The notes under the pieces are model-generated. The model did no database searches. It worked only from the letters and a program-made list of their open reading frames with translations, and was not told the DNA's origin. From NCBI GenBank assembly GCA_019235885.1, contig JAFAKB010000056.1, forward strand, positions 1 to 64,000: 64,000 nt of DNA, in the 5' to 3' direction. This stretch comes from Candidatus Eremiobacterota bacterium. GTDB taxonomy: Bacteria > Vulcanimicrobiota > Vulcanimicrobiia > Vulcanimicrobiales > Vulcanimicrobiaceae. The translations under genes and the position numbers were made by a program. This document shows positions 1 through 64,000 of this stretch, in pieces (positions within the stretch are counted from its first letter, which is position 1; each line of letters begins with the position of its first letter).

Positions 1-1
1 C

Positions 2-847
2 AACCTGTCCGCGGCACACGGCGCAGCTCGGTTCACGTTCGTCGATGCGGACGTCACCGCGCCGTGGGACGCGATCGTACGAGTCCGAGGCGGACGTTCC
101 GGCGGCGCGGTGTTCCATCTCGCCTCGCCGGCGAGCCCCGTGCAGTACGAACGCCTCGCGCTCGAAACGCTCGCCGTCAACGCGCAGGGCACGATGCACG
201 CCGTCGGCTTCGCCCGCGACGCGGACGCGGTGCTGGTGTACGCGTCGACGAGCGAGGCGTATGGCGACCCGCTCGAGCATCCGCAGCGCGAGACGTACTG
301 GGGCAACGTCAACCCCGTCGGCATGCGCGCCTGCTACGACGAGTCGAAGCGCTTCGGCGAAGCGTACGTGACGACCGCGGTGCGCAAGCTCGGGCTCGAC
401 GCGCGCGTCGCGCGGATCTTCAACACCTACGGACCGCGCATGCAGCTCGGCGACGGGCGGGTGATCCCGAACTTTTGCGTCGCGGCCTTGCGCAGCGCGC
501 CGTTCACCGTGTACGGCGAGGGAACGCAGACGCGGAGCTTCTGCTACGTCGACGACTTGGTCGACGGGCTGGTGCGGCTCGCGACGCGGCCCGGGCTCGC
601 GGGGCGCGTCGTGAACCTCGGCAACCCCGACGAGTACACGATTCGCGCGCTGGCTGAGACGACGGCGCGCTTGGCCGGTACCGAACTGCGGATCGAAGCG
701 CGCGCGCTGCCGCCCGACGATCCGGCCCGGCGGCGGCCCGACATCTCGCTGGCGCGCGCGCTGCTCGACTGGGAGCCGCGGATCCCGCTCGAGCGTGGTT
801 TGGCGACCACGCTCGACTACTTCAGTACCGCGTCGCCCGCCGGCTGA
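2..847 (+). CDS. UDP-glucuronate decarboxylase (UDP-xylose synthase) family, 5' truncated by window edge
   Basis: Short-chain (extended) NAD-dependent sugar-nucleotide epimerase/decarboxylase. The reading frame is open to base 2, so the N-terminal NAD-binding glycine motif lies outside the window. Visible family marks are FHLASPASP, TSEAYGDP, the catalytic YxxxK in CYDESKR, ARIFNTYGPRM, and GTQTRSFCYVDDLVDGL. These match UDP-glucuronate decarboxylases (UXS), which make UDP-xylose from UDP-glucuronate. The neighbour on the opposite strand makes UDP-glucuronate, which supports the substrate. The last 26 bases overlap the 3' end of ugd convergently. A dTDP-glucose 4,6-dehydratase or epimerase is less likely because the GNVNPVG and TRSFCYV motifs are UXS-like. 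Confidence 0.88.
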   Translation, partial: NLSAAHGAARFTFVDADVTAPWDAIVRVRGGRSGGAVFHLASPASPVQYERLALETLAVNAQGTMHAVGFARDADAVLVYASTSEAYGDPLEHPQRETYWGNVNPVGMRACYDESKRFGEAYVTTAVRKLGLDARVARIFNTYGPRMQLGDGRVIPNFCVAALRSAPFTVYGEGTQTRSFCYVDDLVDGLVRLATRPGLAGRVVNLGNPDEYTIRALAETTARLAGTELRIEARALPPDDPARRRPDISLARALLDWEPRIPLERGLATTLDYFSTASPAG

Positions 848-2186
848 CCGGCGCCGGCTCGCCGCCCGCCGGCGCGGAGAGCGCGCGGCCGGAGCGGCCC
901 ACACCGGCGTAGCGCAGCCCGTTCGCGAGCACTTTCTCCGGATCGAAGATGTTGCGGCCGTCGACGACGAGATCGCCGCGCATCGCGCGCGCGCAGCGCG
1001 CGAAGTCGAGCGCGCGAAACTCGTTCCACTCGGTCGCGAGCAGCAGCGCGTCGGCGTTTTCGAGCGTCGCGTACATGTCGTCGCACAGCACGGTCTCGTT
1101 TCCGATCGCGGCGCGCGCCGCATCGTTCGCGATCGGGTCGTAGGCGCGCACCGAGGCTCCGCGGTCCGCCAGCCGGCGGATCACGTTGATCGCCGGCGCG
1201 TCGCGGATGTCGTCGGTGTTCGGCTTGAACGCGAGCCCCAGCACGGCGATCGTTCGGCCGCGCAGCCCGCCCAGCTCGCGCTCCAGCTTCATCACGGTGC
1301 GCTCGACCTGATGGCGGTTCACCAGCTCGACCGCGTGCAGCAGCGGCGCCTGGTAGTCGCGCTCGACCGCCAGCTGCTCCAGCGCGCGGACGTCCTTCGG
1401 GAAGCACGAGCCGCCGTAGCCGATGCCGGGGTTGAGAAACTGCGTGCCGATGCGCTGGTCGAAGCCCATCCCGCGGCCGACCGTCCGCACGTCGACGCCG
1501 AGCAGCTCGCAGATGTTCGCGATCTCGTTGATGAACGAGATCTTCGTCGCCAGGAAGGCGTTGGCGGCGTACTTGATCATCTCGGCGGTGCGCACGTCGG
1601 TCACGACCATCGGCGCGTCGAGCGGCGCGTACAGGTCGCGCATCGCTGCTTCGGCGGCGGGATCGTTCGTGCCGATGACGATCCGGTCCGGCTTCAAGAA
1701 ATCCGCGACCGCCGAGCCTTCGCGCAAGAACTCCGGATTGCTCACCACGCTGACCGGGTGCTCGTTGCGCGCGTGCTCGCGCACGATCGAGGAGATCATC
1801 TCGCCGGTCTCGACCGGGACGGTCGACTTGGAGACGATGATCTTCGGCCCGTCGAGCGCGAGCCCGATCTCGCGCGCGACCGCGCGCACCGCGGAGAGAT
1901 CGGCGTGGCCGTCGGCGCGCATCGGCGTTCCGACCGCGATGAAGACCATCTCGCTCTCGCGCACCGCCGCGCCCGTCTCGGCGGTGAAGCGCAGACGCTC
2001 GGCCTGCACGTTGCGAGCGACCATCTCGCCCAGCGAAGGCTCGTAGAACGGAATCTCGCCCGCCTGCAGCCGCTCGATCTTCGATGCGTCGTTGTCGGCG
2101 CACACGACGGTGTTGCCGAGCTCGGCGAAGCACGTCCCGGTGACCAACCCGACGTAACCGGAACCGACGATAGCGATTCGTCTCAT
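822..2186 (-). CDS. ugd: UDP-glucose 6-dehydrogenase
   Basis: Oxidises UDP-glucose to UDP-glucuronate with two NAD, a cytosolic step feeding surface polysaccharide. The 454-residue protein starts with the Rossmann motif IAIVGSGYVGLVTG. It carries the family motifs FIAVGTP, SKSTVPVETG, SNPEFLREGSA, the central helix around EMIKYAANAFLATKISF and the catalytic cysteine in GGSCFPKD. The UDP-binding C-terminal domain with LGLAFKPNTDDIRDAPA follows. Length is normal. It lies 64 bases after the large glycosyltransferase's region and is probably the last gene of the minus-strand polysaccharide operon. Its 3' end overlaps the converging UXS gene by 26 bases, so the extra C-terminal tail (roughly the last 15 residues, Ala/Pro/Arg-rich) is the part shared with that overlap. 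Confidence 0.97.
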   Translation of the reverse strand: MRRIAIVGSGYVGLVTGTCFAELGNTVVCADNDASKIERLQAGEIPFYEPSLGEMVARNVQAERLRFTAETGAAVRESEMVFIAVGTPMRADGHADLSAVRAVAREIGLALDGPKIIVSKSTVPVETGEMISSIVREHARNEHPVSVVSNPEFLREGSAVADFLKPDRIVIGTNDPAAEAAMRDLYAPLDAPMVVTDVRTAEMIKYAANAFLATKISFINEIANICELLGVDVRTVGRGMGFDQRIGTQFLNPGIGYGGSCFPKDVRALEQLAVERDYQAPLLHAVELVNRHQVERTVMKLERELGGLRGRTIAVLGLAFKPNTDDIRDAPAINVIRRLADRGASVRAYDPIANDAARAAIGNETVLCDDMYATLENADALLLATEWNEFRALDFARCARAMRGDLVVDGRNIFDPEKVLANGLRYAGVGRSGRALSAPAGGEPAPVSRRATRY

Positions 2187-2250
2187 CGCGCCGGGGATTC
2201 CCGCGGCACGGCGAGCGCCCCTCGCGGCGAGCGAGACCGGCGGGCGCAGG

Positions 2251-5181
2251 TCACAGGCGCAGCCCGAAGTCTTCGGCGTGGGCGGTCAGGTTCGGGTTGT
2301 AGTACGGATCGCGCGCGGCGAACGCCGGCCAGCGGCGGCGGATCGCGGCGACCTCTTCCATCGCGCGCGCGACCTTCCCCGGCGTGTCGTCGCCGCCACG
2401 GCTCTTCGACTCGTAGTGATACAGCTTCGCGCGCGGGACGAAGACGTTGCGGTAGCCTGCCGCGTGCAGCTTCAGGCACAAGTCGACGTCGTTGTACGAG
2501 ATCGCGAGCGTCTCGTCGAGGCCGCCGACCTGCTCGTACTTGCGCTTCTCGAGCATCAGGCACGCGCCGGTCATCGCCAGGTAGTTCGTGTCGAGCTCGA
2601 GGCCGCCGTGGTAGCCGGCGGTGTTCGCCGGCAGGTAGCGGTGCGCGTGGCCGGCGAGGCCCAGTATCCCGAGCACGATGCCGCCGTGCTGCACGGTGCC
2701 GTCGGCGTAGAGCAGCAGCGCGCCGACCGCGCCGACCGACGGGCGCCGCGCCTGACCGAGCATCGCCTCCATCCACTCCGGCGCGATCACCTCCGTGTCG
2801 TTGTTCAGTAGCACGACGAACTGCGCATCGGCCGCCTGCACCGCCGCGTTGTTGAGCCGCGAGTAGTTGAACGGCGAGGGATCGCGCAGCACGCGGAAGC
2901 GCTGCGGCTCGCGCTGTTCCCAGTCGGCGAGCAGCGCATGCGTCGCGGCCTCGCGGCTGCCGTTGTCGACGAGCAGCAGCTCGAAATTGCGATAGGCGGT
3001 GCGCTCGAAGAGCGAGGCGATGCACGGGCCGAGCAGATCGGCGCGGTCGCGGGTCGGAACGATGACGCACACGCGCTCGTCCCCCGGGACGGTGAACCGC
3101 ACGTCGACCCCGTCGGTCGCCGGCTGCACGACCGCCTCCTCGCCGCGCCGCCGCAGCGCGACCTCGACCGCCAGCGCGAGATCGTTCTGCGCGACGGCGT
3201 TGCGCGCGTCGCGGTGGCACAGCACCTGCGCGACGTGCGCGACCTTCGCGGTGCGCTCGGTGACGCGCAGCAGCGCTTCGTACCACTGCGCACTCTCGAA
3301 GACGTCGCGCACGCCGCCGGCGGCTTCGAGCAACTCGCGCCGCACCATGACCGGGCGGCCGACGTAGTCGCGGGTGAGGAACGTCTCCGGCGACCAGTCC
3401 GGTTTGAACCACGGGTCGACGAGGACGCCCCGCTCGTCGATGCGGTCTTCGTCGGCGTAGACGACGTCGGCGTCGCCGTGCAGCGCGAGCGCCAGCTCGA
3501 ACAGCGCGTGCGCTTCCAACCGGTCGTGCGGGTCGAGCGGTCCGACGACGTCGGCCTCGCCGAAGCGCTCGCCGCCCGGCGGCACGACGACGATGCGCGG
3601 ATCGTCGAGCGCGGCCGGTTCGAGCGCGGCGGCGGCTTCCGGCGAATCGACCAGCACGCGCGCCGTCCAGCGGTCGTACACTTGCTCGCGCAGCGTTTGC
3701 AGCGTCGTCGCGACACCGTCGGCGCCGCGCCGCCGCGCATCGATCACGATGCCGAACGTGATGGTCCGCGGCAGAAAACGCACCATCGCGCGCATCCGCT
3801 CGACGTCCTCGCGGCGCAAGCGGTGGTGCTCGCGGAAGAGCTGGTACGGATCGCCGAGCGCGGCGAGCTCGACCGCGCGCGCGTGCCGCTCCGCGATCTG
3901 CACCGGATCGTCGAACGGACCGATCCCGAACCGCCGCTTCGCCGCGAACCAGGTGTCGCGCAGGCGCCAGAAGCGGCTGACGCGCATCGCCTCGATCGTT
4001 CGCCGCTGCCGCTGCACCAGCGGGTAGAGATACGCGACCTGCGTCAGCAGCGCGTCGCGCGAGCGGCCGTCTTCGAGCGCGCCGAGCGAGTCGACGGCTT
4101 CGCTCGTGCGCGCGGCGACGCGGCGCCAGCCGCCGCGCGCGTCGACGTACGCCGCGCCCGCGCGCGCGATCGCCGCCAGCTGCGCGTCGTCCGGCAACGC
4201 GTTCAGCGCGTCCGGCCACCGCTCGCGCGGAACGACGATTCCGCCGCCGGTCTCGCGCACGAGCGCTGCCGCACCCGGCGCGTCGTCTTCCGCCAGCACC
4301 GGCTTGCCGTACGCCCACGCCTCGACGACCTCGGGAACGAAGCCCAAACCGGCGCCGCCGACCGCGACGGCGCGCGAGCAGGCGAAGAACGCGGCGCGGT
4401 CGCGCTCTTCGACTTCGTCGAGCGCGACGATCAGCGTCTCGCTTCCGCTCGCGCGCAGCCGCGCCGGCGCCAAGTCGTCACCGGCGGCGAGCACGTACGG
4501 CCGCCCGCGGGTGATGCGGTGCACGCGCTCGGTGTGCAGATCTTGGCGCGGCACGACGTCGACGCCGAGCCCGACGATCCGCGTGCGCGAGCGCACGGCG
4601 GGCCCGTACAGCTCGGCGACCAGCAGCGCTTCGGCTTCGGTCGTGCACAGCATCATCCGCGCGCGCGACGCCGCGGCCGCCACGGCGGGCAGCCGCGCCG
4701 CCGGCTGGTCGTCGAGCAGCGGGACGAGCAGCGCGCGCTCGGCGACGTCGCCGATCGCGTGCACCGTCGTCGGCGAGGTGAGGTCGAGGAACAGAAACGC
4801 GTCGTAGCGGTCGGCCGACGCGCGAACGTGCGCGAGCAGCTCGGGGCTGCGCACGCGCTCGTCGAGCAGCGCCTGCGCGCGCTCGGCCAGCGCCGCGCCG
4901 CCGCGCCGCACCGCGAGCAGCGCCTCTTCGTACGCGACGCGGTCCGGCGCGCTGACGCGAAAGCGATGGACCGGAAACGGTTCGGTGTGATCGGTCCCGG
5001 CGACGAAGAAGTTCGCGTCCGGCGCGTCGGGCGTGGTGGTCGTCGTCAGCACTTCGAGCGCGACGCCTTCGAGCGCGAGATGCGTCGCGTACGCGAACGC
5101 GAAACGCTCCTTGCGCCCGCGCAGCTCGCGGCCGAAGAACGGCGCGACGAGCGCGACCTTCTGGCGGCCGCCCGCGTTCAC
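2251..5181 (-). CDS. Three-domain glycosyltransferase (GT4-like + two GT2-type domains)
   Basis: A 976-residue cytosolic polysaccharide glycosyltransferase. Residues 1-370 look like a GT4/GT-B fold: N-terminal KVALVAPFFG, then FVPEVVEAWAYGKPVLAEDD and GGGIVVP in the nucleotide-sugar half. After a basic helical linker (about 400-470), residues 474-690 form a GT2-like unit with VYADEDRID and WFKPDWSPETFLTRDYVG. Residues 704-976 form a second complete GT2 domain with VCVIVPTRDRADLL, LLVDNGS, VVLLNNDTEV and SYNDVDLCLKLH. The start is GTG at 5181, overlapping the ligase stop as GTGA. The frame stays open upstream to 6438, but that extension is Arg/Ala shadow sequence of the ligase gene. Acceptor and sugar cannot be told from sequence; rhamnan or O-antigen elongating enzymes share the DED-type double-GT2 layout. 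Confidence 0.88.
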   Translation of the reverse strand: MNAGGRQKVALVAPFFGRELRGRKERFAFAYATHLALEGVALEVLTTTTTPDAPDANFFVAGTDHTEPFPVHRFRVSAPDRVAYEEALLAVRRGGAALAERAQALLDERVRSPELLAHVRASADRYDAFLFLDLTSPTTVHAIGDVAERALLVPLLDDQPAARLPAVAAAASRARMMLCTTEAEALLVAELYGPAVRSRTRIVGLGVDVVPRQDLHTERVHRITRGRPYVLAAGDDLAPARLRASGSETLIVALDEVEERDRAAFFACSRAVAVGGAGLGFVPEVVEAWAYGKPVLAEDDAPGAAALVRETGGGIVVPRERWPDALNALPDDAQLAAIARAGAAYVDARGGWRRVAARTSEAVDSLGALEDGRSRDALLTQVAYLYPLVQRQRRTIEAMRVSRFWRLRDTWFAAKRRFGIGPFDDPVQIAERHARAVELAALGDPYQLFREHHRLRREDVERMRAMVRFLPRTITFGIVIDARRRGADGVATTLQTLREQVYDRWTARVLVDSPEAAAALEPAALDDPRIVVVPPGGERFGEADVVGPLDPHDRLEAHALFELALALHGDADVVYADEDRIDERGVLVDPWFKPDWSPETFLTRDYVGRPVMVRRELLEAAGGVRDVFESAQWYEALLRVTERTAKVAHVAQVLCHRDARNAVAQNDLALAVEVALRRRGEEAVVQPATDGVDVRFTVPGDERVCVIVPTRDRADLLGPCIASLFERTAYRNFELLLVDNGSREAATHALLADWEQREPQRFRVLRDPSPFNYSRLNNAAVQAADAQFVVLLNNDTEVIAPEWMEAMLGQARRPSVGAVGALLLYADGTVQHGGIVLGILGLAGHAHRYLPANTAGYHGGLELDTNYLAMTGACLMLEKRKYEQVGGLDETLAISYNDVDLCLKLHAAGYRNVFVPRAKLYHYESKSRGGDDTPGKVARAMEEVAAIRRRWPAFAARDPYYNPNLTAHAEDFGLRL

Positions 5182-6518
5182 GAGACGCTCGCGGCCGGCA
5201 CGACCGACGCGGCGGCGCGGCGGCGCTCGAACAGCCGCCGCGCCGCGACCTCGGCGACCGCGACGCCGACCAGCAGCCAGTACGCCGAGGCGACCTTCGG
5301 AAAGAAGAACAGATCGTCGAAGATCTGGTGCGAGGCGAGCGCGACGGTTGCGCCGAGCGCGCCGACGACGAGCGGACGCCGCACGCCGCTCCGCGCCAGC
5401 GTCACGATCGTCACCACGAACAGCGCGAGCGTGGTGGCGAACCCGACCAGTCCTTCTTCCGCCAAGCTCTGCAGATAGATGCTGTTCGCGTGCGTGCGCA
5501 CGCCGTTCAAACCGGTCTCGGGGAGATCGAGCTCGTAGTTGCCCGCGCCGACGCCGACGATTGGCGAGCTGCGCCACAGCTCGACCGCCGCGTGCCAGAG
5601 CTGCGAGCGGTTGGCGAGGTGATCGCCGGGCTGCGGCGTCTGGTCGAGCGAGAAGTATCCGGCCGGGACGCCGGCGCGCAGTGCGACGGCGGCGCCGAGC
5701 ACGACGACGAGCGCGACGACCGCGCCGAAGCGCAGCGCAACGCCGCGGAACGGGCGCAGCACCAGCAGCACGACGACGACGCCGAGCGCGACGCCGATGA
5801 TCCCCGAGCGCGAGATCGTCAGCAGATCGGTCAGCGCCGCGAGCGAGACGACGAAGACGAGCACGCGGTCGCGGTGGACGAGCGCGCGCGCGACGAGAAC
5901 CGGGATCGCGACGTCGAGGTAGCCGGCGAGCTGGTTCGGTCCTTCGAGCGCGCCGGCGATGCGCGGCACCGACCGGCCGTGCACGAACAGCCCGCTGTGC
6001 GCGCCGATCAGGTACTCGGCGAGCGCGGAGAAGCTCACCAGCACCACGGCAGCTTCGAGCATGCGCCAGAACGGGCGGTCGTCGGGATCGGTCGCGAACG
6101 CCGCTACCGCGCCGAGAAAGAGCAGCAGGTACTCGCCCTGCTTGAACGCTTCGCGCACCACCGCGCCGAGATGCTGCGCGTGCAGCGTGCTGAGCGCGAT
6201 CGCGACGAGCGTCGCGGCGAAGGCGGTGAGCATCGCCCGCACCGGAACGGTGCGAAACGCGGCGATGTCCGGGCGCGAGAACGCGAGCACGGCGAACATC
6301 CCGATCAAGCCGGCTTTGAGCGTCGTGATCGTCGTCGGCCCGACGTAGCGCGCCAAGTCGAACGGCGCGAGGACGAGGAGCGCCGCGACGCCGAGCGCCG
6401 GGCGCCGCCGCGTGAGCAGCGCGACGCCGATCGCGCACGCGAGGTAGACGAGCGCGCTCGGCAGGTCGACCGCCACGTGCGTCTCGTGACGCAGCGTGAC
6501 GGTCCAGGGGTGAAACAT
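5178..6518 (-). CDS. O-antigen ligase/polymerase family membrane protein (WaaL/Wzy-like)
   Basis: A 446-residue polytopic inner-membrane protein with about ten hydrophobic segments. It has the O-antigen ligase signature in the long periplasmic loop: RSQLWHAAVELWRSSPIVGVGAGNYE followed by HANSIYLQSLAEEGLVG, where the His is the usual catalytic residue. It joins undecaprenyl-linked polysaccharide to an acceptor or polymerises it. ATG at 6518 gives an immediate MFHPWT start and overlaps the upstream stop as ATGA; the ORF extends further upstream only as a shadow. Ligase and polymerase share the fold, so which reaction it performs is open. It sits between the unknown membrane protein and the multidomain glycosyltransferase in the same operon. 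Confidence 0.85.
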   Translation of the reverse strand: MFHPWTVTLRHETHVAVDLPSALVYLACAIGVALLTRRRPALGVAALLVLAPFDLARYVGPTTITTLKAGLIGMFAVLAFSRPDIAAFRTVPVRAMLTAFAATLVAIALSTLHAQHLGAVVREAFKQGEYLLLFLGAVAAFATDPDDRPFWRMLEAAVVLVSFSALAEYLIGAHSGLFVHGRSVPRIAGALEGPNQLAGYLDVAIPVLVARALVHRDRVLVFVVSLAALTDLLTISRSGIIGVALGVVVVLLVLRPFRGVALRFGAVVALVVVLGAAVALRAGVPAGYFSLDQTPQPGDHLANRSQLWHAAVELWRSSPIVGVGAGNYELDLPETGLNGVRTHANSIYLQSLAEEGLVGFATTLALFVVTIVTLARSGVRRPLVVGALGATVALASHQIFDDLFFFPKVASAYWLLVGVAVAEVAARRLFERRRAAASVVPAASVS

Positions 6519-8197
6519 CAACTCGGCCTTTCGACCTGCGTGCGGCGACGGTCCCCCGGCGGCGCCGCGACGACGGCAGGCTGCGGTTCGGCGGCGCTGC
6601 GAACGAGCGCGATTCCGACCGCGGTTGCGGCGAGCGGCACGAGCACCAGCATGAGGAGATCGAGCGAGGGCGCGACGCGGGCGGCGTCGGGAAGCGAGCC
6701 GGCGATCCACGTCACGACGAGATCGGCAAGCGCCAGCCCGGCGATCGTGTGCTGCAGCGGCGCCGGCAGCTCCGCGAGCGCAGCCCCCAGCACGACGAAC
6801 AGGATCAGCACCAGCGCGTACGCGCCGTGCGTGGTGACGGTCGCGCCGGGACCCCAGAGCGCGACGGACCAGAACGCGGTCGAGCAGAGCGCGAGAACGA
6901 GCAGCGCGCCCACGCTGCGCCGGGCGGTGCGGTCGGCGCGCCGCCACCACCACGGGAGCGCGAGCCAGCCCAGGTTCGCCACGCCGAGCGCGGCCGTGAC
7001 GTGCTCGCGCTCGCGCACTCGCCACACGTTGATCGGGCCGAGGGGCTCGCTCATCGTCGCCGCCTCCATCAGCGGAGCGGCCCCGAAGGCGGTCTGCACG
7101 TTCGCCAGCTTGTTGCGCACGATCTCGCTCGGCGGCGTGCGCGCGTACGCTTCCGCGATCGCGCGGCCGGCGGGACGCGGATCGACGGGGACGATCCCGG
7201 CCAGGTGCATCTTCAGCAACCGGTCTCCCGGCGGGTCGTAGAAGCGTTGATACGCTGCCCAGGGCACCAGCAGCACGACGCCTGACGTGACCGCGAGCGC
7301 AAGCGCACGATCGAGCCGAAGTCGCCGCGCCGCCGCGAGCAGCGCGAACGCGGGGAAGACGAAGAACACCGCGCCGCCGTGCGCGAGCAGCGCGAGCGCG
7401 GCGCAGATCCCTGCGCACGCAAAGCTGGCGACGCGGCCGGCGCGCGGTGCAGGCAGCGCGAAGACGAGCGCGCCGAGCGAGAACGCCGCCGCCAGCAGCT
7501 TCGGCCACGTGTAGACGGTGTTGTAGAGACAGTAGCCGGACAAGATCGCCAGCGCGAGCACCAGCGCGCGTCCGCGCGGCGAAAGGCCCGCGCGAACGCA
7601 CAGCAGCCAGGTCGCGGGCAGCCACGCCAGCTGCGCCACCGCGCCGGCGATCTCGTAGACGACGTCGGTGTACTGCGGCGCGAACGCGAGCGGCCGAATC
7701 AGCAGCTGTATCCCGGTCTGCAGCGGCGGCCGGTCGCTGCTGAGCCAGTCGCCGAACAGATGCCGCGGATCGAGCCCGAGGTACAGCCGCTCGGCGAAGA
7801 GCTGCGGGATGATGTTGTCGGGCGGGCGCAGCACGAAGAAGCGGTTCGCGGCCGGAATCCCGGTCGAGGGCAGGTACAGCACCGCCAGGTAGAACAGCCC
7901 GGTCAGAAACGTCAGCGCGAGCGGAAGCGCTTCCTCACGCGCGAACCCGCCGCGCGCAAGCAGCACCAGCGCGACGAGCGCGGCGGCGATCCACCCGACC
8001 GAGACCGCGCGCCCGGCCAGCGGATTCCACAGATAGATCCAAAAGGCCGCATATCCCGCCAGCGCCGTGATCGCGTACGCGACCAGCGGCGTCGCGGCGA
8101 GGTCGAAGTTCGACCGCCGCACGACCGCGCGCGCAACGGCGTACCCGGGCGCGAGCAGCAGCAGGAACTCCGTCGCGTACGCGACGGGCGCGATCAC
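6518..8197 (-). CDS. Polytopic membrane protein of the polysaccharide operon (GT-C-like, unassigned)
   Basis: About 560 residues with a dozen hydrophobic segments and a large loop after the first third. The loop between segments holds PPDNIIPQLFAERLYLG and SDRPPLQTGIQLL, a pattern resembling the first periplasmic loop of GT-C glycosyltransferases, which places Asp/Glu near the catalytic site. I cannot assign it to a named family. The start is uncertain: GTG at 8197 gives MIAPVAYATEFLLLL at the first membrane segment, and TTG at 8227 is an alternative six bases after the flippase stop codon. The stop overlaps the ligase start (ATGA). Its position between a flippase and a ligase suggests work on lipid-linked sugar, possibly as a polyprenyl-phosphate-sugar-dependent transferase. 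Confidence 0.72.
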   Translation of the reverse strand: MIAPVAYATEFLLLLAPGYAVARAVVRRSNFDLAATPLVAYAITALAGYAAFWIYLWNPLAGRAVSVGWIAAALVALVLLARGGFAREEALPLALTFLTGLFYLAVLYLPSTGIPAANRFFVLRPPDNIIPQLFAERLYLGLDPRHLFGDWLSSDRPPLQTGIQLLIRPLAFAPQYTDVVYEIAGAVAQLAWLPATWLLCVRAGLSPRGRALVLALAILSGYCLYNTVYTWPKLLAAAFSLGALVFALPAPRAGRVASFACAGICAALALLAHGGAVFFVFPAFALLAAARRLRLDRALALAVTSGVVLLVPWAAYQRFYDPPGDRLLKMHLAGIVPVDPRPAGRAIAEAYARTPPSEIVRNKLANVQTAFGAAPLMEAATMSEPLGPINVWRVREREHVTAALGVANLGWLALPWWWRRADRTARRSVGALLVLALCSTAFWSVALWGPGATVTTHGAYALVLILFVVLGAALAELPAPLQHTIAGLALADLVVTWIAGSLPDAARVAPSLDLLMLVLVPLAATAVGIALVRSAAEPQPAVVAAPPGDRRRTQVERPS

Positions 8198-8232
8198 CGA
8201 CCCCGCGCCGATTCCGACCGACGGCAAAACGC

Positions 8233-9759
8233 TTACGGCAGCGGGACGAGATCGCGCGGGCGGCGGCGCAGCAGCAGGTCGATCGCGAGGTGCAGCTCTT
8301 CGGAGTCGACGACGCGCGCGAGCGCGATGAAGACGAACGCGCCGAACAGCAGGTGCTCGCCCAGGTTCGCGACGCGCGCGATCGTCGTCGGCGCCGGCGG
8401 GGTCCGGGTGATCTGCACGGCGGCGAGGGCGAACGCCATCACCGCGGAGCACGCGCCGACCTTCAGCAGCGAGACGGCGACCGTGCGCAAGTGAAAACCG
8501 CCCAGCACGCGCGAGGCGACGGCGACGTAGGCGATCGTCTGCAGCGTCTGCGAGACGGCGTTCGCCAGCAGCAGCCCGCGCGCGCCCAGCGAGGGCAGCC
8601 ACGCAACCGAGAGCAGCACGTTCAGCGCGACGGTCGCGACCGAGATCGCGATCGCGACGCGGACGACGCCGCAGGCGTACAGGCAGCGCGTCAGCACGAC
8701 GTTCGCAGCGAGCGCGACCAGGCCGACCGCCGCGAACGGCAGCAGCTGCGCGCACAGCACCGTCGCTTCGGGGGTGAACGCGCCGCGCTCGAAGAGCGTC
8801 TGCACGATCGGCCCGGCCAGCATGCACAGCCCCCAGGCCGAGGGCAGCGTCAGGAAGATCACCATCTGCAAGCCGGTCGCGACGCTGCGCCGCATCGCGA
8901 CGCGGTTCTGCTGCGCGAACTGCCCCGCGAAGAGCGGAAAGATCACCGTCGCGATCGCGGTCACGAAGATCTGCTGCGGAAAGCCGACGACCTTGACCGC
9001 GAAGTTCATCCCCGCGATCGTCCCTTCGCTCAGCCCCGAGGCGAAGAAGCGGTCGAAGAACAGCGCGATCTGCCCGGCCGCCGAGCCGATCGCGATCGGC
9101 CCGAGCACGTGCATCAGCCGCACCATCCCGGGATGGTACAGGTCGAACGCGAAGCGGAAGCGGCGCAGCGAGAAGAACGTCGGCAGCAGCACCAGCAGCG
9201 AGACGAACGCGCCGGCGAGCGCGCCGAAGACGAGCGCGAACGCGCCGTAGTGCGGCTGCGCGAACCACACCGCGACGATGATGCACAGGTTCGCGACGAA
9301 CCCTTGCAGCGCGGCCGCGCCGAAGCGGTGGTAGGCGTTGAGCAGCGAGCCGATCACGCCGGCCAGGCTGGTCGCGACGATCGTGGGCATCAGCCAGCGC
9401 GTCATCACCACCGCGGTGTGGACGTGCGCCGGCGAGAAGCGCGCGATCCGCGGCACGTACCACGGCGCGAGCCACGCGCCCAGCGCCGCGCACAGGCCGA
9501 GCAGTCCGATCAGCGCGACGATGACGGTCGAGGCGAGGTTCCACGCTTGGTCCTCGCGCTCGGTGTTGAGATAGTCGGAGAACAGCGGGACGAGCGCCGT
9601 GACGAGCGCGCCGTTGAAGACGCCGAACAGGATCACGGGAACGACGGACGCCGCGAGAAACGCGTCGAGCTCCCACGAGGTGCCGTAGAACTTCGCGTAC
9701 ACGACCTCGCGCACGAAGCCGAGGATCGTCGACGCGAGCGTCGCGCCCATGACCAGCAT
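8233..9759 (-). CDS. MurJ/MviN-type lipid-linked oligosaccharide flippase
   Basis: A MOP-superfamily flippase with about 14 membrane segments, 508 residues. Family marks: GFVREVVYAKFYGTSWELDAFLAA near the N-terminus, LFGVFNGALVTALVPLFS, and internal repeats of the two six-helix halves (ATVIFPLFAGQF, LCMLAGPIVQTLFERGAFT). It is MurJ-like in sequence, but its place between an initiating sugar transferase and a ligase argues that it exports the lipid-linked repeat unit of this polysaccharide; a genuine peptidoglycan lipid II flippase is the other possibility. Homologues usually have about 15 residues before this ATG (here RTPRRIARSTMLVM would be in frame), but no ATG, GTG or TTG lies there; an ATT or CTG start cannot be excluded. 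Confidence 0.86.
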   Translation of the reverse strand: MLVMGATLASTILGFVREVVYAKFYGTSWELDAFLAASVVPVILFGVFNGALVTALVPLFSDYLNTEREDQAWNLASTVIVALIGLLGLCAALGAWLAPWYVPRIARFSPAHVHTAVVMTRWLMPTIVATSLAGVIGSLLNAYHRFGAAALQGFVANLCIIVAVWFAQPHYGAFALVFGALAGAFVSLLVLLPTFFSLRRFRFAFDLYHPGMVRLMHVLGPIAIGSAAGQIALFFDRFFASGLSEGTIAGMNFAVKVVGFPQQIFVTAIATVIFPLFAGQFAQQNRVAMRRSVATGLQMVIFLTLPSAWGLCMLAGPIVQTLFERGAFTPEATVLCAQLLPFAAVGLVALAANVVLTRCLYACGVVRVAIAISVATVALNVLLSVAWLPSLGARGLLLANAVSQTLQTIAYVAVASRVLGGFHLRTVAVSLLKVGACSAVMAFALAAVQITRTPPAPTTIARVANLGEHLLFGAFVFIALARVVDSEELHLAIDLLLRRRPRDLVPLP

Positions 9760-9817
9760 CGTCGAGCGCGCGATGCGCCGCGGCGTGCGTTCCGCGGCGA
9801 CGACCGTCAGCCGGCGG

Positions 9818-10504
9818 TTAATGCGCTCCGACCCCGTGCAGCACGGCCGGAATCGTCTTCGCGACGATCGCCAGGTCGTACCACGGCGACCACGCGTCGA
9901 TGTAGGCGTTGTCGAGCGCCATCCACTCTTCGAACGAGAGGTGCGAGCGCCCGGAGATCTGCCACAGGCAGGTCACCCCCGGTTTCACCACGAGCCGGCG
10001 CAGCGCGTAGCCGTCGTAGTGCGCGACCTCTTCGGGCAGCGGCGGCCGCGGCCCGACGATCGCCATCTCGCCGAGCAGCACGTTGACGAAGTTCGGCAGC
10101 TCGTCGATCGAGGTGCGCCTCAGAAACGCGCCCAGCTTGTGCAGCCGCGGGTCGTCGCGCATCTTGAAGACCGGGCCGTCGGCTTCGTTGAAGCGCCGCA
10201 GCTCGGGGAGCATCGCGTGCGCGCCGCGGACCATCGTGCGCAGCTTGAGCATTCGGAACCGCCGGCCGCGCAGACCGACGCGGTCCTGGCGGTAGAACGG
10301 GTTTCCGCCGCTCACCAGCACGATCCCGAGCGCGGCCGCCAGCACCACCGGCGAGCTGAGCGCCAGGATCGCGAGCGCGAGGACGACGTCGAGCGCGCGC
10401 TTCGCCGGCGCGTACCAGCCCGGCCGGGCCGGCGCGGACGGCATCGGCACCCCGACCGGCAGGTCGGAGAGGTCGGGCGCGCCGGGCAGCTCGAGGGCGT
10501 TCAT
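9818..10504 (-). CDS. Undecaprenyl-phosphate sugar-1-phosphate transferase (initiating transferase)
   Basis: A 228-residue bacterial sugar transferase of the WcaJ/PglC monotopic phosphoglycosyltransferase family. A Pro-rich 30-residue N-terminus precedes the KRALDVVLALAILAL re-entrant membrane helix. Catalytic-core motifs follow: GNPFYRQDRVGLRGRRFRMLKLRTM, FKMRDDPRLHKLGAFLRRTSIDELPNFVNVL, MAIVGPRPPLPEEV and the KPGVTCLWQISGR end motif. The Asp-Glu in IDELPN corresponds to the catalytic pair of this family. It loads the first sugar phosphate onto undecaprenyl phosphate at the inner face of the membrane. It lacks the multi-spanning N-terminal domain of WbaP-like enzymes. ATGA overlap with deoB upstream. 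Confidence 0.92.
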   Translation of the reverse strand: MNALELPGAPDLSDLPVGVPMPSAPARPGWYAPAKRALDVVLALAILALSSPVVLAAALGIVLVSGGNPFYRQDRVGLRGRRFRMLKLRTMVRGAHAMLPELRRFNEADGPVFKMRDDPRLHKLGAFLRRTSIDELPNFVNVLLGEMAIVGPRPPLPEEVAHYDGYALRRLVVKPGVTCLWQISGRSHLSFEEWMALDNAYIDAWSPWYDLAIVAKTIPAVLHGVGAH

Positions 10505-11631
10505 GTCAGCGCCGGACCGAGGATCGCTTCGATCCGCTCGCCCACGTAGCCCAAGCCTTCGATCGTGCCCAGCTCGCGGCCCGAGCCGCCGCCGGCGTAC
10601 TCAAGGTACGGGACGTGCTCGCGGGTGTGATCGCTGCCGGGCTGGGTCGGGTCGCAGCCGTGGTCGGCGGTGAAGATCAGCGCGTCGCCGGGCCGCACGC
10701 GCGCGAAGAGCTCCGGCAGGCGCGCGTCGAGCCGGGCGAGGGCCTCACCATAGCCTCGCACGTCTCTCCGGTGGCCGTACTTGGTATCGAAGTCGTTCAG
10801 GTTGACGAACACCAGGCCGTGATCCGTTGCATCCGCGAGCTCGAGTGCGCGGTCGACCGCTTCGCCGTTGTCGGCGACGCGGACGGACGACGCGATCCCG
10901 TGACCGCTGTAGATGTCACAAATCTTCCCGACTGCGTGCACGGGTACACCCGCGCGCTCCAGCCGGTCGAGCACCGTCGGCGGTGGAGGAATGGCGTAGT
11001 CCCTCCGGTTCGGCGTTCGGCTGAAGCTCCCCGGCGCGCCGGTGAAGGGCCGGGCGATCACCCGGTTCACCTCGTGGGGCGGGGCCAGCATCGCCCGCGC
11101 CCGCTCGCACCATTCGTACAGGGTCGCCAGCGGAACGATCTCCTCGTGCGCGGCGACCTGAAAGACCGAGTCGGCCGAGGTGTACAGGATCGGCCGGCCG
11201 GTCCGCATGTGCTCCTCGCCGAGCTCGGCGATGATCTCGGTCCCCGAGGCGGTCGTGTTCCCCAGCGGCGGCTTCCCGGCGATCGCGGTGAAGCGCTCGA
11301 CGACCTCGGGCGGAAAACCGTCCGGATAGGTCGGAAACGGGACCTCGGTGATCACGCCGGCCATCTCCCAGTGGCCGGTGATCGTGTCCTTGCCCTTTGA
11401 GCGTTCTTTAAGCCGGCCGACGGCGGCGAGCGGAGCCGCGCTCCGCGAAAGACCGCGCACGACGGTGACGTGACCCAGGCCGAGCTGCTCGAAGTTCGGC
11501 AGCCGGAGCCCGCCCAGCCGCTCGGCGACGTTTCCGATCGTGTTCGCGTTCGACGAGTCGTGGTAGACGTTCGCATCGGGGAGGGCGCCGACGCCGGCCG
11601 AGTCCATCACGAATGCGAGAATGCGCGGCAT
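10501..11631 (-). CDS. deoB: Phosphopentomutase
   Basis: Interconverts ribose/deoxyribose 1-phosphate and 5-phosphate in nucleoside salvage. The alkaline-phosphatase-fold metal motifs are present across 376 residues: FVMDSAGVGALPDA at the N-terminus, DTITGHWEMAG with the phospho-acceptor threonine, GKICDIYSGHGI, VNLNDFD and FTADHGCDP...SDHTREHVP. Length is as usual for the family. It is the first gene of the minus-strand run that continues into polysaccharide genes, with its stop overlapping the sugar transferase start (ATGA). Its natural partners, a pyrimidine phosphorylase (21.8 kb) and purine phosphorylase (52.1 kb), are elsewhere in the window. The divergent gene begins 68 bases away, so the promoters must lie in or near this gap. 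Confidence 0.96.
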   Translation of the reverse strand: MPRILAFVMDSAGVGALPDANVYHDSSNANTIGNVAERLGGLRLPNFEQLGLGHVTVVRGLSRSAAPLAAVGRLKERSKGKDTITGHWEMAGVITEVPFPTYPDGFPPEVVERFTAIAGKPPLGNTTASGTEIIAELGEEHMRTGRPILYTSADSVFQVAAHEEIVPLATLYEWCERARAMLAPPHEVNRVIARPFTGAPGSFSRTPNRRDYAIPPPPTVLDRLERAGVPVHAVGKICDIYSGHGIASSVRVADNGEAVDRALELADATDHGLVFVNLNDFDTKYGHRRDVRGYGEALARLDARLPELFARVRPGDALIFTADHGCDPTQPGSDHTREHVPYLEYAGGGSGRELGTIEGLGYVGERIEAILGPALT

Positions 11632-11699
11632 GCCGTCCGCCGCGGTTCCCTCCGGCGCAGGACCGTGCCTCCCGCGCCGCTGAACGCGTGAGGCTGCAG

Positions 11700-13469
11700 A
11701 TGCGCTTCCCGGTCTTGATCGCGCTGGCGGCGATGCTCGTCGCGAGCGCGACGGCGCGCGCCGTCGCCTCGCCGCCCACCAGCCTCGACGTCTCCGCGAG
11801 CGGCGTCGACTTCTTCTACAACCGCTTCATCGTCACGGCCGACGGCAACGTGCGGGTCCGCCTCTCCGACGGCACGATCGTGAGCGGACAGACCTTCACG
11901 ATGGACCTCAAGCTCAACCGCTACCTCGTCGCCGGCGACGTGCACCTGGACGGCCCGAAGGTGCACGAGCGCGGCGCAGCGTTCGCCGGCTATCCCGATC
12001 TCGACCGCTCGTACTTCCTCCCCGCCGAGGGCGCGCCGGAGCGCTGGACGTACTACGGCCTGGACTGGAGCGACAAGCACCCCGGCCGCGAGCAGCCGGG
12101 TGACGCGTTCTACTTCCCCGACCTCACCGGCGAGCGCCCGTACATCTACGCCGCCGGCGCGCGGATCGTCCCGAAGACGAACGTGCTCTTCGACCAGCCG
12201 CGCGTCTACACGGCCGGGGCGTACCTCCCGCTCCCGCGCTACGTCGTCACCTTCTCGGCGAACTCGCACTTCTACGAGAACGGCTTCGCCGGGGCGCGCG
12301 CCGACGTCGCGCTGCCGTTCAACGGCTCGGAGCACTCGCTCACCGCGCTGCACGTGCGCAACGACCAGTTCAACGGGACGTATCTCGCGATCGACCAGCA
12401 CTTCGTGTGGCCGAACGACTGGATCGTCGCCTCGATCGATCCGCTCACGCAGGAGCAGCGCCAGTACAACCTGATCGGCTACAAGCGCTTCTCGCCGAAG
12501 TTCGAAGCGCGCGCGTTCCTGCAGGAGTCGGCCGCGTCGCCCGGACTCATCAACCGGCCGATCAACGCGGCCGGGTTCACCGAGATTCAGCTGAACGCCG
12601 GGCTCTCGCGCTCGGGACTCAGCTTCACGCAGGACAACTACTGGCAGCAGCTGCTGGGGTACCGGCCCGGCGCGAACGACACCGTGCTGACGGCGAACTA
12701 CGATCCGCGCTGGCGCGAGCACCCGAGCAACGCGACGCTCGCGTGGACCGGCTTCGAGAACCGCATCTTCAAGTTCGCGCCGCTGCTGTTCCGGCTGCGC
12801 AGCGGGATCGGCAACGCGCACGACGTGTACGGCGAAGGCGGCTATCCCAACTTGCAGCCGGGCCCGCGCGAACTGTGGTACCACTACACCGGCGCGACGC
12901 TCTACACCGCGCCGGTCCGGCTCAAGAACAACTTCTCGCTGACCGCGTCGTTCGACAAGCAGCGGACCTGGTACTCGGAGCCGCATCAGGTCGACGTCGC
13001 CGACACGCGCTTCTCGCTGGCGCGCGTCTTCGAGCGCCAGCACGTCAACGCGTTCGTCGCCTACGAGACGCGCACGACCGGCGACTACTGGGGCGCGCAG
13101 CAGCTTGCCGCCTACCCGCCGGGAAACCCCAACCCCGCTTGCACCGTCTCGGGCGGCGACGTCTGCGCGACGCCGTTCGGCTTCATCGGCGGACAGAACG
13201 CCTTCCGCGGCTTCGCGATCTCGCGCGGGGCGACCGGTTCGGTGGTCTACACGCCGACCGCGTACTTCGGGCTGAACCTGACGCTCGCGCACTTCACCGA
13301 CTTCCCGGCCCCGGTCCCCGGCCTGTACGGCCAGCCGCCCTGGCAGTTCACGGGTGATCTGCGCATGCGGCTGTCGAAACAGCTGTTGGTCGACGTGACC
13401 CGCCAGTACTATTTCAACTTCGCCAACGAACGGTGGACGCCGCAGCTCGGGGTCCAGTTCTCGCCGTGA
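11700..13469 (+). CDS. LptD-like outer-membrane protein, copy 1
   Basis: A secreted protein of 589 residues: signal peptide FPVLIALAAMLVASATARAVA, an N-terminal OstA/LptA-like strand region (DGNVRVRLSDGTIVSG...LNRYLVAGDVHLDG, about residues 40-95), then many alternating aromatic strands (YYGLDW, RYVVTFSANSHFYENGF, FVAYETRTTGDYWGAQQ) and a terminal strand ERWTPQLGVQFSP. This is the layout of LptD-type LPS-transport barrels, although shorter than E. coli LptD and ending in Pro, not Phe. It overlaps the next gene (TGATG). The 14.4 kb gene is a paralogue. ATG at 11700 was chosen because the signal peptide follows directly; GTG at 11688 is in frame. LptD identity is inferred, a related OMP is possible. 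Confidence 0.72.
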   Translation: MRFPVLIALAAMLVASATARAVASPPTSLDVSASGVDFFYNRFIVTADGNVRVRLSDGTIVSGQTFTMDLKLNRYLVAGDVHLDGPKVHERGAAFAGYPDLDRSYFLPAEGAPERWTYYGLDWSDKHPGREQPGDAFYFPDLTGERPYIYAAGARIVPKTNVLFDQPRVYTAGAYLPLPRYVVTFSANSHFYENGFAGARADVALPFNGSEHSLTALHVRNDQFNGTYLAIDQHFVWPNDWIVASIDPLTQEQRQYNLIGYKRFSPKFEARAFLQESAASPGLINRPINAAGFTEIQLNAGLSRSGLSFTQDNYWQQLLGYRPGANDTVLTANYDPRWREHPSNATLAWTGFENRIFKFAPLLFRLRSGIGNAHDVYGEGGYPNLQPGPRELWYHYTGATLYTAPVRLKNNFSLTASFDKQRTWYSEPHQVDVADTRFSLARVFERQHVNAFVAYETRTTGDYWGAQQLAAYPPGNPNPACTVSGGDVCATPFGFIGGQNAFRGFAISRGATGSVVYTPTAYFGLNLTLAHFTDFPAPVPGLYGQPPWQFTGDLRMRLSKQLLVDVTRQYYFNFANERWTPQLGVQFSP

Positions 13470-14350
13470 TGATGCGCCTGCTTTCGATCCTGCTCGCCGC
13501 CGCCGCGCTGACCGCGCTCGCGCTCCCGTCGTTCGCGCAAGCGCCCGCGCCGGCGGCCGCGCCCGGAACGGTGGTGCGCTTCACCGGCCAGCTGCTCGAC
13601 GTGCGCAACGGCTACGTCTACTTCACCACCGGCGATGCGTTCAAGCTGGCGCCCGCGCCGAAGCTCGCCGACTACGACACCGGCGGGCCGACGAAGCTGC
13701 AGCCGCGCGCGAAGGTGTTCGCGCGCGCCGTCGTGGACCCGGCCACCAAGCAGGTCGTCGAGCTCGACCTGACGACGCGCCGGCTGCCGCCGGACGTCGC
13801 GTACGCGCAGGTGCAGCAATACGCCGCGACCGGCGCGACGACGGTGCGCGCGCCCGAGATCGTCGGCCAGAACATCACCGGGCGCGAGGTCGCGGTCGAG
13901 TTCGTCGTGACGGTTCCGCCGACGACGCCGCTGAACGCCGAGGTCTACATCAGCACCGACTACAGCAACTGGGATCCGCGCGCGATCAAGATGGACCGCA
14001 TCGACGGGCAGCGCTACCGCGCGGTGCGGCGGCTCGCTTCCGGGACGAAGTTCGCGTTCCGCGTCACGCGCGGCTCGTGGAACGCGACCGAGCTGGGTCA
14101 GAACGGTCTGCAGCCAACGCCGCACCCGTACTTCACCAAGGAAGTCGACGCGCAGTCGGTCCCGGTGACCGTCTACGCGTGGTCGGACGACCGCGCGAGC
14201 GCGCCGCAAGCCGCGCAGCCGGGCGCGATCCCGACCCCGTTCAACCCCAACCCGTTCCCGCCGGGCGGGCTCTACCCGCCCTCGCGCGCGACCCCGCCGG
14301 GCGGGTTCCCGACGCCGCGGCCGGGCCAGCCGAACAAGCCGCCGCGCTGA
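13469..14350 (+). CDS. Secreted CBM20-like domain protein, copy 1
   Basis: A 293-residue exported protein with signal peptide MRLLSILLAAAALTALALPSFAQA. Residues about 30-125 form a small beta domain (VVRFTGQLLDVRNGYVYF). About 140-225 holds a CBM20/starch-binding-like E-set domain: EVYISTDYSNWDPRAIKMDR, then GTKFAFRVTRGSWNATE. The C-terminus (from about 240) is a Pro/Gly/Asn tail (NPNPFPPGGLYPPSR) resembling a flexible surface linker. Start ATG at 13469 overlaps the outer-membrane protein stop, so the two are translationally coupled. The gene at 15962 has the same domain and same position behind a related OMP. Role unknown; a periplasmic or surface partner of the barrel, perhaps binding glycan, is an inference from the domain and the pairing. 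Confidence 0.75.
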   Translation: MMRLLSILLAAAALTALALPSFAQAPAPAAAPGTVVRFTGQLLDVRNGYVYFTTGDAFKLAPAPKLADYDTGGPTKLQPRAKVFARAVVDPATKQVVELDLTTRRLPPDVAYAQVQQYAATGATTVRAPEIVGQNITGREVAVEFVVTVPPTTPLNAEVYISTDYSNWDPRAIKMDRIDGQRYRAVRRLASGTKFAFRVTRGSWNATELGQNGLQPTPHPYFTKEVDAQSVPVTVYAWSDDRASAPQAAQPGAIPTPFNPNPFPPGGLYPPSRATPPGGFPTPRPGQPNKPPR

Positions 14351-14354
14351 GCGC

Positions 14355-15965
14355 ATGCGCCGCACCGCCGCCGCGTTCGCCGTAGCACTCTGCGCCGCCG
14401 CGTGGCCGGGCGCGGCGAGCGCGCGCGCGGCGGCGACGCTCGAGGGTGGTTCGGTCGTCTTCTTCTCCGACACGCTGGCGCTGTTCGCGCGCGACGGCGC
14501 GGCGCTCGCACTCGCGGACGGCACGCGCGCGCACGCCGACGCCGCATACCTCGACCTCAAGACCGATCGCGCCGTGCTGGCGGGCCACGCGCGGATCGCG
14601 CGCGGCGCGGCGAACGCGAGCGCGGACGCGATCGTCATCGAGCTGGACACGAGCCGCGTCGACTTGCTCGACGCGCGGAACGCTACGGTGACGCAGACCA
14701 CGCGCGCGCTCGATGCGGCGAAGCCGGCCGAGTTCGACGCGCAGCGCTTCACGTTCCCCGACGTCGAGGACCGCGGCGCGTTCATCCGCGCGAAGCACGC
14801 GGCGATCGTCCCGCACGCCGACGTGCGCCTTTCGCCGGCGACGTTCCCGAACTCGGTCGGCAGCGTGCCGGTGCCCTCGTATCTCTACACCTACGCGACC
14901 GGCGCGGGCTTCGCCTCGAGCGCGCTCTCGGGCGCGACGTTCGACCAGCCGTACGGCTTGTGGGGATCGCCGAACTCGCTGACCGCGCTGCACGCGCGCT
15001 GGGAAAGCGGCCCCGGCGCAGCGTTGGCATTGCAACAGCAGTTCGTCTCCGGCGATGACGCGTTCGCCGCGCTTTCGTTCGACGCGCCGCTGCACGGCTA
15101 CACGGTGCGCGGCTTCAACGGCTACCGCCGGCTCGGCGCGCGCTACACCGCGGTCGCCGACGCGACCGGGACGATCTTCGGCACCGTGATGCACGGCGGC
15201 CTGACCGCCGCGTTCGGCGCGGCCGGCGCGCGGCTCGACTACACGCGCACCTCGGGCGGTTTCTCGAAGCTCGACTTCGCGCTGCGCACGCCGGACCGCC
15301 CGCTCTTCGGCGGCGCGACGTGGCGCTTGACCGGCGATCTCGGCTACGACGCGCAGCGCGGCGGGCTGTTGACGCAGCTTCCCGACGCGCGCAGCTACGC
15401 GACGGTGTGGCGGCACGGTCTCGACTTCTCGGTCGCGACGCCGGTGGTGCGCGCGCCGCTCGGGACGACGCTCTCTTCGACGTTCGACGTGCAGCGCACC
15501 TGGTATGCGTTTCCGCACCACTTCGACCAGTTCGGCGCGACGGCGTTCGCGACCAAGACGTTCTCGCGCAAGGTCTCGCTGTTCGCCGGCTATCAGGGGA
15601 CGTGGAACGCCGACGTCTACCCGAACGCGCAAGCGATCTTCTATCCCTCGCCGAGCACGCCGATCCTCACCCCCGACGGCACGCCGTACTACGGCTACGC
15701 CGCGTTCACGGGCGCAAAAACGTTCCGCTTGCAGAACCTCACGCTGCAAGTGACGCCGGACGCGAACACCGCGTACCGCCTCACGCTCACGCACACCGCG
15801 GACTTCCCGCAGTTCAACGGCTACGGACGCCCGCAGTGGGAGATCGGCGGCGACGTGCGCTTCCGGCCCTTCCCGAACATCGGGCTCGACGTCGGCCGCG
15901 CCTACGACTTCGCTTGGGGCGGAACGCGCTGGGTGCCGCGCTGGAGCTTCGCGATCACGCCGTGA
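14355..15965 (+). CDS. LptD-like outer-membrane protein, copy 2
   Basis: A 536-residue paralogue of the 11.7 kb protein. Signal peptide RRTAAAFAVALCAAAWPGAASARA; OstA/LptA-like N-terminal strands (ALALADGTRAHADAAYLDLK, AVLAGHARIARG, about residues 45-85); then barrel-like strands with the same landmarks as copy 1: TFDVQRTWYAFPHHFDQF versus copy 1 TASFDKQRTWYSEPHQVDV, LTLTHTADFPQFNGYGRPQWEIGGDVRFR versus LTLAHFTDFPAPVPGLYGQPPWQFTGDLRMR, and a final strand GTRWVPRWSFAITP. It starts four bases after the copy-1 CBM20-like gene and its stop overlaps the next start as GTGA. Function is inferred to be LPS/lipid export; divergence between copies suggests different cargo. Confidence 0.72.
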   Translation: MRRTAAAFAVALCAAAWPGAASARAAATLEGGSVVFFSDTLALFARDGAALALADGTRAHADAAYLDLKTDRAVLAGHARIARGAANASADAIVIELDTSRVDLLDARNATVTQTTRALDAAKPAEFDAQRFTFPDVEDRGAFIRAKHAAIVPHADVRLSPATFPNSVGSVPVPSYLYTYATGAGFASSALSGATFDQPYGLWGSPNSLTALHARWESGPGAALALQQQFVSGDDAFAALSFDAPLHGYTVRGFNGYRRLGARYTAVADATGTIFGTVMHGGLTAAFGAAGARLDYTRTSGGFSKLDFALRTPDRPLFGGATWRLTGDLGYDAQRGGLLTQLPDARSYATVWRHGLDFSVATPVVRAPLGTTLSSTFDVQRTWYAFPHHFDQFGATAFATKTFSRKVSLFAGYQGTWNADVYPNAQAIFYPSPSTPILTPDGTPYYGYAAFTGAKTFRLQNLTLQVTPDANTAYRLTLTHTADFPQFNGYGRPQWEIGGDVRFRPFPNIGLDVGRAYDFAWGGTRWVPRWSFAITP

Positions 15966-16555
15966 CGCACGCGCTGCTGCTCGCGGCCGCGGCCGCGTCG
16001 CTCTTCCGCATCGTGCCGCTGGGGTGCAGCGGCGACCGGCTCGCCGTCGCGGGCGCGGGCGTGCTGCGGCTCGCCGACGGCGTCTCGTGCGCCGCGTTCG
16101 TCCCCGGGCGTGCGATCGCGATCGCGCTCGACGGCGACAACCGCGCCACACCGCAGAAGCTCACCGCCGACGCGTTGCCGGCCGCGAAGATTCCGCGCGC
16201 GGCGTTCCTGCTCGCGCCGGGGGCCGAGCAGGACGCCGACGAGTCGCAGCTCGTCAGCTCGACGATCGACGTGTTCGTGCCGCCGCGCACGCCGCCCGGC
16301 GACGACGTCTACCTCAGCACCGAGCGCAGCGGCTGGTCGCCGAGCGAGATCCGCATGGACCGCGTCGACGCGCGGCACTTTCGCTTGACGCTGAAGCTGC
16401 ACCGCGGCGCGCGGCTGGCGTTTCGCGTCACGCGCGGCTCGTACGGGACGACCGAGCGCGACGCTTCGCGCGCGCTTCCGCCGGCGCACGTCGCGACCGG
16501 CGAACCGGACGCGCACGTCGTCGTGAACGTCCCGGCCTGGGCCGACATCGATTAG
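15962..16555 (+). CDS. Secreted CBM20-like domain protein, copy 2
   Basis: A 197-residue paralogue of the 13.5 kb gene, starting with GTG in a GTGA overlap with the OMP stop. A short hydrophobic N-terminus (THALLLAAAAASLFRIVPLG) may be a signal peptide or anchor. The C-terminal half is the E-set/CBM20-like domain, DDVYLSTERSGWSPSEIRMDR and GARLAFRVTRGSYGTTERD, which aligns with copy 1 EVYISTDYSNWDPRAIKMDR and GTKFAFRVTRGSWNATE. It lacks copy 1's Pro-rich C-terminal tail. Such domains occur in alpha-glucan-binding proteins and beside esterases; ligand unknown here. Confidence 0.72.
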   Translation: MTHALLLAAAAASLFRIVPLGCSGDRLAVAGAGVLRLADGVSCAAFVPGRAIAIALDGDNRATPQKLTADALPAAKIPRAAFLLAPGAEQDADESQLVSSTIDVFVPPRTPPGDDVYLSTERSGWSPSEIRMDRVDARHFRLTLKLHRGARLAFRVTRGSYGTTERDASRALPPAHVATGEPDAHVVVNVPAWADID

Positions 16556-16595
16556 CGCTCCGGCTTTTCGGCGCCGCGATCACGCGGCACTCAAC

Positions 16596-18890
16596 GTGCT
16601 GTGGATCGGGATTCTGTTTCAAGAAGCTTCGCTGCTGGCGATCGTCGTGCCGGCGCTGCTGCTGCGCATCTCGCCCGCCGACCACACCGCGATGCTGGCG
16701 AACCTGGCCACGCTGGTCGGTGCGGCGTTCGTGCTGACGCCGCCGCTCGCCGGAGCGCTCTCCGACCGCGCGCGGCGGCGCGGCGGCGACCGCAGGCGCG
16801 AGACCGCGGTCGCGCTCGCGATCGACGTCGTCGCACTCGCCGGGATGGGCTTCGCGACCTCGGTCGGCGCGCTGGGCTTCGCGCTCGTCGCCGCGACGGT
16901 CGCGCTGACCGCGGCGCAGACGATCTACCAAGTGCTGCTGCCGGAAGTCGTGCCGCGCGCGGTGTGGGGGACGGCGGCCGGCGTGCGCGGAGCGATGACG
17001 CTGATCGGCACCGTGCTCGGCTTGGCGTGCGCGGCGCTGCTCCCACCGCAGCAGGCGCTCTTCGCGAGCGCGCTGACGATCGCGCTCGTCGCGAGCTCGC
17101 TCTTCGCGATCCCGAACCCGCCCGCGGCGCCGCCGCCGCTCGCGCGCGCGATCGTGCGCGACAACCATGACCTTGCCGTAACGCTCGTCGCGCGCGGGTG
17201 GATCGTGCTGGGGCTGACGCTGCTGAACACGTACGTGCTGTACTTCTTCTCCGACGTGCTCGGCGTGAAGGACGCTTCGCTGGGAACGGGGATGGTCGCC
17301 GGCGCGGCGCTGCTCGGCGCGATCGTCTCCAGCGTGTGGGCCGGAACGCTTTCCGACAAAGTCGATCGCCGGCTCGTCGTCACGCTGTCGGGGATTCCGA
17401 TGACGCTCGCCGCGCTCGGCTTCGCGCTGCATCCCGACGCGCGCTGGATCTTCGCCTACGCGGCATTGTTCGGGCTGGGCTACGGCGGCGTGTTCTCGGT
17501 GGGCTGGGCGCTCGCGCTCGACGCGATCCCCGCGCTGGGCGACGTGGCGCGCGATCTCGGCGTGTGGGGGACGCTCTCCGGCTTGCCGCTGATCTTCGCG
17601 CCGAAGCTCGGCGCGTGGGTGATCGCGCACGGCGCGACGCCCGCGCAAGGCTATCGCTGGCTGTTCGCGCTCGCCGGCGCATCGTTCGCGATCGGTTCGC
17701 TCACCGTGCTCCGCGTCGGGCGCAAAGGCGCCGGGTCGCTCTGGCAGACGCTGCTCGTCGCGTTGACGACCGCGATCCGCCAGCCGCTGATCGCGCTGAG
17801 ATTCCGCGTGCGCCAGTGGGGACGTTTGCCGCTGCGCCGTGGGCCGACAGTGCTCATCGCGAACCATCAGCACGAGGACGAGTCCGAGATCGTCGTCGAG
17901 CGAGCGTTCGTGCAGTCGCTCTTCCGGCCGCTGTTCACCGCCTCGTCACGCCGGATGTACGAGCGCGGCTTCTTCGCGACGCGCATGCCGTGGCTCGGGT
18001 TCATGCGCAACGTGAACGCGGGGCCGCTGTTCTTCGGGCTGGGAATGCTGCCGCTCGAGAACGAGCTCTCCGCGCGGCCCCTGCGCAGCATCGCGGGCGA
18101 CGTGCGCGCGCGGCACGGCGACCTCGCGCTCGAGCTCGTCTTTCGCGGCGAGGCGCGTGCGGCGATACCTCCGGACGCGCGCACGCTTGACGACCTGCTG
18201 CTGCCGCGGCATTTCGCGGCCGGCGAAACGCGCGTGCGGTTGTCGTACGTGCTCGAGCCGTACCGCGCGGAGCTGCTCGCCGCGCTGCGCGCCGGCGTCG
18301 ACGAGGACGTGGCGCGCATCGTCGGCGTCGTGCGGCGGGGCGCGACGTTCTTCGTCACGCCGGAAGGCTTCTACAGCACCGACGGCCGCATGCGCCCGCT
18401 CAAAGGAATCGTCGACCACTTGCTGCGGGTCGCGACGCCCTGGTTCGCCGCGATCGCCTTCGACCCGTTCCGCGGCCAGCGGCTTTCGATGCTCTACCGC
18501 ATCGTGCGCCCGGCCGATCCCGACGATCTGAGCACCTCGCTCGCGGCGGCGCGGCCGGTCACGACCAGCGCGCTGCTAGCGACGTGGCTGCTCGCCGTCG
18601 GCTTGCCGTTCGACGCGCGCGAAGCCGCCGACGGCGTCGTGCGCCTGCGCGACGCGCTCCCGCCGGGAGCGTTCACCGATCCGGAGCTCGCGCGCGACGC
18701 GGACGGCTGCGTGAACGACGCGCTCGACGGCGCAACGCGCCGCGGCGTCCTGGCGCGCGACGGCGCGCGCTATGAACTGGCCGCACGGCGCACCGACGCG
18801 CGCTTTCCCGGCGTCGCCGACGTCGTCGCCTATCAAGCCGCATTTTTTGAACAGACGATCGCGGCGCTGCGCCGGCTCAGCGAGCGCTAG
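16596..18890 (+). CDS. MFS transporter fused to an acyltransferase-like domain
   Basis: A 764-residue two-part protein. Residues 1-375 are a major-facilitator permease with about 12 hydrophobic segments; ALSDRARRRGGDRRR is the cytoplasmic loop-2-3 motif and SDKVDRRLVV its repeat. From about 400 the protein is soluble and resembles PlsC/LPLAT acyltransferases: TVLIANHQHEDESEIVV (421 on), where the expected HX4D is altered, and a PEGFYSTDGRMR block near 588 that resembles the FPEG motif. The layout recalls LplT-Aas lysophospholipid flippase-acyltransferase fusions. GTG at 16596 is used; ATG alternatives are absent nearby. It lies 40 bases after the OMP/CBM20 cassette and may join it. The altered catalytic box lowers confidence that it still acylates. 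Confidence 0.75.
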   Translation: MLWIGILFQEASLLAIVVPALLLRISPADHTAMLANLATLVGAAFVLTPPLAGALSDRARRRGGDRRRETAVALAIDVVALAGMGFATSVGALGFALVAATVALTAAQTIYQVLLPEVVPRAVWGTAAGVRGAMTLIGTVLGLACAALLPPQQALFASALTIALVASSLFAIPNPPAAPPPLARAIVRDNHDLAVTLVARGWIVLGLTLLNTYVLYFFSDVLGVKDASLGTGMVAGAALLGAIVSSVWAGTLSDKVDRRLVVTLSGIPMTLAALGFALHPDARWIFAYAALFGLGYGGVFSVGWALALDAIPALGDVARDLGVWGTLSGLPLIFAPKLGAWVIAHGATPAQGYRWLFALAGASFAIGSLTVLRVGRKGAGSLWQTLLVALTTAIRQPLIALRFRVRQWGRLPLRRGPTVLIANHQHEDESEIVVERAFVQSLFRPLFTASSRRMYERGFFATRMPWLGFMRNVNAGPLFFGLGMLPLENELSARPLRSIAGDVRARHGDLALELVFRGEARAAIPPDARTLDDLLLPRHFAAGETRVRLSYVLEPYRAELLAALRAGVDEDVARIVGVVRRGATFFVTPEGFYSTDGRMRPLKGIVDHLLRVATPWFAAIAFDPFRGQRLSMLYRIVRPADPDDLSTSLAAARPVTTSALLATWLLAVGLPFDAREAADGVVRLRDALPPGAFTDPELARDADGCVNDALDGATRRGVLARDGARYELAARRTDARFPGVADVVAYQAAFFEQTIAALRRLSER

Positions 18891-19270
18891 CGCACGACGA
18901 CCGGGATCGAGCGCGACGTTTCGACGCCGTCGATGCTGCGCGCGATGATCTGCAGCGTGTAGCCGTGGCGCAGCCAGGGCGGCAGCCACCACGGGACCGT
19001 GTACGTCAGCGAGAACTTTCCCGGCCCGTCCTCGTGCATCGCGACCGCGCGGTAGTCGACGCGCGCTTCGACGTAGTGCACGTTGTCGGAGGTCTCGACG
19101 TTCCCGTGCACCGGCCGGCCCGGATGGATCTCGGTCGTCGAGATCGAGAAGCCGTGGATCGCCGGGTATCCGTGCGGGGGCGGCGTCGGCCCGACGTGCG
19201 CGTACGCGTCAGCGACGTCCGCCGAAGCAAGGGCTATCGTCGCGGCGAGGGCGAGCAGCGGTGCAGGCAT
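18887..19270 (-). CDS. Secreted single-domain beta protein (shared C-terminal domain, stand-alone)
   Basis: A 127-residue protein with a signal peptide (APLLALAATIALASADVADAYA). The rest is one beta-rich domain: ISTTEIHPGRPVHGNVETS, YVEARVDYRAVAMH, GPGKFSLTYTVP, then YTLQIIARSIDG and the end SIPVVVR. The same plan, with GPGLF/APGLF and a closing (I/V)PV-R strand, occurs at the C-termini of the proteins at 19287 and 23153. Family not recognised; an Ig-like or E-set fold is likely. Its stop codon overlaps the stop of the converging MFS fusion gene (CTA/TAG), leaving no room for a terminator between them. Confidence 0.7.
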   Translation of the reverse strand: MPAPLLALAATIALASADVADAYAHVGPTPPPHGYPAIHGFSISTTEIHPGRPVHGNVETSDNVHYVEARVDYRAVAMHEDGPGKFSLTYTVPWWLPPWLRHGYTLQIIARSIDGVETSRSIPVVVR

Positions 19271-19286
19271 TGCCGGTGTGTTCCCC

Positions 19287-19763
19287 TTAGCGGACGCTGA
19301 CGCCCACCGCGCTCTGCGTGCTTCGCCCGCGCGCGTCGCGCGCGACGAAGGTGACCGCGTAGCTGCCGCGCGCGAAGGGCGGGAGCGGCGGCAGGGTCGT
19401 GCTGCCCTCGAAGAGCCCGGGGCCCACGCGCGGGACCGCCATCGAGGACCCACCGGCGAAGGCGACGACGGTGACGACGCCGGGCGTCGTTCGGACGACC
19501 GCGTGCACCGTCGTTCCGGATCCGACGACGCTCGGGCTGACGCTCGCGCCGAGGATGTACGGACGAGGATCGGGCGCGCTCGTCGCCGGCCGGTCGGCGA
19601 CCGGGTGTTCCGGCCCCGCCCGGAGCGGGCGAACCGCCGCGCGGATCGGGCGCGCCGCGGGGCGAGCGGCGACGGGCGCGCTGCTCGGTCGCAGCCGCGC
19701 CGTGGAGCTCGGGCTGCGCGCACCGGTCGGGCCGCTCGAACCCGTGCGGGCACATGCCGTCAT
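19287..19763 (-). CDS. Probable lipoprotein or secreted protein with the shared C-terminal beta domain
   Basis: A 158-residue ORF. In-frame sequence directly before the first ATG reads like a lipoprotein signal (RIAAAALASALAMTAC), so the true start is probably earlier and uses a rare codon; none of ATG, GTG, TTG is available there. A 60-residue Pro/Ala/Arg linker leads to a C-terminal beta domain, YILGASVSPSVVGSGTTVHA, VGPGLFEGSTTLP, YAVTFVARDARG, ending AVGVSVR. This matches the domains at 18887 and 23153. The gene precedes the 18887 gene by 16 bases on the same strand, so they are probably one transcript. Function unknown. Confidence 0.62.
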   Translation of the reverse strand: MTACARTGSSGPTGARSPSSTARLRPSSAPVAARPAARPIRAAVRPLRAGPEHPVADRPATSAPDPRPYILGASVSPSVVGSGTTVHAVVRTTPGVVTVVAFAGGSSMAVPRVGPGLFEGSTTLPPLPPFARGSYAVTFVARDARGRSTQSAVGVSVR

Positions 19764-19837
19764 AGCCAGCGCGCTCGCGAGCGCGGCTGCTGCGATGCGC
19801 GAGGGTGAGAGCTGCCGGGCGGCGAGAATCAGGATTG

Positions 19838-20866
19838 GTGGTCTCCACTGTGCGCGAGCTGCCGGTTCGGCGAGGCGCCGATGCGACGCTCAGCATCGTC
19901 GTTCCCCTCTTCAACGAGGCGGACAACGTCGACGAGCTGCTGCGGCGCATTGCGAACGTCGTGCGCGGGCTGAGCGATCCGCCGGCCGCCTACGAAGTGA
20001 TCCTGGTCGACGACGGCAGCCGCGATCGGACCCTGGAGAAGCTGCTCGCCGCCGCGCACGACGATCCGCACCTGCGCGTCATCTCGCTCTCGCGCAACTT
20101 CGGCCACCAGATCGCCGCGACCGCCGGGCTGGACGCCGCGCGCGGCGACGCCGTCGTTCTGATGGACGGCGACCTGCAAGACCCGCCCGAATTGATCGAC
20201 GACTTTCTCGCCAAGTTCCGCGAAGGGTACGACGTCGTCTTCGCGACGCGCCGCCGGCGCGCCGGCGAGAGCCGCTTCAAGCTGTTCACCGCGGCGCTCT
20301 TCTACCGCGTCATCCGGCGGCTCACCAACGTCTCGATCCCGGTCGACACGGGCGACTTCCGCTTGATGAGCCGGCGCGTCGTCGAGGCGTTGCGCGACTC
20401 CCGCGAGCGGCACCGCTTCATCCGCGGCCTGGTCTCGTGGGTCGGGTTCAAGCAGACCGGGATCTCGTACGACCGCGCCGAGCGCCACTCCGGCAGCTCG
20501 AAGTATCCGGTCTCGAAGATGCTCAAGTTCGCGCTCGACGGGATCACCGCGTTCAGCGAGATCCCGCTGCGGCTCGCGACCTGGTTCGGGTTCGTCGTGA
20601 GCGTCTTCGCGTTTCTGGTCGGCCTGTACGAGGTCGCGCTGCGCATCTTCACGGGCTACAACTTGCCGGGCTACACCTCGACGATCGTCGCGATCCTGTT
20701 CCTCGGCGGCGTGCAGCTGATCACGATCGGGATCCTCGGCGAGTACGTCGGCCGCATCTACGACGAGATCAAGGGCCGCCCGCTCTACCTGGTCGCGGAG
20801 AACGTCGGGGCCGGGCTCGACGCCGAGCCGGACTCGTTGCCGAGCACCGTCCCGCTCACCAGGTAG
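19838..20866 (+). CDS. GT2 polyprenyl-phosphate glycosyltransferase (GtrB/ArnC-like)
   Basis: Transfers a sugar from a nucleotide donor to undecaprenyl phosphate at the inner membrane. The 342-residue protein has the GT2 core LSIVVPLFNEADNVDELL, ILVDDGSRDRT, SRNFGHQIAATAGLDAA, LMDGDLQDPPELI (the DxD-like metal site), GDFRLMSRRVV and RHRFIRGLVSWVGF. Two C-terminal membrane helices follow (LATWFGFVVSVFAFLVGL and VAILFLGGVQLITIGILGEYVGRIYDEIKGRP). GTG at 19838 is preferred because AGGA lies about five bases upstream; GTG at 19805 is in frame. Its last 82 bases are antisense to the 3' end of hldD. The product would supply lipid-linked sugar to a GT-C enzyme such as the one at 23153. Confidence 0.92.
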   Translation: MVSTVRELPVRRGADATLSIVVPLFNEADNVDELLRRIANVVRGLSDPPAAYEVILVDDGSRDRTLEKLLAAAHDDPHLRVISLSRNFGHQIAATAGLDAARGDAVVLMDGDLQDPPELIDDFLAKFREGYDVVFATRRRRAGESRFKLFTAALFYRVIRRLTNVSIPVDTGDFRLMSRRVVEALRDSRERHRFIRGLVSWVGFKQTGISYDRAERHSGSSKYPVSKMLKFALDGITAFSEIPLRLATWFGFVVSVFAFLVGLYEVALRIFTGYNLPGYTSTIVAILFLGGVQLITIGILGEYVGRIYDEIKGRPLYLVAENVGAGLDAEPDSLPSTVPLTR

Positions 20867-21816
20867 TTCCGCACGTAGTCGGCGACGCCGTCTTCGAGCG
20901 CGGTCATGGGCCTGGTCCAGCCGGCCTGCTGGAGCTTGCGCACGTCCGCGACGGTGCGGTACTGGTACTTGCCGCGCAGCACGTGCGGCATCTCGATATA
21001 TTCGATCCGCGCCGGGAGCCCGAGCGCGTTGAAGACGGCGATCGCGAGAGCGTTCCAGGTCCGGTCGGCTCCGGAGCCGACGTTGTAGATGCCGCCGGCC
21101 TGCGGCGTGCGCGAGAGAAACGTGGTGATCGCCACCGCGTCCTTCACGTAGAGGAAGTCGCGCGTCTGTTCGCCGTGCGCGATTCCGTTACGATAGCTTT
21201 TGAAGAGCTCGATCGTCCCGCGCGCGCGGATCTGCTCGTACGCCTTCGCGACGACGCTGCGCATCTCACCTTTGTGATCTTCGTTCGGGCCGTAGACGTT
21301 GAAGTACTTGAGCCCGACCGCGCGCTCGAGCAGCTCCTCGCGCCGCATCCAGTGGTCGAACAAGTGCTTCGAGTAGCCGTACATGTTCAGCGGGCGCAGC
21401 GCGTGCGGGTCGAGGTCCTCGCGCATCTCGCTTTCGAGCGCGCCGTAAGTCGCCGCCGACGAAGCGTAGACGAAGCGCGCGCCGCGCGCGAACGCCCAGC
21501 GCGCGATCTCCTGCGAGCGCCGCACGTTGTTCGCGATCAGGTACGACGCGTCGCGCTCGGTGGTCGACGAGCACGCGCCCAGATGAAAGACCGTTGCGAT
21601 CTCGCCGAACGCGTCCGGCTCGCGCTCGATCCGCGGGAAGAACTCTTCGGCGTCGAGGTAGTCGGCGAAGCGCAGCGGAACGAGGTGCCGCCACTTCTCG
21701 CTCGTTCCGAGCCGGTCGACGACCACGACGTCGTCGACGCCTTCGCGGTTCAGCTGCCAAACGAGCGCGCTGCCGATCAAACCGGCGCCGCCGGTGACGA
21801 CCGTCGTCCGTTTCAC
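20785..21816 (-). CDS. hldD: ADP-L-glycero-D-manno-heptose 6-epimerase
   Basis: Epimerises ADP-D-glycero-D-manno-heptose to the L form, the heptose donor of LPS inner core, so the cell probably has heptose-containing LPS. The 343-residue protein shows the NAD-binding VVTGGAGLIGSALVWQLN, the HldD-specific FHLGACSSTTERD, YASSAATYG, the YxxxK in MYGYSKHLFD, LKYFNVYGPNEDHKG and RDFLYVKD. Start is GTG at 21816, 22 bases after the nucleoside phosphorylase stop. The final ~25 residues (GNESGSASSPAPTFSATR at the end) go beyond the usual family end and are encoded antisense to the glycosyltransferase gene, an 82-base convergent overlap. Confidence 0.95.
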   Translation of the reverse strand: MKRTTVVTGGAGLIGSALVWQLNREGVDDVVVVDRLGTSEKWRHLVPLRFADYLDAEEFFPRIEREPDAFGEIATVFHLGACSSTTERDASYLIANNVRRSQEIARWAFARGARFVYASSAATYGALESEMREDLDPHALRPLNMYGYSKHLFDHWMRREELLERAVGLKYFNVYGPNEDHKGEMRSVVAKAYEQIRARGTIELFKSYRNGIAHGEQTRDFLYVKDAVAITTFLSRTPQAGGIYNVGSGADRTWNALAIAVFNALGLPARIEYIEMPHVLRGKYQYRTVADVRKLQQAGWTRPMTALEDGVADYVRNYLVSGTVLGNESGSASSPAPTFSATR

Positions 21817-21838
21817 GGCTGCGCTCGCTCCGTCGCCA

Positions 21839-23131
21839 TCACGTTGCGAACGCGCCGAGGGCGGAATCCCTCACCAGGCCCGCGATCAGCGCGCGCGGCG
21901 GCGGGGGGCTCGGGCCGAGCGTGAACGCGCTCGCGACCCGGCGCGGGTCGGCCGAGGGGCCGGCGCACTCGGCCAAGACGTCGCCGCCGCGCACCGGCGT
22001 GCCGGCGCGCGCGACGATGCGGATGCCGGCGAACGGGCCGTCGGCCGCAACGAGTTCGCGCGCGAGCTCGCCGACCGCGACGGCGTCGATCCCGACGACG
22101 AACCCGTCGTGCGGCGCGGTCGCGGTGCTGCGGTGCGGGTGCGCGGCGATGCGGTCGAGCGCCGCGCGCGTGCCGCCCTGCGCTTCGACGAGCTGCGCCA
22201 ACCGCTCGTACGCGGCGCCGGACTGCAGCCGGTCGAGCGCGCGCGACTCGACCTCGTGCTCCGTCAGGCCGCCGACGCGCAGCATCTCGTGCGCGACCGC
22301 GAACACGGCTTCGGCGAGCCGCGGATCCCGCTCGTCGTCGCGCAGGAAGTCGCGCGCCTCGACCGCTTCGATCCCGCTCCCGACCGCCGCGCCGAGCGGC
22401 TCCTCCATGTCGCTGACCAGCGCGCTCGCGCGCCGCCCGAAGCGCGCCGCGAGCCGGACCAGCGTCTCGGCGAGCTCGAGCGCTTCGCCGGCGGTGCGCA
22501 TGAACGCGCCGCGGCCGGCCTTCACGTCGAAGACGATCGCGCCGGCGCCGCCCGCGATCTTCTTCGAGACGATCGACGACGCGATGAGGCCGCGCGCGGG
22601 GACGGTGCCGGTGCGGTCGCGCAAGGCGTAGAGCTGCTTGTCGGCCGGGACGAGCCGTTCCGACTGCGCGGCGATCGCGCAGCCGATCGTCTCGACCTGC
22701 GCGACGAAGGCTTCGGGCGCGAGATCGGTGCGCACGCCGGGGATCGCCTCGAGCTTGTCGAGCGTTCCGCCGGTGTGGCCGAGCGCGCGGCCGGAGAGCT
22801 TCGCGACCGGGACGCCGCACGCGGCGACGAGCGGGACCGCGATCAGCGAGACCGTATCGCCGACGCCGCCGGAAGAGTGCTTGTCGACGACGGTGCGCCC
22901 GCCGCCGTAGCGCAGCACGTCGCCCGAGCGCACCATCGCGTCGGTCAGCGCGAAGATCTCTTCGTCGGTCATCCCGCGGATCGCGCAGGCCATCGCGAGC
23001 GCGGCGACCGGCGCGTCGTCGATAGCACCGTGGACGTAGCCGTCGACGATGCGGCTCCACGTCCGCGCGTCGAGCGCTGAGCCCTCGCGCTTCGCGGAGA
23101 GAGCGCGCCGCAGCCAACCGTCGTCGTTCAA
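21839..23131 (-). CDS. Pyrimidine-nucleoside / thymidine phosphorylase
   Basis: Phosphorolysis of thymidine or uridine to base and (deoxy)ribose 1-phosphate, which deoB then isomerises. About 430 residues. Motifs: KREGSALDARTW, GMTDEEIFALTDAMV, DKHSSGGVGDTVS (phosphate loop), SGRALGHTGGTLDKLEAIPG (family signature), ADKQLYALRDRTGTVP and DVKAGRGAFM. DeoA and Pdp share these, so the base preference is not decided. TTG at 23131 gives the expected N-terminus (NDDGWLRRALSAKREG) and lies 22 bases from the divergent gene's ATG; no ATG or GTG is suitably placed. The frame is open far upstream, but that is antisense shadow of the GT-C gene. Followed closely by hldD. Confidence 0.9.
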   Translation of the reverse strand: MNDDGWLRRALSAKREGSALDARTWSRIVDGYVHGAIDDAPVAALAMACAIRGMTDEEIFALTDAMVRSGDVLRYGGGRTVVDKHSSGGVGDTVSLIAVPLVAACGVPVAKLSGRALGHTGGTLDKLEAIPGVRTDLAPEAFVAQVETIGCAIAAQSERLVPADKQLYALRDRTGTVPARGLIASSIVSKKIAGGAGAIVFDVKAGRGAFMRTAGEALELAETLVRLAARFGRRASALVSDMEEPLGAAVGSGIEAVEARDFLRDDERDPRLAEAVFAVAHEMLRVGGLTEHEVESRALDRLQSGAAYERLAQLVEAQGGTRAALDRIAAHPHRSTATAPHDGFVVGIDAVAVGELARELVAADGPFAGIRIVARAGTPVRGGDVLAECAGPSADPRRVASAFTLGPSPPPPRALIAGLVRDSALGAFAT

Positions 23132-23152
23132 AGCCGCTTCGCGGACCTCGCC

Positions 23153-24745
23153 ATGCGGGTCTGCGGATTCGCGCGCGGCCGTCGCGAAGCCCTTGGCGTG
23201 CCCGTTCGCGCCGGACGCCGGCTCCGTTTCGCGGTGGCGGCCGTCGCGCTGGCCTGCGCGCTCGCCGTCCCGCTCCGGCTCTCGGCCGACGTCTGGGCCT
23301 ACGCCGCGTACGGTGCGCTGCTCGGGCACGGCCTCGACCCCTGGGCGCACGCCTACACCGGGCCCGACGTCGCGAGGCTGCGCGATCCGCTCCTCGCCGC
23401 CGCGCTGCGCGCCTGGGACGGCTCGCTCCCGCGCGGCGTCTACGGGCCGCTCTTCACCGTGCCGTGCGCGCTGGTGGTGGCGGCATCCCGGCCGCTCGGG
23501 CCGGACGGCACGGTCCTCGTCCTGCGGCTGCTGGCGGCGCTGGGGCTGCTGGCGTGCATCGCCCTGGCCGGGCGAACCCGCCCGCGGCTCGCGACGCTCC
23601 TCGCCTTCCATCCCGTCGTCCTGTGGAGCGCCGCGGAAGGGCACAACGACGTCTTCTGGCTCGCCCTCGTGCTCCTCGCAGGCCGCGCGCGGAACGCGCC
23701 CGCAACGTTCGCGGGCCTCGTCGCCGCGGCCGCGGTGAAGCTGATCGCTCTCGTTCCCCTGGCGGCCGCGCTGGGCCGGCTCGAACCGCGCCGGCGGGGG
23801 CCGGCAGCCGCGGCGGTGCTGCTCGTGCTTCTCGCGGCCTACGCGCCGCTGCTGCTCTCGCTGCGGAACGGCTTCGACCACGCCGCCGGACCGCCGCGGC
23901 TCTCGCTGCTCCACGCGCCCGCGCTCGCTGCGTGGTCGGGCTCACCGCTTCCGGCCGCGGTCGGTGCGGTGCTGGCGCTGGCCGGCATCGCCGCCGTCGG
24001 GCGGGCGCTGCGCGCCGGCGACCACCTCGCCGGGGCGGCACTGGCCGGCTGGCTGGCGCTCCCGGCCGCCGAGCCGTGGTACGCGCTGTGGCTGGTGCCG
24101 GTGGTCGCGCTGGCCGGGCGCACGCCCGCCGCGAACGCGCTCTTCGCCGCCTCGTTCACCGGGTTGGCGGGGTATCTCCAGGACGCCGTGTCCGGAACCG
24201 CCTTGCGGGACCCGGCGTTGCTCGGAGGTACGATGCTCGCCCTGTACGCGCTGCCGGTCCTGATCGCGCTGGCCCAGCCGGCCCCCTCGCCGCAGCCGAA
24301 CCCCGCGCCGCCGACCCCGCCCCCCCTCGCGAGCGCGGCTCCGTCGCCCGCGCCCTCGCCGGCCGCGTCGACGACGCCGATCCCGCCGAGCCCGCAGCCG
24401 AGCACGACACCGAACCCCTTCAGCTACGTGGTCACGCCCTCGCCGGCCCCGGCGGCGGGCCCGCGCATCGTCGAGATCGCGCTGAACGACAAGGTGATGC
24501 ACATGGGCGGGATGCTGCTGGTCAAGGTGACGACGAGTCCCGACGTGACCGCGATCGTCGCCCGCACGATGGGCCGCCAGCTCGGGATCCCGCAGGCCGC
24601 GCCGGGGCTCTTCGCCGGCCAGCAGCAGCTCCCGAGCGGGATCCCGTCCTGGCTCCTCAACCGCACCTACCACATCGAGTTCGTCGCGACGACCGCCGAC
24701 GGCCACTCCGTGAGCTACACCATCCCGGTCCGGCTCGAGCGCTAG
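23153..24745 (+). CDS. GT-C-like membrane glycosyltransferase with Pro-rich linker and shared C-terminal beta domain
   Basis: 530 residues in three parts. Residues 25-375 are a polytopic membrane domain with about ten helices. Its first periplasmic loop has SADVWAYAAYGALLGHGLDPWAHAY, the Asp-containing pattern of GT87/PimE-type mannosyltransferases that use polyprenyl-phosphate sugars. Residues about 375-440 are a low-complexity Pro/Ala/Ser/Thr linker (PSPQPNPAPPTPPP and similar). Residues about 445-530 form the beta domain also found alone at 18887 and at the end of the 19287 protein: VEIALNDKVMHMGGMLLVKV, APGLFAGQQQLP, IEFVATTADGHS, TIPVRLER. The GtrB-like enzyme at 19.8 kb may make its lipid-linked donor. 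Followed by a strong hairpin. Confidence 0.75.
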   Translation: MRVCGFARGRREALGVPVRAGRRLRFAVAAVALACALAVPLRLSADVWAYAAYGALLGHGLDPWAHAYTGPDVARLRDPLLAAALRAWDGSLPRGVYGPLFTVPCALVVAASRPLGPDGTVLVLRLLAALGLLACIALAGRTRPRLATLLAFHPVVLWSAAEGHNDVFWLALVLLAGRARNAPATFAGLVAAAAVKLIALVPLAAALGRLEPRRRGPAAAAVLLVLLAAYAPLLLSLRNGFDHAAGPPRLSLLHAPALAAWSGSPLPAAVGAVLALAGIAAVGRALRAGDHLAGAALAGWLALPAAEPWYALWLVPVVALAGRTPAANALFAASFTGLAGYLQDAVSGTALRDPALLGGTMLALYALPVLIALAQPAPSPQPNPAPPTPPPLASAAPSPAPSPAASTTPIPPSPQPSTTPNPFSYVVTPSPAPAAGPRIVEIALNDKVMHMGGMLLVKVTTSPDVTAIVARTMGRQLGIPQAAPGLFAGQQQLPSGIPSWLLNRTYHIEFVATTADGHSVSYTIPVRLER

Positions 24746-24750
24746 AAACC

Positions 24751-24782
24751 GACGAGCCCCGGCCTAGCGACCGGGGCTCGTC
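24751..24782. terminator. Hairpin between converging genes (terminator-like)
   Basis: A perfect 12-bp stem, GACGAGCCCCGG pairing with CCGGGGCTCGTC, around an 8-base loop (CCTAGCGA), five bases after the GT-C gene stop. There is no T-tract on either side. Its place between converging genes suggests transcription termination or mRNA 3' end protection for both directions. Confidence 0.6.
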
Positions 24783-24790
24783 GTCATGGG

Positions 24791-24841
24791 CGGCTCGGAC
24801 GGAGGCCGAACGCGACGGGTTCGCCCGTGGGCGAACCCACT
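24791..24841 (-). repeat. Double-hairpin intergenic repeat, copy A
   Basis: Shares about three quarters of its bases with the block at 35718-35767. Read on the minus strand it starts at the hsp20 stop codon. The first hairpin is GGGTTCGCC (24817-24825) with GGCGAACCC (24830-24838); a weaker hairpin TCGG/CCGA follows. The conserved core includes CCGAACGCGA and the flank CCCACT. In copy B the stem base pair at the seventh position is A-T where this copy has G-C, a compensatory change. Probably a REP-like or terminator element used after minus-strand genes. Confidence 0.6.
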
Positions 24842-25223
24842 AGTTGACGACTTTGACTTCGATCTTGCGGGGCTGGGCCTTGGGGTGCAGGTGCAGGCCC
24901 AGGGTCAGCATCCCGTGCTCGACCTTGGCGTCGATCGCCTCGGTGTCGACGTCTTCCGGGAGCATGATCGAGCGCTGGAACGAGCGCCGCTCGGTCTTGC
25001 CGGTGACGGTGAGGACGCGGTCCTCGACGGTCACGTCGATCTGGTCGGGCTTGTAGCCGGGAACCGGGAGCTCGACGTTCCAGCCGTCCTCGGTCTTCTG
25101 AACCTCACCCGCGAACCCGTACGCGCCCTGGTTGCCGAACACCGCGCGAAGCGGATCGAACCCGAAGAGATCGCTCACCAGCCCGCGGCCGCCGCCGTTC
25201 GGGCGAACCATCAGATCTGCCAT
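24840..25223 (-). CDS. hsp20: Small heat-shock protein (Hsp20/alpha-crystallin family)
   Basis: An ATP-independent holdase chaperone that keeps unfolding proteins soluble. 127 residues. The alpha-crystallin domain runs from about 38: TEDGWNVELPVPGYKPDQIDVTVEDRVLTVTG, ERRSFQRSIMLPEDVD and VEHGMLTLGLHLHPKA, ending in the short C-terminal extension PRKIEVKVVN with an IxV-like motif. ATG at 25223 is chosen because MADLMVRPN matches the family and GGAGG lies 13 bases upstream; the ORF reaches 25289 without support. A sigma-70-type promoter with a CIRCE operator lies 70-110 bases upstream, so heat induction through HrcA is likely. Immediately followed by repeat copy A. Confidence 0.95.
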   Translation of the reverse strand: MADLMVRPNGGGRGLVSDLFGFDPLRAVFGNQGAYGFAGEVQKTEDGWNVELPVPGYKPDQIDVTVEDRVLTVTGKTERRSFQRSIMLPEDVDTEAIDAKVEHGMLTLGLHLHPKAQPRKIEVKVVN

Positions 25224-25291
25224 TGCTTGATTGAAGCCTCCGATTGTAACGGGCCGCCGGCATGATGGGCGGCCAAATTTCTGACACACCG

Positions 25292-25320
25292 ATTCTAACG
25301 CGATTTAGCACTCTTGTCAA
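25292..25320 (-). promoter_or_regulatory. Sigma-70-type promoter of hsp20
   Basis: On the minus strand TTGACA (25320-25315) is followed by exactly 17 bases and TAGAAT (25297-25292). This is a near-consensus housekeeping promoter pointing to hsp20, whose ATG is about 60 bases beyond the expected start of transcription. The CIRCE operator overlaps its -35 box and spacer. Confidence 0.82.
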
Positions 25321-25331
25321 TATAGTGCCAA
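25305..25331. promoter_or_regulatory. CIRCE operator (HrcA binding site)
   Basis: TTAGCACTC, nine bases (TTGTCAATA), then TAGTGCCAA. The left arm equals the CIRCE consensus half-site and the right arm matches GAGTGCTAA at seven of nine positions with the canonical 9-base spacer. It overlaps the -35 element of the hsp20 promoter, the expected place for a repressor. HrcA itself is not in this window. Confidence 0.82.
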
Positions 25332-25405
25332 TAGCGCCGGAGCGACCCCGGCCCGGGCGAGCGGCCGTTCGAGGCTCGGCCGAAACGTGGTAGGATAGAC
25401 GGTCT

Positions 25406-28400
25406 GTGGCCGCCCTCGCCCCGAGCCTCGTTCGCGCGCTCCCCGCCTCGTCTCGCCCGCTCGCCGAGCTGATCGAGCGCCTGCGCACGCCGCTCGACGG
25501 GCGCGGGCACGCCTTCGCGCTGCACGAGACGACCGGCTCGGCGCGTCCGTACCTGCTCGCCGCGCTGCACGGCGCGCTCAAGGGCCAGATCGTCGTCGTC
25601 GTGCCGACGACCGACGTCGCCGAGCGCACCTTCACCGACCTGACCTACTATCTCGGCGAGCGCGAGACCACCAGCGTCGCGCTGCTGCGGGCGCGCGAGG
25701 AGACGCTCGGCGCGATCGAGTCGCCCTCGGAGCGCAGCGCGCGCATGACGCTGCTCGCCGATCTGTGCGCGCGCAAGCCGCAAGTGATCGTCGCGCCGGT
25801 CGGCGCGCTGCGCCAGTACGTCATCCCGCGCCGCGTTTTCGAAGACGCCACGTTCACCTTGCGCGCGAACGAGAGCGCCGGCTGGGACGAGACGCTGCGC
25901 CGGCTCTATCGACTCGGCTACCTGCGCGTCGACGTCGTGAGCGCCGCCGGCGAGTACGCGGTGCGCGGCGGGATTCTCGACGTCTTTCCGGCGACGGCCG
26001 ATCTTCCGGTGCGCGTCGAGTTCTTCGGTGACGACGTCGAGTCGGTGCGCGCGTTCGAGCTGCAGTCGCAGCGCTCGAGCGGCGAGCTGAACGCGGTCAC
26101 GATCACGCCGTGGGTCGAGGTCCTGCGCGAGGACGCGCTGCGTGAGAACGTGCTGGCGCGCGCGAACGGCGAGCCGAACGTGATCTCCGCGCTGCGCGCG
26201 TATCTCGCCGGCGGCGCCGACGTTCCCGAGCCGTGGCTCAGCCTCGCGTACGACGAGCGCGCGACGGTGCTCGACTACCTGCACGACGCCGCGCTGGTCG
26301 TGCTCGAAGAGCCGGGGATGCTCGAGACCGTCGAGCAGGGGCTCGACGAAGAGCGCGCGCGCGGCGCGCAAGCGCTGATGGCCGGCGTCGACTCCGGCGA
26401 GCTCGACGTGCGCGACGACGAGGTCGGCGAAGCGCTGCTGGCCGACGTCGTCGCGCCGTACCCGCGCTTGCGCGACTACGAAGCGCGCTTGCGCGCGCGC
26501 CGGGTGCTGATCCTCAGCGGCGGGATCGACGCCGGCGATCTGCACTGGCTGCCGCCGGCGGCAGAGTCCTTCGTGCTCGAGACGCGGCCTGCCGAGCACT
26601 TCAACCGCCGCCTCGAGCTGTTCACCCAAGCCGTGCGCGCGTGGGTCGCCGCCGGCGACACCGTGTGGCTGGTCGCCAGCGGCGCATCGCGCCTGGCCGA
26701 GGTGTTGCGCGCGGCGAACGTCAGCGTCGAGCGCAGCGCGCCGTTCGTGCACCTGCGCGCCGGCACCGACGGCGTCGCGCTCGGCGCGTCCGCACCGGCG
26801 CGGCACGGCACGGTGTACGTCGACCAAGGCTCGATCGAGGACGGGTTCAGCGTGCCGATGCTGCACCTGCACGTGCTCGGCGACCGCGAGATCTACGGCC
26901 AGCCGGCGAAGCGCGTCAAGCTGCGCGCCGTGAAGGAAGGCGTCCCGGTCACGCTCGCGGACCTCAAGGTCGGCGACTACGTCGTGCACGCCGTGCACGG
27001 GATCGCGCAGTATCTGGGCTTGCGCAAGGAGACGATCCTCGGCGCGACCAGCGACTATCTCGATCTGAAGTACGCGGGGACGGACGGGATGCTGGTCCCG
27101 GTGCACCAGATGCACCAAGTCACCAAGTACAGCGCGAGCGAAGGCCACGCGCCGCGCCTTTCGAAAATGGGCGGCGGCGACTGGGCGCGCACGAAGTCGC
27201 GCGTCTCGGAGAAGCTGGCCGAGATCGCCGAAGGGCTCGTCGCGCTGTACGCGGAGCGCGAGACCTCGCGCGGCCACGCGTTCGCGCCGGACACGCCGTG
27301 GCAGGCCGAGCTGGAAGAGTCGTTCCCGTACGAGCCGACGCCGGATCAAGCCAAGGCGATCGACGACGCGAAGTCCGACATGGAGCTGCCGAAGCCGATG
27401 GACCGGCTCGTCTGCGGCGACGTCGGCTATGGAAAAACGGAAGTCGCGGTGCGCGCGATCTTCAAGGCGGTCGCCGACCAGAAGCAGGTCGCGGTGCTGT
27501 GCCCCACCACGCTGCTCGCCGCGCAGCACCACCGCACCTTCTCCGCCCGCTTCGCGTCCTTCCCGGTGCGGATCGAAGAGCTCTCGCGCTTCAAGAGCAA
27601 GAAAGAAGCGCAGGCGATCCTGAACGACCTCGCGCAGGGGAAGGTCGACGTCGTCGTCGGCACGCACCGCATCTTGCAGAAAGACGTCGTCTTCCGCGAC
27701 CTCGGCTTGATCGTGGTCGACGAGGAGCAGCGCTTCGGCGTGATGCACAAGGAGCGCCTCAAGCAGCTCAAGGCGACCGTCGACGTGCTGACGCTCTCGG
27801 CGACGCCGATCCCGCGCACGCTGCAGATGTCGCTGATGGGCGTGCGCGATCTGTCGCTGATTCAGACCCCGCCGAAAAACCGCATGTCGATCAAGACGGT
27901 CGTCGTGCCGGCCTCGGACGCGGTCGTGCAGCGGGCGATCGTGAACGAGCTCGACCGCGGCGGCCAGGTCTACTACGTGCACAACCGGATCGAGTCGATC
28001 TACGGCGTCGCGCGCGCGCTGGAGCAGCTGGTGCCGAAGGCGCGCATCGCGGTCGGCCACGGCCAGATGCGGGAGCACGAGCTGGAGCCGGTGATGAGCC
28101 GGTTCATCGACGGCGAGATCGACGTCTTCGTCTCGACGACGATCATCGAGAACGGGATCGACATCCCGAACGTCAACACGATCGTCGTGAACGACGCCGA
28201 CAAGTTCGGGTTAGCGCAACTGTACCAGCTTCGGGGACGCGTCGGACGGTCCAATCATCAGGCCTACGCGTTTCTGCTCTATCAGGCGCACAAGGCGCTG
28301 AGCGAAGAAGCGAAGGCGCGGCTGGAGGCGATCCGCGAGTTCACCCACCTGGGCAGCGGCCTGCAGATCGCGATGCGGGACTTGGAGATTCGCGGCGCCG

Positions 28401-28960
28401 GCAACCTGCTCGGTGCGGCGCAGTCCGGTTTCATCGGCGCGGTCGGCTTCGACACGTACGTCCAGCTGCTGGCCGAGGCGATCTCCGAGCGCAAGGGCCC
28501 TTCGGCGGGCGCAGGACCGGCTGCGGACACGCGCGAGGCAGTGATCGACGTGAAGCTCGACGCGTACGTGCCGGACGACTACATCCCGCAGGTCTCGCAG
28601 AAAATTGCGATCTACCAGCAGCTCGCCGCCGCGCGGACGCTGGCGGCGGTCGAGGAAGCCGTCGCCTCGGTGCGCGACCGCTTCGGCCCGCCGCCGCCGC
28701 AGTTCGACGCGCTGGTCGAGATCACGCGGTTGCGCGTGCTCGCGCTGCGGGTCGGGGTGACGCGCGTGGTGATCAACGAGCAGCGGCTCACGCTCGGGGT
28801 CGGAAGCGGCTTTCAGCTCGACCCCGCCTCGATCCCCAAGCTGCAGTCGATCAGCAAGAACCGCTTCCGTTTCGGCGAGGGCCGGATCACCATCGATCTG
28901 CCGGCCCGCAGCCCCGCGGATCAGCTCCCGACGCTGCACGCGCTGCTCGAAGCGCTATAA
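25406..28960 (+). CDS. mfd: Transcription-repair coupling factor
   Basis: A DNA translocase that removes RNA polymerase stalled at lesions and recruits UvrA. 1184 residues, full family length. Domains in order: UvrB-like damage-recognition homology (about 20-340, GYLRVDVVSAAGEYAVRGGILDVFP), the RNA-polymerase interaction domain (about 500-580, DLKVGDYVVHAVHGIAQYLGL), the RecG-like helicase (about 620-1000: Walker A CGDVGYGKTEVA, DEEQRFG in the DEEQ box, LSATPIPRT, QLYQLRGRVGRS) and the TRCF C-terminal domain (LDAYVPDDYIP). The start is GTG at 25406. It diverges from hsp20 with an 183-base gap holding the hsp20 control region; a separate mfd promoter was not identified. Confidence 0.98.
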   Translation: MAALAPSLVRALPASSRPLAELIERLRTPLDGRGHAFALHETTGSARPYLLAALHGALKGQIVVVVPTTDVAERTFTDLTYYLGERETTSVALLRAREETLGAIESPSERSARMTLLADLCARKPQVIVAPVGALRQYVIPRRVFEDATFTLRANESAGWDETLRRLYRLGYLRVDVVSAAGEYAVRGGILDVFPATADLPVRVEFFGDDVESVRAFELQSQRSSGELNAVTITPWVEVLREDALRENVLARANGEPNVISALRAYLAGGADVPEPWLSLAYDERATVLDYLHDAALVVLEEPGMLETVEQGLDEERARGAQALMAGVDSGELDVRDDEVGEALLADVVAPYPRLRDYEARLRARRVLILSGGIDAGDLHWLPPAAESFVLETRPAEHFNRRLELFTQAVRAWVAAGDTVWLVASGASRLAEVLRAANVSVERSAPFVHLRAGTDGVALGASAPARHGTVYVDQGSIEDGFSVPMLHLHVLGDREIYGQPAKRVKLRAVKEGVPVTLADLKVGDYVVHAVHGIAQYLGLRKETILGATSDYLDLKYAGTDGMLVPVHQMHQVTKYSASEGHAPRLSKMGGGDWARTKSRVSEKLAEIAEGLVALYAERETSRGHAFAPDTPWQAELEESFPYEPTPDQAKAIDDAKSDMELPKPMDRLVCGDVGYGKTEVAVRAIFKAVADQKQVAVLCPTTLLAAQHHRTFSARFASFPVRIEELSRFKSKKEAQAILNDLAQGKVDVVVGTHRILQKDVVFRDLGLIVVDEEQRFGVMHKERLKQLKATVDVLTLSATPIPRTLQMSLMGVRDLSLIQTPPKNRMSIKTVVVPASDAVVQRAIVNELDRGGQVYYVHNRIESIYGVARALEQLVPKARIAVGHGQMREHELEPVMSRFIDGEIDVFVSTTIIENGIDIPNVNTIVVNDADKFGLAQLYQLRGRVGRSNHQAYAFLLYQAHKALSEEAKARLEAIREFTHLGSGLQIAMRDLEIRGAGNLLGAAQSGFIGAVGFDTYVQLLAEAISERKGPSAGAGPAADTREAVIDVKLDAYVPDDYIPQVSQKIAIYQQLAAARTLAAVEEAVASVRDRFGPPPPQFDALVEITRLRVLALRVGVTRVVINEQRLTLGVGSGFQLDPASIPKLQSISKNRFRFGEGRITIDLPARSPADQLPTLHALLEAL

Positions 28961-28975
28961 AATCGCCGAAACTCC

Positions 28976-29004
28976 TTGACGGCGGGCGAGCGATGCCCTA
29001 GTTT
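28976..29004 (+). promoter_or_regulatory. Predicted promoter for the Cys-rich microprotein
   Basis: TTGACG (28976-28981), 17 bases, TAGTTT (28999-29004). The expected transcription start is about base 29011-29012, which is the A of the ATG at 29012, so the mRNA would be leaderless. No Shine-Dalgarno sequence could fit in such a transcript. Confidence 0.55.
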
Positions 29005-29011
29005 GGCCGTT

Positions 29012-29215
29012 ATGGGTGGGGAACGGCCGGGTGCGCCCGGCGACGACAAGCTGCCGTGCTGCGGTCATTCGGCACGGCTGCACGTACCGGAGTGCAACTG
29101 GTGGATTCCGGGGACGCGCGATGAGCCACCGCGGCGGTGCGGCTGCGAGGGCTCTTCCCCCGCAGACGCAACGCCGCCAGGTCCGGCGCTAGATCGCCCG
29201 GACACCCCCCGGTAG
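29012..29215 (+). CDS. Small Cys/His-rich protein, probably zinc-binding
   Basis: A 67-residue ORF with a compact metal-site pattern: CCGH, then H-x4-C (HVPEC), tryptophans (NWWIPG), and CGC (RRCGCEG). The spacing resembles small zinc-ribbon-like proteins of unknown role found in several high-GC bacteria. An in-frame TTG at 28976 is possible but would start on the -35 box of the predicted promoter. The last 20 residues are Pro-rich and less convincing. The 3' end overlaps the HD-GYP gene by 27 bases antisense. Support comes from cysteine pattern and promoter; a chance ORF is possible in this GC-rich context. Confidence 0.5.
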   Translation: MGGERPGAPGDDKLPCCGHSARLHVPECNWWIPGTRDEPPRRCGCEGSSPADATPPGPALDRPDTPR

Positions 29216-30241
29216 CCGATACGGTTGAACGTTGCCGAAGAACGAGGCCGAGATCGCGGAGAGGTTCGCGTCGGCGGAGTGATTGCGGTCTTCGGCGGCG
29301 AGCGCGATCATGACGTCGGCGACCTGCGCGTCCCACTGGCGCCCGCGCCCTTCGGTCAGCGCGGCGATCGCTTCGCCGTACGAGAGCGCGCGGCGGTACG
29401 GGCGGTCGCTGACCATCGCGTGGAACGAGTCGGCAACCGAGACGATCCGGGTTTCCAGCGAGATCTCTTCGCCGCGCAGACCGCGCGGGTAGCCGCGGCC
29501 GTCGAACCACTCGTGGTGCGCGCCGACGATCGGCGCGTACGGGGCGAGCGCGGGGATCTCGGAGAGTATCTCGGCGCCGGCCTCGGCGTGGCGCTTCATG
29601 ATCTCCCACTCCTCGGCTTCCAGCGCGCCGGGCTTGAAGAGGATCGCGTCGGGGATGCGGATCTTGCCGATGTCGTGGAGGATGCCGGCCTTGACGATGC
29701 GCTCGGTGATGTCGGCGGGAAGCCCCATGCGGTCGGCGATCCGCCGGCCCCATTCGCCGGTCGCGCGCGAATGGTTGCACGTCGCGTCGTCCCGCGCGCG
29801 CAGCATCGCGAGCAGGGACCGGATCGCGGTCGGCTCACCGTCGACGCGATGGCCCGGAACCTCGTCCAGGACGTGGGTCAGCGCGCGCGACTTGACGATC
29901 TCCAGGAAGACGACGATCGTGGCGAGGTCGCCGTGCTCGGCGTGCGCCAGCTCTTCGGCGGCCTCGCAGCCGGCCTCGATCATCGCGGCGACGACGGCGG
30001 CGGGATGCGCGTGGCGCACCATGCGCGACCAGTGCACGACGACGTCGGGCGCGCTCTGCGCGATCGCGATCGAGAGCTCGTGAACCAGGGTGCGCGCGAT
30101 CAGCGGCGAGATCACCATGTCGGCCCGGCGCAAGCGCGCGACGATGTCGTTCGCCACCTCGGCGCGGCGGTCGTTGAGCACGTCGGCGAGGTGCGCGCGG
30201 CTGGTGTGCGGCACGTCGTGCAAACGATCGTCTTCGAACAT
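29189..30241 (-). CDS. HD-GYP domain protein (probable c-di-GMP phosphodiesterase)
   Basis: 350 residues. The first ~145 are alpha-helical without a recognised sensor family (LADVLNDRRAEVANDIVARL and following). From about 150 it is an HD-GYP domain: H157 in NHSRATGEW, LHDIGKIRIPD (HD at 189-190), HHEWFDGRGYPRGL (HHE at 242-244, GYP at 250-252) and VADSFHAMVSDRPYR. All metal-ligating positions expected of the family are present, so it should hydrolyse cyclic di-GMP or a related dinucleotide. It lies 37 bases after the 122-residue gene and is probably the last gene of the peptide-led transcript. Confidence 0.92.
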   Translation of the reverse strand: MFEDDRLHDVPHTSRAHLADVLNDRRAEVANDIVARLRRADMVISPLIARTLVHELSIAIAQSAPDVVVHWSRMVRHAHPAAVVAAMIEAGCEAAEELAHAEHGDLATIVVFLEIVKSRALTHVLDEVPGHRVDGEPTAIRSLLAMLRARDDATCNHSRATGEWGRRIADRMGLPADITERIVKAGILHDIGKIRIPDAILFKPGALEAEEWEIMKRHAEAGAEILSEIPALAPYAPIVGAHHEWFDGRGYPRGLRGEEISLETRIVSVADSFHAMVSDRPYRRALSYGEAIAALTEGRGRQWDAQVADVMIALAAEDRNHSADANLSAISASFFGNVQPYRLPGGVRAI

Positions 30242-30278
30242 CGTGCAGTCCGTCTACGAGCGGGTCGCGGTCGGCGGG

Positions 30279-30647
30279 CTAGCCGGCGTACGCGGTGCGG
30301 AGGTTGCCGTCCACGTCGCGGCGCAGGCCCGCGAACGCGTCGCGCTCGATCTGGGCCACGAGGCGCACGACGTCGTGCAGGCGAACGCGCGGTGCGTCCT
30401 CGAGCTCGTCGACGACCGCTTGACCGGCGGCGGCGACGATGTCGTCGACGTCTCCGCACCACTGGCCGACTTTTTTGACGAACTCGCGCAGCGGCTTGAT
30501 GTCCGCGCCGTCGAGCGCCGTGCGCACGAGCGAGGTCGCGGAGCGAACGAGACGGAGGTTCTCGACCGTCGGCAGCATCGACGTGCACGTCTCGATAAAG
30601 AGCCGCGTCTTGTCGACCGGACGGCAATCCGTTGCTAGCTGATACAT
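30279..30647 (-). CDS. Hypothetical helical protein upstream of HD-GYP
   Basis: 122 residues, not recognised. The composition predicts a helical bundle (TVENLRLVRSATSLVRTALD, IKPLREFVKKVGQWCGDVDD, LHDVVRLVAQIERDAFAGL). Two N-terminal cysteines (TDCRP, ETC) and one in GQWCGD are present; no signal peptide or membrane segment. It starts nine bases after the stop of the 34-residue peptide ORF and ends 37 bases before the HD-GYP gene, so the three are probably co-transcribed. It could be a regulatory partner of the phosphodiesterase, but nothing in the sequence proves that. Confidence 0.65.
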   Translation of the reverse strand: MYQLATDCRPVDKTRLFIETCTSMLPTVENLRLVRSATSLVRTALDGADIKPLREFVKKVGQWCGDVDDIVAAAGQAVVDELEDAPRVRLHDVVRLVAQIERDAFAGLRRDVDGNLRTAYAG

Positions 30648-30656
30648 AGATTCACC

Positions 30657-30761
30657 CTAGTTCGTGATCGGTGGTATGGCCGGCGCGGTGGCACAGACAT
30701 GCGCGATTCCGACGACGGCGTTCAGCACAGAAAAAAAGGCGATCGATAGGGCATCGGCCAT
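30657..30761 (-). CDS. 34-residue hydrophobic peptide ORF
   Basis: MADALSIAFFSVLNAVVGIA followed by HVCATAPAIPPITN. A strong ribosome-binding site GAGGAGA is centred about ten bases before the ATG at 30761. The peptide has a 16-residue hydrophobic stretch and a small Cys/Pro tail, so it could insert in the membrane or be an exported signal peptide precursor. It is the first ORF before the 122-residue and HD-GYP genes (nine-base gap) and follows the LuxR-type regulator on the same strand. In-frame extension upstream to 30839 exists but lacks a better start. Translation is supported only by the RBS and operon spacing. Confidence 0.5.
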   Translation of the reverse strand: MADALSIAFFSVLNAVVGIAHVCATAPAIPPITN

Positions 30762-30868
30762 GGAATAGGTCTCTCCTCGAACCGGCAAGGCGTGCGGGGG
30801 CGTGCCGCTAGCATATCCGCTCGGCGCGAATTCGCGCATGAGGCGAACACCCCATTGTCACCGAAAAC

Positions 30869-30884
30869 GCCCGTCCCAGCAGGC
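30869..30884 (-). terminator. Weak intrinsic terminator after the LuxR-type gene
   Basis: On the minus strand a five-pair stem (GCCTG with CGGGC, one G-T pair) and a six-base loop is followed by GTTTT; read forward it is followed by TTTTT. It lies 23 bases after the regulator's stop codon and before the peptide operon, so it may separate the two transcripts. Confidence 0.4.
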
Positions 30885-30906
30885 TTTTTGCCGATTTTAA
30901 ACTATT

Positions 30907-32385
30907 TCAGGCTTGAATTCCGAGGTCGCGGGCGCGCTGGATTGCCTGGGCTCGGTTGCCGACATGCAGCTTCGCGTAGATGTTGCCGACCTGGCGTTCC
31001 ACCGTCTTTCGCGACTTCCCGAGCGACGACGCGATCGTTGCGAGCGTCATCCCCGTCGGGAGCGCCCGCAAAACTTCCAGTTCCGCCTCGGTGAGATGGT
31101 GGCTTGGGCGAGCACGATTCGCCGCTCGGCACGCTTCGTTAAAGAACATGGCGTAGCCACGCATCATAGCGGGCGCCTCGTCCTCGCGCATCCCCTCCGC
31201 GCTGATGATTCCAGCGAACTGCTGATCCGGATCGATCGAGCGAGACAAAGCGCGACGGCCTCGGACGGTGTCGCCGACGGCGATGCAGACGGCCGCGGCG
31301 AGGATACGAGCGATCCGCCGGCGCCGAGAATCGAAGAGCGGCTCTTTGCCCGAGCGTTCCGCGGTCTGGCTGATCGTCCGCCTGGCTGCTCGCCGCGCGA
31401 CGTCCACGTGCCACGTCGCGAGTGCCGCGATCGCCAACAACGCGTCGAGCAGTGCCCGCTCCGGCAAGGTCAGCGCCTCGTTGTTCCGCACGGAAGTCAG
31501 TGCTACACGGGCCGCATCGAACCGGCCGGCCCAACCCAGCGCGAGCGCCTCCGAGATCGTGAACGAAAACCGTTCGCGGTAATATTGCTCGTTCAGCGGG
31601 TTGGCGATAATCTGATTACGAAGCGAGCGCACCCGCTTCGCATCGCCTGCCTCCGCCGCGATGTCGAACTGAGCTAACACGCCCATGTTCTCGAGCGCCA
31701 AGTCTTCTGCCAGGTGAGCGGTCATCGCCATCTTCCGCGCATAGAATCGCGCAACGTCCGGATCGCCGACCCAATCGTTCGCGATCACGTATAGGATCGA
31801 GTACGCGATAGCGGCGCTCCGGTGCGACTCCAGACGTTCGAACCAGCGCGCTGATTCCAGCGCGCGATCTTGCGCCTCTTCGAAGTCCTCTCGGTAGAAC
31901 GCGGCCAGGGCCGTGCGGTTCAGAACTCGGCCCACAATCATCGGGTTGTCGACCGCGCGTCCGGTCTCCAGCGCCTCCGCGGCAAACCATGCGCTCGCCG
32001 TATCGTTGCCTTGGCGCGCCGCGATGATGGCGCGTGATGCCGCAAATGCGGGCGCAAGGTCGGACTCTGCATCGTTGGCAATCGAAAGTGCTTCTTCTGC
32101 CTCGTGCATTCGGTTCGTGTTGATCAGGAGTGGAATCAACAGTTCGAGCAGATACTGTTGAACTCGCCCGTCCGAATGCGCGACCGCGCGCTTGAGAAGC
32201 GCGATACCTCCCGGTACGTCGCCCCCTGTCACGGACTTCATTGCCCGCAATCCGATCGCGATCGGATTGCGGATCCGTTCCGATGCAGGAAACCGGGCAA
32301 TGGCGGCGTCGATGTCCGCGCGGCGAGCTTCCGTCGCAAGCTCGAAGAAACGCTCGACCGGGACCGGGTCGTGTCCGGTCATCAT
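30907..32385 (-). CDS. LuxR-family transcriptional regulator with helical-repeat sensor region
   Basis: About 492 residues from ATG 32385 (a longer start at 32418 is in frame). The C-terminal 60 residues are a LuxR/GerE helix-turn-helix: HHLTEAELEVLRALPTGMTLATIASSLG, KSRKTVERQVGNIYAKLHVGNRAQAIQRA. The preceding ~420 residues are alpha-helical and repeat-like (tetratricopeptide-like), with no NTPase, receiver or autoinducer domain visible (for example MHEAEEALSIANDAESDLAPAF and YREDFEEAQDRALESARW). Helical-repeat LuxR proteins often answer to a peptide or protein partner. The base composition is lower in G+C (about half in places) than its neighbours, suggesting acquisition or different history. 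The cognate signal is unknown. Confidence 0.85.
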   Translation of the reverse strand: MMTGHDPVPVERFFELATEARRADIDAAIARFPASERIRNPIAIGLRAMKSVTGGDVPGGIALLKRAVAHSDGRVQQYLLELLIPLLINTNRMHEAEEALSIANDAESDLAPAFAASRAIIAARQGNDTASAWFAAEALETGRAVDNPMIVGRVLNRTALAAFYREDFEEAQDRALESARWFERLESHRSAAIAYSILYVIANDWVGDPDVARFYARKMAMTAHLAEDLALENMGVLAQFDIAAEAGDAKRVRSLRNQIIANPLNEQYYRERFSFTISEALALGWAGRFDAARVALTSVRNNEALTLPERALLDALLAIAALATWHVDVARRAARRTISQTAERSGKEPLFDSRRRRIARILAAAVCIAVGDTVRGRRALSRSIDPDQQFAGIISAEGMREDEAPAMMRGYAMFFNEACRAANRARPSHHLTEAELEVLRALPTGMTLATIASSLGKSRKTVERQVGNIYAKLHVGNRAQAIQRARDLGIQA

Positions 32386-32724
32386 AGTGCGCTCACATAG
32401 CGGAAGTCGCGCTCGCACGTTCCGCGAACCATTGGCGGAGGTCCGAGCGAGCGCGACAAGCCGCGGAACGTCCCCACGCGGCCCATCTCGATGCTAGTGT
32501 TACCGGCGGTCAGCTTAACTCCTTGAGCGGTTGTTTTTCTCATTGAGAAAGGCAAGTAAGTGCATGGTTACCGCCGCTCTTGATGGCCCATGTTCCCAAA
32601 TACGGCGGATGCCCGCGACAAGAGCGGGTTCTGATGATCTGCCGACGCAACGCGCAAACAGCGCGCGGCCGGGACGCAGAGTTTCAAGTCGACGGCAAGC
32701 AGGTCATGTTCCCGGTCAGGCGCG
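32386..32724. other. Non-coding gap between efflux gene and LuxR-type regulator
   Basis: 339 bases with lower G+C than surrounding DNA. It holds a 15-base palindrome at 32536-32550 and a short CCCGC/GCGGG hairpin at 32612-32628 that may end the efflux transcript. No convincing -35/-10 pair and no conserved RNA were seen. An AAGGAG on the minus strand near 32520 has no ATG, GTG or TTG at a proper distance. Confidence 0.55.
32536..32550. promoter_or_regulatory. Palindromic operator candidate upstream of the LuxR-type gene
   Basis: TTTCTCA-T-TGAGAAA is a perfect seven-base inverted repeat with a one-base centre, about 150 bases before the regulator's start. The size and symmetry suit a dimeric DNA-binding protein; autoregulation by the LuxR-type protein is one possibility. 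Confidence 0.35.
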
Positions 32725-34092
32725 TTAGTTTGCGATAATCGCCGTCTCGACTGCAGTTCCCGGGCGGAACACGCAGCTTCCGCCGTCTTTTGGCAGCGCA
32801 ATGCGGATCGGCACGCGCTGCGTCACCTTTACGAAGTTTGTGGGCGCGGAGAGGGACGGGAGCGTCGAGAGCGCGTTTTGGGCGACGGGGGCGAAGCCGA
32901 TCACTTTGCCGCGCACGGTTTGGCCGCCGCAGGCGTCGATGGAGATGTCGACCGGCATCCCGGGGCGGATGCGGTTGAGCTGCGTCTCCTTGTAGTTCGC
33001 GGTGACGTAGATGCGGTTCGCCGGCGAGAGCGTCACCACGGCCTGGCCGGGGACGACGGTTTGGCCCTCCTCGGCGTTGCGCGCGGAAACCCAGCCGTCG
33101 ACGGGCGCGACGATCCGCGTGTCGCGCAGCGCAAGCCGCGCAAGGCGCACTTGCGCCGCCATCGCACCGGCTTGCGACTCAGCGGCATATGCCGTGTTCT
33201 GTTTGTTCGCGACGCGCGACGGCGCGGCGGCTTCGGCGGTCTTCGCCTGCGCGATCGGGATCTGCGCCGCGCTCGCCGCGGTACCGGTGCTCGCCGCGGC
33301 GGCGTTCGAGCGCTGCTGAACGAGCGTCGCCTCGGCCATGCGCAGCGCGGCGCGTGCGTTGGCGACTTGTGCCAGCGCGGCGTTGTACGTCGCGCGCGCT
33401 TGCGAAGCGGCGGTGACGGCCGCGTCGAGCGCGGTCGCGGCGACATAGCCCTGGCGCGCGAGCGCCTCCGTGCGGCTGCGGTCGAGCTCGGCTTTGCGCA
33501 GTGCGTCCTGCGCGGCGGGGACGGCGGCTTGCGCCGACGCGAGCTGCGCGCGCGCCGAAGCGACTTGCGCCTGCGCAACCGCGACCGCATTGCCTGCGGC
33601 CGCGGCTTGCGAGGCGGACAGCTGCGTCGACCGCCGCGCCGCTTCGACCGAGCCGGCTTGTTCTTGCACCTGCGCTGCTTGCAGCTCGCCCTCGAGCGAG
33701 GCCGCGTCGCGCGCGGCGTTCGCAGTCGCTTGCAGCGAGCGCAGGTTCTCCTCGGCGAGATCCAGCGCCGCGCGTTCGTTCGCGTCGTCGAGCACGACCA
33801 GCGGCTGGCCCTTGTGCACGAACTGGTTCTCGTCGACCAGAACCCGCGCGACGCGCTCGGAGACCTTGCTCGTCACGAAGACTTGGTCCGTGTCGATCGT
33901 CGCGTCGTCGGTGTAGACGCGATGGCGATCGTAGAGCAGCCAGTGCCCGCCGAAGTACAACGCCACGGCGACGACGCACAGCGCCGCGGCGTACGGAAGC
34001 CAGCGGCGCCGGCGCGGCAGGCGCGGCGGCGGCGGCGGTTCGTCCGGGATGCGCCGCAGATCGTCGTCGGCGCGGTCGGCCGTCGTCCTCAT
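32725..34092 (-). CDS. HlyD/EmrA-type membrane-fusion protein of an efflux pump
   Basis: 455 residues: a cytosolic Pro/Arg-rich start (PPPPPRLPRRRRW), one membrane helix (LPYAAALCVVAVALYFGGHWLL, about 32-53), the first half of the lipoyl-like domain starting at YTDDATIDTDQVFVTSKV, a long Ala/Gln-rich coiled-coil hairpin (about 110-290), the second lipoyl half (LRDTRIVAPVDGWVSARNAEEGQTVVPGQAVV) and a beta-barrel with YVTANYKETQLNRIRPGMPVDI. These are EmrA/HlyD features. It bridges the inner-membrane MFS partner, whose gene overlaps its start (ATGA), to the outer membrane. No TolC-type gene is nearby. Confidence 0.93.
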   Translation of the reverse strand: MRTTADRADDDLRRIPDEPPPPPRLPRRRRWLPYAAALCVVAVALYFGGHWLLYDRHRVYTDDATIDTDQVFVTSKVSERVARVLVDENQFVHKGQPLVVLDDANERAALDLAEENLRSLQATANAARDAASLEGELQAAQVQEQAGSVEAARRSTQLSASQAAAAGNAVAVAQAQVASARAQLASAQAAVPAAQDALRKAELDRSRTEALARQGYVAATALDAAVTAASQARATYNAALAQVANARAALRMAEATLVQQRSNAAAASTGTAASAAQIPIAQAKTAEAAAPSRVANKQNTAYAAESQAGAMAAQVRLARLALRDTRIVAPVDGWVSARNAEEGQTVVPGQAVVTLSPANRIYVTANYKETQLNRIRPGMPVDISIDACGGQTVRGKVIGFAPVAQNALSTLPSLSAPTNFVKVTQRVPIRIALPKDGGSCVFRPGTAVETAIIAN

Positions 34093-35642
34093 GCGGCGTC
34101 AGCTTCCTTTCGCGGAACCAGCTCGTACAACAGCAGGAACGGAATCGAGAAGACGAACAGCAGCGCGACGATCACGAACGTCTCCGAGTACGCGACCGAG
34201 GCCGCGGCGCGCGTCACCAGCTCCTGCAGCGCGGCGAGCGAGAGCGCGGAGGCGTCGGCGGCCGAGTGGCCGTGATCGACGAACCAGCGCTGCAGCGCCG
34301 CCATGCCGGGATCGTTGAAGAACGTATCGTGGCGCGCGCGGCTGGCCGTCAGCGACGTCGCGGCGATGCGCGAGCGCACGATGAGGCTGCCGAGCACGGC
34401 GAAACCCATACCCGCGCCGATCTGTCGCACCAGCGCGGAGAGCCCGGAGGCCGCGTCGATGAGCCGTTTCGGCACGTGAGCCATCAGCAGCACGTTCAGC
34501 GGCACGTACAAGAGTCCCAGCCCGATGCCTTGCAAGAACCGCGGCAGCAGGATGTGATCGAAGCCCGGCCGGTCGCCGAGCAGCGCGAACCAGGCGGTCG
34601 AGCCGGCGCACACGATCAAGCTCGTGAGCGCGACGAACATCGGCGGGATCAGCTTGCTGATTCGGCCCGACACTTCGGTGCCGAGCACCGAGCCCAGAGC
34701 GCTCGGGACCATCACGATGCCGGCCAAGTCGGCCGGATAGCGCAACACGTCCTGCGCGTAGAGCGGTACGATCAGCGCCGTTCCGGTGAAACCGATCCCC
34801 GTAATGAGCGCGAGCACGATCCCGATCGCGTACGACGGGATCGCGAGCGGCTTCAGGTCGACGAGCGGGACGCGGGCGGCAAGCTGAACCCGCACGAACA
34901 GGAACAGCGCGGCGCACGCGGCGATCGCCGCGAACGTGATCTTCCCCGAGGCGAACCACTCCTCGCGCGGGCCTTCTTGCAGCACGTACTGCAGCGCGCT
35001 GAAGCCGACGATCATCACCACCAGCGAGGTCACGTCGAACCGGCTGCGCTCGCCGCGCTCGGACTGATCGCGCAGGATCGCCGAGACCATGAACAGCGAG
35101 AGTATGCCGAGCGGCACGTTGAGCAAGAAGATCCACGGCCAGCTCGCGTTCGCCAGCACCCAGCCGCCGATCGCCGGCCCGATCGCCGGCCCGATCATCA
35201 CCGAGGCGCCGTACACCTTGTACGCCGAGGCGAGCTCGTCCGACGGGTATGCGTCGGTGAGCGCCGCCATCGCCAACGGCATCATGAGCCCACCGCCGAC
35301 CCCTTGGATGAAACGCGTCGCGACGAGCTCGGGCAGGTTCACCGACATCGCGCACAATAGCGAGCCGACGGTGAAGCCGCCCACCGCGTACAGGAACGCT
35401 CGCTTGCGGCCGAAGTTCGTCGCGATCCAGCCCGTCAGCGGCATGACGAAGACCGCGGCGAGCACGTAGATCGATGAGATCCACGAAACTTCGTCGATCG
35501 ACACTCCGAGGTTGCCGGCGATGGTGTCGAGCCCAAGGTTAACCACGGTCCCGTCGATCAAGGCCATCAAACTCGGGATCAGGACGGCCAAGGTAACGAG
35601 CCGCAGGTAGGCTTTCGACGCCCGCGGGGGGGCTTGGGTCAC
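34089..35642 (-). CDS. DHA2-family (EmrB/QacA) multidrug efflux MFS transporter
   Basis: 517 residues with 14 predicted membrane helices, the DHA2 pattern. Motifs: LMALIDGTVVNLGLDTIAGNL in helix 1 (motif D1-like, Asp-Gly-Thr-Val-Val-Asn), GWIATNFGRKRAFLYAVG (loop 2-3 motif A) and GASVMIGPAIGPAIGGWV (motif C). It exports lipophilic compounds by proton antiport and works with the adjoining EmrA-like protein through a tripartite channel. Start is GTG at 35642. This is the first gene of the two-gene unit; no dedicated regulator is adjacent, unless the LuxR-type gene downstream serves. Confidence 0.94.
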   Translation of the reverse strand: MTQAPPRASKAYLRLVTLAVLIPSLMALIDGTVVNLGLDTIAGNLGVSIDEVSWISSIYVLAAVFVMPLTGWIATNFGRKRAFLYAVGGFTVGSLLCAMSVNLPELVATRFIQGVGGGLMMPLAMAALTDAYPSDELASAYKVYGASVMIGPAIGPAIGGWVLANASWPWIFLLNVPLGILSLFMVSAILRDQSERGERSRFDVTSLVVMIVGFSALQYVLQEGPREEWFASGKITFAAIAACAALFLFVRVQLAARVPLVDLKPLAIPSYAIGIVLALITGIGFTGTALIVPLYAQDVLRYPADLAGIVMVPSALGSVLGTEVSGRISKLIPPMFVALTSLIVCAGSTAWFALLGDRPGFDHILLPRFLQGIGLGLLYVPLNVLLMAHVPKRLIDAASGLSALVRQIGAGMGFAVLGSLIVRSRIAATSLTASRARHDTFFNDPGMAALQRWFVDHGHSAADASALSLAALQELVTRAAASVAYSETFVIVALLFVFSIPFLLLYELVPRKEADAA

Positions 35643-35687
35643 CGAGGCATTTTAGCGGATCGCGGGCTGCGAGTCGACCCCTACCAG

Positions 35688-35711
35688 TTTGTCGGGCCTT
35701 CGCCCGACAAA
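35688..35711. terminator. Hairpin upstream of the efflux operon, downstream side of the antiporter
   Basis: A perfect ten-pair stem TTTGTCGGGC / GCCCGACAAA with a four-base loop (CTTC). On the minus strand it lies beyond repeat copy B, about 55 bases after the antiporter stop codon, and ends in AAA/TTT within the stem, so it can serve as a terminator for the antiporter gene. A role as an operator for the efflux promoter is also possible. Confidence 0.5.
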
Positions 35712-35717
35712 CGACGG

Positions 35718-35767
35718 CGGATCGGGCGAAGCCCGAACGCGAAGGGTTCACCATTGGTGAACCCACT
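35718..35767 (-). repeat. Double-hairpin intergenic repeat, copy B
   Basis: Second copy of the 24791-24841 element, again starting at the stop codon of a minus-strand gene. Hairpins: GGGTTCACC (35744-35752) with GGTGAACCC (35756-35764), and TCGGGC (35722-35727) with GCCCGA (35731-35736) around GAA. The A-T pair in the first stem replaces the G-C pair of copy A, so the structure is conserved over the sequence. Confidence 0.6.
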
Positions 35768-37359
35768 CAGTACAGCCGCGCCTCGGCCAGGTCGAGATCG
35801 TACTGCACCCGCCGGAAGATGTCGTCCGGTATCTTGCCTTCGTCGCGCAAGCGCGTGATCGCTCGCCGCTCGGCGCGCAGCGCTTCGTCTTGCGCGTGGT
35901 GGTCGAAACGGCTCAGCGCCGTTTCGTGCGCGCGGCCGCCTTTCGTGCCGTGCGAGCGCAGGTGCTGAATGCGATGCGCGTACTCATCGCGGAGGCGGTC
36001 GACGATCTCGCGCTCCTCCTCGTCGTGCGCCTCGGCGAAGATTTGCTCGATCTTCTGCAAGCCGCCTTGCAGCGCGGCGACGCGCACCTCGATCTCCCGC
36101 TGCTCGGTGTCGCTCTCGCCGCCGACGCGCAGCCACTTCAGCAACGGTATCAAGGTGAGCCCTTGGCCGACCAGGGTCACGAAGATCACCACGAAGGTGA
36201 TGAACACGATCGCGTCGCGTCCCGGAAACGCCGCGCCGTGGGGACCGGCGAACGGCAGCGCGAGCGCCGCCGCGAGCGAGACGATGCCGCGCATCCCGCT
36301 CCACCCGACGATCAGCGCCTCCGCGTTGCGCGGCGTCGCGTCGTGCTTCGCGAACGCTTTGGCGTACCAGCGCTGCACCGAGACGCTCGCCCACACCCAC
36401 GCCAAGCGCACGACGATCAGCAGCGCGCTGATCGCCAGCGCCGCCGGCAGCAGCGCGAGCGCGCGCGCTCCGTCGTGCACGAGGCCGCGCAGCTGCAGGC
36501 CGATCGTCAGGAAGATGAACGCGTTGACGACGTAGAGCCACAGCTCCCATACGTTCCCGCCGACCAGCCGCGTCTCCGGCGAGTGGAGCACCGCAGAGCG
36601 GCGCCCCAGCAAGATCCCCGCGACGACGGTCGCGAGCACGCCCGAGACGTGCAGCGATTGGCCGGTGAGGTACGCGGCGTACGGCGTCCCGATGACGATC
36701 AAGTTGTCGATGAGCGAGTCGCTCAGCTCGAACCGGTGCAGCGCCAGGGTCAGCTTCTCGACGCACCATTCGATCGCGATCCCCGCCGCGATCCCGCCCA
36801 GCGCGACGATCACGAACTGCATCGCCGCGCGCTGCACCGAGAACCCGCCGGCGACGACGGCGGCGACGGCGAACGCGTAGATCACCAGCGCCGTCGCGTC
36901 GTTGACGAGCGCTTCGCCCTCGAGGATCGCGACGATGCGGCGCGGGACGGAAAAACGCTGGAACGTCGCGCTCGCCGCGACGGCGTCGGGCGGCGAGACG
37001 ATCGCCCCGAGCACGACCGCGGCGTCCCAGCCCAGGCCGGGCACGATGCGCTGCGCGAGCATCGCGACCGCGACCGTCGAGACCACCACCAGGATCACCG
37101 CCAGCCGCAGCACCGGCGCGAGGTTCTGGCGCAACAGCACCGCGTCGGTCGTCCAGCCGCCGCTGAAGAGCAGCGGCGGCAACACGACGAGGAAGATCCA
37201 GTCGGGCGCGATGGTGACCGGCGGCAAGCCGGGGATGAACGCGAGCGCCGTCCCGGCCAGCACGAACACGATCGGATACGGCAGCATCAGCCGTTTCGCG
37301 ACGACCGCGAAGGCGACCGCGGCAGCGAGGCCCAGCACGAGCAGAACCGGCTCGCTCAT
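35767..37359 (-). CDS. CPA1-family Na+/H+ antiporter
   Basis: 530 residues. Twelve or so membrane helices (about 1-415) with VLGAIVSPPDAVAASATF, where the PPD... Asp motif is the CPA1 ion-binding pattern, EGEALVNDATALVIYAFA (helix with ND) and VGWSGMRGIVSLAAALALP. A cytosolic tail of about 110 charged residues (DEEEREIVDRLRDEYAHRIQ) follows, typical of NhaP/YjcE-like members. It exchanges protons for Na+ or K+ for pH homeostasis. Monocistronic, divergent from the DUF1003 gene with 56 bases between their starts. Confidence 0.94.
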   Translation of the reverse strand: MSEPVLLVLGLAAAVAFAVVAKRLMLPYPIVFVLAGTALAFIPGLPPVTIAPDWIFLVVLPPLLFSGGWTTDAVLLRQNLAPVLRLAVILVVVSTVAVAMLAQRIVPGLGWDAAVVLGAIVSPPDAVAASATFQRFSVPRRIVAILEGEALVNDATALVIYAFAVAAVVAGGFSVQRAAMQFVIVALGGIAAGIAIEWCVEKLTLALHRFELSDSLIDNLIVIGTPYAAYLTGQSLHVSGVLATVVAGILLGRRSAVLHSPETRLVGGNVWELWLYVVNAFIFLTIGLQLRGLVHDGARALALLPAALAISALLIVVRLAWVWASVSVQRWYAKAFAKHDATPRNAEALIVGWSGMRGIVSLAAALALPFAGPHGAAFPGRDAIVFITFVVIFVTLVGQGLTLIPLLKWLRVGGESDTEQREIEVRVAALQGGLQKIEQIFAEAHDEEEREIVDRLRDEYAHRIQHLRSHGTKGGRAHETALSRFDHHAQDEALRAERRAITRLRDEGKIPDDIFRRVQYDLDLAEARLY

Positions 37360-37415
37360 CGGCGCTTCGATCCGCCGAGCGCATTGCCGCTTCCCGCTTG
37401 GGGTACGCCTACGCC

Positions 37416-37952
37416 ATGCCTGAGCGGCTGAGCGGACAGGTCGACGACACGATTCAGTCGATCGCCGAGCTCGAGCGCAAGGCGCTCGAGAACGCGTCGC
37501 TCCAGCAGCGCGCGGTCGAGCGCTTCACGCTCGCGGTCGGCCGGCCGCGCACGGTGTGGATCGTGCTCGCGCTGATCGCAGCGTGGATCGCGTTCAACAC
37601 GCTGCTCGTGCCGCGCGGGCGTGCGCCGGTCGATCCGCCGCCGTTCTTCTGGCTCGACGGCGTGCTCGCGCTCGCCGCGCTGCTGATGACGATCCTGATC
37701 TTGACCACCGAGAACCGGATGGCCGAGGTCGACGAGCAGCGCGCGCGGCTCAACTTGCAGATCAGCCTGCTGGCGGAGCGAAAGGTCGCGAAGGTCGTGC
37801 AGCTGCTCGAAGAGCTGCGCTACGATCTGCCCTCGGTGCCGAACCGCGAGGACCGTGAGGCCCAGGAGATGACGATCGCCGCCGACCCGCACGAGGTCGC
37901 CCAAGAGCTGGAAAAGCGAACCCCGACCCGGGGCGAGATTCCCCAGGACTAA
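37416..37952 (+). CDS. DUF1003 family membrane protein
   Basis: 178 residues from ATG 37416 (an ATG at 37398 adds six residues). Two hydrophobic helices (VWIVLALIAAWIAFNTLL and LDGVLALAALLMTILILTT) with PPFFWLDG between them, then ENRMAEVDEQRARLNLQISLLAERK, the recognisable DUF1003 block. The function of the family is not established; members are inner-membrane proteins. The polar C-terminus ends about 80 bases before the next gene, with a terminator between. Confidence 0.85.
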   Translation: MPERLSGQVDDTIQSIAELERKALENASLQQRAVERFTLAVGRPRTVWIVLALIAAWIAFNTLLVPRGRAPVDPPPFFWLDGVLALAALLMTILILTTENRMAEVDEQRARLNLQISLLAERKVAKVVQLLEELRYDLPSVPNREDREAQEMTIAADPHEVAQELEKRTPTRGEIPQD

Positions 37953-37981
37953 GGCGCTCGGGGCCGAACCCGGGGCAGGTC

Positions 37982-38009
37982 GCGGAGGCGCTTCGGTCTC
38001 CGCCTTTTC
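37982..38009 (+). terminator. Intrinsic terminator after the DUF1003 gene
   Basis: GCGGAG pairs with CTCCGC around a GCGCTTCGGT loop that itself can form a C(TTCG)G tetraloop, then CTTTTC. It lies 30 bases after the DUF1003 stop and about 24 before the parvulin gene. Confidence 0.65.
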
Positions 38010-38032
38010 ACGTCACCTCTGACGGAGATCCG

Positions 38033-39022
38033 ATGTCCCGTACAACCCGCATCGCCGCCGCCGTGGGCGCGGCTGCGCTCTGCGCCTCGCTTGCCGCCTG
38101 CGCCAACGGCTCGGGCGGCGGCAGCATCGCCTCGGTGAACGGCCAGGCGATCAGCCGCGCCGATTTCGACAAGAAGCTCGAGTCGAGCCCGGCGGCGCGC
38201 CAGACCCTCAACCAGATGGTCCAGCAGGACCTGATCGACCAGTACGCGCGCGACAAGAAGGTCGACGTCAGCGACGCCGAGATCGACAAGAAGCTCGCCG
38301 AGACCAAAGCTCGCTTCCCGGCCGGCCAGTTCGAGCAGATTCTCAAGCAGCAGGGCCTGAGCGAAGCCGACGTTCGGCAGATTCTGAAGCAGCAGATCGT
38401 GCTCGAAAAGGCGGTCGGCCCGCAGGTCAAGGTCAGCGACGCCGACATCAAGGCGTACTTCGACAAGAACCGCCAGCTCTTCGACAAGCCCGAGCAGATC
38501 AAGGCGCGCCACGTTTTGGTTGCCGACCCCAAGACGGCGCAGACCGTGTTCGCCAAGCTCAAGGCAGACCCGAGCGACGCCAACTGGGCTGCGGTCGCCA
38601 AGCAGTACTCGACCGACCCGTCCAGCAAGGACAAGGGCGGCGACCTCGGCTACTTCGGCCGCGGGCAGATGGTTCCGGCGTTCCAAGACGCCGCGTTCGC
38701 GGCGAAGGTTGGCCAAGTCGTCGGCCCGGTGCACTCGCAGTTCGGCTACCACGTGATCCAGGTCGAAGACCGGAAGCCGGCGCAGAAGGCGACGCTCGCC
38801 TCCGCGCACGATCAGATCAAGACGCAGCTGACCCAGCAGCAGCAGTCGCAGCAGGTCCCGCTGTTCTTGCAGAGCCTGCGCGCGAACGCGAAGATCGACG
38901 TCTACGACGATCGCTACAAGGACCTCTTCCCGCCGACGACGCCCGCCGGTGCGGCGCCGCCCAGCGGCGCGCCTGCAAGCGCCCCGCCGGCCGCATCTCC
39001 GGCCGCAGCGCCGACGAAGTAG
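38033..39022 (+). CDS. Parvulin-type peptidyl-prolyl isomerase lipoprotein (PrsA/SurA-like)
   Basis: 329 residues. Lipoprotein signal with lipobox LAAC (IAAAVGAAALCASLAAC). A SurA_N-like chaperone region follows (SVNGQAISRADFDKKLESS, QILKQQIVLEKAVGPQV). The PpiC rotamase domain lies about 160-250: IKARHVLVADPKTAQ, YSTDPSSKDKGGDLGYFGRG, MVPAFQDAAF and QFGYHVIQVED. The tail is Pro/Ala-rich. It should help fold exported or outer-membrane proteins in the periplasm, fitting the LptD-like barrels in this window. A GACGGAGAT ribosome site precedes the ATG. Confidence 0.93.
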   Translation: MSRTTRIAAAVGAAALCASLAACANGSGGGSIASVNGQAISRADFDKKLESSPAARQTLNQMVQQDLIDQYARDKKVDVSDAEIDKKLAETKARFPAGQFEQILKQQGLSEADVRQILKQQIVLEKAVGPQVKVSDADIKAYFDKNRQLFDKPEQIKARHVLVADPKTAQTVFAKLKADPSDANWAAVAKQYSTDPSSKDKGGDLGYFGRGQMVPAFQDAAFAAKVGQVVGPVHSQFGYHVIQVEDRKPAQKATLASAHDQIKTQLTQQQQSQQVPLFLQSLRANAKIDVYDDRYKDLFPPTTPAGAAPPSGAPASAPPAASPAAAPTK

Positions 39023-39030
39023 CCCGGCCG

Positions 39031-39060
39031 CGAGGCGGGAGTCGCCACGACCCCGCCTCG
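39031..39060 (+). terminator. Terminator-like hairpin after the parvulin gene
   Basis: CGAGGCGGG (39031-39039) pairs with CCCGCCTCG (39052-39060) around a 12-base loop, eight bases after the stop codon. No T-run follows, and mazG begins right behind it, so readthrough is possible. Confidence 0.5.
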
Positions 39061-39067
39061 CGAACGG

Positions 39068-40267
39068 TTGGCCGTCGTGATTCGCATCGTGGGGCTCGGA
39101 CCGGGCGATCCGGGCCTTCTCACCTTGGGCAGCCGCGAGTCGCTGCGCGCCGTCGGCCGCGCCGCGACCGTGCTCGCCCCGCCGGAGCTGGTTCGGTTTC
39201 TGGAGAGCGACGGCGTGGCGGTCGAGCGTGCGCTGATCACCGACCAAGGGCTGTTCCTGCGCGGCTCGAGCGAGGTGATCGACGCGTTCGTCGGCCGGAT
39301 CGACGAGCGCGATCTCGGCTTGGGCGTGCTCGGCAACCCGCTCTCGGATTTCCTCGGTTTGCCGATCCTGTTGCGCGCGCTCGAGCGGCGCGGGATCGCT
39401 GCCGAGATCGTCCCCGGGATGCCGCGCGCAACGCTCTCGGCCTCGATCGCGATGCCGCTCGTTCCGCTCCCGCCGGGCTCGACGCATCACACCTGGGACG
39501 ACTTGGTCGAGATCATGGCGCGGCTGCGCCGCTCGTGCCCGTGGGACCGCGAGCAGACCCACGCCTCGCTGGTGCGCTATCTGATCGAAGAGGCGTACGA
39601 GGTGGTCGACGCGATCGAGCACGGCAGCGACGTCGAGCTCAGCGAAGAGCTCGGCGACCTGCTCTTTCAAATCGTCTTCCACTCGCAGCTCGCGACCGAG
39701 CGCGGAAAGTTTTCGGTCGCCGACGTAATCGACGGGCTCTCCAACAAGATGATCCGGCGCCACCCGCACGTCTTCGGCGACGTGATGGTCGCGGACGTCG
39801 ACGCGGTGTGGGCGAACTGGGACCAGCTCAAGGCGCAAGAAGCGGCGGGTCAGTCGCGCACCTCGAAGCTCGACGGAATTCCCAAGCACATGGCGGCGCT
39901 GCAGCGCGGCCAGAAGATGCAGGAGAAAGCCGCGCGCGTCGGCTTCGACTGGACCGACGCCCGCCAGATCACCGACAAGCTCTCCGAAGAGCTGCGTGAG
40001 CTGGCCGACGCGCGGCTGAAAGCCGGCGACCTGCGCGCGGAGGACCCGCACGTGCGCGAAGAGATCGGCGACGTGATGTTCACGGTGGTGAACCTCGCGC
40101 GCCGGCTCGGCGTCGACGCGGAGGGCGCGATGCGCGACGCGAACACGAAGTTCGAGCGCCGATTCCGCTACATGGAAGCGTACGCGGTCGCGAGCGGCCG
40201 GGAGCTCAATGACATGAGCCTGGACGAGTTGGAAGATCTGTGGCAGCAAGCGAAGACCGCGGCGTAG
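39068..40267 (+). CDS. mazG: MazG nucleotide pyrophosphohydrolase with N-terminal methylase-like domain
   Basis: 399 residues. Residues 1-125 resemble the tetrapyrrole (SAM) methylase-like domain found fused to MazG in YabN ([26 protein letters not shown]). From about 145 there are two MazG modules: the first with [30 protein letters not shown] and [16 protein letters not shown] (EExxE...ExxD metal site), the second with [15 protein letters not shown] and [20 protein letters not shown]. It hydrolyses (d)NTPs to monophosphates. TTG at 39068 is used; GTG at 39077 is an alternative. Its 3' end overlaps the next gene by 28 bases. Confidence 0.94.
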
Positions 40268-40653
40268 GCGAAGCCGAAGCGCTCATCCGCGTGCGGATGA
40301 GCGCGCACGACGCGCACTACGGCGGCAACTTGGTCGACGGAGCGCGCATCTTGGGATTGTTCGGCGACGTCGCGACGGAGCTGCTGATCCGCCGCGACGG
40401 CGACGAAGGCTTGTTCGTCGCCTACGATCTGGTCGAGTTCAAAGCGCCCGTCCGCGCCGGCGACTACATCGAAGCGCGCGGCCGCATCACCGCCGCCGGC
40501 AAAACCTCGCGCACGATGGAGTTCGAAGCGCACAAAGTCATCAGCGCACGACCCGATATCTCTGCGTCGGCGGCCGACGTGCTGCACGAGCCGGTGCTCG
40601 TCGTGCGCGCGCGGGGCACTTGCGTGACGCCGAAGGAAGCGCAGCGGCGCTAA
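40240..40653 (+). CDS. kal: 3-aminobutyryl-CoA ammonia-lyase homologue (hotdog fold)
   Basis: 137 residues of a hotdog-fold protein closely resembling Kal from lysine fermentation, which releases ammonia from L-3-aminobutyryl-CoA to give crotonyl-CoA. Landmarks: [59 protein letters not shown] and [15 protein letters not shown]. The first and last blocks are specific to that group compared with general thioesterases. GTG at 40240 lies inside the end of mazG, so the genes are coupled. None of kamA, kce or kdd is nearby, so the physiological substrate here is uncertain. Confidence 0.8.
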
Positions 40654-41669
40654 AGTCCGACGCTCGCAAGCAGCGCGCCTTCGCCGAGGGCGCGCAGCTT
40701 CGCGTAGGCGACCTCGCGCGGCATCGGGGCCATCCCGCAGTTCGTCGAGCAGACGATACGGTCGTCGTCGAGGTGGCGGCGCGCCACTTCGATGGTCGCG
40801 CGAACGTCGTCCGCCGTTTCGATCCGGTCGGTGGCGACGTCGATGACGCCGACCGCCACGATCTTGTCGCCGGCGAGCTCGAGCACTTCAGGCGGGACGC
40901 GCGAACCGGCCAACTCGACGGAGATCTGTTCGACGCAGCTTTTCGCGAGCAGCGGCAGAACGTGCGCATACTGGTCCCAGCGCTCGCCGAGGTTCGCCTT
41001 CCACTGCACGTTGGCGGGGATGCCGTAGCCGTAGCAGACGTGGACCGCGGTGGTGCAGCTCGCGCCGCTTAGGGCGGTGTCGAGCGCGTCGATCCCCCAA
41101 GCGGCGACCTCGTCGAAGTAGACGTTGAACGCGGGCTCGTCGAGCTGCACGACGTCGATTCCGGCGCTGATGAGGTCCGCGACTTCCTCCCGGATCGCGC
41201 GCGCGAACGCGAAGCCGAGCTCGGCGCGGTTCCCGTACGCTTCGTCGCAGACGGTGTCGACCAGCGTCATCGGGCCGGGGATCGTGATCTTCAGCGGACC
41301 GTCGGTCAGCGTGCGCGCGAAGCGCACTTCGTCGACGTGCACCGGCGAGGTGCGGCGGACTTCGCCGTTCACCGTCGGGCAGATCGCCTCGTAGCGGTCG
41401 TCGCGGATTCCGCGCTTCTGCCGCTTCGCCGCATCGATGCCGCCGAGCCGCTCGGCGAAACCGTGGACGAAATGCTTGCGCGCCTGCTCGCCGTCGGTGA
41501 TCGTGTCGATCCCCGCGCGCACCTGCTCGGCGACCGCGATCCGCGTCGCGTCCCGCTGCGCCTCGGCGAGTTCCGCGCCGTCGAGGCGCCAGTTCGGGAA
41601 GAGCCGCTCCGGCTCGGCCAGCCAAGCCGGCTTCGGGAGACTGCCGGCGATCGTCGTGGAGAACGGCAT
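40650..41669 (-). CDS. MetE C-terminal-type methionine synthase / methylcobalamin-independent methyltransferase
   Basis: 339 residues of the cobalamin-independent methionine synthase C-terminal domain as a separate protein. Marks: [57 protein letters not shown] and the zinc ligands in AAVHVCYG-like HVCYGYG (His, Cys) and [11 protein letters not shown] (distal Cys). Stand-alone forms transfer methyl groups from a corrinoid protein or folate to homocysteine or other thiols; the donor is unclear. ATG at 41669 is preceded by AAGGGG and matches the family start. Its stop overlaps that of kal in convergent orientation. Confidence 0.88.
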
Positions 41670-41709
41670 CCGGACCCCTTCGCCGCTCGCCCGGCGATTC
41701 GCCCTGCGG

Positions 41710-42129
41710 TCAGTCGCCCGCGGCCGGATGGTACGTGCCGAAGCTCCAGACGTGACCTTCGAGGTCCTTGGCAGAATACTCGCGCGAGCCGTAGTCCATA
41801 TCTTCGGGACCGCGGGTGATCGTCGCGCCGGCCTCTTTCGCTCGCCGGCAATGCGCGTCGACATCGGCAACGTAGACGTAGATGCTGGCGGTCACCGTGC
41901 CGTCGACTTCGGCCGGCGAGCGGCCGTAGGTGTCGGGGCGCGAGGTCCCGAGCATCAGCACGCCGTTGCCGAACGTCAGCTGCGCGTGGTGAACGACGTC
42001 GCCTTCGCCGTACACGGCCTGCTCGCGAAACCCGAAGGCTTTGCAGAGCCAGGCGATCGCGGCGCGCGCGTCGCGGTAGCGAAGGGCGGGGTAGAAGGTC
42101 GGCGGGTTCTCGGTAGCGGTGTTCGTCAT
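41710..42129 (-). CDS. VOC/glyoxalase-fold protein (PhnB-like)
   Basis: 139 residues with two beta-alpha-beta-beta-beta units: TFYPALRYRDARAAIAWLCKAFGFREQ, HHAQLTFGNGVLMLGTSR, IYVYVADVDAHCRRAKEAGA and YGSREYSAKDLEGHVWSFGTY. This resembles the vicinal oxygen chelate group called YycE/PhnB-like, often linked to bleomycin-type resistance or unknown dioxygenase activity. Metal ligands are likely His in HHAQ and Glu in DLEGHVW. It lies 40 bases before the MetE-like gene on the same strand and 53 after the AraC gene. Substrate unknown. Confidence 0.82.
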   Translation of the reverse strand: MTNTATENPPTFYPALRYRDARAAIAWLCKAFGFREQAVYGEGDVVHHAQLTFGNGVLMLGTSRPDTYGRSPAEVDGTVTASIYVYVADVDAHCRRAKEAGATITRGPEDMDYGSREYSAKDLEGHVWSFGTYHPAAGD

Positions 42130-42182
42130 ACGCTCATCGTATACGGCGAGGGTCCCGGCGTCTTGGAAAAAACGTCGCGGCC

Positions 42183-43037
42183 TTAGGCTTCGGCCAGGCT
42201 GATGGAGTGCGGGTAGCAGACGGCTCGCAGGAACTCGCCGGGCGTCAAGCCCGTGTGCGCGCGAAATTCCGCGTTCATGTGTGGCTGATCGTAGTAGCCG
42301 GCGCTCAGCGCGATTTCCGGGAGCGGCACGCCCTGGTGCACCATCGCGAGCGCGCGCCGAAATCGCACGACGCGCGCGAAGCGCTTCGGCGAGAGACCGA
42401 CGTGCTCGCGAAACGACGCGACGAAGCGGGCGCGCGACCGCCCACTCTCCGCCTCGATCTGCGCGATCGCCGTTCGTCCGCCGGCATACACAATACGCCG
42501 CGCAGCCGAGGCGATCGCAGGATCGACGTGCGTTGGGCGCGCGATGCGCTCGGCGGCCCACCGCGCCGCGACGCGCACCCGGGCGACGCCGTTCGGCGCG
42601 TCGAAGCACCGTTCACCCAGCTCGCTCGCGGCGCGGCCGAGGACGTCGCGCAGGTCGACCGTCGTGTCGGCGAGCGCGTGCAGCGGTTCTGCCAGCAGCG
42701 CGAATGCGCCGACCGGATGCAGCCGGACGCCGAGCACGCGGCAGCGCCGCGCCGGTGCTTCGACGATGGCGGCGGTCGTGATCAAGCCGCCGACGCACAC
42801 GGCCGGAAAGTGCGCTCCGGTAACGTCGTCACGAACCGCCCGGTGCGGTTCGTCGAGCTGTACGATCAGCTCCACCATGCCGTCCGGAAACGTCCGCTCG
42901 CGCGCGGCGTTGAGCGTACCGTCGAAATCCCAGATGCGATCGATCGCGCCGGCAAGTGGATCGCCCGCATCGGGCGTCCACTCCGCATGCGTCCAGCAGC
43001 CAAGTTCCGTTTCGACACGCCGCAGCTCAACGGCCAT
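42183..43037 (-). CDS. AraC-family transcriptional regulator
   Basis: 284 residues. The N-terminal ~150 are a ligand-binding-type beta domain as in DUF6597 regulators (IDRIWDFDGTLNAARERTFPDGMVELIVQLDEPH, GVRLHPVGAFALLAEPLH). The C-terminal AraC double helix-turn-helix is about 180-275: RTAIAQIEAESGRSRARFVASFREHVGLSPKRFARVVRF and IALSAGYYDQPHMNAEFRAHTGLTPGEFLRA. ATG at 43037 gives the natural N-terminus (AVELRRVETELG); the frame continues open to 43532 only as antisense shadow. It may control the VOC gene 53 bases downstream. Confidence 0.9.
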   Translation of the reverse strand: MAVELRRVETELGCWTHAEWTPDAGDPLAGAIDRIWDFDGTLNAARERTFPDGMVELIVQLDEPHRAVRDDVTGAHFPAVCVGGLITTAAIVEAPARRCRVLGVRLHPVGAFALLAEPLHALADTTVDLRDVLGRAASELGERCFDAPNGVARVRVAARWAAERIARPTHVDPAIASAARRIVYAGGRTAIAQIEAESGRSRARFVASFREHVGLSPKRFARVVRFRRALAMVHQGVPLPEIALSAGYYDQPHMNAEFRAHTGLTPGEFLRAVCYPHSISLAEA

Positions 43038-43139
43038 GCGCCCCACTTCGCGACTACCCGAGCAACCCCGCTCCCTTTCGGACACGCCTCGCTCATCTGC
43101 GGGGGACGTTACACTCGCTCTTGAAGCAGATGACGAATT

Positions 43140-43403
43140 ATGATGACCCCGACCTATTTGATCGTTCCGGAACGGAGTCACGACGGGAGCTGGTGGGCGA
43201 TTGCGCCCGACCTCCCGGGCTTGGTGATGTTCGGCGAAACGCGAGAGGAGCTCATCGCCAACGCTCCTGACGCGATGTTGGACTACTTCGATGCGCAGCG
43301 CGACGCGGGGTTCGAGATCGCGGCGCCCGGGACGTATCCTGTCGAGTTGATCTACGATCAGGAAGAACCGGTCCCCGTGACGGTTACGGTGCCCGCCGCT
43401 TGA
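43140..43403 (+). CDS. HicB-like antitoxin-fold protein (no HicA partner)
   Basis: 87 residues of the HicB-type partial RNase H fold: TYLIVPERSHDGSWWAIAPDLPGLVMFGETREELIANAPDAMLDYFDAQRDAG. The C-terminus is a short acidic/Pro strand region (YDQEEPVPVTVTVP) with no DNA-binding helix-turn-helix or ribbon. No HicA-like ~60-80-residue basic toxin ORF is found on either side, so it is an orphan. ATGs at 43140 and 43143 are both possible. First gene in the plus-strand run leading to the S4 and whiA genes. Confidence 0.82.
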   Translation: MMTPTYLIVPERSHDGSWWAIAPDLPGLVMFGETREELIANAPDAMLDYFDAQRDAGFEIAAPGTYPVELIYDQEEPVPVTVTVPAA

Positions 43404-43425
43404 TGCCGGTGCGGCGCGCGGGCTG

Positions 43426-43704
43426 ATGCGGCTCGACAAGTTCATGAAGGTTTCGCGGCTGGCGAAGCGGCGCACGGAGGCGAAGGACGGGATCGAGGCC
43501 GGGCGGATCACCAAGGACGGGCGCGCGCTCAAACCCGGCTACGACGTCAAGGTGGGAGACGTGCTGGTGATTCACTATCGCACCAAGTTTCTCACCGTGC
43601 GCGTGCTGACCGTGCCGGAACGCGTGCTGCCCTCGCTGAAGCCGGCCGACCTGTACGAGATCGTCGAGGAGCGCAAGGACGATCCGGTGGACTGGCTGCG
43701 ATAG
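43426..43704 (+). CDS. S4-domain RNA-binding protein (RqcP/Hsp15-like)
   Basis: 92 residues. An S4 alpha-L motif domain fills the first 60 residues: MRLDKFMKVSRLAKRRTEAKDGIEAGRITKDGRALKPGYDVKVGDVLVIHY, followed by a basic C-terminal helix. The pattern matches RqcP (YlmH/YabO-type), which binds peptidyl-tRNA-blocked 50S subunits and stabilises P-site tRNA in ribosome-associated quality control; Hsp15 is the alternative. Lies 22 bases after the HicB-like gene and six before whiA. Confidence 0.87.
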   Translation: MRLDKFMKVSRLAKRRTEAKDGIEAGRITKDGRALKPGYDVKVGDVLVIHYRTKFLTVRVLTVPERVLPSLKPADLYEIVEERKDDPVDWLR

Positions 43705-43710
43705 CGCGCG

Positions 43711-44610
43711 ATGGCGGAACGTTCGAGATTATCGTCCGATACGAAAGACGCGCTGGCGCGTGAAATTCCGCGCGACGAAGGCGTGCGCGCGGCGCTGCGC
43801 AACGGGCTGAGGTACTACGGCGGCGTGTTCGCCGGCGAGGAGCTCGTGTTTCGCACGCGCCGGCCGGCCGTTGCGCGCCTCGCGCGCACGCTGTTCGAAG
43901 AGCAGCGCAACGCGGCAGCGGTGCGGCGCGGGCACGACCAGCGACTCTACAAGGCGACGACCTTCGAGATCGATCTCGGCAACGCCGATCCCGGCGTGCC
44001 GCCGAGACCGCGCCGCCGCGACGAGCGGCGGGCCGAGTTGCGCGCGGCGTTCTTGTGCGCCGGCTCGGTCGCGGCGCCGCAGCACGGCTACCACCTCGAG
44101 TTCGTCTTCGCCGACGAGGCGCGCGCCGGCCGCCTCGCCGCGCTGATCGGCGCCGAGGGAGTCGAGCCGCGGCGGATGTTGCGCAAGGGCCGCCACGTCG
44201 TCTACCTCAAAGGCCTGGACGCGATCGTCACCGTGCTCGGCGCGGTCGGCGCCTCCGGGGCGGTCCTGCGGCTCGAAGACGTGCGGGCGGTCAAGGAGAC
44301 CAAGAACCGCATCCACCGGCTCGTCAACACCGAGGCCGCCAACGTCGTACGCGCCGCCGCGGCGGCCGCCGCCCAGCGGGAGGCGATCCAGTTCCTGGCC
44401 GACGCCTACGGGCTGCGGAACCTCTCCCCGGCGCTGCGCGAGGCGGCCCAGCTCCGGCTCGCTCATCCCGACGAGACGCTGGCCGAACTGGGACGCCGCT
44501 GCAGCCCGCCGGTCGGGAAGGCGACGATCAACGGCCGGCTGGCGGCGCTGATGCGGCTCGTCAAGCGGCTGCGCGGGGAACGAGAGGAGCCCGAAGTTTC
44601 CCTGGCCTAA
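43711..44610 (+). CDS. whiA: WhiA family DNA-binding cell-division/sporulation regulator
   Basis: 299 residues. N-terminal LAGLIDADG-homing-endonuclease-like region: RAALRNGLRYYGGVFAGEELVF, RRAELRAAFLCAGSVAAPQHGYHLEF, ARAGRLAALIGAEGVEPRRM. C-terminal helix-turn-helix about 200-295: ETKNRIHRLVNTEAANVVRAAAAAA, LSPALREAAQLRLAHPDETLAELGRR and VGKATINGRLAALMRL. It regulates division and differentiation genes. In most genomes it follows rapZ and yvcK; here it follows an S4 protein and precedes gap by 12 bases. The LAGLIDADG catalytic acids are not conserved, as is usual. Confidence 0.9.
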   Translation: MAERSRLSSDTKDALAREIPRDEGVRAALRNGLRYYGGVFAGEELVFRTRRPAVARLARTLFEEQRNAAAVRRGHDQRLYKATTFEIDLGNADPGVPPRPRRRDERRAELRAAFLCAGSVAAPQHGYHLEFVFADEARAGRLAALIGAEGVEPRRMLRKGRHVVYLKGLDAIVTVLGAVGASGAVLRLEDVRAVKETKNRIHRLVNTEAANVVRAAAAAAAQREAIQFLADAYGLRNLSPALREAAQLRLAHPDETLAELGRRCSPPVGKATINGRLAALMRLVKRLRGEREEPEVSLA

Positions 44611-44622
44611 AGCGGTCGGGCT

Positions 44623-45639
44623 ATGCGCATCGGCATCAATGGGTTCGGCCGCATCGGCCGCAACTTCACCAAGGCGCTCCTTGAGCGCTATCCCGCCCTC
44701 GAGATCGCGGCGGTCAACGACCTGATCCCGGCCGCCGAGTGCGCGCACCTCTTCAAATACGACTCGAACTACGGGGCCTATTCGGGCGAGGTCACCTCGA
44801 GCGCCGACTCGATCACGGTCGACGGCAAGACGATCAAGGTGCTGGCCGAGCGCGATCCCGGCAAGCTGCCGTGGAAGGACCTCGGCGTCGACGTGGTGGT
44901 GGAGTCGACCGGGATCTTCACCGACGCCGCCAAGGCGCGCGCGCACATCGACGGCGGCGGGGCGAAGAAAGTGATCATCTCGGCCCCGGCCAAGGGCGAG
45001 GACGTCACGCTCGTCCTCGGAGTGAACGGCGACCGCTACGATCCGGCCAAGCACGACGTCATCTCGAACGCGTCGTGCACGACGAACTGCCTGGCGACGG
45101 CGGTGAAGCCGATCGTCGACAATCTGGGCTGGGTGCGCGGCTTCATGACGACGATCCACTCGTACACGAACGATCAGAACGTCCTCGACGGCCCGCACAA
45201 GGACCTGCGCCGCGCGCGCAACGCCGCGACGAACATCATCCCGACCTCGACGGGCGCGGCGAAGGCGCTGTACCTGACGATCCCCGAGGTGCAAGGGACG
45301 TTCGACGGGTTCGCGCTGCGCGTCCCGACGCCGACCGTCTCGATGATCTACCTTGTCGTGCAAGTGAAGAAAGAGACCACGCGCGAGGAGGTCAACGCGA
45401 TCCTGCGCGGCGAGGCGCAGACCACGCTCAAAGACTATGTGCAGTACACCGAGGAAGAGCTCGTCTCGAGCGACTTCAAAGGAAATCCGTACAGCTCGAT
45501 CATCGACGGCAAGCTGACCAACGCGAACGGCGACTTGATCCAGATCGCGGCCTGGTACGACAACGAGTGGGGCTACTCGTGCCGGCTCGCCGACCTCACC
45601 CAGATGATCGCAGCGAAGATTCCCTCCGGCGTCGCGTGA
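44623..45639 (+). CDS. gap: Glyceraldehyde-3-phosphate dehydrogenase
   Basis: Converts glyceraldehyde 3-phosphate to 1,3-bisphosphoglycerate with NAD(P). 338 residues: RIGINGFGRIGRNFTKALL, the catalytic Cys in SNASCTTNCLATAVKP, HSYTNDQNVLDGPH, RRARNAATNIIPTSTGAAKA and the C-terminal IQIAAWYDNEWGYSCRLADL. Full length and normal. First glycolytic gene of a run that continues with pgk, tpiA and gpmI, but separated from pgk by an S9-peptidase pseudogene, an S9 peptidase and an NRDE gene. Its stop codon overlaps the old start of the pseudogene (GTGA). Confidence 0.98.
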   Translation: MRIGINGFGRIGRNFTKALLERYPALEIAAVNDLIPAAECAHLFKYDSNYGAYSGEVTSSADSITVDGKTIKVLAERDPGKLPWKDLGVDVVVESTGIFTDAAKARAHIDGGGAKKVIISAPAKGEDVTLVLGVNGDRYDPAKHDVISNASCTTNCLATAVKPIVDNLGWVRGFMTTIHSYTNDQNVLDGPHKDLRRARNAATNIIPTSTGAAKALYLTIPEVQGTFDGFALRVPTPTVSMIYLVVQVKKETTREEVNAILRGEAQTTLKDYVQYTEEELVSSDFKGNPYSSIIDGKLTNANGDLIQIAAWYDNEWGYSCRLADLTQMIAAKIPSGVA

Positions 45640-45787
45640 CGCGCGCGCTTCGGCCCGTTCCCGTCGCCGCCGCGCTCGACGACTTGCGCAAGTACGTCGG
45701 CCTCAGCTCGCCGGCGATCTCGCCGACGGCAAGCGCGCCGTTGTCGTGGTGAGCCGCATCGAGTGGAACGACGACCGCCTGAAGTGA
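45636..45787 (+). pseudogene. Frameshifted remnant of an S9-peptidase N-terminus
   Basis: Between gap and the intact S9 gene, frame 3 reads LDDLRKYVGLSSPAIS and, after one missing base at about 45724, another frame reads DGKRAVVVVSRIEWNDDRLK. Joined, this aligns with the start of the intact neighbour's propeller (LEDVYRLVSLSSPQSSPDGK, then HVLVVVRTADREHDRW). The remnant starts with a GTGA overlap to gap and ends with a TGA that overlaps the neighbour's GTG start. The remaining ~600 codons of the copy are absent. It is therefore a decayed duplicate or a homologue truncated by deletion. Confidence 0.65.
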
Positions 45788-47799
45788 TCGCTCGGGCCTG
45801 CGCTTGCGCGCTCCTGCTCATCGTGGCGCTCGGCGCACCGTCCGCGACACACGCGGGCGAGGATACGTCGGGCCCGTTCACGCTCGAGGACGTGTACCGG
45901 CTGGTCAGCCTGTCGTCACCGCAGTCGTCGCCCGACGGCAAGCATGTCCTCGTCGTCGTTCGGACCGCCGACCGCGAACACGATCGCTGGGCGCGCCGAA
46001 TCGATCTCGTCGATGCCGGTGGCGGCCCAACCCGTACCGTCGCTCGCGGCAACGTCTCATCGCCGCGCTGGTCGCCCAGCGGCGATCGCTTCGCATACCT
46101 CATGAACGGCGCGGTTTGGGTGGCGCAGCTCGGCAACGGTGAAGCGCGCCGCATCGAAGGCGAGCGCGTGGTCCAGTTCGCCTGGCGTCCCGACGGAGCC
46201 GCGCTCGCCGTCGTCGCGCTGCCGGCACCGGCGGAGAAGGCAGGTGACGCGCGCTACCTCGACGCCTACGAAGTCGGAAACGATCCCGCGCTCGCCAAGG
46301 GACCGCCGCAGTCCGCCCGACTGTTCCTGCGCACGCTCGATGGTGCGTCCAAGGCGCTCGGCCCGGCGAAGGGAACGGTGACGTGGGGCGATGCCGAGTC
46401 GACGCTCTCGTTTTCGCCCGACGGCAAGCTCCTTGCCTACCTCTGGGCGCCAAACGCGCTCGGCAACGATGCGGTCGCGGCGCGCATGCACCTCGTCGAC
46501 ACCACGACCGGCCGCGAACGCGAGATTCCGCCGTTCGGGCACGTCCGCGACCCGCTCTTCTCGCCGGACGGCAGGTGGCTCGCCTACGCGTACAGCGACG
46601 GAGATTCGCAGACCCATCCGACCGAAGCGTTCGTCGTTCCCCTCGCCGGCGGCGCTGCGCGATCGGTCTCGCACAACGTCGATCGGAACGTCCTCGACCT
46701 CGCGTGGGAGCCGCATTCCGGACGGCTCGACTTCACCGCCCACGACGGATTTCACACCGCGCTCTTTCGGAGCGTCGACGGCGCTCCGGCGCGCCGCATC
46801 GCGCCGGCGATCGAGATCGAGTCGGGACTAGAGGGTGCGTTCGCCGACGATGGGCGGCTGGTATACGTCTATTCCAACTGGCAGCGCCCCGAAGATCTGG
46901 CCCAATCGACGGTACCGCCGCCCGCGGACAACGGGATCGGACTGATCACCCGCTACAACGTCGCGATCGGCGTATCGGGATTGTTCCATGGGCTCACGTT
47001 TCCGACCTCGCTCGGGATCCCGAGCGATGCGGTCGTAACGCTGCCCGCGCGTTACTACACCGGCGACTTCTATCACGCGGGCGGCAGTGAAACTCTCGAT
47101 CCTCCGAACCGTCATTACCCGCTCGTCGTCGTGCTGCACGGCGGCCCGACCTCCGCGGCGCTCGGGAACTTCGATCTCTTTGCGCGCTTGCTCGCGGCCC
47201 GCGGCTGGATCGTCCTCGAACCGAACTATCGCGGAAGCGACAATCTGGGTGCACGGTATCAGTCGGCGGTCGGCGGCGACAAGCTGCGCGGTCCCGGCAG
47301 CGACATCGATGCGGCGATCGCCGGGGCGTCTTCGGCATTCAGGGTCGATACGTCACGGATCGCGGTGAGCGGCTGGTCGTACGGCGCCGGCCTGACGTTG
47401 TGGATGATCGAGCACCGCCATGACTTTCGAGCCGCGGTCGCCGGCGCCGCCGTGACCGACATTGCGGCGGATTATGCGACCGCGGACGACATCGACGCCG
47501 ATCGCGCGCTCGTCGGCGGCTCGCCGCTCGTCGGAAAGCATCGTGCCGCCGCCGCCGCGATGAGCCCGATCACCTATGTCGAGCAGGTGCACACGCCCCT
47601 GCTGCTGATGACCGCTCGCGGTGACGACCGCGTGTCGCCGGTCGGCTCGTACGAGTTCTACCACGCGTTGCGCGATCTGGGCCGGCCGGTGAAGCTCGTA
47701 GCGTACCCGGTCGACGGCCACTTTCCGAGCGATCCGGTGCGGCGCGTCGACGTCTACCGGCGCTGGATCGACTTCCTCGCCGCGCATCTCGGTACGTAG
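45784..47799 (+). CDS. Secreted S9-family (prolyl oligopeptidase-like) peptidase
   Basis: 671 residues. Signal peptide MIARACACALLLIVALGAPSATHA. Residues ~30-430 form a beta-propeller with repeated SPDGK blades (SSPDGKHVLVVV, SFSPDGKLLAYLW, LFSPDGRWLAYAY). The C-terminal alpha/beta-hydrolase domain carries VVLHGGPTSAALGNFDLFARLLAARGW, the nucleophile Ser532 in SGWSYGAGL, Asp in TARGDDRVSP and His in VDGHFPSD. It should cleave small peptides in the periplasm. GTG at 45784 places the signal peptide at the start and overlaps the pseudogene stop (GTGA); GTG at 45763 is in frame but adds residues encoded within that remnant. Interrupts the glycolysis run. Confidence 0.92.
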   Translation: MIARACACALLLIVALGAPSATHAGEDTSGPFTLEDVYRLVSLSSPQSSPDGKHVLVVVRTADREHDRWARRIDLVDAGGGPTRTVARGNVSSPRWSPSGDRFAYLMNGAVWVAQLGNGEARRIEGERVVQFAWRPDGAALAVVALPAPAEKAGDARYLDAYEVGNDPALAKGPPQSARLFLRTLDGASKALGPAKGTVTWGDAESTLSFSPDGKLLAYLWAPNALGNDAVAARMHLVDTTTGREREIPPFGHVRDPLFSPDGRWLAYAYSDGDSQTHPTEAFVVPLAGGAARSVSHNVDRNVLDLAWEPHSGRLDFTAHDGFHTALFRSVDGAPARRIAPAIEIESGLEGAFADDGRLVYVYSNWQRPEDLAQSTVPPPADNGIGLITRYNVAIGVSGLFHGLTFPTSLGIPSDAVVTLPARYYTGDFYHAGGSETLDPPNRHYPLVVVLHGGPTSAALGNFDLFARLLAARGWIVLEPNYRGSDNLGARYQSAVGGDKLRGPGSDIDAAIAGASSAFRVDTSRIAVSGWSYGAGLTLWMIEHRHDFRAAVAGAAVTDIAADYATADDIDADRALVGGSPLVGKHRAAAAAMSPITYVEQVHTPLLLMTARGDDRVSPVGSYEFYHALRDLGRPVKLVAYPVDGHFPSDPVRRVDVYRRWIDFLAAHLGT

Positions 47800-47802
47800 C
47801 CG

Positions 47803-48564
47803 ATGTGCACCGTCTTGGTCCTGTTCCGCCCGGGCGATGCGTGGCCGCTGCTGGTCGGCGCGAACCGCGACGAGTCGTTCGACCGGGCGTTTCTCCCGCC
47901 GGGACGTCATTGGCCCAGCGCGCCGGATATCGTGGCGCCGCGCGATCTCACGGCGGGCGGAACGTGGTTCGGGGTCAACGAACGCGGCGTCTTTGCCACG
48001 ATCGTGAACGGCATCGACCGTCTCGGCCCGGCCGAAGGAAAGACCAGCCGCGGTGAGCTGGTGCTGCGCGCGCTCGGCGAACCGGACGCGACGCGCGCGG
48101 TGCGCGCCGTCGGCGCGCTCGACGCGCAGCGCTACCGCGGCTTCACGCTGCTCGTCGCCGACCGCGAAACCGCGCACGCGGTGAGCAGCGACGAGCGGAC
48201 GATCCGGGTCGACGGGCTGGCGCCCGGCCACCACATGGTCACGCCCCAGGGCTGCGACGCCGCCGGCTCGCCGCGCTTCGACGCGCACTTTCCGGCGTTT
48301 CGCGCCGCGCCGCCGCCAGTACCGCCGCGCGATTGGGAGAACTGGATCGAGCTCTTGAAGCACGCCGACGACGACGATCCGCACCGTGCGATGACGGTCC
48401 TCACCGACGCCGGCTTCGGCACCGTCTGCAGCTCGCTCCTCGCGTTGCCCGCGGCACCGCACGAGACGCCGGTCCTGCTGTTTGCGAACGGTCCGCCGAC
48501 GCGCGCCCCGTACGAACCGGTCACCGCGCCGTGGGCCGACGTCTCGAACGTGGGACGGGCGTAG
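47803..48564 (+). CDS. NRDE family protein (TANGO2-like)
   Basis: 253 residues of the NRDE (Asn-Arg-Asp-Glu) family: MCTVLVLFRPGDAWPLLVGANRDESFDRAF, where Cys2 follows the initiator as in N-terminal-nucleophile-like proteins, APRDLTAGGTWFGVNERGVFATIVNG and SRGELVLRAL. Members are implicated in metabolism of unknown substrates, heme handling in TANGO2 and organophosphate-like chemistry having been proposed. It starts four bases after the S9 peptidase and three bases before pgk. Function here unknown. Confidence 0.86.
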   Translation: MCTVLVLFRPGDAWPLLVGANRDESFDRAFLPPGRHWPSAPDIVAPRDLTAGGTWFGVNERGVFATIVNGIDRLGPAEGKTSRGELVLRALGEPDATRAVRAVGALDAQRYRGFTLLVADRETAHAVSSDERTIRVDGLAPGHHMVTPQGCDAAGSPRFDAHFPAFRAAPPPVPPRDWENWIELLKHADDDDPHRAMTVLTDAGFGTVCSSLLALPAAPHETPVLLFANGPPTRAPYEPVTAPWADVSNVGRA

Positions 48565-48567
48565 CGC

Positions 48568-49764
48568 ATGACGTTCAAGACGTTGCGCGACGCCGAGGTG
48601 CGCGGGAAGCGGGTGCTGCTGCGCGAGGACCTCAACGTCCCGATGAAGGACGGCGCGATCGCCGACGAGACGCGCATCACCGCGGCGCTGCCGACGCTGC
48701 GCTACCTGCGCGAGCAGGGCGCGAAGACGGTGATCCTCTCGCACCTCGGCCGCCCGGACGGCACGCCGAACCCGAAGTACTCGCTGCGTCCGCTCGCACC
48801 GCGGCTCGCCGAACTGCTGGGCACCGAGGTGCGATTCGTCGAGGACTGCGTCGGCGAAGCCGCCGTCACGGCCTCGCACCGCCTCGCCGACGGCGGCTTC
48901 GCGCTGTTCGAGAACGTCCGCTTCCATCCCGAGGAAGAAGCGAACGATCCGGCGTTCGCGCGCGAGCTGGCGCGCTCGGGCGATCTGTACGTGAACGACG
49001 CGTTCGGCACGGCGCACCGCGCGCACGCGTCGACCGCCGGCGTCGCGGCGTACCTGCCGGCGTACGCGGGCTTCTTGATGGAAGCCGAGCTGGCCGCGCT
49101 GGCGCGGTTGACGGAGCGCCCGGAGCACCCGTTCGTGTGCGCGATCGGCGGGGCGAAGGTCGCCGACAAGGTCGGCGTGTTCGAAAACCTGCTGGCGCGG
49201 GTCGACGCGTTCGTGATCGGTGGCGGGATGGCCAACACGTTCCTCGCCGCGCAAGGGATTGAGGTCGGGAAGTCGCTGCGCGATCCCGATCTGATGCCGG
49301 CGCAGCGGATCATCGCGATGTCGCTGGCGAAAGGTGTCGCGCTGCACCTGCCGACCGACGCCGTCGTCGCCGACGCCTTCGACGCGGACGAGACGGCGCG
49401 CACCGTCCCGCTGGATCACGTCGGCGAGGCGATGATCCTCGACATCGGCCCCGAGACGGCGCGCGCGTACGCCGGCGTGCTGCGCGAGGCGAAGACGATC
49501 GTCTTCAACGGCCCGATGGGCGTTTACGAGAAGCCGGCGTACCAGAACGGGACGCGGGTGGTCGGCGAAGCGATCGCCGAGGCGACGCAGCGCGGTGCGA
49601 CGAGCGTGGTCGGCGGCGGCGACGCCGCGGCAGCGGCGCACGCGCTTGGTTTCGCCGGCGCGATGACGCACGTCTCGACCGGCGGCGGCGCGACCCTGGA
49701 GTTCCTCGAAGGCAAAACGCTGCCGGGCGTTGCCGCGCTGGAGCAGAGCGCGGCGCGCGCATGA
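48568..49764 (+). CDS. pgk: Phosphoglycerate kinase
   Basis: Makes ATP and 3-phosphoglycerate from 1,3-bisphosphoglycerate. 398 residues: [82 protein letters not shown] and [13 protein letters not shown]. Normal length, complete hinge and nucleotide-binding motifs. Overlaps tpiA by ATGA. Confidence 0.98.
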
Positions 49765-50522
49765 GCACGCTCCGTAAGCCGTTGATCGTCGGCAACTGGA
49801 AGATGCACAAGACGATCGCCGAGACGCGCACGTTCGTCGCCGACGTGCGCGCGCGCCCGCTGCCGCTCGGCGAGGTCGACGCGGTGATCTGTCCGCCGTT
49901 CACCGCGCTGTGCGCGGCGCGCGACGCGCTCGCCGGTTCCGGAATCGGGTTGGGCGCGCAGAACGTGGGGTGGGCCGACCAAGGAGCGTTCACCGGCGAG
50001 ATCTCGCCGCCGATGCTGAGCGAGTGCGGTGTGGCATGGGTGGTGATCGGCCACTCCGAGCGGCGCGCGCTCTTCGGTGAGCTCGACTTCCGCGTGCACG
50101 AGAAGGCGATCGCCGCGCTGGCGCGCGGGATCACGCCGATCGTCGCGGTCGGCGAGACGGCCGAGGAGCATGCGGCCGGAGGGGCGCTCGACAAGGTGCG
50201 CGCGCAGCTGCACGCGGCGTTCGACACGATGCCGGTTTCGCACGTCGCGCGCTGCGTCGTCGCCTACGAGCCGATCTGGGCGATCGGAACAGGGACGGCC
50301 GACACGCCGGAGAGCGCGAACGCGCTCATGGGCGAGGTTCGCCGTGCGATCCCGGGGCTCGCGGACGCGCACCTGCTCTACGGTGGTAGCATGAATGCCG
50401 GCAACGTCGCGGCGTTCGTCGCGCAGCCGAACATCGACGGCGGGCTCGTCGGCGGTGCGAGCCTTCAGCCCGATTCGTTCGCGGCGCTGCTCGACGGCGC
50501 GCGCGCCGGAGCGCGCGCGTGA
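49761..50522 (+). CDS. tpiA: Triosephosphate isomerase
   Basis: Interconverts dihydroxyacetone phosphate and glyceraldehyde 3-phosphate. 253 residues: VGNWKMHKT (Asn/Lys), [27 protein letters not shown] (catalytic His) and [17 protein letters not shown] (catalytic Glu), then [31 protein letters not shown]. Full TIM barrel. Coupled by overlaps to pgk upstream (ATGA) and gpmI downstream (GTGA). Confidence 0.98.
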
Positions 50523-52057
50523 GCAAGCGACGCCCGTTCGTGCTGGCGATCCTGGACGGCTGGGGAACGAGCAAAGAGCCGCACGGGAACGCGGTCCTCG
50601 CCGCCGACCTGCCGAACTGGAACCGCATTCTCGCGACGTATCCGAACACGCTGCTCGAGGCGAGCGGCGAAGCCGTCGGGCTGCCGCCGGGGGTGATGGG
50701 AAACAGCGAGGTCGGCCACATCAACATCGGGAGCGGGCGCGTCGTCCCGCAAGGCGTGGTCGTGATCGACGAAGAGATCGCGAGCGGAACCTTCCCCGAG
50801 AACAAGACGCTGCGAGCGTGCATCGAGCACGTGCAGCGGACCGGCGGGACGCTGCATCTCATGGGCCTCGTCTCCGACGGCAAAGTCCACAGCTCGCTCG
50901 ACCATGTCGAGGCGCTGATCGACGCGATCGCCGCCGCCGGCGCACGGCTCGCGATCGATGCGTTCCTCGACGGCCGCGACACGCCGCCGAAGTCCGCGGC
51001 CGCGTATCTGGAGCGCCTCGAGCAGCATCTCGCGATGCGCAGTCGGAGCGATGCGATCGCGACGATCTCCGGGCGCTACTACGCGATGGACCGCGACAAG
51101 CGCTGGGAGCGCACGCGCAAAGCGTACGACGCGCTCGCGAACGGCGACGCTCAGTACCGGTATCCGACCGCGCAAGAAGCGCTTGCGGCGGCGTACGAGC
51201 GCGGCGAGACCGACGAGTTCGTCGTCCCGACGATCGTTGGCGCGCCGCGGCCGGTGCGGGACGGCGACGCCTGCATCTTCTTCAACTTCCGCCCCGACCG
51301 CGCGCGCCAGCTTACCCTCGCGTTCAGCGATCCGGCGTTCGACCAGTTTCCGGTGCACCGCTACGAAGACTTCGTCTTCGCAACGATGACGCGCTACGAG
51401 GAGAACTTTCCGAACCCGGTGCTGTTCGGCCCGCGCCCGCAAAGCGACGTCTTCGGCGAGATCGTCGCCAACGCCGGACTCACGCAGCTGCGCCTCGCGG
51501 AGACCGAGAAGTACGCGCACGTGACGTACTTCTTCAACGGCGGGCGCGAGGACGTGTTCCCAGGCGAAGACCGGATCCTGATTCCCTCGAACCGCAGCGT
51601 CCCGACCTACGATTTCGCCCCGGAGATGTCGGCGAACGACATCACGACCGCCGCGATCGAAGACCTCGCGCACCGTCGGCACGACCTGATCGTAATGAAC
51701 TACGCGAACGCCGACATGGTCGGTCACACCGGCGTGTGGGACGCGACGATCTCCGCGCTCGAGACGCTCGACGTCGCGCTCGGCCGCCTGGAACAGGCCG
51801 TGCTGAACGCGCACGGAGTCCTCGCCATCACCGCGGACCACGGCAACGCTGAAGAGAAGATCGACATCGACGGCAACCCGCTGACCGCGCACACGACGAA
51901 CCCTGTTCCCTTCGTGCTCGTCTCCGAGCAGCGCTTCGGAACGTTCGAGGGAGAGGGAAAGCTCGGCGACGTCGCGCCGACGCTGCTGCCGCTCCTCGGG
52001 CTGCCGGTTCCACCCAGCATGACCGGAACGAACCTGTTGCGCATGGAATCGACGTGA
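50519..52057 (+). CDS. gpmI: 2,3-bisphosphoglycerate-independent phosphoglycerate mutase
   Basis: Interconverts 3- and 2-phosphoglycerate. 512 residues with the alkaline-phosphatase-type metal sites: [35 protein letters not shown] with the phospho-serine, [60 protein letters not shown] and [10 protein letters not shown]. Metal (Mn2+ in most) dependent. Start GTG at 50519 overlaps tpiA. Confidence 0.98.
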
Positions 52058-52866
52058 AGCGCAAGCGCATCGAAGCTGCGGCGGAGCTGCTGCGCGAGAA
52101 AGCCGGCGGCGAGCTCGACTGCGCGATCGTGCTCGGCTCGGGTTTCGGCGCGGTGCTGCGCGAGCGGATCAACGGCCCGACGCTGGCATACAAGAAGATC
52201 GACGGGATGCCGCAGACCGGCGTTGCGGGCCACGCCGGCGAGGCGCACCTCGGCATGCTGCACGGCCGGCGCGTCGTCGCCTTCAGCGGCCGGTTCCACC
52301 TCTACGAAGGCCGCGCGACCGACGAGGTCGTCTATCCCGTCGTCGCGGCGGCGCACGCCGGTGCAAAGACGTTCGTGCTGACGAACGCGGCCGGCGGTGT
52401 CAACGCGGAGTTCCGTCCCGGCGATCTGATGCTCATCGCCGACCAGCTCAACCTCACCGGGACGAGCCCGTTGATCGGCGCCGACTTGCTGCCGGGCGCG
52501 CAAGCGCGCTTCGTCGACATGGTCGACGCATACTCGCCCGCCCTGCGCGAGCTTGCGCGGCACATCGCCGCCGAGTACATGATCGTCTTGCGCGAGGGCG
52601 TTTACGCGGGCCTGGCCGGCCCCGCGTACGAGACGCCCGCCGAGGCGCGCTACGTGCGCTCGATCGGCGCCGACGCGGTGGGGATGTCGACGGTGCTGGA
52701 GACGATCGCCGCGCGCGCGCTCGGACGCGACGTCGTCGGCTTTTCCCTGATCACGAACGTCCACGGCACCGGCATCCCGACCTCGCACGAAGAGGTCTTA
52801 GCCGCCTCGGCCGCTGCCGCCGAGAACGTCGCCCGCATGATCGAAGGAATCGTCGCGAACCTGTAG
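52054..52866 (+). CDS. punA: Purine-nucleoside phosphorylase, class II (PunA)
   Basis: Phosphorolysis of inosine/guanosine to base plus ribose 1-phosphate. 270 residues: CAIVLGSGFGAVL, GHAGEAHLGMLHGRRVVAFSGRFHLYEGRATDEVVYPV, LTNAAGGVNAEFRPGDLMLI, VGMSTVLETIAARALG and FSLITNVHGTG. This is the trimeric PNP class rather than hexameric DeoD. Start GTG at 52054 overlaps gpmI. The ribose 1-phosphate would be handled by deoB (10.5 kb), linking salvage to glycolysis. Confidence 0.94.
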   Translation: MKRKRIEAAAELLREKAGGELDCAIVLGSGFGAVLRERINGPTLAYKKIDGMPQTGVAGHAGEAHLGMLHGRRVVAFSGRFHLYEGRATDEVVYPVVAAAHAGAKTFVLTNAAGGVNAEFRPGDLMLIADQLNLTGTSPLIGADLLPGAQARFVDMVDAYSPALRELARHIAAEYMIVLREGVYAGLAGPAYETPAEARYVRSIGADAVGMSTVLETIAARALGRDVVGFSLITNVHGTGIPTSHEEVLAASAAAAENVARMIEGIVANL

Positions 52867-52907
52867 GACCTTCCGGAAGCTCGCTTTTAGCCGGGGAGGA
52901 AGTTGCC

Positions 52908-54221
52908 ATGCGCCATCGGTCGTCATTACGCGCCGCGGGGCTTGCCGTTGCGCTCGCCGCCGTCGCCGCGGGGTGCGCAGGGAGCGAAGCGGTCAGATCG
53001 GTTGCGCCGGGAGCGGCGGCGAACGGGGCGCTGCGGGCGGCGCGCAGCGTCTCCAGCCTGGGCGCGTACAACGTCGACAAGACGAAGACCGCGGTTGCCG
53101 GAATCTCGTCCGGCGGCTTCATGGCTGTGCAGCTCCACGTGGCGTTCTCGGGAACGTTCCACTACGCGGCGGTCTACGCGGGCGGGCCGTACTACTGCGC
53201 GCAAGACTCGCTCAGCACCGCGCAGACGACGTGCCAGTACGCGACCTCGAGCTCGCTCTCCGCGTCGGAGAGCTATCTCGACAGCCAGTCCGCCGCCGGG
53301 ACGATCGATCCGAAGTCGAACTTGAACGGCCAGAAAGCGTACCTGTGGTCGGGGACGATGGACTACACCGTCGAGCAGAAGACGATGAACGACCTCAATG
53401 CCGAATACCAGCACTATGGCGTCGCGACGAAGTACGACAACGCCTACGCTGCGGGACACGGCTGGGAGTCGCTCGACGGCGAAGTCGCCTGCGGCACCAC
53501 GGCGAGCCCGTACATGATCGACTGCAGCAACTACGACTCGCAGAAGACGTGGCTGACGTTCTTCTACGGCTCGGTGAACGCGCGCAAGACGGGGACGCTC
53601 GGCGGCACGCTCATCAACTTCGACCAGACGCCGTACGGCGGCGGTTCGAACGACCTCGACACGAACGGCTATCTCTACGTTCCGGCAAACTGCGCGAGCG
53701 GCCAGCAGTGCAAGCTGATCGTCGCGCTCGACGGCTGCGTGCAGACGCAAGCGAGCATCGGCACGAAGTTCATCACCGAAGCGGGGCTGAACGAGTACGC
53801 CGACACGAACAATATCCTGGTGCTGTACCCGTACCAAGTCTCGAGCAGCACGCCGAACAACCCCAACGGGTGCTGGGACTGGTGGGGCTACGAGACGACG
53901 ACCTACGCTTTGAGAGCCGGCCCGCAGATGGCGGCGATCAAGAAGATGGTCGACCGGATTCAATCCGGCGGTAGCCCGACACCAACGCCGAGCCCGACGC
54001 CGACGGGCGGACCGACTCCGACGCCGACGCCCGCACCGACGCCGACCCCGGTCTGCTACACGGCGTCGAACTATGCGCACGTGCAAGCCGGCCGCGCGCA
54101 CGACGGCCTCGGCTACGCGCTCGCCAACGGCTCCAATCAGAACATGGGGCTCGACAACGTCTTCTACCAGACGACGCTGAAGCAGACCGGGCCGAACTAC
54201 TACGTCATCGGCTGCCCGTAA
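52908..54221 (+). CDS. Extracellular PHB-depolymerase-like esterase lipoprotein
   Basis: 437 residues, with a strong ribosome site GGGGAGGA. Lipoprotein signal with lipobox AAGC (Cys23). An esterase/PHB depolymerase catalytic domain spans about 50-350: nucleophile Ser67 in AGISSGGFMAVQLHVAFS, ALDGCVQTQASIG, and WDWWGY near the C-end. A (PT)n linker (PTPTPSPTPTGGPTPTPTP) separates a ~50-residue C-terminal module YTASNYAHVQAGRAHDGLG... NQNMGLDNVFYQTTLKQTG, found behind various secreted hydrolases. Substrate may be short polyhydroxyalkanoate or another ester polymer. Cysteines in several pairs suggest disulfides, consistent with ccdA nearby. Confidence 0.87.
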   Translation: MRHRSSLRAAGLAVALAAVAAGCAGSEAVRSVAPGAAANGALRAARSVSSLGAYNVDKTKTAVAGISSGGFMAVQLHVAFSGTFHYAAVYAGGPYYCAQDSLSTAQTTCQYATSSSLSASESYLDSQSAAGTIDPKSNLNGQKAYLWSGTMDYTVEQKTMNDLNAEYQHYGVATKYDNAYAAGHGWESLDGEVACGTTASPYMIDCSNYDSQKTWLTFFYGSVNARKTGTLGGTLINFDQTPYGGGSNDLDTNGYLYVPANCASGQQCKLIVALDGCVQTQASIGTKFITEAGLNEYADTNNILVLYPYQVSSSTPNNPNGCWDWWGYETTTYALRAGPQMAAIKKMVDRIQSGGSPTPTPSPTPTGGPTPTPTPAPTPTPVCYTASNYAHVQAGRAHDGLGYALANGSNQNMGLDNVFYQTTLKQTGPNYYVIGCP

Positions 54222-54237
54222 GAGTCCCCACGATTCG

Positions 54238-54999
54238 TCACCTCGGCGGCATGCGCAGCGCGCCGTCGAGGCGGATCGTCTCACCGTTCAGGAACACATT
54301 CTCGCAGATCTGGACGACGAGCTGCGCGTACTCGTCGGGGTTTCCTAGGCGCTTCGGAAATGGAACCGACGCGCCGAGCGACGCCTGCGCTTCCGGCGGC
54401 AGCTGACCGAGCAGCGGCGTCTCGAAGATGCCCGGCGCGATCGTCAGCACGCGCACGCCGAACTGCGCTAGCTCGCGCGCGAGCGGAAGCGTCAGCGCGA
54501 CGATCCCGCCTTTCGACGCCGAATACGCGGCTTGGCCGATCTGGCCTTCGAACGCCGCGATCGATGCCGTCATCACCACCACGCCGCGCTCGCCGTTCTC
54601 GAATGGCTCGAGCGCCGTGATCGCGCCGGCCGCGAGGCGCGTGACGTTGAACGTGCCGACCAGGTTCACGCGAATGACGCGCTCGAAGTCGGCGAGCGGC
54701 ATCGGACCGTCGCGCCCGATCATCCTCCGCGGCGTCCCGATGCCGGCACAGTTCACCACGATGCGCGCAGCGCCGTGTCGCGCGCGCACGTGCTCGAGCG
54801 CCGCCGCCACGCCGTCTGAATCCGAGACGTCGCACGACGCGGCGAACCCGCCGACCTCCGCGGCGACCGCTTCGGCGCGCGCCACGTCGCGGTCGAGAAT
54901 CCCGACTTTCGCGCCGAGCGCCGCCAGCCGGCGCGCCGTCGCCGCACCAAGCCCCGAAGCACCGCCGGTGACGATAGCCGCCTGTCCGTTGATCTTCAT
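54238..54999 (-). CDS. SDR oxidoreductase, type II 3-hydroxyacyl-CoA dehydrogenase-like
   Basis: 253 residues, short-chain dehydrogenase. AAIVTGGASGLGAATARRLAALGA (TGxxxGxG), ILDRDVARAEAV, VVNCAGIGTPRRMIG (NAG), VMTASIAAFEGQIGQAAYSASKGG with catalytic Ser, Tyr and Lys, then FGVRVLTIAPGIFETPLL and the C-terminus NGETIRLDGALRMPPR. The last block and RRMIGRDGPMPL are typical of HSD17B10-type 3-hydroxyacyl-CoA/steroid dehydrogenases. The start ATG 54999 is the family start. Convergent with the esterase gene (17-base gap); hydroxyalkanoate metabolism would link them, but this is inference. Confidence 0.9.
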   Translation of the reverse strand: MKINGQAAIVTGGASGLGAATARRLAALGAKVGILDRDVARAEAVAAEVGGFAASCDVSDSDGVAAALEHVRARHGAARIVVNCAGIGTPRRMIGRDGPMPLADFERVIRVNLVGTFNVTRLAAGAITALEPFENGERGVVVMTASIAAFEGQIGQAAYSASKGGIVALTLPLARELAQFGVRVLTIAPGIFETPLLGQLPPEAQASLGASVPFPKRLGNPDEYAQLVVQICENVFLNGETIRLDGALRMPPR

Positions 55000-55016
55000 G
55001 CGCCCGCAGCTTCGGT

Positions 55017-55322
55017 CTACCGCAGGCGGTAACATCCGCTCGGGTCGACCTCGACGCGGCGGCCTCCGGCGACGACGCTGCGCACGACGTGGTCCCAGAA
55101 CGTCAGCACGCAAACGACGACCGGCCGCAACTGCGCGAGCACGGCGCGCGCGCGAGCCGACACGGACAGCACGTCGCGCTGCCACGCCGGATGGTCGCGC
55201 GGCAGCGACGATACCCACTCCGCATCGACGTCCCCGGCCGGATTCGCTGCGACCGCGGGCACGAGCGCGGCGAGCGCCGGCGTCTCCGGTGCCGGAACCG
55301 GAGTTTGCGCTGCGTCCTTCAT
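55017..55322 (-). CDS. Hypothetical protein downstream of the FliA/WhiG sigma gene
   Basis: 101 residues, not recognised. A Pro/Ala-rich N-terminal third (QTPVPAPETPALAALVPAVA) precedes a globular part with SARARAVLAQLRPVVVCVLTFWDHVVRSVV, and the end RRVEVDPSGCYRLR. ATG at 55322 overlaps the sigma-factor stop (ATGA), so it is translationally coupled and is the last gene in the flagellar-like operon. An anti-sigma role would be expected from position in some flagellar operons (FlgM), but no FlgM motif is visible. Confidence 0.6.
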   Translation of the reverse strand: MKDAAQTPVPAPETPALAALVPAVAANPAGDVDAEWVSSLPRDHPAWQRDVLSVSARARAVLAQLRPVVVCVLTFWDHVVRSVVAGGRRVEVDPSGCYRLR

Positions 55323-55990
55323 GCGCTTTGCTTCAGCGTCTCGCGGAGGTGCCGCATCGCGCGCAGATGCAGCTGCGAGACCCGCTGCGGTGAGATATGC
55401 ATCGGCTCGGCGAGATCGCGCAGCCGCGTTTCGGCGAAGTAGCGCATCACCACCACGCGGCGCTCGCGCGGCGGCAGCGCCGCGATCGCGCGGTGGACGC
55501 GCTGGCGCTCCAACCGCAGCGCCACCACGTTTTGCGGATCGCCGGCGCGGTCGAGCGCGACCCGCTCGCCGTGCGGGAGCGGCGAGTCGAGCGAGAGCGC
55601 CGCGCGCCGGTGCGCCTCGATGCGCGCGCGCGCCAGCTTCGGGTCGTGGGCCTCCATCTCCGCGTGCGTCGGCAGCGTGCCGAGCTGTTGCGCGAGCGCA
55701 TACCGCAGGCGGTCGGCGTTGCGGACCGTACGGCGCAGCCGCTCGTTCACCGGATCGTTCCGCCGCACGCCGTTGAGCACGGCGCCCATGATCACCTTGC
55801 GCGCGAAGTGGTAGAACGAGACGCCGCGCTCCGGATCGAACGCGTCGACGGCGCGGAGGAGGCCGACACAGCCTTCGCTGATCAGGTCGTCGAGCTCCGC
55901 ATTCGGCACCAGGCGATGGATGCGGCGCGCGATGCTCCGCACCAGCGGCAGGAACCGCCGAATCTGCGCTTCGCGTTCGGCGCCGCTCAT
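55319..55990 (-). CDS. FliA/WhiG-family sigma factor (sigma-28 group)
   Basis: 223 residues with regions 2, 3 and 4 of sigma-70 family. LVRSIARRIHRLVPNAELDDLISEGCVGLLRAVDAFDPERGVSFYHFARKVIMGAVLNGVRR covers region 2, region 3 follows, and LPPRERRVVVMRYFAETRLRDLAEPMHISPQRVSQLHLRAMRHLRETL is region 4. The sequence is closest to FliA/SigD/WhiG. It directs flagellar or developmental promoters. It overlaps the FlgJ-like ORF and the 101-residue gene by ATGA, inside a flagellar rod operon, supporting a flagellar role. Confidence 0.88.
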   Translation of the reverse strand: MSGAEREAQIRRFLPLVRSIARRIHRLVPNAELDDLISEGCVGLLRAVDAFDPERGVSFYHFARKVIMGAVLNGVRRNDPVNERLRRTVRNADRLRYALAQQLGTLPTHAEMEAHDPKLARARIEAHRRAALSLDSPLPHGERVALDRAGDPQNVVALRLERQRVHRAIAALPPRERRVVVMRYFAETRLRDLAEPMHISPQRVSQLHLRAMRHLRETLKQSA

Positions 55991-56196
55991 CGCGGTCTCC
56001 GCACGAACAGTTGGTCCGCGACGGCGCCGAGCGCAATCTCACCGACCGGGCCGAGTCCTTGCGCGAGCGGCTTGAGGATCTCGCGGAACAGCAGGGCGCT
56101 CATCACAGCGCGCGCGTCGGTTTGTGCCAGCGTGCGCCGCTCCTCGGCGCGTGGATCAGCCGCGGTGGAGGTTGTTGGCGATGCGCAGCATCTCAT
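55987..56196 (-). CDS. Tiny FlgJ-type rod-binding protein (putative)
   Basis: Up to 69 residues. The second half (EERRTLAQTDARAVMSALLFREILKPLAQGLGPVGEIALGAVADQLF) resembles the rod-binding domain of FlgJ/RflA-type proteins, in which a helix with ...FRQMLKP... precedes a Gly-rich turn. No peptidoglycan hydrolase domain is present. Start is probably ATG 56196, giving a 41-base overlap with flgG; a shorter ATG at 56104 would remove half of the domain. It is coupled to the sigma gene by ATGA. Recognition is weak because of its length; operon position supports it. Confidence 0.5.
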   Translation of the reverse strand: MRCCASPTTSTAADPRAEERRTLAQTDARAVMSALLFREILKPLAQGLGPVGEIALGAVADQLFVRRPR

Positions 56197-56881
56197 CCGC
56201 CGCCTGCACTCCCTTGGCGTTCGCCTCGTACGCGCGCTGCGCGCCGAGAATCTGCATCATCGCCTCGACGATCGACACGTTCGAGCGCTCCAGCATCCCG
56301 AACGCGATCGCCGGTCCGTCGTGCTTACCGGGCGCGAACAACCGCGCACGTCCCGACGCCTCCGTCGCCGCGAACAGCGTCGCCCCGAGCGGCCGCAGTG
56401 CTTCCGGCGCCGCGAACGACGCCAGCCGCATCTGCGCGATCACGCGCCCTTTCACAGCCGGCGTGTCGATCACGACACGCCCGTCGCGCTCGACCCGCGC
56501 CGCCAGTGCGTCGGCCGGGATGCGCACGCCGCTCAGCGCCCAGCCCGCGCTGTTGCGCAGCGTTCCGTCGCTCTCGCGCGCGAACTCGCCGTTGCGCGTG
56601 TACGCTCGGGCACCGCCGCGCTCGACGACGAAGAACCCGGGCCCGTCGATCGCGACGTCGAACGCGCCGCCGCTGCGCACCAGCTTGCCCTGCGCGAAGA
56701 CCGCGTGCTTTCCGACCGCGATCGTGCCAAGGCCTAGCGTTCCGGCGCGCACGTCGGCGAACGTCGCCGCCGCGCCCTTGAAGCCGGCGACGTCGGCGTT
56801 CGCCAAGTTGTCGGCGACGATCTCCAGCTGCGTCTGCTGCGCCGCCATCCCGCTCGCCGCCGCGAACATCGCGCGGTTCAT
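56156..56881 (-). CDS. Flagellar basal-body rod protein FlgG-type
   Basis: 241 residues with the FlgBCEFGK N-motif MNRAMFAAASGMAAQQTQLEIVADNLANADVAGFK, a central beta domain (DVAIDGPGFFVVERGGARAYTRNGEFARESDGTLRNSAGWAL) and the C-terminal motif IAFGMLERSNVSIVEAMMQILGAQRAYEANAKGVQAADEMLRIANNL. These are the rod-protein signatures; FlgG is the best fit over FlgF from the length and terminal motif. Slightly short against FlgG (about 260). Exported by the flagellar type III apparatus or used in a similar rod. The flagellar export genes are not in this window. Confidence 0.88.
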   Translation of the reverse strand: MNRAMFAAASGMAAQQTQLEIVADNLANADVAGFKGAAATFADVRAGTLGLGTIAVGKHAVFAQGKLVRSGGAFDVAIDGPGFFVVERGGARAYTRNGEFARESDGTLRNSAGWALSGVRIPADALAARVERDGRVVIDTPAVKGRVIAQMRLASFAAPEALRPLGATLFAATEASGRARLFAPGKHDGPAIAFGMLERSNVSIVEAMMQILGAQRAYEANAKGVQAADEMLRIANNLHRG

Positions 56882-56978
56882 CGCGGGCCTCGAATCCGTT
56901 GCATGTTGTCCATGCCCGGATGCTAATGAGCCCGCGTGACCACCCCGTGCCGCGAATGCGGCCGCGATGTTACATCGT

Positions 56979-57566
56979 CTACTGCACGCGGGCTACGTCG
57001 TTCGCGGCTTTCTCGCGTGAGGCGTCGATCGCCAGCAGCGTTTTCTGCGCCGTTTCGAACGCGCGCTGCGCGGTGAGGATCGCCAACGTCTCGCCGATCG
57101 GGTTCACCGTGCTCGTCTCCAGCGCGCCGGCCAGGATCCGCGTGCCGTGCGGCAGCGGAATACGATCCACCACCCGGCCGCCCTCGCGCACCGTGCCCTC
57201 CGGCTCGATGCGCGCGTCCTCCGAGACGCGCAGCACCCCGCGCGTCCCGTGCAGCCGCCGGCCGCGGTCGTCCACCAAAAAACCGTCCCGGTCGCGCGCG
57301 AACGCCCCTTCTCGGGTGAGTCCCTCGCCGACCCGAAATGCACCCTCACCGAGCAAAGCCAGATCGAAGCGCCGGCCGGTCGTGCGCACGGCTCCTTGCT
57401 CATATGACTGCCGCTCGGAGACGGCCAGGCCGCCTTCGGTCAGCGCGACCCGGGCGAGCGCCTTGCGGAAGCCGTCGGTGGAGGCGTTGGCCAGGTTCTG
57501 CGTCGCTATCTCAAGCTGCGCGCGGGCGGCCCGCATCGCGCTCGCCATCCAGTGTTGTCCGTCCAT
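56979..57566 (-). CDS. Flagellar basal-body rod protein FlgF-type
   Basis: 195 residues: MASAMRAARAQLEIATQNLANASTDGFRKALARV at the N-terminus, a shortened central domain (DLALLGEGAFRVGEGLTREGAFARDRDGFLVDDRGRRLHG) and LETSTVNPIGETLAILTAQRAFETAQKTLLAIDASREKAAND at the C-terminus. FlgF proteins are shorter relatives of FlgG, and this is even shorter. First gene in the minus-strand group. A palindrome and a possible sigma-28 -10 element lie upstream. The 97-base gap to flgG holds no other gene. Confidence 0.83.
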   Translation of the reverse strand: MDGQHWMASAMRAARAQLEIATQNLANASTDGFRKALARVALTEGGLAVSERQSYEQGAVRTTGRRFDLALLGEGAFRVGEGLTREGAFARDRDGFLVDDRGRRLHGTRGVLRVSEDARIEPEGTVREGGRVVDRIPLPHGTRILAGALETSTVNPIGETLAILTAQRAFETAQKTLLAIDASREKAANDVARVQ

Positions 57567-57665
57567 GCGGGAATGATCGCCTGGGCGGGGTCGCCGGCCG
57601 GTGTCCGCGCTGCGTCCGGGAGCGACGGAATCGGCGGGCCCGGCGGCGTAATTCCGAACGATACC

Positions 57666-57683
57666 GGCGGAACCGTTTCCGCC
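57666..57683. promoter_or_regulatory. Inverted repeat upstream of the reductase gene
   Basis: GGCGGAA-CCGT-TTCCGCC, a perfect seven-base inverted repeat with a four-base centre, 18 bases before the reductase ATG. It could be an operator or a 5'-leader hairpin. It lies between divergent genes (flgF-like and the reductase). Confidence 0.35.
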
Positions 57684-57700
57684 CGTCGACGAGGATGCGG

Positions 57701-58327
57701 ATGCAGATCGGGATCTTGGGCTCCGGCAACATCGGAGGGAATGCCGCGCGCGCGTTTGCGCAGGCCGGCCATCACGTGCGGATCGCCAACTCGCGCGGTC
57801 CGGAAACCCTGCAAAAGCTGGTCGACGAGATCGGGCCGAACGCCGAGGCCACCACGCCTCAGGAAGCGGTCGACGCCAGCGACGTCGTCCTGATCTCGGT
57901 TCCCTGGACCAAGCGCGAAGAGGCGCTCGGCGAGATCGAAGGCTGGGACGACAAGATCGTCATCGACGCGATGAACGCCTACACCGAGGACTTCGAGATC
58001 GACGACCTCGGCTCGAAGACCTCGACCGAGTTCACCCGGGCGCTGGTCCCGGGGGCGCGCGTCGTCAAGGCCTTCAACACGATGTTCTACAAGCGGCTCG
58101 CCGGCGAGGGGAAGCCGAACGGCGCGAAAGACCGCCTCGCGATGCCGGTCGCCTCGGACGATCCCGCCGCCAAGCGCGTCGTGATGGACCTGATCGACGA
58201 GATCGGCTTCGATCCGGTCGACAACGGCGACTTGGTCGAAGGCGGGCGCAAGCAGCAGCCCGGGTCGCCGATCTACAACCAGCCGATCGGGGCGAAGGAG
58301 ATGCGCGACCAGCTCGCGCGTGCCTGA
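57701..58327 (+). CDS. NADP(H)-dependent oxidoreductase, F420-reductase/YlbE-like fold
   Basis: 208 residues. The Rossmann start QIGILGSGNIGGNAARAFAQAGHHVRIANSRGPETL resembles NADPH:F420 oxidoreductases and the related NAD-binding proteins (COG2085). DVVLISVPWTKREEAL, VKAFNTMFYKRLAGEG and NGDLVEGGRKQQPGSPIYNQ follow. The SRGPETL adenine-phosphate-binding loop (Arg/Ser after the second strand) suggests NADP. F420 use is not certain; other members reduce unknown substrates. ATG at 57701 has GAGG six bases upstream; ATG at 57695 is also in frame. Confidence 0.85.
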   Translation: MQIGILGSGNIGGNAARAFAQAGHHVRIANSRGPETLQKLVDEIGPNAEATTPQEAVDASDVVLISVPWTKREEALGEIEGWDDKIVIDAMNAYTEDFEIDDLGSKTSTEFTRALVPGARVVKAFNTMFYKRLAGEGKPNGAKDRLAMPVASDDPAAKRVVMDLIDEIGFDPVDNGDLVEGGRKQQPGSPIYNQPIGAKEMRDQLARA

Positions 58328-58339
58328 GCCTTCGAGAGC

Positions 58340-58927
58340 CTATTCGACCAGCTGGTGCGTCGGCGAACCGTTGTTGAGCGGAAGCTGCTCCAGCGCGTCC
58401 GTCTCGTCGGCCGCGGCGAGCGGCGCGCTCGGCGCCGCCCCCGCCGGCGGCACCGTCGTTTGCGCCGCGACGGCGGAAGTGAGCGGGGTGCGGTCCAGGA
58501 TCGCAAGGTGCGACATCAGGAGCGAGCGCAGCTCGCTCTTCGCTTTTTCCGCGGTGTCTTGGTGGCGCTGCGCGTCGCGGCGCGCTTCGTCGATGCGGTC
58601 CCCCAGCGCGGCGATCTCGCGCTCGGCGGCGATCCGCGCTTCCTGCTTGACGAGGTCGGCCTCTTTGTGCGCGGCGGCTTTGACCTCGTCGGCGGTGCGC
58701 TGCGCGAGCAGCAGCGTCGACTGCAGCGAGTCCTCCATCGCCTTGAAGTGCGAGATCCGCTCGCGCAGGTCGGCGATCTCCCCTTGCAGCGCGGCACGCG
58801 CCTGGGCCTCGTCCTCGAGCGTCTCGATGATCTCGTCGAGGAACTCGTTGACCTCGTTGCGGTCATAGCCTTGCAGCGTCTTCTTGAACTCTTTGTGCTG
58901 GATGTCGACGATCGTGATTCTCGCCAT
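58340..58927 (-). CDS. divIVA: DivIVA-domain protein (septum/pole scaffold)
   Basis: 195 residues. DivIVA N-terminal domain: ITIVDIQHKEFKKTLQGYDRNEVNEFLDEIIETLEDE, followed by a coiled coil from about 45 to 145 with heptads and cysteine-free lysine/glutamate-rich sequence (ALGDRIDEARRDAQRHQDTAEKAKSELRSLL) and a Pro/Ala-rich tail. It binds curved membrane and recruits division or growth proteins. Coupled to sepF by ATGA. Convergent to the reductase gene (12-base gap). Confidence 0.93.
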   Translation of the reverse strand: MARITIVDIQHKEFKKTLQGYDRNEVNEFLDEIIETLEDEAQARAALQGEIADLRERISHFKAMEDSLQSTLLLAQRTADEVKAAAHKEADLVKQEARIAAEREIAALGDRIDEARRDAQRHQDTAEKAKSELRSLLMSHLAILDRTPLTSAVAAQTTVPPAGAAPSAPLAAADETDALEQLPLNNGSPTHQLVE

Positions 58928-59346
58928 CAGCGCAGATCCTTGATCCCCAGGATGCCGTCGTTGTCGAGCTGCTCTCGAACGCCGGCGGAGTTGACGTTGA
59001 CGCCCGCCGGAACGACCAAGTAGATCGCCTCGGCGAGCTTCTGGATGCGGCCGTCGATCGTGTAGGCGACGCCCGAGGTGAAGTCGACGACGCGCTGCAG
59101 CAGATTGCGGTCCGCGCCCTGCACGTTGACGATCACCACTTGGCGCGCGCGCAGCGCGTCGGCGATCTCGGTGACGTCGCCGAACGAGCGCGGCGCGAAC
59201 ACCGCGACCGAGCCGCCGGCGCGCCGCGCGCCCTCGCCGATCGGGACGACGTTGCGCTTCGCGCCGACCTCGTCGGGCGCGTAGAGATCGTCCTCTTCCT
59301 CGTCGTGGATCGCGAACCACGAACCGATCCGGGCGAACATGCTCAT
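58927..59346 (-). CDS. sepF: Cell division protein SepF
   Basis: 139 residues: membrane-binding amphipathic start (MSMFARIGSWFAIHDEEED), an acidic linker and the SepF core, GGSVAVFAPRSFGDVTEIADALRARQVVIVNVQGADRNLLQRVVDFTSGVAYTIDGRIQKLAEAIYLVVPAGVNV. It polymerises and anchors FtsZ to the membrane. The ATG at 59346 overlaps the yggS stop (ATGA); the longer frame to 59436 is antisense shadow of nothing recognisable. Confidence 0.95.
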   Translation of the reverse strand: MSMFARIGSWFAIHDEEEDDLYAPDEVGAKRNVVPIGEGARRAGGSVAVFAPRSFGDVTEIADALRARQVVIVNVQGADRNLLQRVVDFTSGVAYTIDGRIQKLAEAIYLVVPAGVNVNSAGVREQLDNDGILGIKDLR

Positions 59347-60023
59347 GCCAGGCTCCTTTCCTTCGCGGGCCGCGCCCCGAAGATCGCCGTGCCCAGGCGC
59401 ACCATCGTCGAGCCGTGGCGCACCGCGCGTTCCCAATCACCGGACATTCCCATCGAGAGCGTCGACCCGCCGACTCGCTCGAACGTTCGCCGCGCGGTCT
59501 CGAACGCGGCGTCGACGTCGCCCTCGAGCGGCCCGATCGCCATGACGCCCTCGACCGCCAGCCCTTCGTCGCGCAGGCGCGCGGCAAGGGCCGGCGCCTC
59601 GTGCGGCGCGGCTCCGAATCGTTCGGCCGGCGAGACGTTCACTTGCACGAGAACGCGCAGGCGGCGTCCGGCGTCGCGCGCCGCCTTGGCGAGCGCGAGC
59701 CCGGCCTCGACGCGGTCGACGCTCTGCACGAGGTCGAACAGCTCGACGATCGCCTTCGCCTTGTTCGTCTGCACGTGGCCGACGAAGTGCTTCGTGCAGC
59801 GCGGCAGGCCGGCGTACTTCCCGCGCGCTTCCTGGACGTAGTTCTCGCCGACGTCGCTCAGCCCGGCGGCGAGCGCCGCCAGAACCGCCTCGCGCGGCTG
59901 CGCTTTGGTCACCGCGAGGATCGCGACCGAACCGCGCTCGCGGCCCGCGGCGAGGGCGGCTTCGTCGACGCGCTCGCGCAGCGCCGCCACGCGCTCGGCA
60001 ACCGTCCCGGTGGCGAGGAACAT
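59343..60023 (-). CDS. YggS-family PLP homeostasis protein
   Basis: 226 residues of the alanine-racemase-fold N-terminal domain family: VAILAVTKAQPREAVLAALAAGLSDVGENYVQEARGKY with the PLP lysine in VTK, HFVGHVQTNKAK, LVQVNVSPAERFG and LSMGMSGDWERAVRHGSTMVRLGTAIFG. It binds PLP and buffers its concentration; no racemase activity is expected. First gene upstream of sepF-divIVA, an arrangement common in Gram-positive-type genomes. Confidence 0.93.
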   Translation of the reverse strand: MFLATGTVAERVAALRERVDEAALAAGRERGSVAILAVTKAQPREAVLAALAAGLSDVGENYVQEARGKYAGLPRCTKHFVGHVQTNKAKAIVELFDLVQSVDRVEAGLALAKAARDAGRRLRVLVQVNVSPAERFGAAPHEAPALAARLRDEGLAVEGVMAIGPLEGDVDAAFETARRTFERVGGSTLSMGMSGDWERAVRHGSTMVRLGTAIFGARPAKERSLA

Positions 60024-60080
60024 GGAACGGCCTCTTCGCCGCGCGGCGACGGAACCCCGCGCACCGCGAGCCGACGGCGT

Positions 60081-60911
60081 TTACGCCGGCGTGTCGGCCG
60101 TGCGCGCCTCGGTCCGGACGCCGCGCCGGTACGACCACCAAATGAGGAAGATGCCGACGAAGATCTGCACGATCGCGACGAACTGCCCGCCGTCGAGGTG
60201 GAAGACGGTGAAGCCCGGCTCGCGCCAGATCTCGGCGATCGAGCGCGTGATCCCGTAGATGGTGAACCACGTCCACGCGACGACGCCGTCGGGGGGGCGC
60301 ATCCGGTAGACCAGCAAGATGATCGGAAGCGTCAGCAGGTCGAGGATCGCTTCGAAAATCTGCGAGGGGTAGCGGTAGTTGTCGCTGTACGCCGGAAACA
60401 GGATGCAGTACGGCCGGTCGGGATTGCACACTTTCCCCGGCAGCTCGTCGTTGATGAAGTTGACGAGGCGGGTGGTGAAGATGCCGATCGAGAGCAACGG
60501 CACGATCTCGTCGCCGAGCACCCCGAAGCTCAGCCCCGGGTGCTTGCGCAGGAACAGCGCGATCGCGACGATGACGCCGATCAGCGCGCCGTGGAACGCC
60601 ATCCCGCCTTCCCAGATCGCGATGAACTTCAGCGGGTGCGCGAGGTAGTCGCCCAGGTTGTTGTGCGTGAAGAGGTCGGCGATCACGAAGCCGGTGCGCC
60701 CGCCGATCAGCACGCCGACCAGCGCGTAGACCAGAAAATCCTGGATCTGGTCGGTGGTCAGCCCGAGCCGGCGGCGGCCCGCCCGCCGGTTCATCCACAA
60801 GAACACGCAGATGAAGCCGAACAGGTACGAGAGCCCGTACCAGTGGATGCTGATCGGCCCCAGATGGACCGCGATCGGGTCGATGTGCGGATATTCGAAC
60901 CAATGGGTCAC
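60081..60911 (-). CDS. lgt: Phosphatidylglycerol:prolipoprotein diacylglyceryl transferase
   Basis: Adds diacylglycerol to the lipobox cysteine of prelipoproteins. 276 residues, about seven membrane helices: IHWYGLSYLFGFICVFLWMNRRAG, GVLIGGRTGFVIADLFTH, IWEGGMAFHGALIGV, the family signature TTRLVNFINDELPGKV, and IYGITRSIAEIWREP near the C-terminus. Needed for the lipoproteins at 38.0 and 52.9 kb. Minus-strand first gene of the lgt-yggS-sepF-divIVA group, 57-base gap to yggS. Confidence 0.96.
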   Translation of the reverse strand: MTHWFEYPHIDPIAVHLGPISIHWYGLSYLFGFICVFLWMNRRAGRRRLGLTTDQIQDFLVYALVGVLIGGRTGFVIADLFTHNNLGDYLAHPLKFIAIWEGGMAFHGALIGVIVAIALFLRKHPGLSFGVLGDEIVPLLSIGIFTTRLVNFINDELPGKVCNPDRPYCILFPAYSDNYRYPSQIFEAILDLLTLPIILLVYRMRPPDGVVAWTWFTIYGITRSIAEIWREPGFTVFHLDGGQFVAIVQIFVGIFLIWWSYRRGVRTEARTADTPA

Positions 60912-61054
60912 CCGCCGTGGTTACGGCGCGCGGCCCGCGCAACCTACGCGCCGGTTGGAAGAGCCGCGGCAGGAGGCTCCTGCGGGACGAAACGCGCCAC
61001 CGCGGCGTACTCCGGTCGGGTCTAGGGGCCCGTCGACCGACTCACTGGAGCATC

Positions 61055-61777
61055 GTGCACAACGTCAACATCCTCACCGCCTTCCTCGCCGGGCTCGTCT
61101 CGTTCGTCTCGCCGTGCGTCCTGCCGCTGATCCCGGCGTACCTTTCGTTCCTGACCGGCTCGAGCTTGGAGGAGCTGAAGGCGCAGTCGGACGCGGCGAG
61201 CCGCGCGCGGGTGATGCTGCACGCGCTGGCGTTCGTCGCCGGGTTCACCGTGGTGTTCATGCTGATCGGGCTCTCCGCGAGCGCGGTCGGCTCGGCGTTC
61301 GTGAACTACAAGGACTGGATCGCGCGGGTCGGCGGCGTCATCGTGATCGTCCTCGGGCTGAACATGATCGGCGTCTTCAAGATCCCGATGCTGATGATGG
61401 ACAAACGGCTGCAGGTGCGCAGCGCGAACCGCTCGGTGCTGGCCTCATTCCTGGTCGGGATCGGCTTCGCGGCGGGCTGGTCGCCGTGCGTCGGCCCGAT
61501 CCTCGCCGGGATCATCCTGCTCGCCTCGCAGGAACAGTACGCCTCGGCGACGTTCCTGCTCTTCGTCTACTCGATGGGGCTCGCGGTGCCGTTCCTGATC
61601 ACCGCCGCGGCGATTACGCAGTCACTCGGCGCGCTGAACCGCGTGAAGCGCTACCTCGGCGCGATCGAGATCGGTGCGGGCGCGTTCCTGGTCGCGACCG
61701 GTCTGGTGCTGATCACCGGCAGCTTCGGGCGCGTGGCGGGCTTCTTCTACCAGTACGTCAAGCCGCCGAGCCTGTGA
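61055..61777 (+). CDS. ccdA: CcdA-type cytochrome c biogenesis / thiol-disulfide membrane protein
   Basis: 240 residues, six membrane helices with the two conserved Cys-Pro-type motifs LVSFVSPCVLPLIPAYLSF and AAGWSPCVGPILAGIIL, which relay electrons to periplasmic thiol oxidoreductases. GTG at 61055 has GGAG five bases upstream and gives the family N-terminus (HNVNILTAFLAGL); the longer frame to 60917 is unsupported. It lies two bases before the lspA fusion gene. Confidence 0.92.
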   Translation: MHNVNILTAFLAGLVSFVSPCVLPLIPAYLSFLTGSSLEELKAQSDAASRARVMLHALAFVAGFTVVFMLIGLSASAVGSAFVNYKDWIARVGGVIVIVLGLNMIGVFKIPMLMMDKRLQVRSANRSVLASFLVGIGFAAGWSPCVGPILAGIILLASQEQYASATFLLFVYSMGLAVPFLITAAAITQSLGALNRVKRYLGAIEIGAGAFLVATGLVLITGSFGRVAGFFYQYVKPPSL

Positions 61778-61778
61778 G

Positions 61779-62624
61779 ATGTCCTCGATACCGAGCCCGG
61801 GCGATGAGATCTACGTCGACACGTCGCTCTATCTCTCGCACGGCGTCGACGACGTCCGCGGCGGGCGGGCGACCGTCGTCCGCGTGGAGACGGAGACGCT
61901 CGGCGGCCGGCCCGTGCCCTTCGTCGCCGTCGCCGAGCACCCCGGGTCGCTGTACAATTGGGAGCATCTCGCCGAAAAGCAAACGGAGCTGGCCGCACGG
62001 TTCGGCGAAGCACGCGCGCGGCCCGATCCCGACATGCGACCGCAGTTCAACGACGACATGATGACCGAACAAGAACGCGAAGCAACCTACGAACAGATCC
62101 CTCCGAGAGCCGGCTCGGCGCCGGCGAGCGCACGCGCAACGGCTCCGCTGGTGCTCGTAGCGCTCGTCGCGATCATCGTTTTTGCGCTCGACCGCTGGAC
62201 GAAGTCGATCGTCCTGCAGTCGTTCCTGCCCGGCGAAAGCCGGCTAGTCGTCCCGCGCTTGCTGTGGTGGACGTACGTGCAGAACACGCACGGCGCGTTC
62301 GGGCTCTTCGGCAACTCACCGCTGATGCTGATCGTGCTGGCGCTGCTCGTGCTCGGCGTGTTCAGCTACGCCTTCCGCGACCAGATCCTCGTGCGGCACC
62401 GCGGCCCGGCCGACCGGCAGACGCAGCTGGTCCGCGTCGCGTTCGGGATGATCGTGGGCGGAGCGCTCGGCAACATCGTCGACCGCTTCCAGCACCAGTG
62501 GGTCGTCGACTTCATCGACTTCAAGCCGATCTGGGGCAACGTGTTCAACGTGGCCGACGCCTCGATCACCGTCGGCGTCGCGCTGCTGGTGATGGCCTCG
62601 CTGCGCCGCGAGAAGCCCGCCTGA
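61779..62624 (+). CDS. lspA: Lipoprotein signal peptidase (LspA) with extra N-terminal cytosolic domain
   Basis: 281 residues in one frame. Residues 120-280 are LspA: VAIIVFALDRWTKSIVL, LLWWTYVQNTHGAFGLF, GNIVDRFQHQWVVDFIDF and VFNVADASITVGVALLV, with the two catalytic aspartates in the GNxxDR and FNxAD motifs. Residues 1-95 form a separate domain, SPGDEIYVDTSLYLSHGVDDVRGGRATVVRVETE, VAEHPGSLYNWEHLAEKQ and FGEARARPDPDMR, similar to a small stand-alone cytosolic family found in other phyla whose function is not known. A possible internal start at the ATG in MMTEQERE (62059 region) would give a normal-length LspA. Follows ccdA by one base. Confidence 0.9.
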   Translation: MSSIPSPGDEIYVDTSLYLSHGVDDVRGGRATVVRVETETLGGRPVPFVAVAEHPGSLYNWEHLAEKQTELAARFGEARARPDPDMRPQFNDDMMTEQEREATYEQIPPRAGSAPASARATAPLVLVALVAIIVFALDRWTKSIVLQSFLPGESRLVVPRLLWWTYVQNTHGAFGLFGNSPLMLIVLALLVLGVFSYAFRDQILVRHRGPADRQTQLVRVAFGMIVGGALGNIVDRFQHQWVVDFIDFKPIWGNVFNVADASITVGVALLVMASLRREKPA

Positions 62625-62631
62625 CGCACAT

Positions 62632-62656
62632 CGTCGACGGCCCGCTTCCGCCGACG
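62632..62656 (+). terminator. Hairpin after lspA
   Basis: CGTCGACGG pairs with CCGCCGACG except for one A-C mismatch, seven bases in the loop, eight bases after the stop codon. No T-run follows. It coincides with the point where G+C content falls and lies just before the converging 62664 gene. Confidence 0.45.
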
Positions 62657-62663
62657 ACGGATG

Positions 62664-64000
62664 CTATGTACGAAGTGATGCTTTAATTGCATCTTCGAAT
62701 TCATCGACGTCGAGTGCTGGCCGTATCACTTTCAGAGGTAACACAAGATCACTCAGGAGCTGCGTGGTTCTGTACACTATGTCAGGATCAAAGCTCAGAA
62801 TTCCAAGGGGAACTGGATAAGATTCCGTACTGCCGGTCGCGGGCACGTGCACCAGAACAGCAGCGACACGATCGGGAATCAGGAACACCTCAAGAGATTC
62901 GAGTCGCAGAACACGCGCCTGCGACATAGCGATGGAGTCAAACGCCTTATCGAGATGGCGTGGAGGCCGCTCGTGCGTTATCCCTACCGAGTTAACCCGG
63001 CGCAACGACTCTGTGCTGCTCACGGACTCTCGGACAGCATCGAGGCTCAGTGGAAGCCGCCGAGTCGCGCCCCATGAGGGCACTCCAGGAGGATGCCAGA
63101 AGAACAGTGGCGCAAGCGATTTCTCAGATCGTTGTACTGCATAATCAATCGATCGCTTAAGTCGCCCACCGTTGCGATCCGTAAAAAGCGTGCCGACTAA
63201 CAGTATTGTGGGTCGATCCGCCCGTAAATCTCCAGCGCGTCGGATAGCTTCACGATAGAAACTGCCACGGCGAAACGCGCCATCTTTATAATAATCTGCC
63301 AACGCGTCCGGCGCTACACGCGCCAATTCTTGGAAAGCCACGTCGTCGTAACTCCCCGACGTAATTCTGCATGCTTTGAGGAAGGCGGCAGCACTCTCGA
63401 CTACGTCCGTTCGATCATCGAGATCGTAACGGGTCCATTTCTCTGAGAGATCCGGTTCAACAATGCCCGGCAGACTGGCTTTAGCTCGAACTCGCACAGG
63501 CACTGGAGTCGCGTATCGATTTAGTGCGGTCACCGAGTCAACGGAATATAGCGATTGCTTCAACGGTGCATTCGTGGCTCGTCGCACAAGCGAGTCGAAG
63601 TGCCGGCGGAACGCCATTCGTACTGCGTGAGATGCATTGGCTACTCTGTCCGGCGAAGACGGAAGCTCTGGTAATGCCGCATCAAAAGGTGACAAACTTG
63701 AATATTCCGTCGGTGCCAATGCAATGAGGTCGAACCCATGTCGCTCGCTCCTACGTTCCACTTCGTAAATCTCTGGAGTATCGGATCCCGGCTTAAATAG
63801 CTCGCGCCCAGCTAAAGTAAGCCACAAGCTTCCTTCTCGACGCTCCAGGTAACCGAGCGCCTCGAGATCGCTAACAACGAAGGCGATTTCTGAGTCAGAA
63901 AAACCAAAATACGCGGCCGCTTCGCCCTCAGGAATTCCTTCAACACTGTGTACTAGCCGCATGAGAAATTCCGACGTCAACGAAACCTTGCCGAGGTCAG
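62664..64000 (-). CDS. Unrecognised winged-helix protein, runs off the right edge (low-GC DNA)
   Basis: At least 445 residues, open to the last base (the TTG at 63980 is only one possible start, and the frame before it reads DLGKVS). The N-terminal ~70 residues look like a winged helix: TSEFLMRLVHSVEGIPEGEAAAYFGFSDSEIAFVVSDLEALGYLERREG, LWLTLAGRELFKPG. A mixed alpha/beta central part follows (PTILLVGTLFTDRNGG, HPPGVPSWGA) and a C-terminal region (ILSFDPDIVYRTTQLLSDLVLPLKVI). I do not recognise the family. G+C is about 50% here against about 68% elsewhere. Possible accessory or mobile-island gene; not a normal envelope or metabolic gene. Confidence 0.6.
   Translation of the reverse strand, partial: DLGKVSLTSEFLMRLVHSVEGIPEGEAAAYFGFSDSEIAFVVSDLEALGYLERREGSLWLTLAGRELFKPGSDTPEIYEVERRSERHGFDLIALAPTEYSSLSPFDAALPELPSSPDRVANASHAVRMAFRRHFDSLVRRATNAPLKQSLYSVDSVTALNRYATPVPVRVRAKASLPGIVEPDLSEKWTRYDLDDRTDVVESAAAFLKACRITSGSYDDVAFQELARVAPDALADYYKDGAFRRGSFYREAIRRAGDLRADRPTILLVGTLFTDRNGGRLKRSIDYAVQRSEKSLAPLFFWHPPGVPSWGATRRLPLSLDAVRESVSSTESLRRVNSVGITHERPPRHLDKAFDSIAMSQARVLRLESLEVFLIPDRVAAVLVHVPATGSTESYPVPLGILSFDPDIVYRTTQLLSDLVLPLKVIRPALDVDEFEDAIKASLRT

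Follow-up and report, generated by a model that had tools for sequence, protein, structure and literature searches.

Two adjacent copies of a gene pair for an LptD-like outer membrane protein and a CBM20-like secreted protein in a bacterium of the phylum Eremiobacterota

Four genes arranged in two pairs

The organism whose DNA was analyzed here is a soil bacterium of the phylum Eremiobacterota, and the stretch studied (64,000 nucleotides; the window) contains two adjacent copies of an old two-gene unit. Judging from protein models, this unit may combine a small relative of LptD with a secreted, sugar-binding-like protein, beside genes for the synthesis of sugar polymers. Positions 11700 to 16555 hold four successive genes on the plus strand, OMP1, CBMa, OMP2, and CBMb, whose positions, order, and orientation are those given in a preliminary description of the region. 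The features of the locus are listed by position:

5178..6518, minus strand: Wzy_C O-antigen ligase/polymerase family protein (Pfam)
8233..9759, minus strand: MurJ-family flippase (Pfam), conserved near OMP1 in the order
9818..10504, minus strand: initiating sugar transferase, Bac_transf PF02397 (Pfam, E 7e-60), conserved beside OMP1 in two arrangements
10501..11631, minus strand: DeoB-type phosphopentomutase, a metalloenzyme (Pfam), divergent neighbor conserved beside OMP1
11700..13469, plus strand: OMP1, outer membrane protein of 589 aa with signal peptide and LptD-like fold (AF2, Foldseek)
11784..12251, plus strand: OstA/LptA-type periplasmic jellyroll region of OMP1, residues 29-184 (AF2 secondary structure, full-length LptD fold matches)
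12300..13460, plus strand: beta-barrel of OMP1, residues 201-587, about 19 long strands (DSSP strand list)
13469..14350, plus strand: CBMa, secreted partner of 293 aa with signal peptide and no lipobox, overlapping the OMP1 stop
13574..13774, plus strand: small five-strand N-terminal beta domain of CBMa, residues 36-102 (AF2)
13886..14170, plus strand: C-terminal CBM20-fold domain of CBMa, residues 140-234, holding VYxSTxxSxWxPxxIxMDR (AF2, Foldseek, weak Pfam CBM_20)
14201..14347, plus strand: proline-rich C-terminal tail of CBMa (PTPFNPNPFP...), a kind of tail conserved among relatives (family alignment)
14355..15965, plus strand: OMP2, OMP1 paralogue of 536 aa whose OstA segment matches PDB LptA
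15962..16555, plus strand: CBMb, CBMa paralogue of 197 aa without proline tail, with a GTGA overlap with the OMP2 stop
19850..20866, plus strand: GT2 (DPM1-like) glycosyltransferase (Pfam), conserved downstream of the pairs

The landmark sequences quoted previously, FDKQRTWYSEPHQVDV in OMP1 and DVQRTWYAFPHHFDQF in OMP2, were recovered letter for letter, and the block VYxSTxxSxWxPxxIxMDR ascribed to the partners fits both CBMa and CBMb. OMP1 and OMP2 are homologous from end to end, with 27% identity over 558 columns of a sequence alignment (E 1e-35) and 532 columns aligned between profiles (E 8e-82). The two partners resemble each other in the C-terminal domain only (46% over 94 residues, E 2e-21). 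As described initially, each pair has a stop-start overlap within it, and a gap of 4 bases separates the OMP1-CBMa pair from the OMP2-CBMb pair. Both overlaps offer a GTGA start; CBMa may alternatively begin at an ATG overlapping the OMP1 stop by one base. Of 70 related pairs, about 64 have a start codon in the partner frame at -4 or -1 of the OMP stop, an arrangement that suggests translational coupling of OMP and CBM genes.

Predicted folds of the barrels and their partners

The AF2 model of OMP1, built with 63 sequences (pLDDT 88, pTM 0.77), comprises a signal helix, a beta jellyroll extending to about residue 184, and then approximately 19 long strands. LptD took all of the first 15 places in a Foldseek search of the PDB (E 3.3e-13 to 2.5e-9), with pilus ushers and TonB receptors ranking behind it and PelBC at rank 44. 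Structure prediction for OMP1 thus agreed with the previous view of the OMPs as LptD-like proteins with an OstA jellyroll and a barrel. TM-scores to LptD were low (0.28-0.40), as expected for 19 versus 26 strands. The OMP2 profile independently matched LptA chains in the PDB (E 6.6e-5), and the combined OMP profile had no PDB match. Comparisons by hhalign were significant neither with the LptD candidate family of the organism itself (probability 4% and 19%) nor with a single E. coli LptD, so that homology of the OMPs to LptD is argued from the fold and the OstA segment only. On the strength of these models, common descent with LptD is plausible.

Existing family models did not recognize the OMPs. 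They scored below all Pfam and NCBIfam models of LptD, and the LptD C-terminal domain, PF04453, neither matched them nor exceeded its cut-off anywhere in 26 genomes, missing the LptD candidate of the organism as well. The export family Poly_export (PF02563) had no Pfam match in OMP or CBM proteins. Among 63 OMPs, no alignment column contained cysteine in at least 30% of sequences, as would mark conserved disulfide cysteines; these are not universal in LptD, given that Borrelia LptD has no cysteines (PMC10353723).

For CBMa, the AF2 model, built with 57 sequences (pLDDT 83), has a small beta domain at the N-terminus, followed by a sandwich domain and a proline-rich tail of low confidence. All 37 Foldseek matches of the sandwich at E <= 0.001 were CBM20-bearing enzymes and CBM20 domains, and the comparison with the CBM20 domain of STBD1 (8x8k_C) gave a TM-score of 0.71 by target length, in keeping with the CBM20-like character first assigned to the partner. 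The LptE fold was not among these matches of the CBMa model. In sequence, Pfam CBM_20 was the most frequent weak match in the partner family, reaching E 0.0022 at best with whole proteins (3/35 members) and 0.011 with domains (9/37), and neither CBMa nor CBMb itself matched CBM_20 at E <= 1. In the alignment of CBM domains, W168 of CBMa is conserved almost without exception, but several CBMb proteins have F or Y in its place, and the glycan-binding site is only putative. Inspection of the N-termini by eye found a Sec-type sequence without a lipobox in CBMa and a short, hydrophobic start with PLGC, which is not a standard lipobox, in CBMb.

The CBM20 fold is versatile. Alpha-glucans are the usual ligands of CBM20 domains, and sandwiches of this type can also bind proteins. 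Alpha-glucan binding would suit an uptake channel, loosely like SusCD, in which an OMP barrel and its CBM20-like partner import alpha-glucans or other oligosaccharides. The only PDB match of the CBM domain by sequence, a dextran-binding SGBP, would fit such a channel, but at chance level (E 0.48), and the OstA/LptA periplasmic domain, a fold that handles lipids and LPS, argues against it.

Distribution, descent, and gene neighborhood

Among 103 genomes of the same order, OMP1 was present in 92 and the CBM family in 91, and the CBM genes of complete genomes, one or two in number, lay at the places of OMP1 and OMP2. The OMP1-CBMa pair is spread over the whole order and is shared by a sister family of the class (f3), and OMP2-CBMb is kept in a minority of genera. 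A sample of the phylum likewise placed the OMP family in f3, with just two weak matches outside the class. When genomes of 84,980 species were scanned with one conserved OMP1 motif, which more distant relatives could escape, 59 loci were recovered, nearly all titled Eremiobacterota or related names; the two titled Rhodospirillales are doubtful. The near-universal presence in the order would be unusual for a nutrient receptor, and the Pfam-annotated neighbors in the window are biosynthetic, with no glycoside hydrolase or TonB-linked gene among them. We consider uptake the least probable of the readings weighed here.

Pairing, as in the window, proved obligate among relatives: a CBM gene lies directly downstream at 58 of 60 OMP1 loci and all 12 OMP2 loci, and CBM proteins are not mostly found without OMP neighbors. 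The corresponding figure was 0/12 for solitary OMP loci, of which 11 belong to a third subfamily in f3 and one to family f1 (L188). In the OMP tree, the OMP1 proteins of all three families group in a single clade (SH-aLRT 98) that excludes OMP2 and the third subfamily, and the CBM tree repeats this split, dividing CBMa of the whole class from CBMb. Both are quick trees with SH-aLRT support only, in which several deep forks are weak and the position of f2 OMP2 is not firm. Since the two trees are similar, the pair appears to have been duplicated as a unit, most likely ahead of the divergence of families within the order, and many genera would then have lost OMP2-CBMb. The tandem duplication reported earlier holds insofar as the two OMPs are paralogues of each other, as are the two partners, but both trees make it ancient rather than a fresh repeat; a recent tandem event was rejected, with OMP paralogues only 27% identical and a split older than these families.

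In genomes of the order, DeoB, the sugar transferase (Bac_transf), and the MurJ-family flippase are encoded divergently from OMP1, often with Wzy_C further on, and a gene for a DPM1-like glycosyltransferase lies downstream, frequently along with one for a Wzy_C-like protein. The sister family has the order DeoB, sugar transferase, (Wzy_C-like), OMP1, CBM on a single strand, with overlapping starts in several loci. It is mainly because the association is kept through this rearrangement that we tie OMP1-CBM to the synthesis of a polysaccharide or glycolipid. DeoB, conserved beside OMP1, has no obvious role in glycan export, and the neighborhood may in part reflect general synteny.

The stable linkage to sugar transferase and Wzy_C genes across families also bears on the possibility that the OMPs move other cargo, such as lipoproteins or general outer membrane lipids, with the CBM domain acting as a protein-protein interaction module. 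The protein binding of which sandwich folds are capable would allow for this, and non-LPS cargo has been proposed for the Borrelia LptD homologue (PMC10353723, PMC11784454). With the linkage speaking against it, we regard other cargo as improbable. Genes of the Wza type (Poly_export) were found in 27 of 41 sampled genomes, with a patchy distribution and not near the pairs, and all 14 genomes lacking them carry OMP1. A dependence of the pairs on Wza was rejected on these grounds, and the OMP1-CBM pair would thus operate independently of Wza.

The Lpt system of the organism and a possible route for other glycans

With PF04453 empty in 26 genomes, it was tempting to regard the window OMPs as the missing LptD, and the OMPs and their partners could be taken for the LptD-LptE of the organism. 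A separate candidate contradicts this. P0005 (847 aa), encoded on contig C80 of the same genome by a gene overlapping LptF/G, belongs to a family present in 61/61 genomes, in which Cys293 (100%) and Cys791 (94%), together with their surrounding motifs, align with C173/C725 of E. coli LptD. Owing to its place beside LptF/G, its universality, and its LptD cysteines, P0005 is by sequence the best candidate for the LPS translocon of this organism. In the same genome, contig C88 carries LpxC, LptB, LptC, the second LptF/G, and a ligase for O-antigen, and contig C28 carries LptA-like proteins.

The OMPs might still be auxiliary LPS (LptD) translocons on the same Lpt bridge, with the CBM proteins as LptE-like plugs or assembly factors, as the preliminary description had inferred. 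LptA-type proteins are duplicated in the genus (P0006/P0008, 51% identical) and could feed more than one LptD-like barrel, and the LptD fold matches of OMP1 and the obligate partner fit this idea as well. However, all genomes tested have a canonical LptD candidate, LptA-like genes do not track the OMPs in number, and the OMPs adjoin polysaccharide genes rather than Lpt genes and have no conserved cysteines. The partner, moreover, has a predicted CBM20 fold and an ordinary signal peptide, and neither CBMa nor CBMb looks LptE-like or like a lipoprotein. We therefore judge an auxiliary LPS function rather unlikely; of the partner class once proposed, the glycan-binding half survives as the better one and the LptE-like half is unsupported.

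The reading that we prefer, and to which we give about an even chance, is that OMP1 and OMP2 are LptD-like outer membrane translocons for a surface polysaccharide or glycolipid from the adjacent cluster, distinct from the LPS translocon itself and working with an obligate CBM20-fold partner. The substrate would be made by the initiating sugar transferase, MurJ-type flippase, Wzy_C ligase/polymerase, and glycosyltransferases of that cluster. Arriving from the periplasm at the OstA jellyroll of OMP1, the glycan or glycolipid would enter or cross the smaller barrel of about 19 strands. The CBM protein, translated in step with the barrel and secreted to the periplasm or surface, might grip the glycan chain through its CBM20-fold domain and serve as a receptor, plug, or retention factor. 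OMP2-CBMb, the ancient copy of both genes of the unit, probably differs in glycan specificity. Pairing, overlap, fold classes, the separate LptD candidate, gene context, and ancient co-duplication can be read from sequence and models; transport direction, substrate, and physical contact between OMP and CBM proteins are what we infer. Points against a glycan translocon are the third OMP subfamily without a CBM partner (0/12 solitary OMP loci), the low TM-scores to LptD, the nonsignificant hhalign results, and the weak CBM_20 matches.

More tentatively, and with somewhat less than an even chance, the pairs might constitute a second trans-envelope system by which Eremiobacterota export glycans independently of LPS. 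In it, an OstA-domain mini-LptD barrel that evolved apart from LptD would work with an obligate partner of CBM20 fold instead of LptE and be tied to a Wzy-type polysaccharide pathway, and the unit would have been duplicated as a whole in some genera. LptD, partnered by LptE, is usually viewed as the single outer membrane exit for LPS. In the deep-branching diderm phylum studied here, a universal LptD candidate is joined by one or two further LptD-like barrels near polysaccharide genes, which have a different, possibly glycan-binding partner. Being separate from the ordinary LPS exporter of the cell, the unit may be an undescribed route that puts glycans on the cell surface. If the OMPs export a polysaccharide or glycolipid, the OstA-barrel design would not be reserved for LPS but would serve as a general module, and the cargo of LptD-like proteins outside Proteobacteria would become directly testable.

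A search of the open-access literature found no description of OMP1/OMP2 or the CBM proteins. In the first isolate of the phylum, Vulcanimicrobium alpinus, the wall is Gram-negative, LPS covers the outer membrane, and four unidentified glycolipids are among the polar lipids (PMC9758169); genes for LPS synthesis and for BamA were noted in WPS-2 genomes (PMC6664022). Outside Gammaproteobacteria, LptE orthologues are hard to find (PMC10353723), and other cargo has been proposed for LptD homologues (PMC11784454).

Compared with known systems, OMP1 resembles LptD in its N-terminal OstA/LptA jellyroll followed by an outer membrane barrel and in the full-length fold match, and the pairs resemble LptD-LptE in having one dedicated small partner per barrel. 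The OMPs differ from LptD in having about 19 long strands instead of 26 and no conserved disulfide cysteines, in lying away from Lpt genes, in coexisting with a canonical LptD candidate, and in their CBM20-fold, not LptE, partner. The C-terminal domain of that partner shares its fold with the starch-binding CBM20 domains of STBD1, CGTase, and glucoamylase; unlike these, the partner is not attached to an enzyme, scores only weakly in Pfam, has only putative glycan-binding residues, and has an additional beta domain at its N-terminus and, in the case of CBMa, a tail rich in proline. In gene context and proposed task, the pairs are like the outer membrane polysaccharide exporters AlgE, PgaA, PelB, and Wza, and the OMP1 barrel is nearer in size to that of AlgE, which has 18 strands, than to LptD. 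To our knowledge, none of these four exporters has an OstA domain or a CBM20 partner. A further counterpart is the Borrelia burgdorferi LptD homologue BB0838, likewise of the LptD type, cysteine-free, and without LptE, for which non-LPS cargo was proposed; it differs in its 31 predicted strands, in being part of a nearly full Lpt set, and in that no paralogous CBM-paired barrels have been described beside it (PMC10353723, PMC11784454).

LptD candidate and LptA-like tandem outside the window

Apart from the LptD-like outer membrane proteins (OMPs) of the window, the same genome (G000) encodes a canonical LptD candidate on another contig:

L032:4186-6729, contig G000:C80, (-) strand: canonical LptD candidate, 847 aa

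This protein is proposed as the canonical LptD because of its LptF/G linkage and its disulphide cysteines. Its N-terminal region is long and Pro/Ser-rich, Pfam PF04453 gave no match to it, and a weak OstA_2 match was detected in 2 of the 18 relatives in its family. A third contig carries two LptA-like proteins in tandem, immediately preceded by MreB:

L031:5503-6183, contig G000:C28, (+) strand: LptC/OstA-type LptA-like protein
L031:6189-6971, contig G000:C28, (+) strand: LptC/OstA-type LptA-like protein

The two share 51% identity, and the copy number of LptA-like genes differs among genomes of the order.

The gene downstream of the OMP-CBM pairs

In the window's genus, the two pairs of an OMP and its CBM20-fold partner are immediately followed at the 3' side by one gene:

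window 16596-18890, (+) strand: 764-aa protein, MFS half plus C-terminal half

The C-terminal half (~400 aa) had no Pfam match; judged by its sequence, including an NHQHEDE motif, it reads like an acyltransferase.

OMP variants in related genomes

A third OMP subfamily, lacking a CBM partner, was found at a separate locus in sister family f3:

L175, L177, L179, L182, L184, L185, L187, L189, L190, L192, L193: third-subfamily OMP loci

At L175 and L182, the OMP is flanked by a ~410-aa gene resembling an aminotransferase and, on the other side, a ~350-aa gene with the appearance of an epimerase.

Two records with OMP1 loci (L082, L083) are titled Rhodospirillales bacterium, a public name that is probably wrong.

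In one genus group (L093, L100, L102, L103, L120), the called OMP1 frames reach ~810-860 aa and, as called, carry an apparent N-terminal extension; some of these long frames matched the LptD family profile weakly (17-24 bits).
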